Assembly (NCBI GenBank): GCA_015272215.1
Contig: JACYMD010000030.1
Location: 1 to 46,187 of the forward strand
Length of the DNA stretch: 46,187 nt
Source: Rivularia sp. T60_A2020_040
GTDB lineage: Bacteria; Cyanobacteriota; Cyanobacteriia; Cyanobacteriales; Nostocaceae
Direction of reading: 5' to 3'
Shown here in pieces: positions 1 to 46,187 of the stretch. A program made the translations under genes and the position numbers. Under the pieces are notes generated by a model, which was not told the origin of the DNA, made no database searches, and saw nothing but the letters and a program-made list of their open reading frames with translations. How positions within the stretch are numbered: position 1 is the first letter of the stretch; each line of letters begins with the position of its first letter.

Positions 1-440
<440 letters not shown>

Positions 441-506
441 TCATCTCTATATGTTTAATTCCAATCGCGTCAATATGTAGCCTTCAGGGATTCTTCCCTA
501 CAAGTT

Positions 507-624
507 TCCTGGTGCCTATGGCACGGTGGAACCACACTGATCCCATCCCGAACTCAGAGGTGAAACGCTGTTGCGGCGACGATAGTTGGAGGGTTGCCTC
601 CTGTGAAAATAGCTCGGTGCCAGG
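507..624 (+). rRNA. rrf: 5S ribosomal RNA
   Basis: Complete 5S rRNA of about 118 nt. The 5' end TCCTGGTGCCT pairs with the 3' end GGTGCCAGG to form helix I, and the conserved core CCGAACTCAGAGGTGAAACG lies at 548-567. It is the last gene of the rrn operon, followed within about 10 nt by a strong terminator hairpin. Confidence 0.96.
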
Positions 625-634
625 TTTTTAAATC

Positions 635-679
635 AAAAGAAAGTCTCCTTCTGTATAATTGAGGGAGACTTTCTTTTTT
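635..679 (+). terminator. Rho-independent terminator of the rrn operon
   Basis: A long stem pairs AAAGAAAGTCTCC with GGGAGACTTTCTTT around an AT-rich loop of about 13 nt and ends in a T run. It starts about 10 nt after the 5S rRNA, so it most likely ends rrn transcription. Confidence 0.9.
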
Positions 680-833
680 GAAATTGTTTGCCGCTTTGAT
701 ATTTTTCAACTTACAATCAAAGTAAAATATAAAAAATATAAGTATATAGAAGTTTCTAAGGAACAAAAATTTTGACTTTTTTAGATTAAATTGTCTGTTA
801 ACAATTTAAAGACAAACAATTACGATTTCACAA

Positions 834-1757
834 ATGGTTAATCAAATAAATGATATTGCTTTGCAAGCTAGCCAAGGTAGTATTGCAGCAATTATTCAGA
901 TATTGAATGAGAAATTAGCTAATTCTGGCGTGAGAACCAGAGCAATGTTTGATAGTGGAGTTTTACAACTTTTATGTGAAGCTCGAACCATAGAAAAACT
1001 GGAGAAATCGACTTTAATACAGCAAATTCGGCAGATACTAGAATCTATTGCACCTCGTAACATTTATAAGGTTCACATAAATAGTCGTATTGTCCGAGAG
1101 CAACAATTGTTGTGGTTAGAAGAAATAAATCGCGATCCAGAAAATCAATTGCTGTGGTCAGAACAAATTACTTTAAAAAAACCGAATGTTTTACAGCAAA
1201 TAATTAAAGATTTCAAAGATAATAAAAACGAATCACAAAAACCGCAATTACTCCAGTCTAAGTCTTCTCGACATTTAACAATTAATAACAATAATCGAGT
1301 TAGAAAATCCTTCCAAAGAAGGATATTAAATGTACTAACTTTATGCATATTACTATTATCGGCAGGTTGGCTTGCTTATTATTTACAGGGTGGTAATAAA
1401 AATAATTTAATACAAACAACAGCTTTAAAATATAAAGCACCTAATACACCCGAAATTAAGTCATTAAAACCTAAAGATGTTTACCAAAATAGGTTAGAAG
1501 CATCTGTTGTTAATTCTTATAAAGCCGAAGATGACTTTTTTGGTGTAGCAGTGCGAATTGCCAACCAAGCGGTTGAAGATGGACAAACAATCACAACTTC
1601 TGCTGACTGGTTAGATTTAGCTGCTAGGTGGCAACGTGCCTCTGATTTGATGGCTAAGGTTCCATCTAGTCATAGTCGCTTCAAAGACGCGCAAACAAGG
1701 ATTCAGCTTTATAAGAACTATAGTGAGTCAGCGCTCAAGCAAGCGAATAAAAAGTAG
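834..1757 (+). CDS. Conserved cyanobacterial membrane-anchored protein of unknown function
   Basis: 307 residues. I cannot assign a function. Three parts are visible. An N-terminal domain of about 120 residues (IALQASQGSIAAIIQILNEKL onward) resembles a region I recall from many cyanobacterial proteins of unknown role. A polar, basic linker is followed by one hydrophobic segment at about 168-186, a likely membrane anchor. The C-terminal part contains WQRASDLMAKVPSSHSRFKDAQ, a motif seen in repeat-like tails of cyanobacterial membrane proteins. The pseudo-caspase at 22539 has a comparable design, with one membrane segment and helical tail repeats. The gene stands alone, starting about 150 nt after the rrn terminator. 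Confidence 0.7.
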   Translation: MVNQINDIALQASQGSIAAIIQILNEKLANSGVRTRAMFDSGVLQLLCEARTIEKLEKSTLIQQIRQILESIAPRNIYKVHINSRIVREQQLLWLEEINRDPENQLLWSEQITLKKPNVLQQIIKDFKDNKNESQKPQLLQSKSSRHLTINNNNRVRKSFQRRILNVLTLCILLLSAGWLAYYLQGGNKNNLIQTTALKYKAPNTPEIKSLKPKDVYQNRLEASVVNSYKAEDDFFGVAVRIANQAVEDGQTITTSADWLDLAARWQRASDLMAKVPSSHSRFKDAQTRIQLYKNYSESALKQANKK

Positions 1758-2071
1758 CTGTGTATTAATGAGCAGGTATTAATTAAGCGATATTTATATC
1801 ATGAATAGCGAAACCTTTGTTGTGTTTAAACCAAGCTATTCCATCAATTACTCTTCTGGATTTAACCGTGCCTAAATAGCAGTTCCGTTAAACGGCAAAC
1901 TTACGCGAACGTTCAATCTAATCTAGAGTTTAGCTTTTCTATATCTTTACATTAACTACCGTACAATCTCTGTTACCTTTACTTCTTAAGTTAAGCCAGA
2001 TTGAAACTAATACAAATTATCTGAAATGAATGTTAGTAGATATTTGTGAGCAGTAGATAAAGGTAACATAT
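1758..2071. other. Intergenic region, no gene seen
   Basis: 314 bp of AT-rich sequence between two plus-strand genes. A small inverted pair (CCGTTAAACGG) lies near 1887. I see no open frame, RNA gene or convincing terminator. The promoter of the TPR gene is presumably here but cannot be pinpointed. Confidence 0.5.
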
Positions 2072-2761
2072 ATGAAAGAGATATTTGATTTTTTTCTCAG
2101 CGATACAGCATCGAAAAGAGGTGATAGAAAACTAAAGCAAGGAAAGTTTCAAGAAGCTATTAATGAATATAATCAGGCATTGTCTCTCAATCCAAACGAC
2201 GCTATATCTTATGGACACAGGGGTTTTGCATTTGCTCAACTAGGAAATAATCACAGAGCAATAGAAGATTACAATCAAGCACTTCGTTTAGATTCATCTG
2301 CCCCTGCTTTTTATAACAATAGAGGCATATCTCATGAAGCACTTGGAAATATAAAAGCAGCTATTGAAGATTTCAAGCGGGTGCTATATATAGATGCTTC
2401 AATACCTCAAGCTCATTTTCAACTTGGAGTTTGTTATGTAAAATTACAGAATTACGAATATGCAGTTAGAGTTTTAAGTCGGGCTATAGCAATTAACCAG
2501 AGATATATCGCTGCATATGGTTTTAGAGGTATTGCGTATGCCGGATTAAAAAAATACGATAAGGCTATTAAAGATTACGACCAAGCAATTTATCTTAAAC
2601 CTGATTATGCAAAAGCTTATAAGTTTCGTGGTTTGGCTTGTATAGAAATAGGAAATAATCTAAGCGCGATGGAGGATTTACAAAAAGCTGCCGGATTATT
2701 TTTTAATCAAGGAAAAATTGCAGAACACCAAGAAGTTTTGGCTCTAACTAAAAAAAATTAA
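2072..2761 (+). CDS. Tetratricopeptide repeat (TPR) protein
   Basis: 229 residues made almost wholly of TPR units of 34 residues from about residue 15 to the C-terminus, for example KQGKFQEAINEYNQALSLNP and AIKDYDQAIYLKPDYAKAY. TPRs build a helical scaffold for protein-protein contacts. No enzymatic domain, signal peptide or membrane segment is visible, so it is probably a cytoplasmic adaptor. Its partner cannot be deduced; it stands alone, with nadA convergent downstream. Confidence 0.88.
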   Translation: MKEIFDFFLSDTASKRGDRKLKQGKFQEAINEYNQALSLNPNDAISYGHRGFAFAQLGNNHRAIEDYNQALRLDSSAPAFYNNRGISHEALGNIKAAIEDFKRVLYIDASIPQAHFQLGVCYVKLQNYEYAVRVLSRAIAINQRYIAAYGFRGIAYAGLKKYDKAIKDYDQAIYLKPDYAKAYKFRGLACIEIGNNLSAMEDLQKAAGLFFNQGKIAEHQEVLALTKKN

Positions 2762-2878
2762 ACTCATACATTAGGTTAAGCAAAAAAATAAAAATTATTG
2801 TTTATTTCTGTCTTCATTCAACCCAAGAAAAAACATATAAAGACGCAGCTTTACCACCACGTCTCTAAAAATATCTAT

Positions 2879-3871
2879 CTAAACACTCATCTCCAACATC
2901 CGCTCCATTGGACGCAAAGCCTTAACCCGCGTCTCCTCACTCATCGTAATTTGCGGTGTGCGATTCTTCATAGCTAAATACAGCTTTTCTAAAGTATTCA
3001 ACCGCATAAACGGACACTCATTACAATTACAATTATTCGTTGGTGGTGCGGGAATAAACTGTTTGTGGGGTGCTTGTTTTTGCATTTGATGAATGATTCC
3101 CGGTTCGGTAGCAACAATAAATTGATCACTCGAACTTTGCTGACAATATTTTAATAAAGCTGCTGTCGAACCAATAAAATCAGCGTGTTGCAATACAGTT
3201 GTTTCGCATTCGGGATGAGCAATTACCTCAGCTTGTGGATGTGCAATTTTTAACTGGACAATCTTCTTCTCGGAAAAGGTTTCATGAACGATACAACTAC
3301 CTTGCCACAACAGTAAATCACGTCCAGTTTGTTGCATTACGTAACGTCCTAAATTGCGATCTGGTGCAAAAATAATCGGTTGTTCTTCGGGTATCTGTTG
3401 CACAATTTTCACCGCGTTAGAACTAGTACAGATAATATCGCTCATCGCTTTAATTTCCGCCGTACAGTTGATGTAAGAAATCACCAAATGCTCTGGATGA
3501 GCGGCAATAAACGCTGCAAACTTCTTGGGTGGACAACTATCTGCTAAGGAACAACCAGCATCCAAATCTGGTAATAACACTAACTTATCAGGGTTGAGAA
3601 TCTTTGCCGTTTCTGCCATAAAATGAACACCAGCAAAGACAATAACATCTGCATTAGTATTAGCTGCTGCTCTGGAAAGTTGTAACGAGTCGCCAATAAA
3701 GTCTGCAATATCTTGAATATCTGGTTCTTGATAGTAATGCGCCAAAATAACAGCATTGAGTTCTTTCTTAAGACTCTCAATTGCTGCAAATAAATCTAGC
3801 GGTAATGCACCCGGTTGGGTTGTTTCGCGTTTTCGCAGTGCAGTAGTAAACACAATAGGAGGATTAGGCAA
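2879..3871 (-). CDS. nadA: Quinolinate synthase A
   Basis: 330 residues, a normal length for NadA. It condenses iminoaspartate with dihydroxyacetone phosphate to quinolinate in de novo NAD synthesis, using a [4Fe-4S] cluster. The N-terminal [19 protein letters not shown] motif is typical. From spacing, the cluster ligands are most likely Cys107 ([10 protein letters not shown]), Cys193 (GSCIVHE) and Cys286 (CNECPFMR). The gene is monocistronic here; nadB and nadC are not nearby, which is common in cyanobacteria. The upstream region holds only AT-rich heptamer-like repeats. Confidence 0.96.
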
Positions 3872-4432
3872 AATGTTCTTTTTAAATCAAAAATCTTGCA
3901 TTTTGGTACAAAGCCTTACCTAACCCCAAAAACAATTTTGGATTTTGGATTTCAAATTTCAGATTTTAGATAGATTATCCACTATTTGAAAGAAGAAGCT
4001 ATTGATTTTAGGATTAAGTTTTAAATTGTCCCCACAGCTTTTAAAACAAGAGCTTGCTTATAATCAAAATATTTCATAATCATTAATCCAAAATCAAAAA
4101 TTGTTCAGAGGGTTTGGCAATCAAATTATACGTATATAGCAAGATGTAATTTTTAGTCTTCAAATAATTATAGTACTTTTTACCAAAAATAATAGGCGGA
4201 TAATACTACTTCCGAAAAATTGTGCCAAAATCGGTTTGAGTTTCCTATCCTGGAAAAGAGCTAGACGTATACATTGACGCACAAAAACTCAAATTTACAT
4301 CCGTACAGTTAGCGCGATCGCGAACAGCGGCTAAAGGTGCCAAGTTGTTGTATAAAGAATTAGTCAAAGAATTGTGCTGATTCCAATAGCTTTAGTAATT
4401 GCTAGAGTGAAACATATGGAAAGGAAAGTGGC
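3872..4432. other. Intergenic region with degenerate AAAATC repeats and a short gene-like remnant
   Basis: 561 bp between divergent nadA and the phosphoesterase gene. The first half is rich in degenerate heptamers of the (C/T)AAAATC type on either strand (about 3880-4110). From 4240 to 4380 one plus-strand frame is open for 46 codons with a protein-like composition but no start codon. The rest is likely promoter DNA. Confidence 0.55.
4240..4380 (+). pseudogene. Possible gene remnant (open frame without start codon)
   Basis: The frame after an in-frame TGA at 4237-4239 reads for 46 codons to TGA at 4378-4380. Its C-terminal part (TAAKGAKLLYKELVKEL) looks like a helical protein tail. No ATG, GTG or TTG lies in the open part; upstream of the stop the frame continues as GTG CCA AAA TCG GTT. 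It could be the tail of a decayed gene or chance. No family was recognised. Confidence 0.25.
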
Positions 4433-5362
4433 ATGACAAGCACTCAGTTAACAAACTCGAAAACTCTAAAAATCGCTGTAGTCGGAGACGTTCACGACCA
4501 ATGGGAAAACGAAGACGGTATTGCACTTGAGCGTCTGAACGTTGACTTAGTGCTGTTCGTTGGGGATTTTGGTAATGAGTCGGTGGAAGTTGTGAGAAAA
4601 ATCGCCGATCTAGATATCCCCAAAGCAGCCGTAATGGGCAACCACGATGCATGGTACACTGCCACCGAATGGGGACGTAAAAAGTGTCCTTATGACCGCA
4701 CTAAAGAAGATTGGGTGCAGCAACAACTGGATTTTTTAGGTGATACTCACGTTGGTTTCGGTAAACTAGATTTTCCCGAATTTAACCTAACCGTGGTGGG
4801 AGGTCGTCCTTTTACTTGGGGTGGACCTATATGGAAATTTGCCGATTTATGTAAGGAAAGATTTGGAGTCGCAACCCTCGAAGAATCAACAAGCCGAATT
4901 ATGGCAGCAGTCAATAGTGCTGCTTATGAAACCATTATCTTTCTCGGTCACAACGGTCCTTGCGGATTAGGAGACAACCCCGAAGATCCCTGCGGCAAAG
5001 ATTGGCATCCTATCGGCGGTGATTACGGCGACCCAGATTTTGCTGAAGCAATTTCTCAAAGTATCACCGCAGGTAAAAATATTCCTTTGGTGACATTCGG
5101 GCATATGCACCACACTCTGCGACATACAAAAGCTTTGCGAAAACCTATTTTTAGAAGTCCGGAGGGAATTATTTATTTAAATGCAGCCAGGGTACCGCGA
5201 ATTATCGCAAAACCTCAAGACAAGCTGCGTAATTTCTCAATTGTGGAACTTGAAGATGGAAAAGTCACGAAAGCTTCACTTGTATGGATTGGTAACGACT
5301 TCACGATTAAATCTGAAGATATTCTTTATCAAAAATCCACGACCATAGTGCAAACAACGTAA
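4433..5362 (+). CDS. Cyanobacterial metallophosphoesterase (TIGR04168-type)
   Basis: 309 residues of the calcineurin-like phosphoesterase fold. Metal-binding motifs are in order: GDVHD near residues 18-22, GDF(G) at about 44-46, GNHD at about 69-72, LGHNGP near 172-177, and GHMHH near 223-227. The family is common in cyanobacteria and plant plastids; its substrate is not established to my knowledge, so only a metal-dependent phosphoester hydrolase can be claimed. The start follows GGAAAGTGGC, a reasonable ribosome-binding site. It stands alone, just upstream of tRNA-Ser. Confidence 0.9.
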   Translation: MTSTQLTNSKTLKIAVVGDVHDQWENEDGIALERLNVDLVLFVGDFGNESVEVVRKIADLDIPKAAVMGNHDAWYTATEWGRKKCPYDRTKEDWVQQQLDFLGDTHVGFGKLDFPEFNLTVVGGRPFTWGGPIWKFADLCKERFGVATLEESTSRIMAAVNSAAYETIIFLGHNGPCGLGDNPEDPCGKDWHPIGGDYGDPDFAEAISQSITAGKNIPLVTFGHMHHTLRHTKALRKPIFRSPEGIIYLNAARVPRIIAKPQDKLRNFSIVELEDGKVTKASLVWIGNDFTIKSEDILYQKSTTIVQTT

Positions 5363-5444
5363 AAGTATAGTACAATATATATTTGTTTGGTCAGCCATTA
5401 TCTCAGCTTTATTGCTCAGGATTAATTGCTGACAGCTACTACCT

Positions 5445-5529
<85 letters not shown>

Positions 5530-5812
5530 TTGAATATTTGAACTGAGAAAAATCTGCAAGGAAGTCTAGGTTTTCCGTGGCTAAGTTTTACTATAAGTGA
5601 GAATTAATTTGAAATTCAGCTTGTAGCCGTCTCAGATGAAGAGTTTTTTTGGGATACTTGTCATCCCCTGAGCGCTACAGCAAACAAATTGCAGACAAAC
5701 CCAACATCCGATGCTTGCCAATATTTTATGCTTTAATAATTAAGGTTTACGAAAATCAAACCATTTCGAGTTTGACCTGCAAACTTGAAATTAAAATGTT
5801 TATTTGGCAAAA

Positions 5813-6943
5813 ATGACAGAAGTTCTACACTTTACAGGATTTATCAGGGGAATAAGCTATAGAACTTATCTAACCCAGGAATTAAAAGAGATTAATTTAG
5901 ATAATTTTGATGTAAATAAAGCAAATACCTTTGGCTTAATTAAATCCCCCGATACTGAAATAGCTTATGCACAATGGGTATCACCAAAAAGAACTAGAAG
6001 TTATCCTTTTGCCAGAATTTATAATACTTATAATTCTTCTAAAGTAATAACGATTATTCCGGTAATTAAGGATGAAGGAAGCGACGGTGACAGGGATAGA
6101 ATTCAATACTCGACCATCTCTTGGATGAATTTACTCAATATTTATATCGTACTTGCTTATTACGAAACTGCCGAGAAAAGTGCAAAAAAAGGTCAAGAAA
6201 ATAAGCATAAGTTAACCAACCAACAATTTAATAATGAATTTGTTAAATCTCAAATTGAGCAAATTTTGACATATCACCAAAGTGCGCTTCATTGGAATAA
6301 AAATCTATTTGAAGAAAGATTTACAGAAATTTTTGAAAAAGCTCTCGATTGTTATGACTCAATTTCGCGAACAACTGGAGTATCTATTCATTCTCGACAA
6401 GGAATGAATAGCTATTTACAAAAAATTATAGAAGAGTTCGAGGAATTTAAAAATATTTCTCTTAAAGGTTCTCAAAGCGCTAGCAAAAGGGAAGCTCTTA
6501 CATCTCATAAGCTAGAATATTTGGTTGATGGTTTAAAAGCTACTTTTAGTATTGAAAATTATCTAGGAGGAGTTTACTATTTAACACCAGATGAAATATT
6601 TCATGAAAATGAAACTTATATCATCCAAGAATCCAAAAATACTTCTAAAGAATCTTTGCCAAAATTACCAGATATTCAAGATGGTTTATTCAAGTTAATA
6701 TTATTTTCTAATCTCGATTCTCTAATCCTTAACGGACAAACAGTAGCTTTTATAACTAAGTTAAAATTAACTGGTAAGAATGTGATAGGGTCTATTATAT
6801 TTCCAAATACCTCATCAGAATTGGAATCTTTTTTAGCCGCTAATTCAAAAATCTTTAAGAGTAACCAAAAAGAAATAATTAAAAAACTCGCTCTAGAAAC
6901 CGAACATAATCCAAAACTGAGAATAGAAGTAACAAGTAATTAG
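5813..6943 (+). CDS. Putative type II restriction endonuclease
   Basis: About 376 residues. I do not recognise a named enzyme, but it sits immediately upstream of a Dam-type adenine methylase on the same strand, the usual place for the cognate nuclease. A block with DEGSDGDRDRIQYSTISWMN lies near residues 87-107, and a possible PD-(D/E)XK core is PDEIFHENETYIIQESK, with Asp263, Glu276 and Lys278 as candidate catalytic residues (numbered from the TTG at 5804). The ATG at 5813 is preferred; TTG at 5804 would add three residues. It would cut unmethylated DNA at the methylase's site. The recognition sequence is unknown. Confidence 0.62.
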   Translation: MTEVLHFTGFIRGISYRTYLTQELKEINLDNFDVNKANTFGLIKSPDTEIAYAQWVSPKRTRSYPFARIYNTYNSSKVITIIPVIKDEGSDGDRDRIQYSTISWMNLLNIYIVLAYYETAEKSAKKGQENKHKLTNQQFNNEFVKSQIEQILTYHQSALHWNKNLFEERFTEIFEKALDCYDSISRTTGVSIHSRQGMNSYLQKIIEEFEEFKNISLKGSQSASKREALTSHKLEYLVDGLKATFSIENYLGGVYYLTPDEIFHENETYIIQESKNTSKESLPKLPDIQDGLFKLILFSNLDSLILNGQTVAFITKLKLTGKNVIGSIIFPNTSSELESFLAANSKIFKSNQKEIIKKLALETEHNPKLRIEVTSN

Positions 6944-7094
6944 CAATCTTATCTATACAGCAAATTGAAAATTGCAGAAAGTACACCTTAAAGATTAAAT
7001 ATGTCACCTGTATCTGGATTCAAAGAAAATGCAGGCTACTGTAATATATATATAATTTGTTAGTTATCACAAAATTGAGTGAGTTGTGCCAGTA

Positions 7095-8051
7095 ATGATC
7101 ATAAAAAGTCCACTACGTTACCCAGGTGGGAAATCGAAAGCCATCAACCAAATAGCTGAATGTTTACCAGATAGTTTTTCTGAGTATAGAGAACCTTTTG
7201 TGGGTGGTGGTTCCGTATTTATATATTTAAAACAAAAATTTCCCCATCTCAAAATTTGGATTAATGATTTAAATCGCGAATTATTTTTATTTTGGAAATA
7301 TTCGCAATCTCATCTACCAAAACTTGTAGAAGAAATACGTAATATTAAAAAACAATATACAAATGGAAAATTATTATTTAAGGAATTGACAAGTTTAGAT
7401 GTCAACAAATTACCTGATTTTGACAGAGCAGTTCGCTTCTTTGTTCTCAATCGAATTACTTTTTCTGGAACTGTCGAATCTGGGGGATTTTCTCAGCAAG
7501 CTTTTCATCAAAGGTTTACAGATTCATCTATAGAGCGTCTCGAAAAATTAGCACAAATATTAACACCAGATGTAAAAATTACTAATTTCGATTACAGCGA
7601 ACTATTAAAATCAGAACCGGAAAGTTTTTGTGGTGGACTTTTACCTCATAAAATTGTTCGAGAAAACAAAGATAAAGATATATTTATATTTTTAGATCCA
7701 CCTTATTTTGCAGCAACTAAATCTAAATTATATGGTAAAAATGGTGATTTACACAGTTCTTTTAACCATCATAAATTTGCGTCGTTGGTGACAAATTGTC
7801 CGCAAAAGTGGTTGATAACCTATGATGATTCTCCTTGTATTAGAGAAAACTTTAAATCGGCACAGATTCAAGACTGGGAATTGCAGTATGGGATGAATAA
7901 CTATAAACAAGGTAGTGCGGCTATTGGTAAAGAATTATTCATTGCCAATTATGAAATTGGTTCTAAGTCAAAGATAAATACAAATAGCCACGAAAAACAA
8001 GTATCACCATTACAGTTAAGTCTTGATCTTTCTTTTGTAATTCAAATTTAA
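7095..8051 (+). CDS. D12-class DNA adenine-N6 methyltransferase (Dam family)
   Basis: About 318 residues. Motif X is at the N-terminus (SPLRYPGGKS), the SAM-binding FVGGGS lies near 38-43, and the catalytic motif IV DPPYF near 204-208 (numbered from GTG 7086). This order is that of the alpha-class Dam/DpnM/EcoRV group, which methylates adenine in short palindromes such as GATC or GATATC; the exact target cannot be read from the sequence. The ATG at 7095 gives the usual Dam-like beginning (MIIKSPLRYPGGK); GTG at 7086 is the alternative. It follows the presumed endonuclease by about 150 nt, forming a type II restriction-modification pair. Confidence 0.92.
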   Translation: MIIKSPLRYPGGKSKAINQIAECLPDSFSEYREPFVGGGSVFIYLKQKFPHLKIWINDLNRELFLFWKYSQSHLPKLVEEIRNIKKQYTNGKLLFKELTSLDVNKLPDFDRAVRFFVLNRITFSGTVESGGFSQQAFHQRFTDSSIERLEKLAQILTPDVKITNFDYSELLKSEPESFCGGLLPHKIVRENKDKDIFIFLDPPYFAATKSKLYGKNGDLHSSFNHHKFASLVTNCPQKWLITYDDSPCIRENFKSAQIQDWELQYGMNNYKQGSAAIGKELFIANYEIGSKSKINTNSHEKQVSPLQLSLDLSFVIQI

Positions 8052-8257
8052 ACAAAATATTTTTCTAAGTCATAATTAAGTATTAATCTTGATATAAGTA
8101 TTCAAAACAATCAGTACTATTACTGAAACTAAAAACCCCTTCACATCACTCTTCATCCGTGTATCTGCACTGGTAGCAAATACTGAAGCAATGTTAATTT
8201 AGCAACACTAATGAAACTTTTATTACTTTTTGAAAGGGTGCGTAGACAAGTTTTGTA

Positions 8258-8290
8258 ACTATAGCCCCAGACTTCTAGTCTGCGGGCAAT
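8258..8290. repeat. Short dispersed hairpin repeat
   Basis: CAGACT-TCT-AGTCTG is flanked by GCCC and GGGC, giving a nearly perfect small hairpin at 8264-8287 in the gap between methylase and helicase. A similar hairpin family member (CTGGGACT-TGC-AGTCCCAG) occurs at 21255-21273. I recall such elements as being common in cyanobacterial intergenic DNA. Confidence 0.5.
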
Positions 8291-8342
8291 TCTGCATAAT
8301 AAAAGTTCATTTTTTTCAGCAATTAAATGTGGATTAACTTAA

Positions 8343-10520
8343 ATGACTTTTGAAGATACCAATAATAAATTTATCACGACAGAACCAATCAAATCCGGAA
8401 CACAATTAGCAGAACAAAAAGTATGGGATGCTATTAAAAGTGCCTTTGCAGATCGAAACTGTATCGGCTATTGGAGGTATCCGATTTTCTCGAAAGTCGG
8501 GGAAATTCGTAAGGAACCCGATATTCTGGTTGTCGATCGCGAATTTGGTTTAACGGTAATTGAAATTTTACCAGTTACCATTGACCAAATAGTCGAAATT
8601 AGCGATCGCAATTGGCGATTACAAAACTTTGTTCGTGCCGAAGCATCTCCATCTCAACACGCAGAACATCAATTACGGGCAATCATCGCATATGCTGACC
8701 GAGAACCGGCGATTTGGCGTAAAGTCAATGGTAGAATTATTGTTGCACTACCTTTGATTACTCAGGAACAGTGGCAGGAAAGAGGTTTTAATCAATTACC
8801 CAATTGCCCTACAATTATTTTTCAAGACCAGTTAAGCAAAGCTGTTTTACTTGAAGGTATTCAACAAAGCTCTCCCCTAGTTCCTGGAGACAATTTAGAG
8901 GATAAAGACTGGGAATTACTACTTTCAGTAATTGGTGGAACTCCCATCCTTCGTAAACCTCAACGTGATATCACCACCACTGGTAAAACCAGGGGTAGTG
9001 TGATGGATGCTTTGCGTCAAACTCTTTACGAAATCGATTTACAGCAAGAACATATTGGTAAAGAAATACCCCCAGGACCTCAGCGTATTCGCGGTATTGC
9101 AGGTTCTGGGAAAACTGTGTTGTTATGTCAAAAAGCAGCGCATATGCATTTGAAGCATCCCGATTGGGATATTGCTTTGGTGTTTTTCACTCGCTCTCTA
9201 TACGATTTAATGACTGGCTTGGTAGACCAATGGATACGTCGTTTTAGTGGTGGCGAATTACACTATGACCCCAAAACCAATTTGAAATTGCGCGTACTTC
9301 ATGCTTGGGGTGCAAAGGAACAACCGGGTTTATATGGGACAATTTGCGAATATCATGGTAAAAGACGCGGAACGGTTGCAGATACGAATCAAGGACAACC
9401 AAATCGGGGTTTAGCGGAGTTGTGCAAACGTTTACAAGAAGAAATCACAATTGAACCGATGTTTGACGCTATCTTGATTGATGAAGGTCAAGATTTAGTT
9501 GCTGACGAGAGTTTAAAATATCAAGATAAACAAGCAATTTACTGGTTAGCTTATCAAGCTTTACGACCTGTCAGCGAAGAAACACCACAAGAAAAACGTT
9601 TAATTTGGGCTTACGATGAAGCCCAAAGCCTTGATAGTTTAGTTGTACCAAAAGCCAAAGAAATATTTGGTGCAGAATTAAGCAACCTTCTCAACAAACA
9701 GCCACAATATCCTGGCGGTATCAAACGTTCCGAAGTGATGCGCCATTGTTACCGTACTCCAGGACCAATTTTAACCGCAGCCCACGCCATTGGTATGGGT
9801 TTGTTGCGTGAAGAAGGAATGCTTTCTGGTATTACTAATAAAAAAGATTGGGACAGAATCGGTTACGAAGTTCAAGGTGATTTTCGCAAAGTTGGTAAAC
9901 CAATTACCATAGTGCGAGCGCCACAATATTCTCCCAATCCAATTCCCCAACTTTGGGGAGAACCCGTATTGGAATTCCAAACCTATAATTCTCGTCAAGA
10001 AGAATTAACAGCTTTAGCCCAGAACATCATGCACAATATCGTTAATGATAGTCTTAATCCCAGTCGCGATATTTTAGTAGTTGTTTTAGGTTCCACTTCT
10101 GAAGCAATAGAACTAGAAAGAGAAGTTGCTGACTTCTTGATTGACCAAAATATTGACGTTTATATTCCTACTGCTAAAATATTAAACGATTTATATCCAG
10201 AATATCCCAATAACAGTCCCGATAAATTCTGGTGCGAAAATGGTGTTACTGTGTCTCGCATCAACCGCGCCAAAGGACACGAAGCTGATATGGTTTATGT
10301 AGTGGGTTTTGATAAAGTTGCTCGCAACGAGAATGATATGAATCATCGCAACCAATTGTTTGTCGCCTTAACTAGAGCGCGTGGTTGGGCAAGTCTTAGC
10401 GGTGTAGGTAATTATCCGATGTATGATGAGATGCGGCGAGTAATTACTAGTGGCGATACCTTTACCTTTACATACAAACGTCCACCGAAACGCGATATTG
10501 GAGATGGGGAGGATGTTTAG
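8343..10520 (+). CDS. Superfamily I helicase with NERD-like N-terminal domain
   Basis: 725 residues. The N-terminal 140 residues resemble the nuclease-related domain: EPDILVVDREFGLTVIEI at about 58-75. Helicase motifs follow: Walker A GIAGSGKT (251-258), motif Ia region FFTRS (281-285), Walker B DEGQD (380-384), motif III WAYDEAQSL, YRTPGPI near 470-476, VSRINRAKGHEADMVYVVG (about 637-655) and motif VI VALTRARG (674-681). It should translocate on nucleic acid using ATP. The canonical NERD lysine after Glu74 is Leu76, so the N-domain may not cleave. About 290 nt behind the restriction-modification pair, on the same strand, it may belong to the same defence block; that is inferred from position only. 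Confidence 0.88.
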   Translation: MTFEDTNNKFITTEPIKSGTQLAEQKVWDAIKSAFADRNCIGYWRYPIFSKVGEIRKEPDILVVDREFGLTVIEILPVTIDQIVEISDRNWRLQNFVRAEASPSQHAEHQLRAIIAYADREPAIWRKVNGRIIVALPLITQEQWQERGFNQLPNCPTIIFQDQLSKAVLLEGIQQSSPLVPGDNLEDKDWELLLSVIGGTPILRKPQRDITTTGKTRGSVMDALRQTLYEIDLQQEHIGKEIPPGPQRIRGIAGSGKTVLLCQKAAHMHLKHPDWDIALVFFTRSLYDLMTGLVDQWIRRFSGGELHYDPKTNLKLRVLHAWGAKEQPGLYGTICEYHGKRRGTVADTNQGQPNRGLAELCKRLQEEITIEPMFDAILIDEGQDLVADESLKYQDKQAIYWLAYQALRPVSEETPQEKRLIWAYDEAQSLDSLVVPKAKEIFGAELSNLLNKQPQYPGGIKRSEVMRHCYRTPGPILTAAHAIGMGLLREEGMLSGITNKKDWDRIGYEVQGDFRKVGKPITIVRAPQYSPNPIPQLWGEPVLEFQTYNSRQEELTALAQNIMHNIVNDSLNPSRDILVVVLGSTSEAIELEREVADFLIDQNIDVYIPTAKILNDLYPEYPNNSPDKFWCENGVTVSRINRAKGHEADMVYVVGFDKVARNENDMNHRNQLFVALTRARGWASLSGVGNYPMYDEMRRVITSGDTFTFTYKRPPKRDIGDGEDV

Positions 10521-10551
10521 CAATTTCTGAGTTAAACTAAGAAAAATGCTA

Positions 10552-10576
10552 AGGGGGCGGGCTTAAACCGCCCTCT
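10552..10576 (+). terminator. Probable terminator of the helicase gene
   Basis: The stem AGGGGGCGG / CCGCCCTCT (one G-U pair) with the loop GCTTAAA lies 32 nt after the helicase stop codon. The downstream T run is short (CTTTAG), so termination may be incomplete. Confidence 0.55.
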
Positions 10577-10735
10577 TTAGCAGAGGAACGCTAATGTGTA
10601 AAGTACCATGATATTTCGGGTGAGTGCGTCCGCATTATTCCTGAAATATCTCACCACTGATTTTCTAACCATCCGTGGTTATACAGTCAGAGGCTCAAAT
10701 CAGCCATTGATGTCAAACTTCTTGCTTTCGGCGTT

Positions 10736-10770
10736 TTCTTTGCGCTTAACTCCCCGTACCTTTGCGTTGA
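10736..10770 (-). repeat. CGCAAAG-family repeat, inverted partial copy
   Basis: CTTTGCGCTT and CCTTTGCGTT are minus-strand versions of the CGCAAAG unit found at 11747, 13619, 14041 and 40384. It is a degenerate copy in a gene-free stretch upstream of the methyltransferase-HIT gene. Confidence 0.6.
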
Positions 10771-10903
10771 AAAAGAAAAATACCCGAAAATTTACTGAAC
10801 ATTTAAATTAATCAAATAAGTTATATTTTGAATCACTAAATAAATATTCATACTTCAATCGAAGTTTTTAAAAACCTCGATTGATTTGATCATAAATAAT
10901 TAA

Positions 10904-11770
10904 ATGCAAAAACAACAAAATAAATTTACTCACCTTACAGCAATAGAAAGGACTAATTTATCATATCCAGCAAAGGTTTTATTAGACCAAAATTTACTTC
11001 AAGGCAAAATTTTAGACTTTGGTTGTGGTTTCGGGAATGATGTCCAATTATTACAAAAAAAAGGATTTGATATTACAGGTTATGACCCTTATTATCTTCC
11101 ACAATATCCTCATAATAAATTCGATACAATAATTTGTTTTTACGTCTTAAACGTTTTATTTCAAGAAGAACAAACTAACGTATTAATGGAAGTATCCCAT
11201 TTATTAAAACCAGGAGGAAAAGCTTATTTTGCTGTGAGAAGGGATATAAAAAGAGAAGGATTTAGAGAACACTACGTTCATAAAAAACCTACATATCAAT
11301 GTATCGTAAAACTTCCTTTTAATTCCATATATTTAAACGAAAACTGCGAAATCTACGAATATATTCATTATAATTACCAGCAACATTCATCCGAAAATTG
11401 CATATTTTGTAATCCCCGTAAAAGCCTGACATTACTAACCGAATCAGCCACAGCATACGCCATACTTGACGGATATCCTTTAAGTAAAGGACATACATTA
11501 ATTATTCCCAAACGTCACGTCAGCAACTATTTTGAACTACCATTTAAAGAACAATCCGCTTGCTGGTTAATGGCTAATAAAGTGCAAGAAATCATCGGTA
11601 AAGAATTTGCACCAGACGGTTTTAATGTAGGAATGAATATTAATCGAGATGCTGGACAAAATGTGATGCACGCGGGAATTCATGTTATTCCTCGTTATAA
11701 AGGTGATGTTGAAGGTGCTAGAGGTGGAATACGGGGTGTAATTCCGAAACGCAAAGTAGCGCAAAGGTAA
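10904..11770 (+). CDS. Bifunctional SAM-dependent methyltransferase / HIT family protein
   Basis: 288 residues, a fusion. Residues 1-155 are a small class I methyltransferase with SAM motif ILDFGCGFGND (36-46), the acidic residue in GYDPYY (59-64) and LLKPGGKAYF. Residues 160-288 are a HIT domain: NCIFCNP (165-171), GHTLIIPKRHVSNYF, and a triad region reading MHAGIHVIPRYKGD. The HIT triad is normally H-x-H-x-H; here the middle, nucleophilic position is Gly258 between His256 and His260, so classical nucleotidyl hydrolase activity is doubtful. I recall such fusions in other cyanobacteria. The C-terminus (KRKVAQR) and stop codon come from a CGCAAAG repeat that overlaps the gene end. Confidence 0.88.
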   Translation: MQKQQNKFTHLTAIERTNLSYPAKVLLDQNLLQGKILDFGCGFGNDVQLLQKKGFDITGYDPYYLPQYPHNKFDTIICFYVLNVLFQEEQTNVLMEVSHLLKPGGKAYFAVRRDIKREGFREHYVHKKPTYQCIVKLPFNSIYLNENCEIYEYIHYNYQQHSSENCIFCNPRKSLTLLTESATAYAILDGYPLSKGHTLIIPKRHVSNYFELPFKEQSACWLMANKVQEIIGKEFAPDGFNVGMNINRDAGQNVMHAGIHVIPRYKGDVEGARGGIRGVIPKRKVAQR

Positions 11771-11788
11771 ACGCAAAGGAGCGCGGAG
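11747..11788 (+). repeat. CGCAAAG-family repeat, 42-bp copy B
   Basis: A 42-bp unit with three CGCAAAG cores. It matches copy C at 13619-13660 at 40 of 42 positions, in direct orientation. It overlaps the last codons and stop of the methyltransferase-HIT gene and ends 7 bp before the stop codon of the convergent Rpn gene. Confidence 0.85.
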
Positions 11789-11795
11789 AATGATG

Positions 11796-12665
11796 TTAGA
11801 GTGTTTGTTGCAATTCCTCAACTGTATTTACAGCGATGATATTTCGTAAAACCGTTTTTAATTCTTCTAAATCAGCTTTTTGTTCTATTTGTGGCATTAA
11901 TTGCAAGCTATCGTTACCAAACTTAACTTCTAAACTCATTTGAATATTTGACAGCATTTGTTCTCTTTTTCCACGAGCTTCTCCACGTTGTTCTCCACGG
12001 GCTTCTCCTTCACGTAGAATTTCTTGATACCAAGGCGATTCGCGTAACACAGCCATATCCCACCTCATAATTTCTTGAACTAAACTACTTTCTAATACAA
12101 AAGTAGCAAAAAAAGCCAAGACCGTTTCTAATTGATTAAGTTGTTCGTCTTGACGTAAAATTTGTAAAGCTTCTCGAATCACAGATTCGTCCTCACCACC
12201 CTTGAGAATAGGGACGAAGGGAAGTAACGAAGGTAATGGTTGGTCAAAAACGATATTGACATCAACTTCCCACAAATTAATGACACGATAATCTTGAATT
12301 GCGCGTAATCCGGCAATATTTGATTCATAACTTGTCGGTATTTCCGCGTTACTAGTTTTGAGAATGTTGATTAATATGGGGTATGTTGGTAAATCGTATT
12401 TTTCCTCCGCAAGTCCCGCATAACAACGCATTCGACGCGGCATTTTTGAAATGTAGCGTAATTGTAATTCGTTGAGAACTAAAAACTGTCCGAATTGAGG
12501 ACTTTCAACACGGATTAAAACATCACTCTCTCGGCTTATCCATTGAAATTCCGAGTTAAGAATTTCGCTTGCGCTTAAATCGGGAATCTGTGTCACCCAT
12601 CTAACCCAGTTATCGGGTGCGAGACTAATTAAGCGTTTGGTACTAACATCTGCGGGTTTTGCCAT
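11796..12665 (-). CDS. Rpn family protein (PD-(D/E)XK nuclease / putative transposase) with DUF4351-like C-terminus
   Basis: 289 residues. The N-terminal half has the cyanobacterial Rpn-like layout: ESDVLIRVESPQFGQFLVLNELQLRY (about 46-71), with Asp48 and the Glu-x-Gln of NELQ as the probable PD-(D/E)XK-type core. A charged stretch EGEARGEQRGEARGKREQ (about 219-236) is followed by a helical DUF4351-like tail. Rpn proteins of E. coli promote recA-independent recombination and cut DNA; for this cyanobacterial branch activity is an inference. It sits upstream of repeat copy B and downstream of hicAB on the same strand. Confidence 0.82.
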   Translation of the reverse strand: MAKPADVSTKRLISLAPDNWVRWVTQIPDLSASEILNSEFQWISRESDVLIRVESPQFGQFLVLNELQLRYISKMPRRMRCYAGLAEEKYDLPTYPILINILKTSNAEIPTSYESNIAGLRAIQDYRVINLWEVDVNIVFDQPLPSLLPFVPILKGGEDESVIREALQILRQDEQLNQLETVLAFFATFVLESSLVQEIMRWDMAVLRESPWYQEILREGEARGEQRGEARGKREQMLSNIQMSLEVKFGNDSLQLMPQIEQKADLEELKTVLRNIIAVNTVEELQQTL

Positions 12666-12728
12666 TCAAGTGTAGACGCACTTATATTAAGTAACCTTAC
12701 CTTAATATATGGTGAAGCCGTGCTTGTA

Positions 12729-12947
12729 TCAAGCAATTTGTAGCGTACTAGGTTCGGGAATAGATTCACCATTCGCTTTCCAAGCTTCCAAATACATTTC
12801 AATTACTTCTTCACCTTTATGAATAGCTTCTTGACGAGTTTTACCATGAGTACAAGGCATGACAACGCGATCGCTAAATTCTGGGATGGTGACTAAAAAA
12901 AGCTGGTCTTCATCTGACCATTGAATAATCATACTGTATCGATTCAT
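12729..12947 (-). CDS. hicB: HicB family antitoxin
   Basis: 72 residues: MNRYSMIIQWSDEDQLFLVTIPEFSD at the N-terminus, then HGKTRQEAIHKGEEVIEMYLEA. This is the partial RNase-H-like fold of HicB antitoxins (UPF0150). No separate C-terminal DNA-binding domain is present, as in the short HicB type. Its ATG overlaps the stop of hicA by 4 nt (ATGA at 12944-12947), showing translational coupling. It would bind and neutralise HicA. Confidence 0.9.
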   Translation of the reverse strand: MNRYSMIIQWSDEDQLFLVTIPEFSDRVVMPCTHGKTRQEAIHKGEEVIEMYLEAWKANGESIPEPSTLQIA

Positions 12948-13168
12948 GAATCTTCGTCCTCGTTAAAATCTTCAAGTTGAGCTAATAACTGCGCTAACTG
13001 CTTTTCTAGATATGGTGGCACATCATCCCCATCCTTGCCTGGAATTGTCATTGTTTTTTTGAGTAAAGGATGTCGCCAACGTTCGTGACTACCTTTACCA
13101 CGTTTGGGCAAATAAACAAATCCTTCACGCGCAATCTGAGCTTTTAACTCTCGAATTTTTCTGGGCAT
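12944..13168 (-). CDS. hicA: HicA family toxin (mRNA interferase)
   Basis: 74 residues with a double-stranded-RNA-binding-like fold. The pattern KIRELKAQIAREGFVYLPKRGKGSHERWRHP shows the conserved glycine-serine-histidine with His28 as the probable catalytic residue. HicA cleaves mRNA when not bound by HicB. The order toxin then antitoxin is that of classical hicAB. The acidic tail NEDEDS is not part of the core fold. Confidence 0.9.
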   Translation of the reverse strand: MPRKIRELKAQIAREGFVYLPKRGKGSHERWRHPLLKKTMTIPGKDGDDVPPYLEKQLAQLLAQLEDFNEDEDS

Positions 13169-13278
13169 TTAGTCGGACTAAGTAAGATTCTCTACGTCTT
13201 CACTTTCTCATCTTTTCAAACTGCTGTTAAAAGTTAATTACTGAACTTTAATACCTCTACATACTATAAAGGATAATT

Positions 13279-13343
13279 GTAGGCTGGATTGAGGAACGAA
13301 ACCCAGCATGGTGTTGGGTTTCACTTCGTTCTACCCAACCTAC
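13279..13343. repeat. 65-bp imperfect palindrome (MITE-like cyanobacterial repeat)
   Basis: GTAGGCTGGATTGAGGAACG and its downstream partner CGTTCTACCCAACCTAC, with inner arms AACCCAGCA / TTGGGTTT, form a long interrupted hairpin. I recall elements of this form (GTAGGTTGGG...CCCAACCTAC) as abundant in cyanobacterial genomes. It lies in the gap upstream of hicA. Confidence 0.7.
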
Positions 13344-13389
13344 CAGCTAAACCACTTTCTAGGTTAGGACAATAAACAAACACCGTTTG

Positions 13390-13581
13390 TTATCTGGGTC
13401 TATCAACCAACCCATTTGAATTCATATTATATTTTTTCAAAATCGCTTGCCAATTAAATATGAAATTGTTTTTGTTTACTATCTTTTTAAATTCTTCTTC
13501 AGCATCCAGATATTCATCTTCTGGATGATTATGCCATAACCAGTATTCAAATCTTTCAAGTGCTTCTGTTAAAACTGACAT
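13390..13581 (-). CDS. Small hypothetical protein
   Basis: 63 residues, acidic N-terminal half (HPEDEYLDAEEEF) with aromatic residues (FEYWLWHNH). I recognise no domain. It lies between the hicA promoter region and the GxxExxY gene on the same strand; its composition is protein-like and its start is an ATG with only a weak ribosome-binding site. It may be a small cargo gene of the accessory stretch. Confidence 0.45.
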   Translation of the reverse strand: MSVLTEALERFEYWLWHNHPEDEYLDAEEEFKKIVNKNNFIFNWQAILKKYNMNSNGLVDRPR

Positions 13582-13618
13582 AACTTACTATTTTGTTAAG
13601 AGCAAATAATTTATTTTT

Positions 13619-13660
13619 AAACGCAAAGTAGCGCAAAGGTAAACGCAAAGGAACGCTGAG
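13619..13660 (+). repeat. CGCAAAG-family repeat, 42-bp copy C
   Basis: Direct copy of the 42-bp unit at 11747-11788 (two differences). Its last 20 bp, AAACGCAAAGGAACGCTGAG, end at the base before the stop codon of the GxxExxY gene and are the inverted partner of 14062-14081. Confidence 0.88.
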
Positions 13661-14038
13661 TTAGAGCTTGTTTGCTACTCGTTTGATTCCTTCTTTGAGG
13701 TGGAGGACGTTAAAGTTGAAAAGAAGTCCTAGCTTACAATCTGTGAGTTTGAGGTAAGTTAAAAGTTGTACTGAGTGAATTGGTTTAAGAGACTCTACCG
13801 ATTTAACTTCAATTATTACTTTATTTTCAACTATTAAATCCAATCGATAAACACAATCTAATTCTACTTCTTCATAGACAAGAGGAACCGGAATTTGTCT
13901 TCCAACATTTAAACCTTTTTTTCTCAACTCATACTCCAAACACTGCTCATAAGCAGACTCCAACAAACCCGCTCCCAAAGCAGTATGCACTCGCATAGCA
14001 CAACCAATTATAATTCCACTCAAATCATTCTCATACAT
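13661..14038 (-). CDS. GxxExxY family protein
   Basis: 125 residues, the normal length of the family. The naming motif is GLLESAYE (about 24-31), followed by a PD-(D/E)XK-like core: YRLDLIVENKVIIEVKSVESL, with Asp at about 67 and Glu-x-Lys at about 76-78. The biochemical role of this widespread family is not established as far as I know; the motif suggests a nuclease. The gene fits almost exactly between inverted repeats at 13641-13660 and 14062-14081, as if repeat and gene form one unit. Confidence 0.9.
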   Translation of the reverse strand: MYENDLSGIIIGCAMRVHTALGAGLLESAYEQCLEYELRKKGLNVGRQIPVPLVYEEVELDCVYRLDLIVENKVIIEVKSVESLKPIHSVQLLTYLKLTDCKLGLLFNFNVLHLKEGIKRVANKL

Positions 14039-14040
14039 AC

Positions 14041-14081
14041 TCCGCGTCCCTCTGCGTTTCCCTCAGCGTCCCTTTGCGTTT
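14041..14081 (-). repeat. CGCAAAG-family repeat, inverted copy D
   Basis: Read on the minus strand this is a tandem of two related units, AAACGCAAAGGGACGCTGAG and AAACGCAGAGGGACGCGGA. Bases 14062-14081 match the complement of 13641-13660 at 19 of 20 positions. It begins 2 bp upstream of the GxxExxY start codon. Confidence 0.86.
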
Positions 14082-14160
14082 AAAAAAAGAAACTCAATCA
14101 TAACCTCAGTCTTCCTTCCAAGCCTAAAATATTCAAAGTACCCCTACAACAAGTGCATCT

Positions 14161-15879
14161 ATGTCTTACCGAATGTCCCGCCGTGCTTACGCTGAAACTT
14201 TTGGTCCCACAGTTGGTGACAAAATCCGTCTTGCTGACACCGAATTATTTATCGAAGTCGAACAAGATTTCACTACTTACGGTGATGAAGTAAAATTTGG
14301 TGGTGGTAAAGTTATCCGCGATGGCATGGGACAATCCCCCATTTCCAATGCTGATGGTGCGGTGGATACTGTCATAACTAATGCTTTAATTCTCGATTGG
14401 TGGGGTGTTGTTAAAGCTGATATTGGGATTAAAGACGGTAAAATATTCAAAATTGGTAAAGCTGGAAATCCTTATATTCAGGACAATGTAGATATTATTA
14501 TCGGTCCCGGAACCGAGGCGATCGCCGGTGAAGGTATGATACTGACTGCTGGTGGTATAGACAGCCACATCCATTTTATTTGTCCGCAACAAATCGAGGT
14601 TGCTATTGCTTCCGGTATTACCACGATGTTGGGCGGTGGTACGGGTCCAGCAACTGGTACAAATGCTACTACTTGCACGCCGGGAGTCTGGAATATTCAC
14701 CGAATGCTACAAGCTGCTGATGCTTTCCCGGTAAACCTGGGATTTATGGGTAAAGGTAACTCTAGCCAACCCCAAGGACTCGCTGAACAAGTCGAAGCGG
14801 GAGCAATGGGGTTGAAGTTACATGAAGATTGGGGAACTACTCCCGCCGCTATTGATACTTGTTTGACTGTTGCTGATGAATATGATGTGCAAGTAGCGAT
14901 TCATACCGATACTTTGAATGAAGCTGGTTTTGTTGAAAATACGATCGCAGCTTTTAAAAACCGGGTTATTCATACCTACCATACTGAAGGCGCGGGAGGA
15001 GGACACGCACCGGATATTATCAAGGTTTGTGGGCAAATTAACGTTTTACCATCTTCAACTAACCCTACTCGTCCTTACACTGTCAATACCTTGGACGAAC
15101 ACCTGGATATGTTAATGGTGTGTCATCATCTTGACCCCAATATAGCCGAAGATGTCGCCTTTGCAGAGTCGCGTATTCGTAGGGAAACCATCGCTGCTGA
15201 GGATATTTTGCACGATTTGGGCGCGTTTAGTATGATTGCTTCCGATTCTCAAGCGATGGGAAGGGTAGGTGAAGTAATAATTCGTACTTGGCAAACGGCG
15301 CATAAAATGAAAGTTCAACGAGGAAATCTTACTTCTAACAATGGAGTTGAGGAAAGATCAGATAATTTTCGCGCTAAAAGATACGTAGCTAAATACACTA
15401 TTAACCCGGCAATTACTCACGGTATTTCTCAGTATGTGGGTTCGGTGGAAGAAGGGAAAATTGCCGATTTATGTTTGTGGAATCCGGCGTTTTTCGGCGT
15501 AAAACCGCAGATAGTTATTAAAGGGGGATTTATTGCTTATTCGCAAATGGGTGATGCTAATGCAAGTATTCCTACACCACAACCAGTACATATGCAACCA
15601 ATGTTTGGTAGTTTTGCCAATGCTCGTCATGCTACGTCGTTTACCTTCGTTTCTCAAGCAGCTTTGGAAAGAGAAATTCCTGCACAATTAGGGTTAAGAA
15701 AAAAGGCGATCGCAGTTTTGGGAACACGGGAGTTAAGCAAGCGAAATATGAAGCTCAATGATGCTTTACCACGTATAGAAGTAGATTCGGAAACCTACGA
15801 AGTAAGAGCGGATGGTGAGTTGCTCACTTGTGAACCTGCGGCAATTGTACCGATGGCGCAACGGTATTTCTTGTTTTGA
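14161..15879 (+). CDS. ureC: Urease subunit alpha
   Basis: 572 residues, full length. It carries the dinickel site that hydrolyses urea to ammonia and carbamate. His136 and His138 ([10 protein letters not shown]), the carbamylated Lys219 (GLKLHEDWG), His248 (AIHTDTLNE), His274 ([10 protein letters not shown]), His322/323 of the flap motif CHHLD and Asp362 are all present, so the enzyme should be active. It needs UreA and UreB, encoded about 26 kb away on the other strand; the accessory genes ureE, ureF and ureG are not in the window. The gene is flanked by GxxExxY and MNT genes, an unusual setting. Confidence 0.97.
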
Positions 15880-15939
15880 GTGTTAATTAAAAAGCATTAT
15901 TTTAGTTAAAATTTTCTTAAATATGATGTGAATCAAACC

Positions 15940-16230
15940 ATGAATATTTACGAATTGTTGCGAACAAAGCGAGAGGAAATTTTGCACACAGCAGCTAAAT
16001 ATGGTGCATACAATGTTCGGATTTTTGGCTCTGTAGCGCGTCAAGAAGCTGATGCAAAGAGTGATGTAGATTTTTTAGTTGAAATGGATGCCCGACGAAG
16101 CCTTTTTGACTTGGGTGGATTACTTATGGAATTGCAAGATTTATTAGGTTGTAATGTTGATGTAGTCACAGAAAAAAGTTTAAGGAAACGAATCCGCGAA
16201 CGAATACTTCAAGAAGCAATTTTATTATGA
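15940..16230 (+). CDS. MNT-type nucleotidyltransferase (MntA-like), apparently without HepT partner
   Basis: About 96 residues from ATG 15940 (GTG at 15928 would add four). The minimal nucleotidyltransferase signature is complete: GS([10 protein letters not shown])DVD, with Gly34-Ser35 and Asp46/Asp48, and a third acidic residue in NVDVV (Asp78), numbered from the GTG. MntA antitoxins AMPylate HEPN toxins (HepT). No HepT follows: an ATG overlapping the stop (16227-16229) reads only M-R-D before a stop. This suggests lost partner DNA, but that is inference. Confidence 0.85.
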
Positions 16231-16304
16231 GAGATTGAATCAATTTTACAAACACTATTGTAAATCAGATTAAACTACTCAAAATCAATAATAAGATAGA
16301 TATT

Positions 16305-17030
16305 ATGCTAACAACTTCAACCACCCATCAAGTTACTTGGGAAAAATTACCTGATGATTTTATATTAGATGACGAACCCGTGGACAATATTAATCAACCT
16401 TTACTTGCTGCTGCATTAACGGAAAGTTTAGAAATAGCCGGAAAGTTGCCAGAAAATGCTTTAACTACAACTAATTACGGCATTTGTGCAATGTTGAATA
16501 ATAAATTTGTGGTCAAAGCACCGGATTGGAGTTATGTACCATCAATTAAAGTTCCGCGAGCAGAGGTAAAACGCAGTTATACCCCACGACTCCAAGGAGA
16601 TATTCCACTAATCGTGATGGAATTTTTATCAGATACTGAAGGTAATGAATATTCGAGTAAACCAACTTATCCTCCAGGTAAATGGTTCTTTTATGAACAA
16701 ATTTTACAAGTTCCTAACTATGCTATTTTTGAACCTGATAGCGGAATTTTAGAGGTCTATAAATTAGATGATTCTGGACGATATAAACTACAAACAGCGG
16801 ATGCAAATAATCGTTATTGGATAGTCCAAATGCAGCTTTTTTTAGGTGTATACTCAGGTATTCGAGAAAACCGCGCTGGCTATTGGTTGCGCTTCTGGAA
16901 TGAAAATCAAGAATTATTATTGTGGGGTTCGGAGTTAGCAAATAAGGAGCGTCAACGTGCTGATACTGAGCGTCAACGTGCTGAAAAATTGGCACAACAA
17001 TTAAGGGCTGCGGGAATTGAACCGGAATAA
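16305..17030 (+). CDS. Uma2 family protein (DUF820, PD-(D/E)XK-like)
   Basis: 241 residues of the large cyanobacterial Uma2 (DUF820) family. The restriction-endonuclease-like core shows VVKAPDWSYVPS (about 68-79) and IPLIVMEFLSDT (about 100-111), supplying Asp and Glu. The C-terminus has a coiled tail with a repeated ERQRA unit, ending QQLRAAGIEPE, typical of these proteins. Substrate and role are unknown; mobility-related nuclease activity is suspected for the family. It is transcribed alone and followed by a microsatellite. Confidence 0.88.
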   Translation: MLTTSTTHQVTWEKLPDDFILDDEPVDNINQPLLAAALTESLEIAGKLPENALTTTNYGICAMLNNKFVVKAPDWSYVPSIKVPRAEVKRSYTPRLQGDIPLIVMEFLSDTEGNEYSSKPTYPPGKWFFYEQILQVPNYAIFEPDSGILEVYKLDDSGRYKLQTADANNRYWIVQMQLFLGVYSGIRENRAGYWLRFWNENQELLLWGSELANKERQRADTERQRAEKLAQQLRAAGIEPE

Positions 17031-17576
<546 letters not shown>

Positions 17577-18677
17577 ATGAATTCTGACAATTTCAAATCT
17601 GACAAAATCCTAGTTGTTGACGATTCTCCTGACAATATCTTCTTAATCAAAACGATTCTAGAAGAAGAAGGTTATGAAGTTAGTACGGCGGAAAATGGTT
17701 ATAAAGCATTGAGCAAAATCAAAGAATCAACCTTTGATTTAATATTGCTAGATTTAATGATGCCAGGAATGGATGGTTATGAAGTAACTAAAAATATCAG
17801 AAAAAATACTGATTTATCTTTTGTGCCAATTTTGTTGATTACTGCTCACGATTCACCGAATGTTGCTCACGGTTTGGATTTGGGTGCTGATGATTTCATT
17901 CGTAAACCCGTAACAGTCGATGAATTACTCGCAAGAGTACGATCGCTCCTCCGACTCAAGCACAGTATTGATGAGCGGGATGAAATTGCTCGTCAGCGAG
18001 AAGACTTTGTTTCCCGTCTCACCCACGACTTACGCACTCCTCTGGTCGCAGAGGAACGAATGATGATATTATTTCTTGAAGGTGCTTTGGGGGAACTATC
18101 CCCATCAATGCAAGAAGCACTTACGATCATGGCTCGTTCTAACAGCAATCTGTTAGCTATGGTAAATACTTTATTAGAAGTTTACCGTTTTGAAGCCGGA
18201 CGTAAAACTCTGGCATTTCTACCAGTTGATATTCCCAAATTGATTGAAGAAGTCAAGAGTGAGTTAAGTCCCTTAGCGGAACAAAAAGGATTAGCAATCA
18301 AAGTTGATGTCAATGAAATGGCGATCGCAACTAAAATAATGGGCGATCGTTTGGAGTTACATCGATTATTCACCAATTTAGTAGGAAATGCCATCAAATT
18401 TACCGACAATGGCTCAATTACAATCTCTTTGGAGGCTGATGCGACTGATTACGATAGGATAATTCTAAAAATCGTTGATAGTGGACAAGGCATCTCCCCG
18501 GAGCAACAAGCGACGTTATTTGAAAGATTTCGTCCGGGAAGTCACAAACGTTCCGGTAGTGGTTTAGGATTGTACCTTTCTCGGCGTATTGTTGAAGCTC
18601 ATCAAGGTACTATTGAAATTAATTCCGAAGTCGGTAAAGGTAGTGTTTTCACCGTTATTTTACCGATAAAACAATGA
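17577..18677 (+). CDS. Response regulator-histidine kinase hybrid
   Basis: 366 residues, cytoplasmic, without a membrane segment. The N-terminal receiver domain has Asp15/16, phospho-acceptor Asp59 (LLDLMMPGMDGYE), Thr89 and Lys110. It is followed by a HisKA domain with His150 in SRLTHDLRTPL and an HATPase_c domain: N box NLVGNAIKFTDN, G1 DSGQGI, F box LFERF, G2 SGSGLGLYL. The order receiver-kinase suggests a relay member phosphorylated by another kinase. The cognate output is not encoded nearby, so signal and target are unknown. Confidence 0.95.
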   Translation: MNSDNFKSDKILVVDDSPDNIFLIKTILEEEGYEVSTAENGYKALSKIKESTFDLILLDLMMPGMDGYEVTKNIRKNTDLSFVPILLITAHDSPNVAHGLDLGADDFIRKPVTVDELLARVRSLLRLKHSIDERDEIARQREDFVSRLTHDLRTPLVAEERMMILFLEGALGELSPSMQEALTIMARSNSNLLAMVNTLLEVYRFEAGRKTLAFLPVDIPKLIEEVKSELSPLAEQKGLAIKVDVNEMAIATKIMGDRLELHRLFTNLVGNAIKFTDNGSITISLEADATDYDRIILKIVDSGQGISPEQQATLFERFRPGSHKRSGSGLGLYLSRRIVEAHQGTIEINSEVGKGSVFTVILPIKQ

Positions 18678-18849
18678 ATTATACCCTAAACCCTAAATTG
18701 GATTTTATATTTTATCATGGTTTTACCCTACTGACTTGTAAGTGAGTAGTGAGAAAAACCCTTACATTGATGGCTCGGAAAAAAAATCATGTTGAGTGCC
18801 TACTGCTTACTAAATCAAAACTAATTTCTAATTAAAATTTCTAATTAAT

Positions 18850-20262
18850 ATGTTTGGTGAAATAATCCATAAACAACGTGATTTTTTTCAAAGTGGTAAA
18901 ACTAAAGATATTTCTTTTCGTATTCAACAGTTAAAAACACTTAAACAAGCTGTTATTGATAATGAAACAGCAATTTTTAATGCATTACAAGCCGATTTAA
19001 ATAAACCATTAGTAGAAAGTTTTAATGCGGAAATAGTCTTAGTTATCAAAGAGATTGAATATGCTATCAAACATCTAAAAAATTGGACAAAGCCAAAAAA
19101 AACACAAATTCCTTGGCAATTCATTCCAGCTTCGGCAAAAATTTATCCAGAACCTTTAGGAGTAGTTTTAATTATTGGTGCTTGGAATTATCCATTTCAA
19201 TTAATTATTGTGCCTTTAATAGGTGCTATAGCCGCCGGTAATTGTGCGATTCTCAAACCATCAGAAATTGCTTCTCATACTTCTCATCTTATCTCCGAAA
19301 TTTTTGATAAATACTTTAATAAATCCTATTTGTCTGTAGTAGAAGGAGCCGTAGAAACTTCTCAGCAGTTATTAGCAGAAAAATTTGACCATATATTTTT
19401 TACTGGCAGTACTGCTGTCGGTAAAATCGTTATGGAAGCCGCTGCAAAACATCTTACACCTGTCACATTAGAACTTGGTGGAAAATCTCCTTGCATTGTA
19501 GATACCGACATTGATCTCAAAATAGCTGCTAGACGTATAACTTGGGGAAAATTCTTTAACGCTGGACAAACTTGTTTGGCACCAGATTATCTTTTAGTTA
19601 ATCAAAAAATCAAGGATTATTTATTAGATGAAATCAAAAAATGTCTCCAAGAATTTTACGGTGAAAATCCTGCTCAAAGTCCCGATTATGCTAGAATAAT
19701 TAATCAAAAACAATTTGATAGATTAATAGATTATTTAGATAATTTCAATAATTTTAAAAATTTAAAAAATTTAAAAAATACCAATAAAAATATCATTATT
19801 GGTGGCGAAACAATTGCCAAAGAACTTTATATTGCTCCGACTATAATTGAGAATATTTCTTGGCAAGATGCAGTAATGCAATCAGAAATTTTTGGTCCCA
19901 TTCTACCAGTAATTGAATTTACCGAGATATCAGAAGCCATTAATATAATTAACTCTCAACCAAAACCCTTAGCATTATATTTATTTTCTCAAAATAAAAA
20001 CCTACAAAAACAAGTCATAAACGAAACTTCATTCGGTGGAGGTTGTATTAACCATACAATTATTCATTATGCCGTTCCATCTTTACCATTTGGTGGTACT
20101 GGAAATAGCGGTATTGGTAGTTATCACGGTAAAGCCGGTTTTGACACTTTTTCTCATTATAAAAGCATACTCAAAAAACCTTTTCTTCTAGACATAAAAC
20201 TGCTTTATCCACCCTATAAGAATAAATTGTCCCTACTCAGACGGATTTTTGGTAATTGGTAA
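18850..20262 (+). CDS. Aldehyde dehydrogenase (fatty-aldehyde/apocarotenal type)
   Basis: 470 residues. NAD(P)-dependent oxidation of aldehydes to acids. Catalytic Cys242 (NAGQTCLAPDY) and general base Glu208 (TLELGGKSP) are present, as is the cofactor motif FTGSTAVGK (184-192). The overall form, with a C-terminal hydrophobic and basic tail (KKPFLLDIKLLYPPYKNK), matches class 3 type enzymes of cyanobacteria that act on fatty aldehydes or apocarotenals; the substrate is an inference. The last residues GNW and the TAA stop lie inside a GGTAATT heptamer repeat, so the C-terminus was reshaped by the repeat. Confidence 0.93.
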   Translation: MFGEIIHKQRDFFQSGKTKDISFRIQQLKTLKQAVIDNETAIFNALQADLNKPLVESFNAEIVLVIKEIEYAIKHLKNWTKPKKTQIPWQFIPASAKIYPEPLGVVLIIGAWNYPFQLIIVPLIGAIAAGNCAILKPSEIASHTSHLISEIFDKYFNKSYLSVVEGAVETSQQLLAEKFDHIFFTGSTAVGKIVMEAAAKHLTPVTLELGGKSPCIVDTDIDLKIAARRITWGKFFNAGQTCLAPDYLLVNQKIKDYLLDEIKKCLQEFYGENPAQSPDYARIINQKQFDRLIDYLDNFNNFKNLKNLKNTNKNIIIGGETIAKELYIAPTIIENISWQDAVMQSEIFGPILPVIEFTEISEAINIINSQPKPLALYLFSQNKNLQKQVINETSFGGGCINHTIIHYAVPSLPFGGTGNSGIGSYHGKAGFDTFSHYKSILKKPFLLDIKLLYPPYKNKLSLLRRIFGNW

Positions 20263-20284
20263 TTGGTAATTGGTAATTGGTAAT
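20251..20284. repeat. Tandem heptamer repeat (GGTAATT)n
   Basis: Four full GGTAATT units plus a partial one. The stop codon of the aldehyde dehydrogenase (20260-20262) is inside it. The same heptamer occurs at 40751-40780 between ureA and ureB. Confidence 0.92.
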
Positions 20285-20354
20285 GGAGCATAGAACATAA
20301 TTATAATTATTATTATTATTATTATTAATTCCTAACTCTTAACTCTAAATAATT

Positions 20355-20396
20355 CAAAATCCAAAATCCAAAATCTAAAATCTAAAATCTAAAATC
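20355..20396. repeat. Tandem heptamer repeat (C/T)AAAATC
   Basis: Six units: three CAAAATC then three TAAAATC. On the minus strand the TTTTAG in these units supplies the stop codon (20389-20391) of the sulfite-oxidase-like gene. Confidence 0.92.
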
Positions 20397-20985
20397 CACT
20401 ATATCTTTCTTCCTTCCAAGGTTCACCACGACGGTGATAACCATTACGTTCCCAAAAACCTAATTCTTCATGGTCTAAAAATTCTAAACCATTGATCCAT
20501 TTTGCACTTTTCCAAGCGTAAAGATGAGGAACTACTAAGCGCATGGGGCCACCATGTTCCGCACTTAAGGGTTCATTAAATAATTTAAAAGCAAAAAAGT
20601 TTTCTTCTCGTAAAAAGTCTTCTATTGCAATATTGGTAGTGTAACCACCGTAGCAATGCTCCATAACATGAGTGGCTTTGGAATCTACCTGAATAACTTT
20701 CATCAATTCTGTCACCTTAACCCCAGTCCACTTAACATCGAGTTTCGACCACCGAGTTACACAGTGGAAATCGGCTGTAAAATCGTTTTGGGGTAGTGCC
20801 ATAAAATCCGACCAATTCCATTTTTGCGGTTGTACCAAACCCCAGACGCTGAATTCCCATTCCTCCGTACTAACTTGGGGAGTCGCACCATAAGTAAGTA
20901 CGGGAAAACCCTGAGCTAAATGTTGTCCTGGAGGAACGCGATCGCTATTTTCAGAAGTTGGTTTTTGGAAAAATTTTCCCAGCAT
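20389..20985 (-). CDS. Sulfite-oxidase-like molybdopterin-dependent oxidoreductase
   Basis: 198 residues from the ATG at 20985. The molybdopterin-binding fold of sulfite oxidase/YedY-like proteins is visible: the Mo-ligand Cys75 in DFHCVTRWSKLDVKWTGV, then HCYGGYTTN (110-118) and EHGGPMRLVVPHLYAWKS. It is short and lacks a dimerisation domain or Tat signal, so probably a soluble single-domain member; substrate unknown. An ATG 30 codons upstream is rejected because it would translate a TATAAT tandem repeat into a Tyr/Lys string. The stop is inside a heptamer repeat. Confidence 0.87.
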   Translation of the reverse strand: MLGKFFQKPTSENSDRVPPGQHLAQGFPVLTYGATPQVSTEEWEFSVWGLVQPQKWNWSDFMALPQNDFTADFHCVTRWSKLDVKWTGVKVTELMKVIQVDSKATHVMEHCYGGYTTNIAIEDFLREENFFAFKLFNEPLSAEHGGPMRLVVPHLYAWKSAKWINGLEFLDHEELGFWERNGYHRRGEPWKEERYSGF

Positions 20986-21224
20986 GGTTTTGGATAATAT
21001 TTTTTTGTGTAAATGTGTCAATAATAATGAATATTTATAATATTTATAATATTTATAATTATAATATTTATTCAAAAATAATTGTCTAACAAGAAATTTG
21101 CAAATTATATTTTCCTGAAATTGAGCAAGTTATTCATAGCTAATATCTTGCACAGAGCCGCATAATTAACTACATAACAAAAAATATCAAGAAAAACATT
21201 ACTAACATAAAAATGTAGTGTTTT

Positions 21225-21273
21225 AGTCCATTTTAATGGACTTATGCTATCAGACTGGGACTTGCAGTCCCAG
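21225..21273. repeat. Pair of perfect short hairpins
   Basis: AGTCCATT-TT-AATGGACT at 21225-21242 and CTGGGACT-TGC-AGTCCCAG at 21255-21273. They follow each other by 12 bp without T runs, so they look like a dispersed repeat rather than a terminator. Confidence 0.6.
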
Positions 21274-21457
21274 GCGGGTAAGAACCACAGGAAAACAATT
21301 AGTACTTATTTTAACTATAGGTTTCTATGGTGCAAGTTATTCATAGGTAATTTACAGTATTGTTCCAGGGAAACGAAGGGGTAGTGATGAACTGCATCGT
21401 AAAGTCATTAACCGTACCTACAGCAATTCAAAAGTGGAAAACCAATAATCTTTTTCT

Positions 21458-21478
21458 ACTCCCTACTCCCTACTCCCT
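21458..21478. repeat. Tandem heptamer (ACTCCCT)n
   Basis: Three units of ACTCCCT downstream of rpmF, a typical cyanobacterial short tandemly repeated sequence. Confidence 0.8.
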
Positions 21479-21490
21479 CTTAAAACAAAA

Positions 21491-21664
21491 TTACTCTTCG
21501 TCCTCTTCTTCTTCGGCTGATGGATAAACAAATGTAGAACGTCCGGTCAAAATTGACTTACCAAGGGAAAGAGCTTTTTGAGCTTCAACAGTCGCTTTGT
21601 GTCTCCAAGTCGCTCTACGTTTATCTCGTCTGGATTTAGATGTTTTCTTCTTTGGAACAGCCAT
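21491..21664 (-). CDS. rpmF: 50S ribosomal protein L32
   Basis: 57 residues, found by reading the minus strand: [20 protein letters not shown] at the start, then [20 protein letters not shown] and an acidic tail EEEEDEE. The basic N-terminus ([16 protein letters not shown]) is the hallmark of L32. It binds 23S rRNA near the peptidyl-transferase region. The zinc-type cysteines of some L32 proteins are absent, as usual in cyanobacteria. Monocistronic here, with an exported protein gene about 90 nt upstream on the same strand. Confidence 0.95.
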
Positions 21665-21757
21665 AAAAGCAAATACCCTAATTTTTCACAACCTTTTTAT
21701 TCTAAGGCATGAATTAATTAATAGCTCTTAAGAAATACTATACTACTCAACTTCCAT

Positions 21758-22303
21758 CTATGGTGCCGGATTGGGAACTGTGTCAGATGATTGTGGGGAA
21801 GCCTCTTCAACCGGATTGTTTTCTACATTATCGGTAGGGTTGGCATTATTAGCTTTTGTCGCACTTGGTCCGAAAAATAGTAGCGTCTGTGCCATTTTAA
21901 AGTACTTTGCCCAACGTTGCGGGTCGGGACGATTGCGCCACTCGGTACGACTGACGTTTAATTCTAAAACAGGTGCGATCGCCCCATAATTCTGTACGGA
22001 AACGATTATTGATACGTCTGTTACTAAAATATCTCGATCAAAACCGCGTTGAGCCGCTGCCCTTGCGACTGCTTCCGCTCTCCGCAGCAAGCTTTGGTAA
22101 TTGTCTCCCGGCAGACGATCAATTTCAAGGTCGGTTCTATTAGTATAAGCTTTTACCATTTGAGGGGCGATGGCATCAATCACCAACCACGTTGGTACGG
22201 CAGTACTCAGCAAAAGTACGGCGTTAGTTATCCGGATTTTCTTTGCGAACGACAGCATAAGGGGAATAAATGTGTTTATTTTTAACAATTTTTTGCCGAC
22301 CAT
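21758..22303 (-). CDS. Conserved exported protein of unknown function
   Basis: 181 residues. An N-terminal basic stretch is followed by a hydrophobic segment (NAVLLLSTAVPTWLVIDAIAP, about 27-47) that looks like a signal peptide or anchor. The central part (RAEAVARAAAQRGFDRDILVTDVSIIVSVQNYGAIAPVLELNVSRTEWRNR) resembles a conserved cyanobacterial unknown. The tail is Pro/Asn-rich and disordered. The start at 22303 has a good ribosome-binding site (AGGAG about 10 nt upstream); Met16 is an alternative. Function unknown. Confidence 0.7.
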   Translation of the reverse strand: MVGKKLLKINTFIPLMLSFAKKIRITNAVLLLSTAVPTWLVIDAIAPQMVKAYTNRTDLEIDRLPGDNYQSLLRRAEAVARAAAQRGFDRDILVTDVSIIVSVQNYGAIAPVLELNVSRTEWRNRPDPQRWAKYFKMAQTLLFFGPSATKANNANPTDNVENNPVEEASPQSSDTVPNPAP

Positions 22304-22538
22304 TATTTATCAGCTCCTAGGATTAATAAAAGTGTTTTCATGGATTCAAGTAATAATAATGACCTCTCATCTGCATCTAGCTGATGAAAATCACTTAGAC
22401 TTATCATAGGTTAGCTTTGTTTTTTAGCATCAGCAAATTACATTAATTACCCTGGCAGTACTTAGCCTGATAATTGGCAATACAGGAGTACTCAGAGTAT
22501 ATATATATATTCAGTTTCCAACTAATAACAAAGGGCGC

Positions 22539-24251
22539 ATGGCAAAATTATGGGCGATCGCGATTGGCATCAATCAATATCAGTATTTTCAACCGTTGGG
22601 TTATGCTCAAGCAGATGCTGAAGGAATACGGGATTTTTTAGTTGAGCAAGCAGGTTGGACGGAAGAGCAATGTCTGTTAATGACGGATTCTTCCGTACCG
22701 ATGAAAGATAAACCCACCTTACCGACAAAGCATAATATTCTTCAGTTACTCGAAGATTTAGCAGCGAATTCTTGGCAACCCGAAGATACATTATGGTTTT
22801 TCTTTAGCGGTTATGGAATTAATTATGAAGGACAAGATTATTTGATACCTGTTGATGGCGATTCGCAACGCATTAGTGAAACTGCCATCGAAATCCGTCA
22901 ATTAATGCAAACTCTACAAATTGCTGGACTTTCCGTATTATTACTACTTGATTTTAATCGCGCTTTTGGCACTCAAGCAAATTCTTGTATCGGCGAAGAA
23001 ACTATTGAATTAGCCCAAGAGTTACAAATCTCCACGATACTTTCTTGTCAACCAGAACAGTTTTCTCATGAAAGCAGCGAATTAGGACACGGCTTTTTTA
23101 CCGCCGCACTTTTAGAAGCTTTGCGTTACGGTAATATCAATAATTTGGCTGGTTTGGAAAGTTATTTGAATGTTCGCACTCCTGAATTATGTCAGCATCA
23201 TTGGCGACCAATTCAAAACCCTGTCACTTTTACTACATCGCCACAACAAAGTTTATTTTTACCAGAACAAAGTGATACCGAAGAACCACCGAATATCCTA
23301 GACTTGAATGAAACTTTTACTGCTCGTGCGGCACCAAAGCTTGAGGAAAAACCAGCAGAGCATAATACTTCTTCACAAGTTCCACAAGTCTCTACAGAAA
23401 GCAATACGGTTCCTACCGATTCACCGATTCCTGTAAAAAAAGAAAAAACCACAAGCAACAGTCTATTCGCTAAATCCCTGCTGTTATGGGGTACAAGCAC
23501 TTTAGTAGTCAGTGGATTACTTTTATTAGTTTTTCTACGCAATCAATCGAGTCAGATATTCCAAGCATCCGATCATGTTACGGTTGTCAACCCTTTACCA
23601 AGTAATTTTGCCTTAGAAAAGCCTCAAGGTGGCAATTCTAATTTGCAAGAAACTAACCAAGCAATCTTGGAATTGCAAAAGATGTCTCTTAACCCTAATC
23701 AAGCTAGCGATTTAAGCAAAGCGATCGCCATTAGCAAAAATATTAAGATAAATGAAGCCGGTTACAAACAAGCTCAAAAAAATATTAGAATCTGGAATAA
23801 CATGATTTTGGATTTAGCCAAAAATCGTGCCGCAAATATGGAATATGATAGCGCGATCGCAGCTGCTCAGTTGGTCAAGGAACAAGACTCAAATTACCGA
23901 GAAGCCCAAGCAGCCATCAAGCAGTGGCAATTGCTTCGCCAACAATATTTAAGTAACAAAACTGTTTTAGAAGCAGCTCAAGCTTTAATTAGACCAGAAC
24001 AAGCATCTACTTACAATCGCGCTATTGAAGTTGCCAAAAGAATACCGCAATCTCAACCGGGGTTCACGATGGCTCAAGAATCGATTAATCAATGGAGTCG
24101 AGAAATAATCAGGCTTGCTAAAAATCGTGCTGATAATCAGCAATTCTCTTCGGCAATTGCAACCGCTACTTTGGCTCCAGAAGATACAGCTGCTTATGCC
24201 GAAGCTCAAGAATTAATCCAACAGTGGCAACAAAAAATACAGCGTAATTAA
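22539..24251 (+). CDS. Caspase-like protein with inactive YN dyad (pseudo-orthocaspase)
   Basis: 570 residues. Residues 1-235 form a peptidase C14 (caspase p20-like) domain: LWAIAIGINQYQYFQPLGYAQADA, then FFFSGYGINYEGQDYLIP and VLLLLDFNRAF. The catalytic His of SGHG is Tyr92 and the catalytic Cys of D-A-C is Asn140, so proteolysis is not expected. Similar YN proteins are known among cyanobacterial orthocaspases. A Pro/Thr/Glu linker, one membrane segment (about 311-333) and three helical repeats containing LAKNRA.N..(Y/F).SAIA follow. The likely topology is a cytoplasmic caspase domain tethered to a membrane; a scaffold or binding role is inferred. Confidence 0.9.
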   Translation: MAKLWAIAIGINQYQYFQPLGYAQADAEGIRDFLVEQAGWTEEQCLLMTDSSVPMKDKPTLPTKHNILQLLEDLAANSWQPEDTLWFFFSGYGINYEGQDYLIPVDGDSQRISETAIEIRQLMQTLQIAGLSVLLLLDFNRAFGTQANSCIGEETIELAQELQISTILSCQPEQFSHESSELGHGFFTAALLEALRYGNINNLAGLESYLNVRTPELCQHHWRPIQNPVTFTTSPQQSLFLPEQSDTEEPPNILDLNETFTARAAPKLEEKPAEHNTSSQVPQVSTESNTVPTDSPIPVKKEKTTSNSLFAKSLLLWGTSTLVVSGLLLLVFLRNQSSQIFQASDHVTVVNPLPSNFALEKPQGGNSNLQETNQAILELQKMSLNPNQASDLSKAIAISKNIKINEAGYKQAQKNIRIWNNMILDLAKNRAANMEYDSAIAAAQLVKEQDSNYREAQAAIKQWQLLRQQYLSNKTVLEAAQALIRPEQASTYNRAIEVAKRIPQSQPGFTMAQESINQWSREIIRLAKNRADNQQFSSAIATATLAPEDTAAYAEAQELIQQWQQKIQRN

Positions 24252-24294
24252 GATGGCATGAACACAAATCTACTTTTCTTCTGTATTGGCTTAC

Positions 24295-24669
24295 TTAACA
24301 GTACTGCGAAATGTCCTCGCCACATTCATCAGCTAAATAACACAACGAACGAAAACGCAAGGCAACTACTTCCTCGTACAACGGGTTAAGCTTGCACATT
24401 GGAGGAATATGAAACAAAGTCTTACCAAATAACTTCACATCCCGTTCAAAAGGACATTGAGCCGGAATCACCCGACAAACCCGATGAGCAAATTCTCGAT
24501 CGCGCACTTCAATATTATTTATCCAAAGCCGCAAAGGCTTCAAAACGTCGCATCGAAACTTTTTACCTGGATTATCCTGGGTTAGATTCCCTTCATTTTC
24601 AATCTCTTGATTGATTAATACCCAACTTGCCAGGAATATTTTTCTTGTGGTATTATTGAATACCTTCAT
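24295..24669 (-). CDS. Mo-dependent nitrogenase C-terminal-like domain protein
   Basis: About 124 residues. The C-terminal 85 residues carry the cyanobacterial Mo-nitro_C domain: DVLKPLRLWINNIEVRDREFAHRVCRVIPAQCPFERDVKLFGKTLFHIPPMCKLNPLYEEV and LCYLADECGED, with a set of conserved cysteines. Despite the name it is not a nitrogenase subunit; the domain occurs as small stand-alone proteins in cyanobacteria and its role is unknown to me. The ATG at 24669 is chosen because GAGG lies 9 nt upstream; a more distant ATG would add 21 residues. Confidence 0.85.
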   Translation of the reverse strand: MKVFNNTTRKIFLASWVLINQEIENEGNLTQDNPGKKFRCDVLKPLRLWINNIEVRDREFAHRVCRVIPAQCPFERDVKLFGKTLFHIPPMCKLNPLYEEVVALRFRSLCYLADECGEDISQYC

Positions 24670-25558
24670 TGTGTTTTCCTCTAGTTTTTTGAGGGTTTTT
24701 AATTTAATTAACGAGCATTGACGACAGATCAACCAGCTTTTTTTGGGAAGCCTCTTGTTCTGACGAAAATCTCATCAATTTTGTTCGGCAGTCTGTAGAT
24801 CAGACAGCTATCTTTTGCTACGTCAAGTTAAGCGCAATTTCCCTGAAATCGGAAGTAGGATACTCCCATCTTGTTGATAACTTGACACATTTGAAATTTT
24901 AGTAAAGTCATCTACCTATAGACATATTGTAGTGTAACATTTACAAAATTTAACGCAAATCAATTTGATCAGTGAAATTGAGCGGTAGCTTTGTGCCAAA
25001 GGCTATATAAGAGTAGCGCAAGAGGCTTGAAAGTGACTAGTGCGTAGATCACACCTAAGAGTCAATATTATGAAGTTTTATGATGCTAGCCAATATTTAT
25101 GACTGATAAAGGTTAATTTTGGTCTTTTTTGGGCAAAATTGACCGAAATCGGTTTGAGATTAACTCTTTCTAAAGTAAAAAAATAGTTTTTATCGGGGTA
25201 AATTCCGAAGGCTGATTGCGGTATATTCCGATTGCATTGAAGTGTAATATGTCTTGGATTTGTAATCTAAATATTTCGATTAATTCTCAAATACACCTGT
25301 TCTACAGCGTTTTAAGCTAGCTATTTATCGATCCCAAATTATTTTGTTTAGATAGAATTTTCACAAATAAACTTGGTTTTACTTAGGTTTCACGAGGTTT
25401 ATTTGTCAAATGATTTTTCTCTGACGACTTTTATTATTTGGTATTATCTGAGTATTGAGGATGTAAATTATTTTCTGGGTAACGATGTCGTTCTAGATTT
25501 GTCATGAAAAACGCGATCAAAGCGCGATCGCAAACCCCTATAATTTGAAACAGCAAAA

Positions 25559-25598
25559 AATAGGATGCTTTGATTACCTCTTTTTCGCGCATCCTATT
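25559..25598. repeat. Inverted repeat, 10-bp arms
   Basis: AATAGGATGC (25559-25568) and GCATCCTATT (25589-25598) with a 20-nt loop. No clear T run; it may be an RNA 3' end structure or a repeat remnant. Confidence 0.6.
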
Positions 25599-25632
25599 AA
25601 ATATTGTGATTACTTTTTTAGTAAAGTATTAC

Positions 25633-25695
25633 AGAAGTCGGGTTTTTTTCTAAATATCTGTCAGATAAGAAAATTATCATAAAAACCCGACTTCT
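25633..25695 (-). repeat. Inverted repeat, 15-bp perfect arms (AGAAGTCGGGTTTTT)
   Basis: AGAAGTCGGGTTTTT and its exact complement frame a 33-nt AT-rich centre, about 75 bp after the rnj stop codon. I recall AGAAGTCGGGTTT-type arms as a frequent dispersed palindrome of cyanobacteria. Its position would also let it act as a terminator for asd-dapA-rnj. Confidence 0.75.
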
Positions 25696-25769
25696 AGACT
25701 TAACAAAAAATCAAGTCTCAAAGTTTATTCTTCAGATAAAGGTGAAGTCCTACCTTTGTGATAGAAAAT

Positions 25770-27545
25770 CTAGGAAGCAACTTGCTGAGCAGCAGTACGA
25801 GTACGTCGTCTTCTTCCATCAGAAACTTGTACGGGTGCTTCGTCTGGAATCTGCATCAACAATGTAACCGTAGGCTGACATCGTAATTCTCGACGTAAAT
25901 TACGGGCTAAATCACCTTCGATCAATTCTTGTAAACCATCCCAGTCGATATTCGGCTTTTGCCCGTTCAAGGGTTTAGCAAATTCTTGCCAACGTAAAGC
26001 GAGTATTTCTTCAAATCGCTGCTGTACCCATTTTTGCAACATCGATTTTTCCATGCTAGTAACTACACCACGCAGATGAATCTCTGGTCTAGCCAACATT
26101 TTACCGTTCCAATCAATAGCTGCTGCAACAGTAACAATACCTTCTTCTGCCATACGTTGGCGCTCTTGCAAGACTTTATCACTAACCATACCAGAGCCGG
26201 AAGTATCTACTAATTCCAAACCAGATGGCACTGTACCGGCAACACTAATAGAATTTTGAGTCAATTGTACAATGTCACCATTTTGAATAATCACCATATT
26301 CTCGGACGGAACACCCATACTTTGGGCTGTTTGCGAATGTTTAACTAACATCCGATGTTCGCCGTGAACGGGTAAAAAGAACTTGGGTTTTGTCAAAGCC
26401 AGCATCAACTTTTGGTCTTCCTGACAGCCATGACCCGAAACGTGAATTCCTTTATCACGACCGTAAATAACATTCGCACCCTGTTGCATTAATTTATCGA
26501 TAACGTTGACCACCGCAATCGTGTTACCGGGAATCGGATTAGCTGAAAAAGCAACCGTATCTCCTTTACGAATCTTGAGATGGGGGTGATCTCCTCTGGC
26601 AATGCGCGTCATTGCCGCCATTGTCTCTCCCTGAGAACCAGTAGTTAAAATCAATACGCTTTCGTCAGGTAAACTACGGGCGACGTGCAAGGGTTGAAAT
26701 AGTTTATCTTCGCATTTGATATAGCCAAGATTACGAGCGTGGGCAATCAAATTCAACATTGAGCGCCCAACTACGGATACTACTCGATTATGTTTTTGCG
26801 CTAATTGCAAAACCATATTAATCCGATGTAGCGAAGAAGCGAAAGTCGTAATAAAAAGTCTTCCCTCGGTTTGAAGGATAACTTTTTCTAAGTTTGGATA
26901 AACCGAACGTTCTGAAGCAGTAAAACCAGGTACTTCTGCGTTAGTAGAATCGCTCATCAAGCAAAGTACGCCTTTCTCCCCATGTTCGGCTAGCCGTTGC
27001 AAATCAAAGTGTTCTCCATCTACTGGAGTATGGTCTACTTTGAAATCTCCCGTATGAATTACTATTCCTATTGGTGTATGTATCGCAACCGTAAAACTGT
27101 CACAAATACTGTGGGTATTACGGATGTATTCTACCACAAAATGGTTTCCGATCCGCACCATATCGCGGGGTTTGACGCTTCTTAATTCAGTGCGATCGCG
27201 AACACCAGCTTCCTCTAATTTACGCTCTAGCATTGCCATTGCCAATCTTGGACCGTGAATCACAGGAATGTCAAACTGTTTCAAGTGAAAGGCAATACCG
27301 CCAATATGGTCTTCGTGACCATGGGTAACAACCATACCTTTGATTTTATGGCGATTTTCCCGCACGTAAGTCATGTCGGGTAGAACAATATTAACTCCGT
27401 GCATTTGGTCGCTGGGAAAAGCTAAACCAGCATCTAGTAAGATAATTTCATCTTCATACTCGAAAATGCAAGTATTTTTGCCAATTTCATGCAAACCACC
27501 CAATGGAATAATTTTAAGGGCAGAAGTTACTTCCTTTTTAGCCAT
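25770..27545 (-). CDS. rnj: Ribonuclease J
   Basis: 591 residues. Metallo-beta-lactamase/beta-CASP ribonuclease with 5'-exo and endo activity in RNA processing and decay. The zinc motif THGHEDHIGG has His75, His77, Asp79 and His80; further metal ligands lie in HTGDFKVDHTPVDG and the beta-CASP motifs in PGNTIAVVNVID and SGHGCQEDQKLML. The C-terminus is a short basic tail (DGRRRRTRTAAQQ). The gene lies last in the asd-dapA-rnj set, an order I recall as conserved in cyanobacteria, after a 271-nt gap. Confidence 0.96.
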   Translation of the reverse strand: MAKKEVTSALKIIPLGGLHEIGKNTCIFEYEDEIILLDAGLAFPSDQMHGVNIVLPDMTYVRENRHKIKGMVVTHGHEDHIGGIAFHLKQFDIPVIHGPRLAMAMLERKLEEAGVRDRTELRSVKPRDMVRIGNHFVVEYIRNTHSICDSFTVAIHTPIGIVIHTGDFKVDHTPVDGEHFDLQRLAEHGEKGVLCLMSDSTNAEVPGFTASERSVYPNLEKVILQTEGRLFITTFASSLHRINMVLQLAQKHNRVVSVVGRSMLNLIAHARNLGYIKCEDKLFQPLHVARSLPDESVLILTTGSQGETMAAMTRIARGDHPHLKIRKGDTVAFSANPIPGNTIAVVNVIDKLMQQGANVIYGRDKGIHVSGHGCQEDQKLMLALTKPKFFLPVHGEHRMLVKHSQTAQSMGVPSENMVIIQNGDIVQLTQNSISVAGTVPSGLELVDTSGSGMVSDKVLQERQRMAEEGIVTVAAAIDWNGKMLARPEIHLRGVVTSMEKSMLQKWVQQRFEEILALRWQEFAKPLNGQKPNIDWDGLQELIEGDLARNLRRELRCQPTVTLLMQIPDEAPVQVSDGRRRRTRTAAQQVAS

Positions 27546-27816
27546 GTTTTTCCTTAGTTAATAAATTAGTTAGATTTTTTTTGCAGTTAAAAGCTTAATT
27601 AAAGTTTTTCTCGGACAAACTTTTATTGCTACCTTTGCTTGCATACTCTTTTTTTGCAAGATTTAATCAATGTTTAATTTTCCCAAAAAAACAGATTTTA
27701 AATACCGTCATCAAAAATTTACCGATTCATCGCAACAGTATACTTTTAAAAAACTAAACCTGTTGGTAATTATTGTGTGTATGATATTTTTGACACAAAA
27801 TTTGCGACTATATCAT

Positions 27817-28710
27817 TTAAACTTTATTCAAATCGAGTTCTTCAAGAACTGTTTTTAGTTTTTGAGTAAAGTCTAATTCAGCTTCGTATAAAGGTAGACG
27901 AGTTGAGCCAACTTCCCAGCCCTGAAGTTGTAAAGCTGTTTTAACTGGAATCGGATTCGCAGTTGCAAATAAAACTTTGAACAGTGGAAAAAGTTTGAGG
28001 TGAATTTCACTAGCAATTTGGACTTTCCCACTACAAAAAGCTTGAATCATCTGTTGTAATTGCAAACCTACCAGATGAGAAGCTACGCTTACTACACCCT
28101 TTGCTCCAAGAGACAACAACGGCAAAGTCATGTAATCATCACCAGAGTAAATCTGAAATTCTTCTGGTGTCAAGCGACGCATTTCACTTGCTTGATCTAT
28201 ATTTCCAGTTGATTCTTTGATGCCGACAATATTTTCTATTTCAGCTAAACGGGCTACTGTTTGGGGATGTAGGTTTTGACCAGTACGACCTGGAATATTA
28301 TATAGCAATAACGGTAACTCCGGTGCCGCTTCGGCTATTGTCTGAAAGTGTCGATAAAGTCCAGCTTGCGGGGGTTTGTTGTAATAAGGTACAACTTGCA
28401 ATGAGCCATGCACTCCTATTTTAGCTGCTTGCTGGGTAGCCAAAGCCGCTTCTTTGGTAGAATTAGAGCCACATCCGGCAATTACTTTTGCTTTACCCGA
28501 CACAGCTTGCAATACCACTTTAAACAATTGGTATTCTTCATCCCAAGTTAGTGTAGGGGATTCACCAGTCGTTCCGCACACTACAAATGTATCTGTACCG
28601 CTATCAGCCAGATGTGCTGCTAACTTTTCTGCTACATCGTAATTTACACTACCATCTTCTTTAAATGGTGTAACCATTGCGGTTATAACTCTACCAAAAT
28701 CTACCACCAC
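27817..28710 (-). CDS. dapA: 4-hydroxy-tetrahydrodipicolinate synthase
   Basis: 297 residues, normal length. It condenses pyruvate with aspartate semialdehyde in lysine/diaminopimelate synthesis. The Schiff-base Lys165 is in VGIKESTGN, the proton-relay Tyr137 in [10 protein letters not shown], and Thr47/Thr48 in [10 protein letters not shown]. It directly uses the product of the upstream asd gene; the two are separated by 280 nt, which leaves room for its own promoter. Confidence 0.97.
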
Positions 28711-28990
28711 TCTTTTTTTCTCCTAATTACAGAAAGACAATTTTTACATCTGTTGGTGGCTGTCTATATTTAATAATCTCAAAGCTATTTTTTTCAAGTG
28801 CAAACGATACCTCATTCATCATTTTTTAATTATTAGTTATTTTAGTTAATAGCAATTTTTAGTTAATGTTGTCTAACTTATTTTGTCTAATCTATAACTT
28901 AGATTAAATATTCGCTACTATTATATTTTATAATACTTATTCTCATATTTCATTACATATAATTACATATAAATCTATGCAGTTTCAGGA

Positions 28991-30022
28991 TTAAACATAA
29001 TTATTCTCTACTAGTAATTCGGCAATCTGAACTGCATTCAATGCAGCACCTTTACGGATTTGATCGCCGCATAACCATAATTCTAAACCACATTCATGAG
29101 AAATATCCTGACGAATTCTTCCCACTAACACTTCATCTTGACCTGTCGCTTCTATCGGCATGGGAAAATAATTTTTTTGCCAATTTTCTACCAATTTTAC
29201 TCCGGGAGACTTGCTTAAAATTTCTCTTGCTTCTTCTATCTTAAAAGGTGTTTCAAATTCTAAGTTAATTGCCTCTGAATGAGCGCGTAAAACAGGAACT
29301 CTCACGCAAGTTGCACTAATTTTAATCTTTGAATCGTTAAAAATTTTGCGAGTTTCATTCACCATTTTCATTTCTTCTTCACAATAACCCGCTGAATTTA
29401 ACGGAGAATTATGTGGGAATAAGTTAAATGCTAACGGGTAAGGAAATACCTCTGTCACTGGTTCTTTCCCTGCTAATATATCTAAACTCTGATTTTTAAC
29501 CTCGGACATCGCCCTAGCTCCCGCACCGCTTGCAGACTGGTAAGTCGCCACAACAATCCGTTTAATCGGCTTTACTTTATGCAATGGGTATATCCCTACG
29601 GACATTAAAATAGTAGTACAGTTGGGATTGGCAATAATACCTTTGTGATTAATCGCAGCTTCGGGATTTACTTCTGGTACTATCAACGGAACTTCGGGAT
29701 TCATCCGAAAAGCGCTGGAATTATCAATTACTACCGCACCTTTTTCTACAGCTTTGGGTGCCCAAATTTTAGAAATCGAACCACCCGCAGAAGCTAATAC
29801 CAAATCTACATTTTCTAAAGCAGCTTCGCTTACCGCTTCTACCAGCAAATTTTCTCCTTTGAATGGCAGCTTTTTCCCCGCGCTACGTTCTGAAGCTAAC
29901 AACTTGAGAGCGGCTAAAGGAAAATTTCGTTCTTCAAGTAATTCTAGCAATTCTGTGCCTACAGCACCAGTTGCTCCTAAAACAGCTACACGATAACCTT
30001 GAGACAAATTTACTTCCTCCAA
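28991..30022 (-). CDS. asd: Aspartate-semialdehyde dehydrogenase
   Basis: 343 residues. Reduces aspartyl phosphate to the semialdehyde with NADPH, the branch step to lysine, threonine and methionine. The N-terminal VLGATGAVGTELL binds NADP; catalytic Cys135 is in ANPNCTTI and His248 in RVPVLRAHSE. First gene of the minus-strand asd-dapA-rnj set, divergent from tig. Confidence 0.97.
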   Translation of the reverse strand: MEEVNLSQGYRVAVLGATGAVGTELLELLEERNFPLAALKLLASERSAGKKLPFKGENLLVEAVSEAALENVDLVLASAGGSISKIWAPKAVEKGAVVIDNSSAFRMNPEVPLIVPEVNPEAAINHKGIIANPNCTTILMSVGIYPLHKVKPIKRIVVATYQSASGAGARAMSEVKNQSLDILAGKEPVTEVFPYPLAFNLFPHNSPLNSAGYCEEEMKMVNETRKIFNDSKIKISATCVRVPVLRAHSEAINLEFETPFKIEEAREILSKSPGVKLVENWQKNYFPMPIEATGQDEVLVGRIRQDISHECGLELWLCGDQIRKGAALNAVQIAELLVENNYV

Positions 30023-30919
30023 AAAATTAATTCGATTTGCAATTATTCATCTATTCTCAAACAACTCAAACAAATCTATTCATACCCAAAAATAATATTA
30101 ATCTTAATCGTATTTAAACGGATTTTCTTATATTTGTAAATTCTTTTTGATATCACAAATAACTATCACTATCACTTGATTGTCTTTAGAACTTTTTTCT
30201 AAAAATAGCTGAGAATTTATTCTTTATAAAATTATTGAACATCAAATTCAAAATAAATAAAATCAAATAATTATTATATTATAATGCTGTTATTTTTTGT
30301 GGCTTTACCATCAACTATACTACTCGATACATCCACATACATATTATTACTTTAGTCTACAACATGACAACAATTCTTAAATAATTAAATACACAACTTC
30401 AAATATACAATTTTATAATAAAAATCATATTATACACCATATTTACTTGAAAGAGTATAATAAGACAAATATTTTGACATCCCCTGATAGTAGTGTAGAT
30501 TTTTAACTGACCAAAACGGCATTGATTAATTCGGTTGATGTACTATTATTCAGATGGACTCTTGCCAATCGCCAAGGCGAATAACAATTAGATAATTCAC
30601 CTTCCTTGTGGTTAAGTTAGGTTTTAACCCTGCTCAAGCATAAAAGCCATGTGAATTCTTGACAACACAGTGTTGAAAATTGGGATATCACGATTCGGTG
30701 CCAAAATGTTGAGTAATAACTCCCATTTAAGCAGATTAGGACGGAATGGTTATATTCCAAGGACAGCACCAAAATTAGCCTTTGTATTGGCTCCGGGCTT
30801 TTTCCTAGTCAGGAATTGTCGCGAAAAAATCGCTCGATTTTCCTCGACAAGCAGTTTGGATAATGCGATCGCCAAGTTGAAATACAAAAAGTAGCACAAA
30901 TAAATATAGAAACAAGTCT
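30023..30919. other. 897-bp divergent intergenic region between asd and tig
   Basis: The left 450 bp are extremely AT-rich. From about 30480 to 30900 the sequence is more balanced, without an obvious gene; one frame is open for 74 codons (30670-30894) but its composition is not convincing. It probably holds both promoters and a long tig leader. No hairpin stronger than chance was noticed by eye. Confidence 0.55.
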
Positions 30920-32362
30920 ATGAAAGTAACCCAAGAAAAATTGCCAGCCAGTAGAATCGGCATAGAAATCGAGATTGCACCGGAAAAAACCAAGCAAACC
31001 TATGAAAAGGTAATTCAAAATTACGCTCGAGAAGCGAATATTTCTGGGTTTCGTAAGGGTAAGGTGCCTAGACAGATATTACTACAGCGTTTGGGAAAAA
31101 CCCGTATTAAAGCTGCGGCATTGGAAGAATTGATTCAAAATGGTATTGAAGAAGCGATCAAACAAGAAAGTATTGAAGCTATTGGTCAGCCGGAATTACG
31201 CTCTTCCTTTGAAGAATTAATCAATAATTATGAACCAGGGCAGCCTTTGACTTTTTCGGCTGCGGTAGATGTACCACCCCAGATTAATTTGGGTGAGTAT
31301 TCTGGTTTACAGTTCAAAGCTGAGGAAGTCAAGTACGAGCCAGAACAAGTTGATCAAGTGTTGGATAAGGAACGTGTTTCAATGGCGACTTTAATTCCAG
31401 TGGAAGGACGTTCGGCACAGTTGGGAGATACTTCGATTATCGATTTTAAAGGCTTTCTCGCTCCCATAGAAGGTGAAGAAAAGCCATCCGAAGAACTCGA
31501 AGCAATTCCCGGTGCGGAAGCTACTGACTTTCAAGTTGACTTAGAAGAAGATAAATTTATCCCTGGTTTCATCGCAGGAATAATCGGGATGAATCCTGGA
31601 GAAACTAAGGAGATTAAAGCAACGTTTCCCGACCCTTATGCTAACGAAGAATTAGCAGGAAAAGCCGCCTTGTTTACAGTAACACTCAAAGAGCTTAAGG
31701 AGAAAGAACTACCTGAAATCAACGATGATTTTGCTCAGGAAATCAGCGAATTTGAGACTTTAGAAGAGTTACGTAATTCCTTAGAAGAGCGGTTTAAAAA
31801 AGAAGTAGAAGATAATGCTAAGGCAAAAAAACAAGAAGCTTTGTTGAATGAATTAGTTAAACACGTAACATTTGACTTACCCGAAACAATGATTCAGCAG
31901 GAAGTCGATGCGATGATTACTCAAACAGCAATGCGTCTTTCCCAGCAAGGTTTGGATATTAAGAAATTGTTTAATCAAGATACTATTCCCCAACTGCGCG
32001 AACGTTCCCGTCCCGAAGCAATCGATCGCATCAAAAGAACTCTTGCTTTACGCGAAATTGGCGATCGCGAATCGATTAAAGTCAGTGAAGAGGAAATAGA
32101 AGCCAGAAAACAAGAAGTCATGGAACAATATGCTGAGCAGGATGTTGATCCAGATAGAGTGCAATCCGTAGTCGAAAACGAATTATTAACCGAGAAAATC
32201 ATCGACTGGCTTCTAGAACGTTCTTCGATTGAACTTGTCCCCGAAGGTTCTTTGAATCCTCAAGAAACCGTCGCAGAACAGGAAACCATAGAGTCACAAC
32301 AAGAAAACGAAAATGATTCTTCAACCGAGGAACAAACTACCCCGGCTACCGTACAAGAATAA
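30920..32362 (+). CDS. tig: Trigger factor (ribosome-associated chaperone, peptidyl-prolyl isomerase)
   Basis: 480 residues. The N-terminal ribosome-binding domain shows ISGFRKGKVPRQILLQRLG (about 41-59). The FKBP-like isomerase domain begins near 165 (LGDTSIIDFKGFL), includes FIPGFIAGIIGMNPGETKEI, and is followed by the helical chaperone domain and a long Glu/Gln/Thr-rich tail (about 445-480) typical of cyanobacterial versions. It heads tig-clpP-clpX, coupling folding of nascent chains with ATP-dependent proteolysis. Confidence 0.97.
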   Translation: MKVTQEKLPASRIGIEIEIAPEKTKQTYEKVIQNYAREANISGFRKGKVPRQILLQRLGKTRIKAAALEELIQNGIEEAIKQESIEAIGQPELRSSFEELINNYEPGQPLTFSAAVDVPPQINLGEYSGLQFKAEEVKYEPEQVDQVLDKERVSMATLIPVEGRSAQLGDTSIIDFKGFLAPIEGEEKPSEELEAIPGAEATDFQVDLEEDKFIPGFIAGIIGMNPGETKEIKATFPDPYANEELAGKAALFTVTLKELKEKELPEINDDFAQEISEFETLEELRNSLEERFKKEVEDNAKAKKQEALLNELVKHVTFDLPETMIQQEVDAMITQTAMRLSQQGLDIKKLFNQDTIPQLRERSRPEAIDRIKRTLALREIGDRESIKVSEEEIEARKQEVMEQYAEQDVDPDRVQSVVENELLTEKIIDWLLERSSIELVPEGSLNPQETVAEQETIESQQENENDSSTEEQTTPATVQE

Positions 32363-32654
32363 TCAAAGTTTATGGCACTCAGCTTGAGGTAATGGGATTT
32401 TATGAGTGTGAAATCAATCGCTGATAGCTGAGCGCTGTCTCAATCAAAAGTCGGAATTAATTTTCAGAAACTTTAAAGCCGACATCGAATTTGTCTGGTA
32501 ATCTTGTGACAAATTGATCATATCCACACGCTCTTGATTTATATAAGGCATAATGGTTAATACATACTGTCTTATAGAAATTCGGTTCTGATTATCAACG
32601 AGCAGCAATTGCTCCCTTATACTTACTGTTGTCAAAATTTTCATTAATTTCTTT

Positions 32655-33353
32655 ATGGTTGTATCGCAGTCGGAAAATTATCCCATTAGTAGTTTGAATC
32701 AATTTTTGATTTATTCCCAAAGCGCGAATGTTACTTCAATGCTGCCGACAGTCGTAGAACAATCAGGCATGGGAGAGCGAGCTTTTGACATCTACTCGCG
32801 CTTGCTCAGAGAACGGATTGTGTTTTTAGGAACTCCCGTCGATGATGCAGTTGCAAACTCGATTGTTGCCCAACTACTGTTTCTAGATGCCGATGATTCA
32901 GAAAAAGATATTCAAATCTATATCAATTCTCCTGGCGGTTCAGTTACGGCAGGCATGGCAATTTATGATACAATTCAACAAATACGTCCAGATGTAGTAA
33001 CTATATGTTTTGGACTAGCTGCTAGCATGGGTGCTTTTTTACTAGCAGCAGGAACCCCCGGTAAGCGGATGTCTCTTCCGGACTCGCGAATCCTGATTCA
33101 TCAACCGTTGGGTGGCGCTCAGGGACAAGCAGTGGATATCGAAATCCAAGCTAAAGAAATTCTTTATCATAAGTCTAAGCTAAACGAACTATTAGCATCT
33201 CATACTGGTCAACCATTAGAGAAAATCAACGCTGATACCGAACGAGATTTTTTCATGTCGGCACAGGAAGCTAAAAACTACGGGTTAATCGACCAGGTTA
33301 TCTCTAGACAAAATCTTCCCACAGCAGGGGAAAACGTCACTAGTGTGAAATAA
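32655..33353 (+). CDS. clpP: ATP-dependent Clp protease proteolytic subunit
   Basis: 232 residues. Serine protease with Ser124 (GLAASMGAF), His149 (ILIHQPLGG) and Asp198 (DTERDFFMS) as the catalytic triad. The N-terminal 29 residues before [10 protein letters not shown] may be a propeptide or a mis-assigned start; the ATG at 32739 would give the core length. It lies 9 nt upstream of clpX, so the two are co-transcribed and act as one ClpXP machine. This arrangement matches the ClpX-linked ClpP paralogue of cyanobacteria. Confidence 0.95.
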
Positions 33354-33362
33354 GAGGCTGGT

Positions 33363-34715
33363 ATGACAGGTAAGTACGACTCCCATTTAAAATGTTCATT
33401 TTGTGGCAAATCTCAAGAGCAGGTACGTAAGCTAATCGCCGGACCGGGAGTCTACATTTGCGATGAGTGCGTTGACCTGTGTAACGAAATATTAGATGAG
33501 GAATTGCTCGATACCAACAGTGCAGCAGCGGCTTCGCAGCCAGCACCACGGTCAGAACCACCTCAAAAACGCCGTACCCGGACAGCCAGTCTCTCGTTGA
33601 ACCAAATACCCAAACCACGAGAGATTAAGAATTATTTAGACGAGCACGTTATTGGTCAAGAAGAAGCCAAGAAAGTACTTTCAGTCGCAGTATACAATCA
33701 CTATAAAAGATTGTCGCTGGTTGGTGGGTCTAAAGAGGGCGGCAAAGATGACCATGAGGAAGCAGTAGAACTGCAAAAATCAAATATTTTGTTAATTGGT
33801 CCTACAGGTTGCGGAAAGACTTTGTTGGCACAAACCCTAGCAAAAATTCTTGATGTACCTTTCGCTGTCGCCGACGCGACTACTCTAACCGAAGCCGGTT
33901 ATGTGGGAGAAGATGTCGAAAATATTTTGTTGCGGCTATTACAAGTTGCCGATTTGGATGTAGAAGAAGCCCAACGAGGAATTATTTACATCGATGAAAT
34001 TGACAAAATAGCTCGCAAGAGCGAGAACCCCTCGATCACAAGGGATGTTTCTGGGGAAGGTGTACAGCAAGCTTTGCTGAAAATGCTCGAAGGAACCGTT
34101 GCTAATGTACCGCCCCAAGGAGGACGCAAGCACCCCTATCAGGACTGTATCCAAATTGATACCAGCAATATTCTATTTGTCTGTGGTGGTGCTTTCGTCG
34201 GTTTGGAAAAGGTAGTAGAGCAGAGAACGGGTAAAAAGTCAATTGGCTTTTTGCAGCCAGGAGAAGGGCTATCAAAAGAAAAGCGAGCGGCACATACAGT
34301 ACGCCAACTGGAGCCGGGAGACCTAGTTAAGTTTGGGATGATACCGGAATTTATTGGGCGGGTACCAATGGTAGCGGTAGTAGATCCACTTGATGAAGAA
34401 GCGTTGATGGCAATATTAACCAAACCGCGCAGCGCTCTAGTTAAGCAGTATCAAAAACTGTTGAATATGGATAACGTCCAGTTAGAGTTTAATACGGATG
34501 CTCTGAAAGCCATTGCTCAAGAAGCTTATCGTCGTAAGACTGGCGCTAGAGCTTTGCGAGGCATTGTAGAAGAACTGATGCTGGATATAATGTACGAATT
34601 ACCTTCGAGAAAGGATGTAGGAGTTTGTACAGTAACGCGGGAAATGGTAGAAAAACGTTCGACTGCGGAACTGTTAGTTCATCCCTCTTCCCTACCGAAG
34701 CCTGAATCAGCTTAA
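33363..34715 (+). CDS. clpX: ATP-dependent Clp protease ATP-binding subunit ClpX
   Basis: 450 residues. An N-terminal zinc finger with Cys11, Cys14, Cys33 and Cys36 (CSFCGK...CDEC) is followed by an AAA+ module: Walker A GPTGCGKT (146-153), Walker [12 protein letters not shown], the pore loop GYVGEDVE and sensor-2 [11 protein letters not shown]. It unfolds substrates and feeds them to ClpP. The gene follows clpP by 9 nt. Heptamer-like GAGTTAG repeats and a terminator follow. Confidence 0.97.
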
Positions 34716-34758
34716 ATAGAGTTAGGAGTTAAAAGTTAGAAGTTAGGAATTAATTCTT

Positions 34759-34830
34759 AACCGGGGAACGCCGGTTGCCTGACGCGGAAGTCGTTTCACG
34801 GCTCTTGTACCGGCGACTTCTAATTTTTTA
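34759..34830 (+). terminator. Terminator region after clpX
   Basis: A first small hairpin AACCGG-GGAACG-CCGGTT (34759-34776) is followed by GAAGTCG ... CGACTTC (34787-34820) with a T-rich tail TAATTTTTTATTTTT. The second one is a plausible terminator of tig-clpP-clpX. Confidence 0.7.
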
Positions 34831-34854
34831 TTTTTGACATTTAGCTTTTGATAG

Positions 34855-35748
34855 ATGGCTTATATTCAAGTTCGTGGCGTAGAACATTACTACGAGTGGA
34901 TTAAACAAACATCTGATGGTTTAGAGAAACCAGTAATGGTGTTTATTCACGGTTGGGCTGGTAGCGCTCGGTATTGGCAGAGTACGGCTGAAGTTTTATC
35001 CGAACAATTCGATTGTTTGCTTTACGATATGCGGGGATTTGGACGTTCCCGTGGCAAGCCGATTTTTGTGGATTCCCAGCCTCTTCAAGCAGAAGCAGGA
35101 GAAGTCATACAATTAACCTATGAGCTAGAAGAATACGTCGAGGATTTAGCAGTATTGCTGTCAGAATTGCAGTTGCAGCGCGTGTATATTAATGCTCATT
35201 CTATGGGAGCATCGATTGCGACTTTATTTCTTAACCGCTATCAACAACGTGTAGAAAAAGCAATTTTGACTTGTAGCGGTATTTTCGAGTATGACAAACA
35301 AGCTTTTGAGGCTTTCCACAAATTTGGTGGTTACGTTGTCAAATTTCGTCCTCAATGGTTAGGGAAAATTCCCTTAGTTGACAGAATGTTTATGGCACGA
35401 TTTCTGTATCGTTCGATCAAAGCAACCGAACGTCAAGCTTTTTTGCAAGACTTTCTCATAGCCGATTACGATGCGGCTTTAAATACAATTTATACTTCTG
35501 TTAGTAAAGCTCAATCGGAATTGATGCCACAAGAATTTGCCAAACTCCAAGTACCAACTTTATTAATATCTGGGGAATACGATCAGATTATTCCCGCTGA
35601 AATGGGAAGAAAAGCGGCAGCAATGAGCCAGCAAATTGAATATGTGATGATTCCCAATACCGCTCATTTCCCGATGTTAGAAGACTCAAGTATTTACTTA
35701 GATGCATTAACAGAATTTTTACAATTACCCACGGCGCTTTCTGCGTAA
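34855..35748 (+). CDS. Alpha/beta hydrolase
   Basis: 297 residues, full alpha/beta hydrolase fold. The oxyanion motif is FIHGWAG (30-36), the nucleophile Ser116 lies in AHSMGAS, the acid in GEYDQIIP and the catalytic His in NTAHFPMLED. A helical cap spans roughly residues 140-200. It resembles lipase/epoxide-hydrolase-like enzymes; the substrate cannot be deduced. It lies 140 bp after clpX, beyond the terminator, so it is probably its own unit. Confidence 0.9.
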   Translation: MAYIQVRGVEHYYEWIKQTSDGLEKPVMVFIHGWAGSARYWQSTAEVLSEQFDCLLYDMRGFGRSRGKPIFVDSQPLQAEAGEVIQLTYELEEYVEDLAVLLSELQLQRVYINAHSMGASIATLFLNRYQQRVEKAILTCSGIFEYDKQAFEAFHKFGGYVVKFRPQWLGKIPLVDRMFMARFLYRSIKATERQAFLQDFLIADYDAALNTIYTSVSKAQSELMPQEFAKLQVPTLLISGEYDQIIPAEMGRKAAAMSQQIEYVMIPNTAHFPMLEDSSIYLDALTEFLQLPTALSA

Positions 35749-35790
35749 ATAGGAGTTAGTTGACAGTTGACAATTAACCTATTACCTTTA

Positions 35791-36777
35791 CTAATCCAAA
35801 CCTAATTCTCTCTTGAGCAAATTAATCGATTTACCACCGATATAATTTTCACAGTAAACCAGTTTGGGTGGACGGATGATGTCTTCCATGGCTATTTGCA
35901 TAGCATTTTGTACCCCGGAATAACTCGTTTCGTCAGTACAAAAAACTATTTGCGCCCGTTTAACTATTGCTCCTAACTTATAACTATCTTTTGGCTGGGA
36001 AGTCATCACCAATATTTCGTCTCCCCGTAAACCGTGGAGAATCACTTCTGTGGCTCGGAGGATTCCCGAACTAAGACTGACGATACCAATACAACTATCT
36101 TTAGATAGATTTTTAACAATATTGAATTCCTTAGCATAATCGTGGATATCAAGGGGGATTACACGTACTGCTCTAGGTGCTGCAATAGCTTCTAATTCGC
36201 CGATGAAATATCGACTTGTCACAACCGTTGCTGAACTTGTTTTATCCAACACGGCAGATAGCTCTTCGGTAGCAACTAGCTGTACTGGTATTTGTAGCGC
36301 TTGTTCTAATTCTTGAACAATTAATTCACCAGCACCGATATCCTGATTCGGTACCGCTACTAGTACCCGCGCACTACAACGCAACCGCCAATCAATTTCA
36401 GCCAGAAATATCTCGCGGGCTTGATTGAGAGAACAACCTTGAGAAAGTAGTTCATCAAGAGCCTTCTGCACAATTTTGTATGCTTGAGGATGTTGTTTGA
36501 AAATCGGCGATTGTAACTTACTACCGCCCTCATGCCCTTGAGCGCGCACGTAAATTCCTGAACCAGCCAGACTTTCGACAAGTCCATCTTCCTCCAATTG
36601 ACGGTAAACTTTACTAATAGTATTGCGATGCAACCCGGTTTGCATTGCTAAGGCTCTAGTTGAAGGCAATTTATAACCTGGTGGATATTGCCTTGAGGCG
36701 ATAGCAAATCGAATTTGATTGAACAGCTGAGTCGATGCGGGAATTTCACTATCTGGCTGAATGCGGAATTGAATCAT
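35791..36777 (-). CDS. GntR family transcriptional regulator
   Basis: 328 residues from ATG 36777, which has AAGG just upstream; an upstream TTG frame is less likely. The winged HTH is at the N-terminus: PASTQLFNQIRFAIASRQYPPGYKLPSTRALAMQTGLHRNTISKVYRQLEEDGLVESLAGSGIYV. The remaining about 240 residues form a domain with CIGIVSLSSGI and LGAIVKRAQIVFCTDE; this may be an effector-binding region and is not a typical aminotransferase or UTRA domain. Target genes unknown; it is divergent from the hydrolase pseudogene. Confidence 0.9.
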   Translation of the reverse strand: MIQFRIQPDSEIPASTQLFNQIRFAIASRQYPPGYKLPSTRALAMQTGLHRNTISKVYRQLEEDGLVESLAGSGIYVRAQGHEGGSKLQSPIFKQHPQAYKIVQKALDELLSQGCSLNQAREIFLAEIDWRLRCSARVLVAVPNQDIGAGELIVQELEQALQIPVQLVATEELSAVLDKTSSATVVTSRYFIGELEAIAAPRAVRVIPLDIHDYAKEFNIVKNLSKDSCIGIVSLSSGILRATEVILHGLRGDEILVMTSQPKDSYKLGAIVKRAQIVFCTDETSYSGVQNAMQIAMEDIIRPPKLVYCENYIGGKSINLLKRELGLD

Positions 36778-37002
36778 CACCTTCGGTTTTCTGGGTGCTA
36801 TTAGCTTCAAAGGGAACTTTAAAAAGCGGTGCTAATCGCTATTAGGTTAAACAATTTATTTATACATCGAATTTGAACAGGATAAATTTATCATCAGGGA
36901 AGGTTATTACTAGTTAATCATTGTTAATAATTTGATCGGAGTCAAGCTCTTATTCCTGGCATAACTATATCTAATTATCACAGCATACTGGTAAAAACTA
37001 TT

Positions 37003-37744
37003 ATGACTATTCGTGCAATCGACACTACAACTGTGAACATAGCAGCAGATTCAGTCCAAATAGATGCTTATTTGGCAAAGCCTCTAGAGGAGGGTAGTTA
37101 TCCGGGAATTGTGATATTGCAGGAAATATTTGGAGTCAATGCCCACATTCAGGAAGTTACCCAACGTATTGCTAAGGAAGGATATGTGGCAATTGCACCT
37201 GCATTATTTCAACGTCAAGCACCCGGCGACGGCCACTGGCTATACCCCTGAGGATATAGAAGTCGGTAGAAATTACGCTTGGGGACAAACCAAAGGGGAT
37301 GAATTGTTACGCGATATTCAATCGACCATTGATTATCTCAAAACTCTAGGTGAAGTAAAAAAAGATACTTTTGGTTGCATTGGTTTTTGTTTTGGTGGTC
37401 ATGTGGCATATCTCGCCGCCAGTTTACTTGATATAAAAGCTACCGCTTCATTTTATGGCGCACGTGTAACTACTAGTACTCCCGGTGGCGGCGCACCTAC
37501 TATAAATGTTACTCCAAAAATTAAAGGCACGCTTTACGCCTTTTTTGGCATGGAAGATTCTAGTATCCCAATAGCACAAGTAGACCAAATTGAAGCCGAG
37601 TTAGAAAAATATCAAGTACCTGGACGTGTTTTTCGTTACAATAATGCCAATCACGGTTTTTTTTGCGATAGTCGTGCCAGCTATAATTCTCAAGCTGCTG
37701 CTGATGCTTGGGAGCAGGTTAAACAATTATTTGGGCAACTTTAA
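37003..37744 (+). pseudogene. Dienelactone hydrolase family gene, frameshifted
   Basis: The first frame (37003-37251) encodes MTIRAIDTTTVNIAADSVQ through IVILQEIFGVNAHI and ends prematurely after APGDGHWLYP. The +1 frame continues with TGYTPEDIEVGRNYAWG and the catalytic nucleophile region GCIGFCFGGH, and ends with NANHGFF, which supplies the His. Removing one G near 37231-37232 restores APGDATGYTPED. It is thus a single-base insertion, either a true mutation or a sequencing error. If intact it would hydrolyse dienelactone-like esters; the substrate in cyanobacteria is unknown. Confidence 0.88.
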
Positions 37745-37935
37745 CGATAGGAACGGGATTTGTAGGATATGGTGTAAGAGTTACCATTAGTTACAATCGA
37801 ATAATCAACTGTTTCTAAATCGCTAAATTTTTTCATCTAGGAAAAGATTGATTATGATTATTAATTAATGACTAATGAATAATACACTGTCCTTATGAAA
37901 GGACAATATACATCTTAATTCATCTTGAATGTGTT

Positions 37936-38850
37936 ATGGAGAACGAAGCAAACATCTCTCAAAAAGCCGATACGTCTTTTACAATGGACGATTTTGCGGC
38001 AGCTTTAGAAAAACATGATTATCAGTTCCAAAAAGGACAATTAGTTAAAGGGAAAGTGTTCCAAATTGACCCAGATGGGGCTTATGCTGATATTGGAGGC
38101 AAGTCAAGTGCCTTTATTCCTCGTCATGAAGCGGCTTTGAGAGAAGTCATAGATTTATCATCGGTTCTACCACTTCATGAGGAATTAGAATTTGTAATTG
38201 TCCAAGAGCAAAATGCAGAAGGACAAGTAACTATTTCTCGCCGTCAATTAGAAGTTAGGCAAATTTGGGACAGATTGCTACAAATGCAGGAAAGTTCCAA
38301 AAGTGTAGATGTGGAAGTAACCAATGCCAACAAAGGTGGTGTTACAGTTAATATTCTTGGTTTACGCGGTTTTATTCCTCGTTCTCACCTGCTTGAGCGC
38401 AACAATTTGGAAGCACTTAGAGGTCAAAAACTCACCGTCAGCTTTTTGGAAATTAATCGCAATATTAATAAACTTGTACTTTCCCAACGTTTGGCGAAAA
38501 GTTCTGCCAGTTTCAGTTTATTAGAAATTGGTCAGCTAATAGAAGGGAAAATTACTGGGATCAAACCATTTGGGGTGTTTATTGATATTAATGGTGTCAG
38601 CGCTCTACTCCATATTAAGCAGGTGACTCAGAAGTTTATTGAAAATCTAGAAAAGGTATTTCAAATTGACCAAACTATTAAAGCTCTGATTATTGACATC
38701 GACGAAGGAAAAGGTCGAATCGCAGTTTCTACCAGAGTACTAGAAAATTTTCCCGGTGAAATACTCGAAAATATCGAAGAAGTCATGTCTTCCGCTGAAG
38801 CACGAGCCGAAAGAGCCAGGAAACAGCTTTTAGAATCAGCTAATGCTTAA
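37936..38850 (+). CDS. rps1: Ribosomal protein S1-like RNA-binding protein (three S1 domains)
   Basis: 304 residues. Three S1 motifs: about 35-104 (KGQLVKGKVFQIDPDGAYADIGGKSSAFIP), 120-186 (a degenerate one with VTVNILGLRGFIPRSHL) and 197-268 (EIGQLIEGKITGIKPFGVFIDINGVSALLHI). Cyanobacteria have a short S1, unlike the six-domain form of E. coli; this fits that short form. It binds mRNA leaders during translation initiation. The C-terminus is helical and charged. Whether it is the main S1 or a second paralogue cannot be told here. Confidence 0.88.
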   Translation: MENEANISQKADTSFTMDDFAAALEKHDYQFQKGQLVKGKVFQIDPDGAYADIGGKSSAFIPRHEAALREVIDLSSVLPLHEELEFVIVQEQNAEGQVTISRRQLEVRQIWDRLLQMQESSKSVDVEVTNANKGGVTVNILGLRGFIPRSHLLERNNLEALRGQKLTVSFLEINRNINKLVLSQRLAKSSASFSLLEIGQLIEGKITGIKPFGVFIDINGVSALLHIKQVTQKFIENLEKVFQIDQTIKALIIDIDEGKGRIAVSTRVLENFPGEILENIEEVMSSAEARAERARKQLLESANA

Positions 38851-38852
38851 TT

Positions 38853-38935
38853 TAAGTTAGGAGTTAACAGTTAAAGGTGAGGAATTGATAGTTGGAGGAT
38901 TTAATAAATCTCAACTAACCACTAACCACTAACAA
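38853..38935. repeat. Heptamer-type repeats (AGTTAGG and CTAACCA variants)
   Basis: GTTAGGAGTTAACAGTTAAAG at the left and CTAACCACTAACCACTAAC at the right form two short tandem tracts of related heptamers in opposite sense, directly after the S1-like gene. A similar GAGTTAG tract follows clpX at about 34719-34752. Confidence 0.7.
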
Positions 38936-39409
38936 TTCCTTATTCTGACGATAGCTATTTCGCAGTTCCTGTAATGTTTCTTGATTAAAGGCAAATTTAA
39001 TTAAATTGATTAATTTGCCCCATTCAAAGAGAAATTTTTCACAGATACTTTGGTTAAATTGAATTGCATAAAATTCCGCCCACCATCTAGGTGCCTGCTT
39101 CCTGTTTGCAAAGTCATGTTTCTTTAACCAGCGTATGCACCATTTTGCCATTTCTGAAGCAGTTGGTGGCGCAACTCCTATAACTGGTGGAAAATCGGCG
39201 TAACTGACAAATTTGCTGACACCTTTACCGTGAACGTAAACTATATGCTCCCAGCATTCGACCACACAAATATCTTCAAATTTGATATTAAACTTTAAAC
39301 AAACTGCTTCTTCGGTCACAAATCTAGCTAAAGGATGAATGTTTGAAGATTTGTAAACAATTTTTGATTTCCGGATCACGAGTCTTCTTGGTTTAAATGA
39401 TGATACCAT
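38915..39409 (-). CDS. Hypothetical protein, divergent from an XRE regulator
   Basis: 164 residues, basic, with no domain I recognise. It has many aromatic residues in its second half (KWCIRWLKKHDF, RWWAEFYAIQF). No signal peptide or membrane segment. The gene is transcribed away from a small HTH gene across a 182-bp region with repeated motifs, which suggests that the HTH protein controls both. The stop codon lies at the edge of a heptamer-repeat tract. A toxin-antitoxin-like or accessory pair is possible but not supported by a family match. Confidence 0.6.
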   Translation of the reverse strand: MVSSFKPRRLVIRKSKIVYKSSNIHPLARFVTEEAVCLKFNIKFEDICVVECWEHIVYVHGKGVSKFVSYADFPPVIGVAPPTASEMAKWCIRWLKKHDFANRKQAPRWWAEFYAIQFNQSICEKFLFEWGKLINLIKFAFNQETLQELRNSYRQNKELLVVSG

Positions 39410-39424
39410 AGTAAGTGCATTTAA

Positions 39425-39475
39425 TTAGTAGACGCACTCCGTAGACATTGAATGCATTCTGTTAGTAGATACATT
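39425..39475. promoter_or_regulatory. Candidate operator repeats in the divergent promoter region
   Basis: Direct repeats TTAGTAGACGCACT (39425-39438) and TTAGTAGATACATT (39462-39475) are 37 bp apart; a perfect palindrome GAATGCATTC (39450-39459) lies between them. This is where a regulator bound between the divergent genes would sit. Candidate only. Confidence 0.4.
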
Positions 39476-39502
39476 CAGAATTACGGTGTGAAGTTGTATG
39501 CG

Positions 39503-39544
39503 GTTGCCTAATAGTTTATTATGCTATAAGGCAATCGTTTTTTA
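39503..39544 (+). terminator. Hairpin with T run upstream of the XRE gene
   Basis: GGTTGCCT and AGGCAATC (one G-U pair) pair around an AT-rich loop and are followed by GTTTTTT. It resembles a terminator or attenuator within the leader of the XRE gene, about 50 bp before its start. Confidence 0.5.
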
Positions 39545-39591
39545 AACTACAATTATTAAATGACACTACTGTATCATTTGTCAAGCATATA

Positions 39592-39804
39592 ATGGGGCTT
39601 GTAAGATTAAGAATCAGAGAATTTGCCAACGAGAAGGGTTGGACATTAAAAGACGTTTCTGAACGTTCTGGGCTAGTTTATAGTACGGTTAGAGCTTATG
39701 CTCGCTCTCCAGGAATGGGAAGCGTTGATTATACTGCCATTCAAAAGCTAGCTCGCGTGTTTGATGTAATGATTGAAGAGTTAGTGGAAGTGGTAGAAGA
39801 ATAG
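39592..39804 (+). CDS. XRE/Cro family helix-turn-helix protein
   Basis: 70 residues, a single HTH domain: LRIREFANEKGWTLKDVSERSGLVYSTVRAYARSPGMGSVDYTAIQKLARVFDVMIEELVEV. This is the size of a Cro-like repressor, often the antitoxin or regulator of a small module. It is divergent from the 164-residue unknown gene, with candidate operators between them. Confidence 0.85.
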   Translation: MGLVRLRIREFANEKGWTLKDVSERSGLVYSTVRAYARSPGMGSVDYTAIQKLARVFDVMIEELVEVVEE

Positions 39805-39842
39805 AAGTTTTGGATTATTCTCAAAACCTGCCCAGAGGGAAA

Positions 39843-39861
39843 GTTAAGCGCAAAGGGTAGG
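39843..39861 (+). repeat. CGCAAAG-family repeat, degenerate copy F
   Basis: GTTAAGCGCAAAGGGTAGG, a partial match to the CGCAAAG repeat, about 38 bp after the XRE stop codon. Confidence 0.45.
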
Positions 39862-39877
39862 TGGAGAGAAAGAAGTT

Positions 39878-40357
39878 TTAGAACAATGGTTTGAGGTTAT
39901 CGTAATCGGCTATTTGTATTTGCTTGCCATTACGAAACATTCGTTTTTGCAAATTGGGAAAGTCTGCAATTTCATACTCGCGTCTTTCCCCACCCATGAT
40001 ATAAATTAAGTCTTGTTCAAAGGGATTTAATAGGTGATGTGCGACTGAAGGAGTAGGAAAACCCATAAAGTCACCTTCTCCTACCTCGAATTCTTGATTA
40101 TCAATCTCAGCTATACCTTTTCCAGACAAAATATAAATAAATTCTTCTTCAAATTCATGGGAATGATAGATAAATGATTCTTTTTTTGGAGGAATTTTTG
40201 CTAAGTGAAATCCTATTCTTTGTAAACCTACTGCTTCGCTCAGAGATACTCCGCTGATTTCTGAATTTGCATTGAAAGGATGAGAAAATTTTTGTTGAGC
40301 AAGTTGTTTGATTGCTTCTGCTTTAATCAGTGGTTGGGGTTTTTCGTTGTTGTTCAT
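39878..40357 (-). CDS. Cupin-domain protein at the end of the ureDAB cluster
   Basis: 159 residues with one conserved beta-barrel cupin. Motif 1 YHSHEFEEEFIYILSGKG (about 64-81) supplies the His and Glu metal ligands; motif 2 is weaker (GDFMGFPTPSVAHHL, with His). Cupins of this kind bind metals or small molecules; a nickel-related role is tempting next to urease but not shown. It follows ureB by about 78 nt on the same strand. Confidence 0.88.
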   Translation of the reverse strand: MNNNEKPQPLIKAEAIKQLAQQKFSHPFNANSEISGVSLSEAVGLQRIGFHLAKIPPKKESFIYHSHEFEEEFIYILSGKGIAEIDNQEFEVGEGDFMGFPTPSVAHHLLNPFEQDLIYIMGGERREYEIADFPNLQKRMFRNGKQIQIADYDNLKPLF

Positions 40358-40383
40358 GGTTTTAAGAATTAATGAACCTTACT

Positions 40384-40405
40384 AGACGCAAAGAGCGCTG
40401 AGGGA
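40384..40405 (+). repeat. CGCAAAG-family repeat, copy E
   Basis: GACGCAAAGAGCGCTGAGGG, a 20-bp match to the CGCAAAG repeat, between ureB and the cupin gene. Confidence 0.65.
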
Positions 40406-40435
40406 AGAAGTTAGAGAGAGAATATTTATTAGTTT

Positions 40436-40744
40436 TTACAATTTTCCATTGATTTTGGCGTTAAATCCGTAAACTTGACGACTACCACTCAGGGGTACTA
40501 ATATAATTTCTTTTTCGTCTCCCGGTTCAAATCTAACGGCTGTTCCTGCGGGAATATCAAGTCGCATTCCTCGTGTGGTTTCTCGATCAAAAGTTAATGC
40601 GGGATTGACTTCGTAAAAGTGAAAATGAGAACCTATTTGTATTGGTCTATCTCCTGTATTTGCTACTTTTAATTTTATGGTGGAACGATTTGCATTTAAT
40701 TCGATTTCACCTTCTAGGGTAATAATTTCACCTGGAATCATCAT
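40436..40744 (-). CDS. ureB: Urease subunit beta
   Basis: 102 residues, typical Ure[20 protein letters not shown] at the start, [20 protein letters not shown] in the centre and [23 protein letters not shown] near the end. Structural subunit of the (UreABC)3 enzyme. It is separated from ureA by 97 nt filled in part with GGTAATT heptamers, unlike the tight spacing common in urease operons. Confidence 0.97.
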
Positions 40745-40750
40745 ATTAAG

Positions 40751-40780
40751 AATTGGTAATTGGTAATTGGTAATTGGTAA
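40751..40780. repeat. Tandem heptamer (GGTAATT)n between ureB and ureA
   Basis: Four units of AATTGGT, the same heptamer as at 20251-20284, located just upstream of the ureB start codon. Confidence 0.9.
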
Positions 40781-40841
40781 TTTGAATAAGAGAAAATACT
40801 AACAAGCTAAAATCCAAAACAAAAGCATCAGTTGTCAAAAT

Positions 40842-41144
40842 TCACTGAATTGGATTATGTACTGTAACTAATTTTGTTCCGTCGGGAAAAGTCGCTTCTA
40901 CCTGCACTTCTGGTATCATTTCTGCGATACCTTCCATGACATCATCTCGCCTTAATAAAGTTGTGCCAAAACTCATTAATTCAGCTACAGTTTGTCCATC
41001 TCTAGCACCTTCTAAAATTGCAGCAGTAATAAACGCAATAGCTTCGGGATAATTCAATTTTACACCCCTTGCTTTGCGTCTTTCTGCTAATAATGCGGCG
41101 GTAAAAATTAGTAATTTATCTTTTTCTTGCGGTGTTAATTGCAT
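40842..41144 (-). CDS. ureA: Urease subunit gamma
   Basis: 100 residues, full length: [57 protein letters not shown]. This is the conserved gamma subunit that packs against the alpha subunit. Second gene of the minus-strand ureD-ureA-ureB-cupin cluster; ureC is not next to ureB. Confidence 0.97.
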
Positions 41145-41341
41145 TTTTGTCAGTCAGTTGGTATTAGAAATTATAGTTGTGTTTTAAAGCAGTGAACAGT
41201 GTTAGCTTTACTTGTGACGCGGTAGCGTCATACAGTAAACACGGGCATATGGTGTTCTATTTAAACCAATACAGAAGACGCCGATCACCTTAATACGGCT
41301 CCCAACTTAAACCAATATTGTATAAACGTGACTGATAACTG

Positions 41342-42250
41342 TTAAAGCATCCATACTCTAGGTAAGCAAATACTACGATTTAAAAAAGACATCCTTAATA
41401 GCTGCCAAATACTAATAAACCAGTTTCTCACTTCAGCTGTCGAATCACCACGGTATCTACACAAAAGTCCATTTTTTAATCGAGTCACACCGCAACAACT
41501 GGGGGGCAGGGAAATAGAAAGATTACGTGCTTGTTCAACTATTTCTGGAGAAACAGGTTTTCCTACATAGACTAGAGTCCCTATAATTGATTTTCCTGCT
41601 AAACCGTTGACACTATGAAAAATTTCTTCGCTACCGGGTAAATATTGTCTATCAATCCATAATGGTTGATTATTTTGCCAGATTTCAAAGTGCGATCGCC
41701 ATTCTCCTTCTACAAATTTCTCACAAGCAGCAGTACGTCCAAATCTAGTAATTTCCCAGCCAATAAAGTTTGCTTCTGTAGCTAGTTCTATCCGTATATC
41801 TTGTCGATAATTTGCACCGTTAAAAACGATTGTTTCTTGGGGAAGCCATTCTAAACAAGTATGATTATCAATCTTTATCTCTATCTTCTGTTTGGCTTGT
41901 AAACCATTACTACGATAAATTTTATTCGCTGCGGCTGTTGTAATTAATGCTTTTGCCTGGGGTTGGAGGTAGAAGTTACAAGAAAGGCGATCGCCACCAA
42001 CAATTCCTCCAGCAGTATGCAAAATAATGCTATGACAAATTGAATCTCCTTCTGGATAAAAGGGACGTTGTATTTTCAACGGGGCTTGATTTTTACTTTG
42101 AATTAATATCGTTTTATTTTGATTGTAGTTGTAAACTAAGTTGAGTTTTCCATGCCAGCTTTGAAAATATTCCACTGGTGTTTCTAAGTAGGTTTTTTTG
42201 ATTATTTTTGCCAAATTACAGTTTATTTTATCAAATCGATAAATACTCAC
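41342..42250 (-). CDS. ureD: Urease accessory protein UreD
   Basis: 302 residues. UreD (UreH) binds apo-urease and, with UreF and UreG, delivers nickel. Family motifs: SIILHTAGGIVGGDRL, TTAAANKIYRS, LEWLPQETIVFNGA and SCCGVTRLKNGLLCRYRGDS. Its start is a plain ATG at 42250. First gene of the cluster; 197 nt separate it from ureA. Confidence 0.94.
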   Translation of the reverse strand: MSIYRFDKINCNLAKIIKKTYLETPVEYFQSWHGKLNLVYNYNQNKTILIQSKNQAPLKIQRPFYPEGDSICHSIILHTAGGIVGGDRLSCNFYLQPQAKALITTAAANKIYRSNGLQAKQKIEIKIDNHTCLEWLPQETIVFNGANYRQDIRIELATEANFIGWEITRFGRTAACEKFVEGEWRSHFEIWQNNQPLWIDRQYLPGSEEIFHSVNGLAGKSIIGTLVYVGKPVSPEIVEQARNLSISLPPSCCGVTRLKNGLLCRYRGDSTAEVRNWFISIWQLLRMSFLNRSICLPRVWML

Positions 42251-42628
42251 AAGTTTTCTTAGTAATAATTGGGATTTATCTAATTTCTGGCTTCTCTATA
42301 TAAATTTACTGCTTCTAGATTTTTTTTAGTGATTAGTAATACTATCCATACTCAACACTGAGTGATATATGTCATGCATTGACGCGATTTTTTCAGTATT
42401 TTGCAATAAAAATTTACATATTTTTCGTTAATTGAGAAAAATCTTATTAATAATAGAAAATTTTCTTATTTAATTAACGCAATTACGTTGTTTTTTTGGA
42501 TGTGATATAAGTTGTTTTTTTTCTTTTATAAATTTGTGTATAATCTACTTGGGTGTTTGTATGTCAATTTAAGGAAAAGAGAGTCAAGTTTTTTTAGGTG
42601 GGAATTGATTTGCACCACCAGTAAATTG
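42251..42628. other. Intergenic region upstream of ureD
   Basis: 378 bp, very AT-rich. An inverted repeat CGTTAATT ... AATTAACG (42426-42479) frames an AT-rich centre. No canonical NtcA box (GTA-N8-TAC) was found by eye; a GTA-N10-TAC spacing near 42337 does not fit the consensus. Confidence 0.5.
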
Positions 42629-43432
42629 TTAATTCACCTCTCCCAGATGCAGGCTAGTAGAATAAGTCATATAAACAAAACCTTGTTGATTCTTAAATTG
42701 CTGATATAAATTCTCTAATTCTGAAATAACTTGTTCGTAAGTTTCTCCTTTACGGGGAACATAGGAAGAACTCATCGCACGTCCGATAAGTCCGCTTTTA
42801 TCTAACTCTTGTTGATAATCAAAATTGTATTCGTAAAAGTTTTTAAAATAGGTCGTTTCTGTTAAATATTCTACCGTTTTGATTCGTGATTCTGCGGGAT
42901 GATTGTTCGATGCTACACGAACAATTCGGCTATATTCTGCGGTAAATTCGTCGTTGCGATCGCGAAGCGCTGCTGCAAGCAGATCGCGATTATTCCATAC
43001 TACCGCTAACCTTCCTTGTGGTTTCAAAATACGGCGAAACTCCGATAAAGTTGGTTCGGGAGTAAACCAGTGAAAAGCTTGAAAACAAGTTATCAAATCA
43101 ACCGATGCATCTGGTAAATTAGTATTTTCTGCTGTTCCATCTTTCCATTCTACATTTGAATGGTTTTCAGCAGCGTTTCTCATTTCCGCATTTGGTTCAA
43201 CTGCAATTACTTTCACACCCCTTGCAGCTAATAATCGTGAAGAAATTCCCGTACCTGCACCAATATCCGCAGCTACAAGTTGAGTTAGTGATGTTAAATT
43301 TTCGAGGATTTTATCAATTACTACTGTTGGATAACTTGGACGATATTTTACATAATATTCCACTCTATCGGAAAATCTATGTAAGGGATTGAGGGTATGT
43401 AATGGCGTTATTTCGTTGTTAGCTTCACTCAT
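42629..43432 (-). CDS. Class I SAM-dependent methyltransferase, paralogue 1
   Basis: 267 residues. SAM motif I VAADIGAGTGIS (53-64), an acidic end VIAVEPN (75-81), then LITCFQAFHWF (113-123) and LKPQGRLAVVW. It is clearly a duplicate of the next gene at 43561: long identical stretches at the N-terminus and motif I. Compared with that copy it has extra residues NRDLLAAALRDRN at about 148-160, encoded by a HIP1-type palindromic element. Substrate unknown; no pathway genes lie nearby apart from other methyltransferases. Confidence 0.9.
   Translation of the reverse strand: MSEANNEITPLHTLNPLHRFSDRVEYYVKYRPSYPTVVIDKILENLTSLTQLVAADIGAGTGISSRLLAARGVKVIAVEPNAEMRNAAENHSNVEWKDGTAENTNLPDASVDLITCFQAFHWFTPEPTLSEFRRILKPQGRLAVVWNNRDLLAAALRDRNDEFTAEYSRIVRVASNNHPAESRIKTVEYLTETTYFKNFYEYNFDYQQELDKSGLIGRAMSSSYVPRKGETYEQVISELENLYQQFKNQQGFVYMTYSTSLHLGEVN
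42956..42990. repeat. HIP1-containing palindromic element inside a coding region
   Basis: A 35-bp GC-rich stretch beginning GCGATCGCGAAGCGCTGC and ending AGATCGCGAT, with self-complementary ends, in frame within methyltransferase paralogue 1. It is missing from the paralogue at 43561. Confidence 0.7.
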
Positions 43433-43560
43433 TTGAAGGATTAAATATCAAATTTTAAATATTATAGTTCAAAACATGAATATTAATGTAGAGACGGGGC
43501 GTATTGCTACGTCTCAATAGTTTTAGTTATCCCACGTATAAGTTTAAAATGTCTGATAAT

Positions 43561-44337
43561 TCAACCAACATTTGCGAAATGTACGCTATGGCGATAAACA
43601 AGATAAACGAAACCTTCTTGATTGCAAAAACGTTGATGTAAATTTTCTAAATCAGTAACAAGTTGTTTTTGTACTCTTTCTTCCGAGGAAATAAACGAAA
43701 TACTTTTAGCTAAACCAATTAAATTTGATAAATCTAATTGCTGTTTATCAGGAAATTGATAGCAATCAATATATTGAAAATCCTTACTTTTTCGCAAAGG
43801 TTCAATTTTAGAACTAAAATCCGTCGGTGGACGATTGTTTGCAGCTTGACTAATTAACTCACGATAAACTTTGGTAAATTCATCATCGCAATTTAAATCT
43901 TGAAAAACAATCGCTAATCTTCCTTTTGATTTAAGAATACGACGAAATTCTAATAATGTAGATTCTGGTTTAAACCAATGAAATGCTTGAAAACAAGTGA
44001 TTAAATCAACTGATGCCTCTGGTAAATTAGTATTTTCTGCTGTTCCATTTTTCCATTCAATACCTGGTGATGAAATAGCGGCTTCTCTCATTGCTGGATT
44101 TGGTTCAATTGCAATTACATTTACACCTCTCGAAGCTAACAATCGAGCAGAAATTCCTGTACCTGCACCAATATCCGCTGCAACAATTTGAGTTGGTGAT
44201 GTTAAATTTTCGAGTATTTTATCAATTACTGCATCTGGATAAACAGGACGGTATTTTGTATAGTTTTCCGCTTTATCGGAGAACCGAGTTAAAGGATTGA
44301 GGTTATAAAGAGGAGTGTCATGATTGTTTTCGTTCAT
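43561..44337 (-). CDS. Class I SAM-dependent methyltransferase, paralogue 2
   Basis: 258 residues with the same plan as the gene at 42629: LYNLNPLTRFSDKAENYTKYRP, IVAADIGAGTGIS, CFQAFHWFKPESTLLEFRRILK. The two are a tandem duplicate 128 nt apart on one strand, with a more divergent C-terminal half, the usual substrate-recognition part. Its substrate is unknown. Confidence 0.9.
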   Translation of the reverse strand: MNENNHDTPLYNLNPLTRFSDKAENYTKYRPVYPDAVIDKILENLTSPTQIVAADIGAGTGISARLLASRGVNVIAIEPNPAMREAAISSPGIEWKNGTAENTNLPEASVDLITCFQAFHWFKPESTLLEFRRILKSKGRLAIVFQDLNCDDEFTKVYRELISQAANNRPPTDFSSKIEPLRKSKDFQYIDCYQFPDKQQLDLSNLIGLAKSISFISSEERVQKQLVTDLENLHQRFCNQEGFVYLVYRHSVHFANVG

Positions 44338-44415
44338 TATTTTTGAATGAATGAAATATGAAAAATACTATACAGCGTTTTTTATATAGTATATCTATTC
44401 ACATCCTAAATAAAA

Positions 44416-44436
44416 AAGCAGGTAAAATACCCGCTT
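44416..44436 (-). terminator. Terminator after the O-methyltransferase gene
   Basis: AAGCGGGTA-TTT-TACCTGCTT (one mismatch) on the minus strand, followed by TTTTTTA, about 35 nt past the stop codon of the gene at 44469. Confidence 0.75.
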
Positions 44437-44468
44437 CAATTTTCTTATTCTCAATTCAGAAAAATTTT

Positions 44469-45488
44469 TTATAAAGGTACACCTTCAATTACACTCATCA
44501 GAGATTGAGTCGGAACAATTCTGAGTAATTTAAATCCTGCTTTTTCCAACAAAATGCGATATTCATCTTCAGTACGTTCGCATCCTCCCGGACACATTAT
44601 TAACATATGAAGGTCAAACACTTTACCAAAAAAAGGTTGATTACCTGGTGGAATTACTTGCTCTACAATCAATAACTTACTCTCTTTTGACATCGCTTGA
44701 TGACAGCTTTTCAGAATGGCTCCCGCTTGTTCATCACCCCAATCATGAATGATATGTTTGAGAATATAAGCATCCCCTCCAACGGGTACAGACTGGAAAA
44801 AATCTCCTTCGACAAATTGACAACGCTGTTTAAATTCATCTGATATTGATGATTTAGCTCCAGCAATCACTGCTGGTAAATCAAATAAAACTCCTTTCAT
44901 ATCAGGATAATTTTTGAGGATATCAGTTAATAACTTTCCCCTTCCCCCAGCAACATCTACTAAAGTTTTTATCCCAGTAAAATCATAATCTGAAATTACT
45001 CCTGCATTTTCAACAACTGAATAACTAGTCATTGCTCGATCAAAAATTTCTGCGGGTTGGGGATTTTGCTCGTAATACTCAAATACATTCATCCCATACA
45101 AATGCTCAAAAGCACTTTCCCCAGTCTGCAAACTATACATCACGTTACCCCAAGAACGATAATGTTCATCACCGTTCAAAATCACCATCGCTCTGAGGGA
45201 ATCTGAAGTATCGCTACGGAGATAATTCGCCAAAGGTGTCAGTGTAAAACAACCCGACTCAGTTTCCGCAAAGACTCCCATACCAGCTAATGCTCGTAAA
45301 AGACGATATAGCGATCGCGCATGAGTTTGGGTTGTTTGAGCTAACTCCTGGTAACTTTTTTCTCCATCCTTGAGTAAATCGGCTATTCCCAGTTTTGCTG
45401 CTGCATACAGCGACTGCGATACCCAATTACTAGTAGCCATTTGCATCAAAACAACTTGCAGCGGTAAATCGGTTGCAGATTGAGTCAT
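44469..45488 (-). CDS. COMT-like O-methyltransferase
   Basis: 339 residues. An N-terminal winged-helix dimerisation domain (SLYAAAKLGIADLLKDGEKSYQELAQ) is followed by a SAM domain: LVDVAGGRGKLL (near 175-186), GDFFQSVP, and KHIIHDWGDEQA, whose His is the general base position in plant COMT-like enzymes. Bacterial relatives methylate hydroxyl groups of carotenoids, phenolics or natural products. No biosynthetic cluster is visible, so the substrate is open. Confidence 0.92.
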   Translation of the reverse strand: MTQSATDLPLQVVLMQMATSNWVSQSLYAAAKLGIADLLKDGEKSYQELAQTTQTHARSLYRLLRALAGMGVFAETESGCFTLTPLANYLRSDTSDSLRAMVILNGDEHYRSWGNVMYSLQTGESAFEHLYGMNVFEYYEQNPQPAEIFDRAMTSYSVVENAGVISDYDFTGIKTLVDVAGGRGKLLTDILKNYPDMKGVLFDLPAVIAGAKSSISDEFKQRCQFVEGDFFQSVPVGGDAYILKHIIHDWGDEQAGAILKSCHQAMSKESKLLIVEQVIPPGNQPFFGKVFDLHMLIMCPGGCERTEDEYRILLEKAGFKLLRIVPTQSLMSVIEGVPL

Positions 45489-45944
45489 TTATTTGTATTA
45501 ATTATTTATTTGGTATGAGTAATTATTGCAGCTTGGTGAATAATTATAAAGTCGGATAAAATACCTTTTTCTTGAAGATTTTTGGCAGAGAATCAAAATT
45601 TTGTCACAAAAGGTTTCAATTTATTAAAAATATCTGCTAAATAAGTAGGCACAAATATTTTAATTATCGTTGTGTAACAGAATATTTATACTTACTTAAA
45701 GCCTTACCTCTAATCCCTTTTTATCACCAAATTTTTGAACGCTGAACTACTGAGATAGATTTTGATTAAAACCTTAACATCTTTCGTTTATTTTATCTAT
45801 ATCTACTTTTAAAATAGCATCGTTGTTTTTGTTTGACCTTCTGTTTAAAAACTTCGTATTATTACCCCTTGCACATCACGTAATGTCAGGTTCTAGAATT
45901 AATTCATAACCCTTTCTCTGGCAATTCACTCAAGAATAAAACCT
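45489..45944. other. Intergenic region upstream of the GNAT gene
   Basis: 456 bp of AT-rich sequence between divergent genes. No gene, RNA or repeat stands out; it should contain the promoters of the O-methyltransferase and GNAT genes. Confidence 0.5.
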
Positions 45945-46043
45945 ATGGACACCACAGTAAATATTCGACCTGCTAAGCTCGATGATACGGATGCCATCAT
46001 GAACTTGGCTGATGCAATTGGTTTGTTTGAAGGGGAAGAACTT
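45945..46043 (+). CDS. GNAT acetyltransferase, 5' exon, interrupted
   Basis: 33 codons: MDTTVNIRPAKLDDTDAIMN followed by LADAIGLFEGEEL, the typical beginning of a cyanobacterial GNAT N-acetyltransferase (IRPA...D...I). The frame then runs into GTGCGAT and stops at 46059-46061, too early for this family (about 150 residues). The GTGCG at 46044 is the 5' end expected of a group II intron, so the remaining exon should lie beyond the window. Confidence 0.72.
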
Positions 46044-46187
46044 GTGCGATTCGTTGCTTAGGGAATCACGGTAATCAGTCCGTACATACCTAAGCCAGTG
46101 AAACTTAAGGCGACTTAAGCACTGAACTCTTCTTACGATGTAGGTGAAAGTCCTACCCGCTAGATTCAAGCGTGACTCCTTATCTGC
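46044..46187 (+). mobile_element. Group II intron, 5' part (continues beyond window)
   Basis: Begins with GTGCG at 46044, the conserved group II 5' end. Then come domain I-like segments: ACCTAAGCCAGTGAAACTTA, AGGCGACTTAAGCACTGA and GTAGGTGAAAGTCCTACCC, all of which I recall from cyanobacterial introns. Only 144 nt are visible; the reverse transcriptase and 3' end are outside. Insertion is within the GNAT gene in the sense orientation, which would allow splicing. Confidence 0.75.

Follow-up and report, generated by a model that had tools for sequence, protein, structure and literature searches.

Inverted tandem-heptad arrays at GxxExxY genes: a candidate system of a predicted nuclease and its cognate repeats

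Results

The window locus

The window, by which we mean the whole 46,187-nucleotide stretch of DNA analysed here (Rivularia sp. T60_A2020_040, assembly GCA_015272215.1, contig JACYMD010000030.1, positions 1 to 46,187, forward strand), contains a small gene of the GxxExxY family that lies upstream of ureC, is divergent from it, and is bracketed by two arrays of short tandem repeats. The relevant features are as follows.

13661-14038, minus strand: GxxExxY / PDDEXK_3 gene, 125 aa, predicted minimal PD-(D/E)XK nuclease
14040-14081, minus strand: start-side array of four CGCNNAG heptads at 10/12/10 spacing, its end 1 bp short of the ATG
13619-13660, plus strand: stop-side array, inverted, four heptads, spacing 10/12/10, abutting the stop codon
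11747-11788, plus strand: gene-less full array of 42 bp, overlapping the final codons of the methyltransferase-HIT gene 10904-11770
10728-10769 (ends approximate), minus strand: gene-less array, decayed, with two of its heptads intact and the other two degenerate
40384-40402, plus strand: two heptads with a spacing of 9 bp, perhaps left over from the short-spacing type

An earlier, sequence-only reading of the window had placed AAACGCAAAGGAACGCTGAG at 13641-13660 (+), directly adjoining the stop codon of the minus-strand gene, and its complement with one mismatch at 14062-14081, which leaves 24 bp to the ATG at 14038, and both placements are confirmed. The 20-bp inverted repeats that it described are real, but it had noticed only half of each repeat, both arms being 42 bp long with four CGCNNAG heptads apiece. 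The gene-less copies that it listed are of unequal quality: the copy at 11747 is a full array, whereas that at 10736 is decayed, that at 40384 consists of two heptads, and that at 39843 is a single heptad which may be due to chance. Allowing up to 3 mismatches, AAACGCAAAGGAACGCTGAG has 4 matches in the window, compared with a mean of 0.00 over 100 dinucleotide shuffles. The 10/12/10 spacing approximates one helical turn, such that the window heptads would share one face of the helix; this arrangement is not general, since arrays outside the window's family are mostly spaced at 8-9 bp.

Seven neighbouring genes were scanned against profiles (ureC, HicA, a HicB-like protein, a nucleotidyltransferase, the methyltransferase-HIT protein and two without a match), and no cas gene was found among them with Pfam or NCBIfam. 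A HicBA pair and two family-less ORFs lie between the solo array at 11747-11788 and the GxxExxY unit, and the methyltransferase-HIT gene takes its final codons and its stop from positions 11747-11770 of that array; in the genome G140 (locus L038), approximately 41 bp separate the GxxExxY unit from a decayed array that ends the methyltransferase-HIT gene. A search of the arrays with Rfam returned no family at its cut-off, and as such a reading of them as structured RNA is unsupported. Separately, the Rfam family 5_ureB_sRNA (RF02514) scores 109.4 bits at 14316-14602 on the minus strand, antisense to ureC; the model may span conserved urease coding sequence, which would explain the match.

The GxxExxY protein

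The window protein belongs to the GxxExxY / PDDEXK_3 family, as defined by TIGR04256 (E 3e-44, 150.1 bits against a cut-off of 35) and PF13366 (E 8.7e-44, 149.1 bits against a cut-off of 22). These were the sole Pfam/NCBIfam models matched, and an HUH (Y1) transposase domain is not present in the protein. Residues G22, G24, E27, Y30, D67, E77, K79, N108 and R120 are invariant in 70 sequences. A sequence search for solved structures returned none at E <= 1. The AlphaFold2 model (pLDDT 95) has as its top Foldseek match in the PDB the protein SSO0001, presumably a Cas4 (probability 1.00, E 2.8e-3, with no match at or below 0.001), and further matches include phage and lambda exonucleases and tRNA-intron endonucleases. 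By predicted fold and putative D...ExK active site, GxxExxY fits the PD-(D/E)XK superfamily, and the protein is predicted to have a minimal fold resembling those of Cas4 and the exonucleases, in which D, E and K are invariant.

A protein of this kind could be imagined to act in defence or DNA repair, as a Cas4/RecB-like nuclease that reads the arrays as a signal to stop or as a mark of self, in the way that RecBCD recognises self DNA by its Chi sites. The nearest folds, SSO0001 and the lambda-type exonucleases, are in keeping with such a role, as are the HicAB pair 0.5-1.3 kb from the gene and the nucleotidyltransferase at 15928-16230, which matches the MntA and HalB models with scores below their cut-offs. 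PADLOC, applied to three window proteins, may be read either way: it does match Cas4 (E 3.7e-4), but this and its other matches are weak and all fall on GxxExxY itself. A defence or repair role also leaves the inverted framing of the gene unexplained, and when the array counts given below are considered as well, we regard it as improbable.

Array framing in other genomes

Enrichment of the repeat near GxxExxY genes of other genomes, which the sequence-only reading had proposed as a check, is strong. Of 145 genomes of the window's family, which to judge from nearby named loci (Nostoc, Cyanocohniella) is probably that of the heterocystous cyanobacteria, 120 have a GxxExxY gene, and the first 32 loci examined were the three of the host and the 29 best-scoring others, one per genome. 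Within 100 bp upstream of the gene, 30 of the 32 have a heptad pair in the same sense and 0 in the opposite sense; within 100 bp downstream, 30 of 31 have an inverted pair and 0 a pair in the same sense; bins 200-800 bp from the gene hold 0. Twenty lower-ranked loci chosen from the list gave 15 upstream, 14 downstream and 14 on both sides by the same motif, and the remaining six also carry inverted arrays, as judged by eye, with variant or interrupted units (CRCAGATG in L285, L287 and L289; interrupted CGCCAAG in L275 and on one side in L290; reversed arrays in L282).

A wider set was drawn from a profile scan of named genome contigs, which gave at least 578 relatives; among the 80 best-scoring ones, which were retained, the gene motif could be located in 75. 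Seventy-three of these 75 loci fall in 16 named phyla, one of them archaeal, although single host labels may be wrong because many of the hosts are metagenome bins. Arrays were found within 250 bp on both sides of the gene in 49 loci, on one side in 22 and on neither in 4, so that arrays flank 71 of these 75 best-scoring loci on one side or both. Within 100 bp upstream the pairs are in the same sense in 31 of 71 loci and in the opposite sense in 18, and within 100 bp downstream they are inverted in 47 of 72 and in the same sense in 12; the more distant bins, past 500 bp and three to four times as wide, hold pairs in 3-8 of 60-68 loci. Array orientation is looser here than in the window's family.

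A comparison independent of any motif was made by aligning the left flank with the inverted right flank in both sets, and a score of at least 18 was reached in 79 of 96 loci, as against 4 of 86 for control windows placed 900 bp further out. In direct orientation 30 of 96 loci reached this score, a result probably owed to palindromic pairs in the vicinity, and in 46 of 96 loci the locus's own flank pair outscored all 12 random pairs. A chance origin of the repeats is ruled out by the shuffles, the reversed control (see below), the flank alignment and the distance-bin counts taken together.

Two peculiarities of the arrays may be recorded. Both arms of L275 hold the same 46-bp palindrome-like insert, a nearly identical one is present in one arm of L014, and other inserts occur in one arm each of L041, L028, L040 and L027; arrays may thus be hot targets for small dispersed repeats. 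In loci of the family's CAC type (L013, L015, L017, L018 and L024) the start codon is situated just ahead of the array, and the repeat therefore encodes the first residues of the protein (MNHKDTKTQR-like).

A control gene family in the same genomes

As a control, four-helix-bundle genes (TIGR02436; loci L161-L190) were taken from the same 145 genomes; 30 were fetched, 5 proved too short and 25 were measured. Heptad pairs were present at neither end in any of them (0 of 25), compared with 25 of 31 upstream and 26 of 31 downstream at the GxxExxY loci of the same comparison, which rules out the notion that these are generic repeats found beside any small gene. The four-helix-bundle genes have tandem arrays of another kind, GGCAGAR- or GGGAGYA-like, in 8 of 25 upstream and 17 of 25 downstream (far control 1 and 0), by patterns picked after the flanks had been inspected; at the 31 GxxExxY loci such arrays number 0 upstream and 0 downstream. 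The four-helix-bundle arrays resemble the short tandemly repeated repetitive sequences of cyanobacteria, and G127 and G018 each have several equally scoring copies of the gene.

Array type and protein phylogeny

Three GxxExxY genes, each with an array type of its own, are present in the 6.0-Mb host genome itself. In addition to the window gene (L009), L010 is flanked by CGCNNAG arrays at 8-9 bp spacing, and L011, whose protein is 35% identical to the window protein, by an inverted repeat of ATCCGTG type; with the one pattern tried, the only ATCCGTG-type copies in the host genome were the two at L011 itself.

Across loci, left and right array types agree in 48 of the 49 that are two-sided (the exception, L072, is mixed), and mean left and right spacings are correlated (rho 0.89, 82 loci). 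On a quick tree of 107 proteins, built from few columns and with 56 of 104 inner branches left open, the 102 typed loci require 13 changes of array type, where the minimum of 1000 shuffles is 20; for the 72 loci from the genome_contigs set there are 12 changes against a shuffle minimum of 16. Phylum also tracks this tree (30 changes among 73 rows, shuffle minimum 37), and shared descent thus explains part of the type pattern. One clade with a support of 98 unites six CACNRAG loci (the mixed L072 among them) from Planctomycetota, Thermodesulfobacteriota, Chloroflexota, Caldifarciminota and one unassigned host. In these comparisons array type follows the protein tree, with descent contributing.

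These results bear upon the idea that the repeats are mobilised by some other transposase and that GxxExxY is cargo caught between two copies. Terminal inverted pairs do resemble those of MITEs, which would suit a passenger gene. However, cargo would not be expected to show left-right type agreement in 48 of 49 loci, a type that tracks its protein tree across phyla, or repeat numbers that track its presence (see below), nor does this idea sit well with four-helix-bundle genes of the same genomes being without GxxExxY-type arrays (0/25). We give it little credence.

Gene-less arrays

The core ACGCAAAGGNNCGCNGAG occurs in 28 copies in the host genome, and its reversed control in 0. Eight solo copies were inspected, seven being single arrays and one having an inverted pair. 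Within the family, the median number of repeat pairs is 157 for the 120 genomes that carry the gene (quartiles 89-230) and 10 for the 25 that lack it (quartiles 2-25; Mann-Whitney p 1.5e-12). The contrast is present inside genera g5 (109, 115 vs 8, 16), g18, g20, g24 and g31; little or none of it is seen in g30 (181 vs 138), g40 (69-203 vs 56, 68), g17 (4 vs 8) and g51 (1 vs 2), and the link is broken in G075, with 138 pairs and no gene, and in G051 and G064, with 1 and 4 pairs despite the gene. The range across family genomes, 0 to 445 pairs, also weighs against the defence or repair role considered above, since such numbers are few for a Chi-like mark.

Abundance also bears some relation to array type. 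CGCNACG pairs, counted in 49 genomes, peak in the homes of L105 (97), L067 (33) and L066 (22), all of which are CGCNACG-type loci; L058, so typed, with 1 pair, and G168, not so typed, with 19, are exceptions. CAC pairs are commoner than CGC pairs in the home genomes of 14 of the 20 CAC-type loci, as against those of 4 of the 26 CGC-type loci (Fisher p 2.4e-4); 10 of 46 CGC or CAC loci run against the commoner type of their own genome.

In certain hosts the gene-less copies are palindromic. The acidobacterial home of L048 has a dispersed palindromic unit in 18 of 20 stretches fetched, with a conserved core of approximately 135 bp and flanks at background identity, and the stretch preceding the L048 gene matches this unit with a score of 52, as compared with 10-24 for five genes of other genomes. 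Covariation within the unit was uninformative, as 3 of 32 pairs had two-sided changes and each of these also had broken cells. In all 20 stretches chosen from the Methanosarcinales genome of L098, a span of 160 bp takes in heptad pairs of both orientations. Gene-less repeats in the form of inverted doublets were met in the G173 and G188 units.

Locus history

The ureC site was matched in 136 of 145 genomes, and of 30 loci fetched, 28 were usable. Nine of these have the gene, 7 have arrays without the gene (in one case 1.3 kb away) and 12 have neither. Upstream of ureC, G060 retains both arrays with apparently just two gene ends between them (by eye), and in this single case the sequence looks like an internal-deletion derivative of the GxxExxY unit. 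The apparently empty ureC sites of G008 and G070 hold what look like degenerate remnants. In G000, G140, G104 and G118 the flanks of the L010 site enclose GxxExxY; in G083 they enclose a 351-aa open frame without the GxxExxY motif, in G045 the flanks are some 7 kb apart and the sole GxxExxY match is elsewhere in that genome, and in G130 the two flanks are on different contigs.

Six solo sites of the host genome (G000) were compared with those of congeners. The array is in place in G140 at sites 3, 4, 5 and 6 and in G104 at sites 3 and 5, and is absent from G104 at site 6; at site 3 five other congeners are without the array and show further length changes, and sites 1 and 2 were uninformative. 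At sites 5 and 6 in G140, and site 5 in G104, the arrays differ from those of the host by one heptad (3 vs 4), and arrays would thus seem to gain or lose single units.

The sequence-only reading had proposed a mobile unit and had suggested a search for empty sites in relatives. Sites without gene or array differ in other respects as well, and thus no clean empty site was found at ureC, at L010 or at the six solo sites, and the ureC-adjacent position of the gene is common to several genera. The two closest congeners searched keep the array at 6 of 7 informative solo sites, and no clear target-site duplication was seen in 69 loci relative to shuffled pairs, the largest direct-repeat excesses (e.g. 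6 exact 4-mers vs 2.8) being small given 144 combinations. The proposal of mobility therefore gains nothing from these comparisons, in which turnover is seen and insertion is not. The parallel that the same reading drew with RAYT genes and REP sequences does stand as regards inverted framing, gene-less copies, matched types and abundance that tracks the gene.

Positional stability of this kind would be expected if nothing moves at all, that is, if the arrays are binding sites of an autoregulated GxxExxY and the dispersed arrays are its regulon. The solo arrays being mostly position-conserved between close congeners, the tandem heptads resembling multimer sites, and the start-side array, which abuts the start codon in the window and is close to it in many loci, are all compatible with operators. 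An operator does not account for the inverted array at the 3' end, for the invariance of the nuclease-type residues D67, E77 and K79, for palindromic units in G173 that are alike while their flanks are unrelated, or for as many as 445 pairs in one family genome, and we consider this explanation unlikely.

Discussion

GxxExxY genes are framed by inverted arrays whose left and right members match, whose type is linked to the protein phylogeny and whose solo copies vary in number with the presence of the gene, and palindromic copies are dispersed in some genomes. This suggests a hitherto unrecognised system in which nuclease and repeats evolve together.

We propose that a stand-alone PD-(D/E)XK nuclease and its own arrays form a master unit that acts on gene-less copies in trans, and we would put the probability of this whole proposal at roughly 0.6. 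GxxExxY, as a protein of the Cas4/lambda-exonuclease kind, would recognise its own class of tandem-heptad array, and the gene with its two inverted arrays would constitute the master unit. Loss of the gene would leave paired arrays, which form palindromes, or single arrays, and these gene-less derivatives would spread and persist genome-wide in trans, as REPINs do with a RAYT. We infer that the protein may bind and cut its cognate array, that cutting may drive copying or gene conversion into new sites in a replicative manner, and that repair or hairpin intermediates may be the means by which cut arrays are copied. Whether the pair amounts to a second, independent REPtron-like system in bacteria and at least one archaeon, which co-evolves, crosses phyla and fills genomes with gene-less derivatives, is in our estimation an evenly balanced question.

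Arrays of CGCAGAG, CACAGAG and CGCAACG are present in tens to hundreds of intergenic copies in many of the surveyed genomes, and in the literature searched we found no tie between them and any gene. Pairing of array type with a cognate nuclease would provide these arrays with a likely cause and a direct test, and it suggests a role for GxxExxY, a family so far named merely by its motif. A like pairing of the four-helix-bundle genes (TIGR02436) of the same genomes with their heptamer arrays, which resemble short tandemly repeated repetitive sequences, would widen this into a general class of small genes with cognate arrays. The available portions of PMC full texts on GxxExxY give no account of repeats beside the gene, though an earlier description may exist elsewhere. 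PMC full text gave no match for CGCAGAGGCGCAGAG or for PDDEXK_3 with inverted repeats; the matches listed for CGCAAAGG are unrelated by title, and among those listed for small dispersed repeats, REPIN/RAYT and cyanobacterial short tandem repeats there is no link to GxxExxY. TAACTGA heptamers are not linked to GxxExxY in the accessible part of PMC4679880.

Among known repeat systems, MITEs are likewise short units between inverted repeats, and the G060 locus is like an internal-deletion derivative; the terminal repeats of GxxExxY units differ in being tandem heptad arrays, and no clear target-site duplication accompanies them. The multicopy intergenic sequences of Geobacter, which comprise palindromic and direct-repeat families, are similarly dispersed between genes, but in the sections available of PMC2996986 and PMC2700814 they are tied to no gene family. 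With Cas4, lambda exonuclease and RecB-type nucleases GxxExxY shares a predicted fold and catalytic residues, yet it is smaller (125 aa vs ~200), has no cysteine among its invariant columns, is paired with dispersed arrays and has no cas gene among its seven window neighbours.

The closest likeness is to RAYT genes and their REP sequences, for which the parts of PMC3116915 and PMC8266576 available to us describe cognate repeats beside the gene, inverted doublets, gene-less copies and type-specific pairing. GxxExxY has counterparts of each, in its cognate flanking arrays, inverted doublets, gene-less copies and pairing of types. Those same parts describe RAYTs as distinct single copies, whereas three GxxExxY genes, of three different array types, share the host genome here. 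The unit repeat of GxxExxY is a tandem array of 7-mers and is not itself a palindrome, unlike REP, and GxxExxY was found here in hosts of 16 named phyla. Last, the RAYT enzyme is an HUH transposase and GxxExxY is a non-homologous, predicted PD-(D/E)XK protein, with which the logic known for genes that maintain repeats would extend to an enzyme outside the HUH class.
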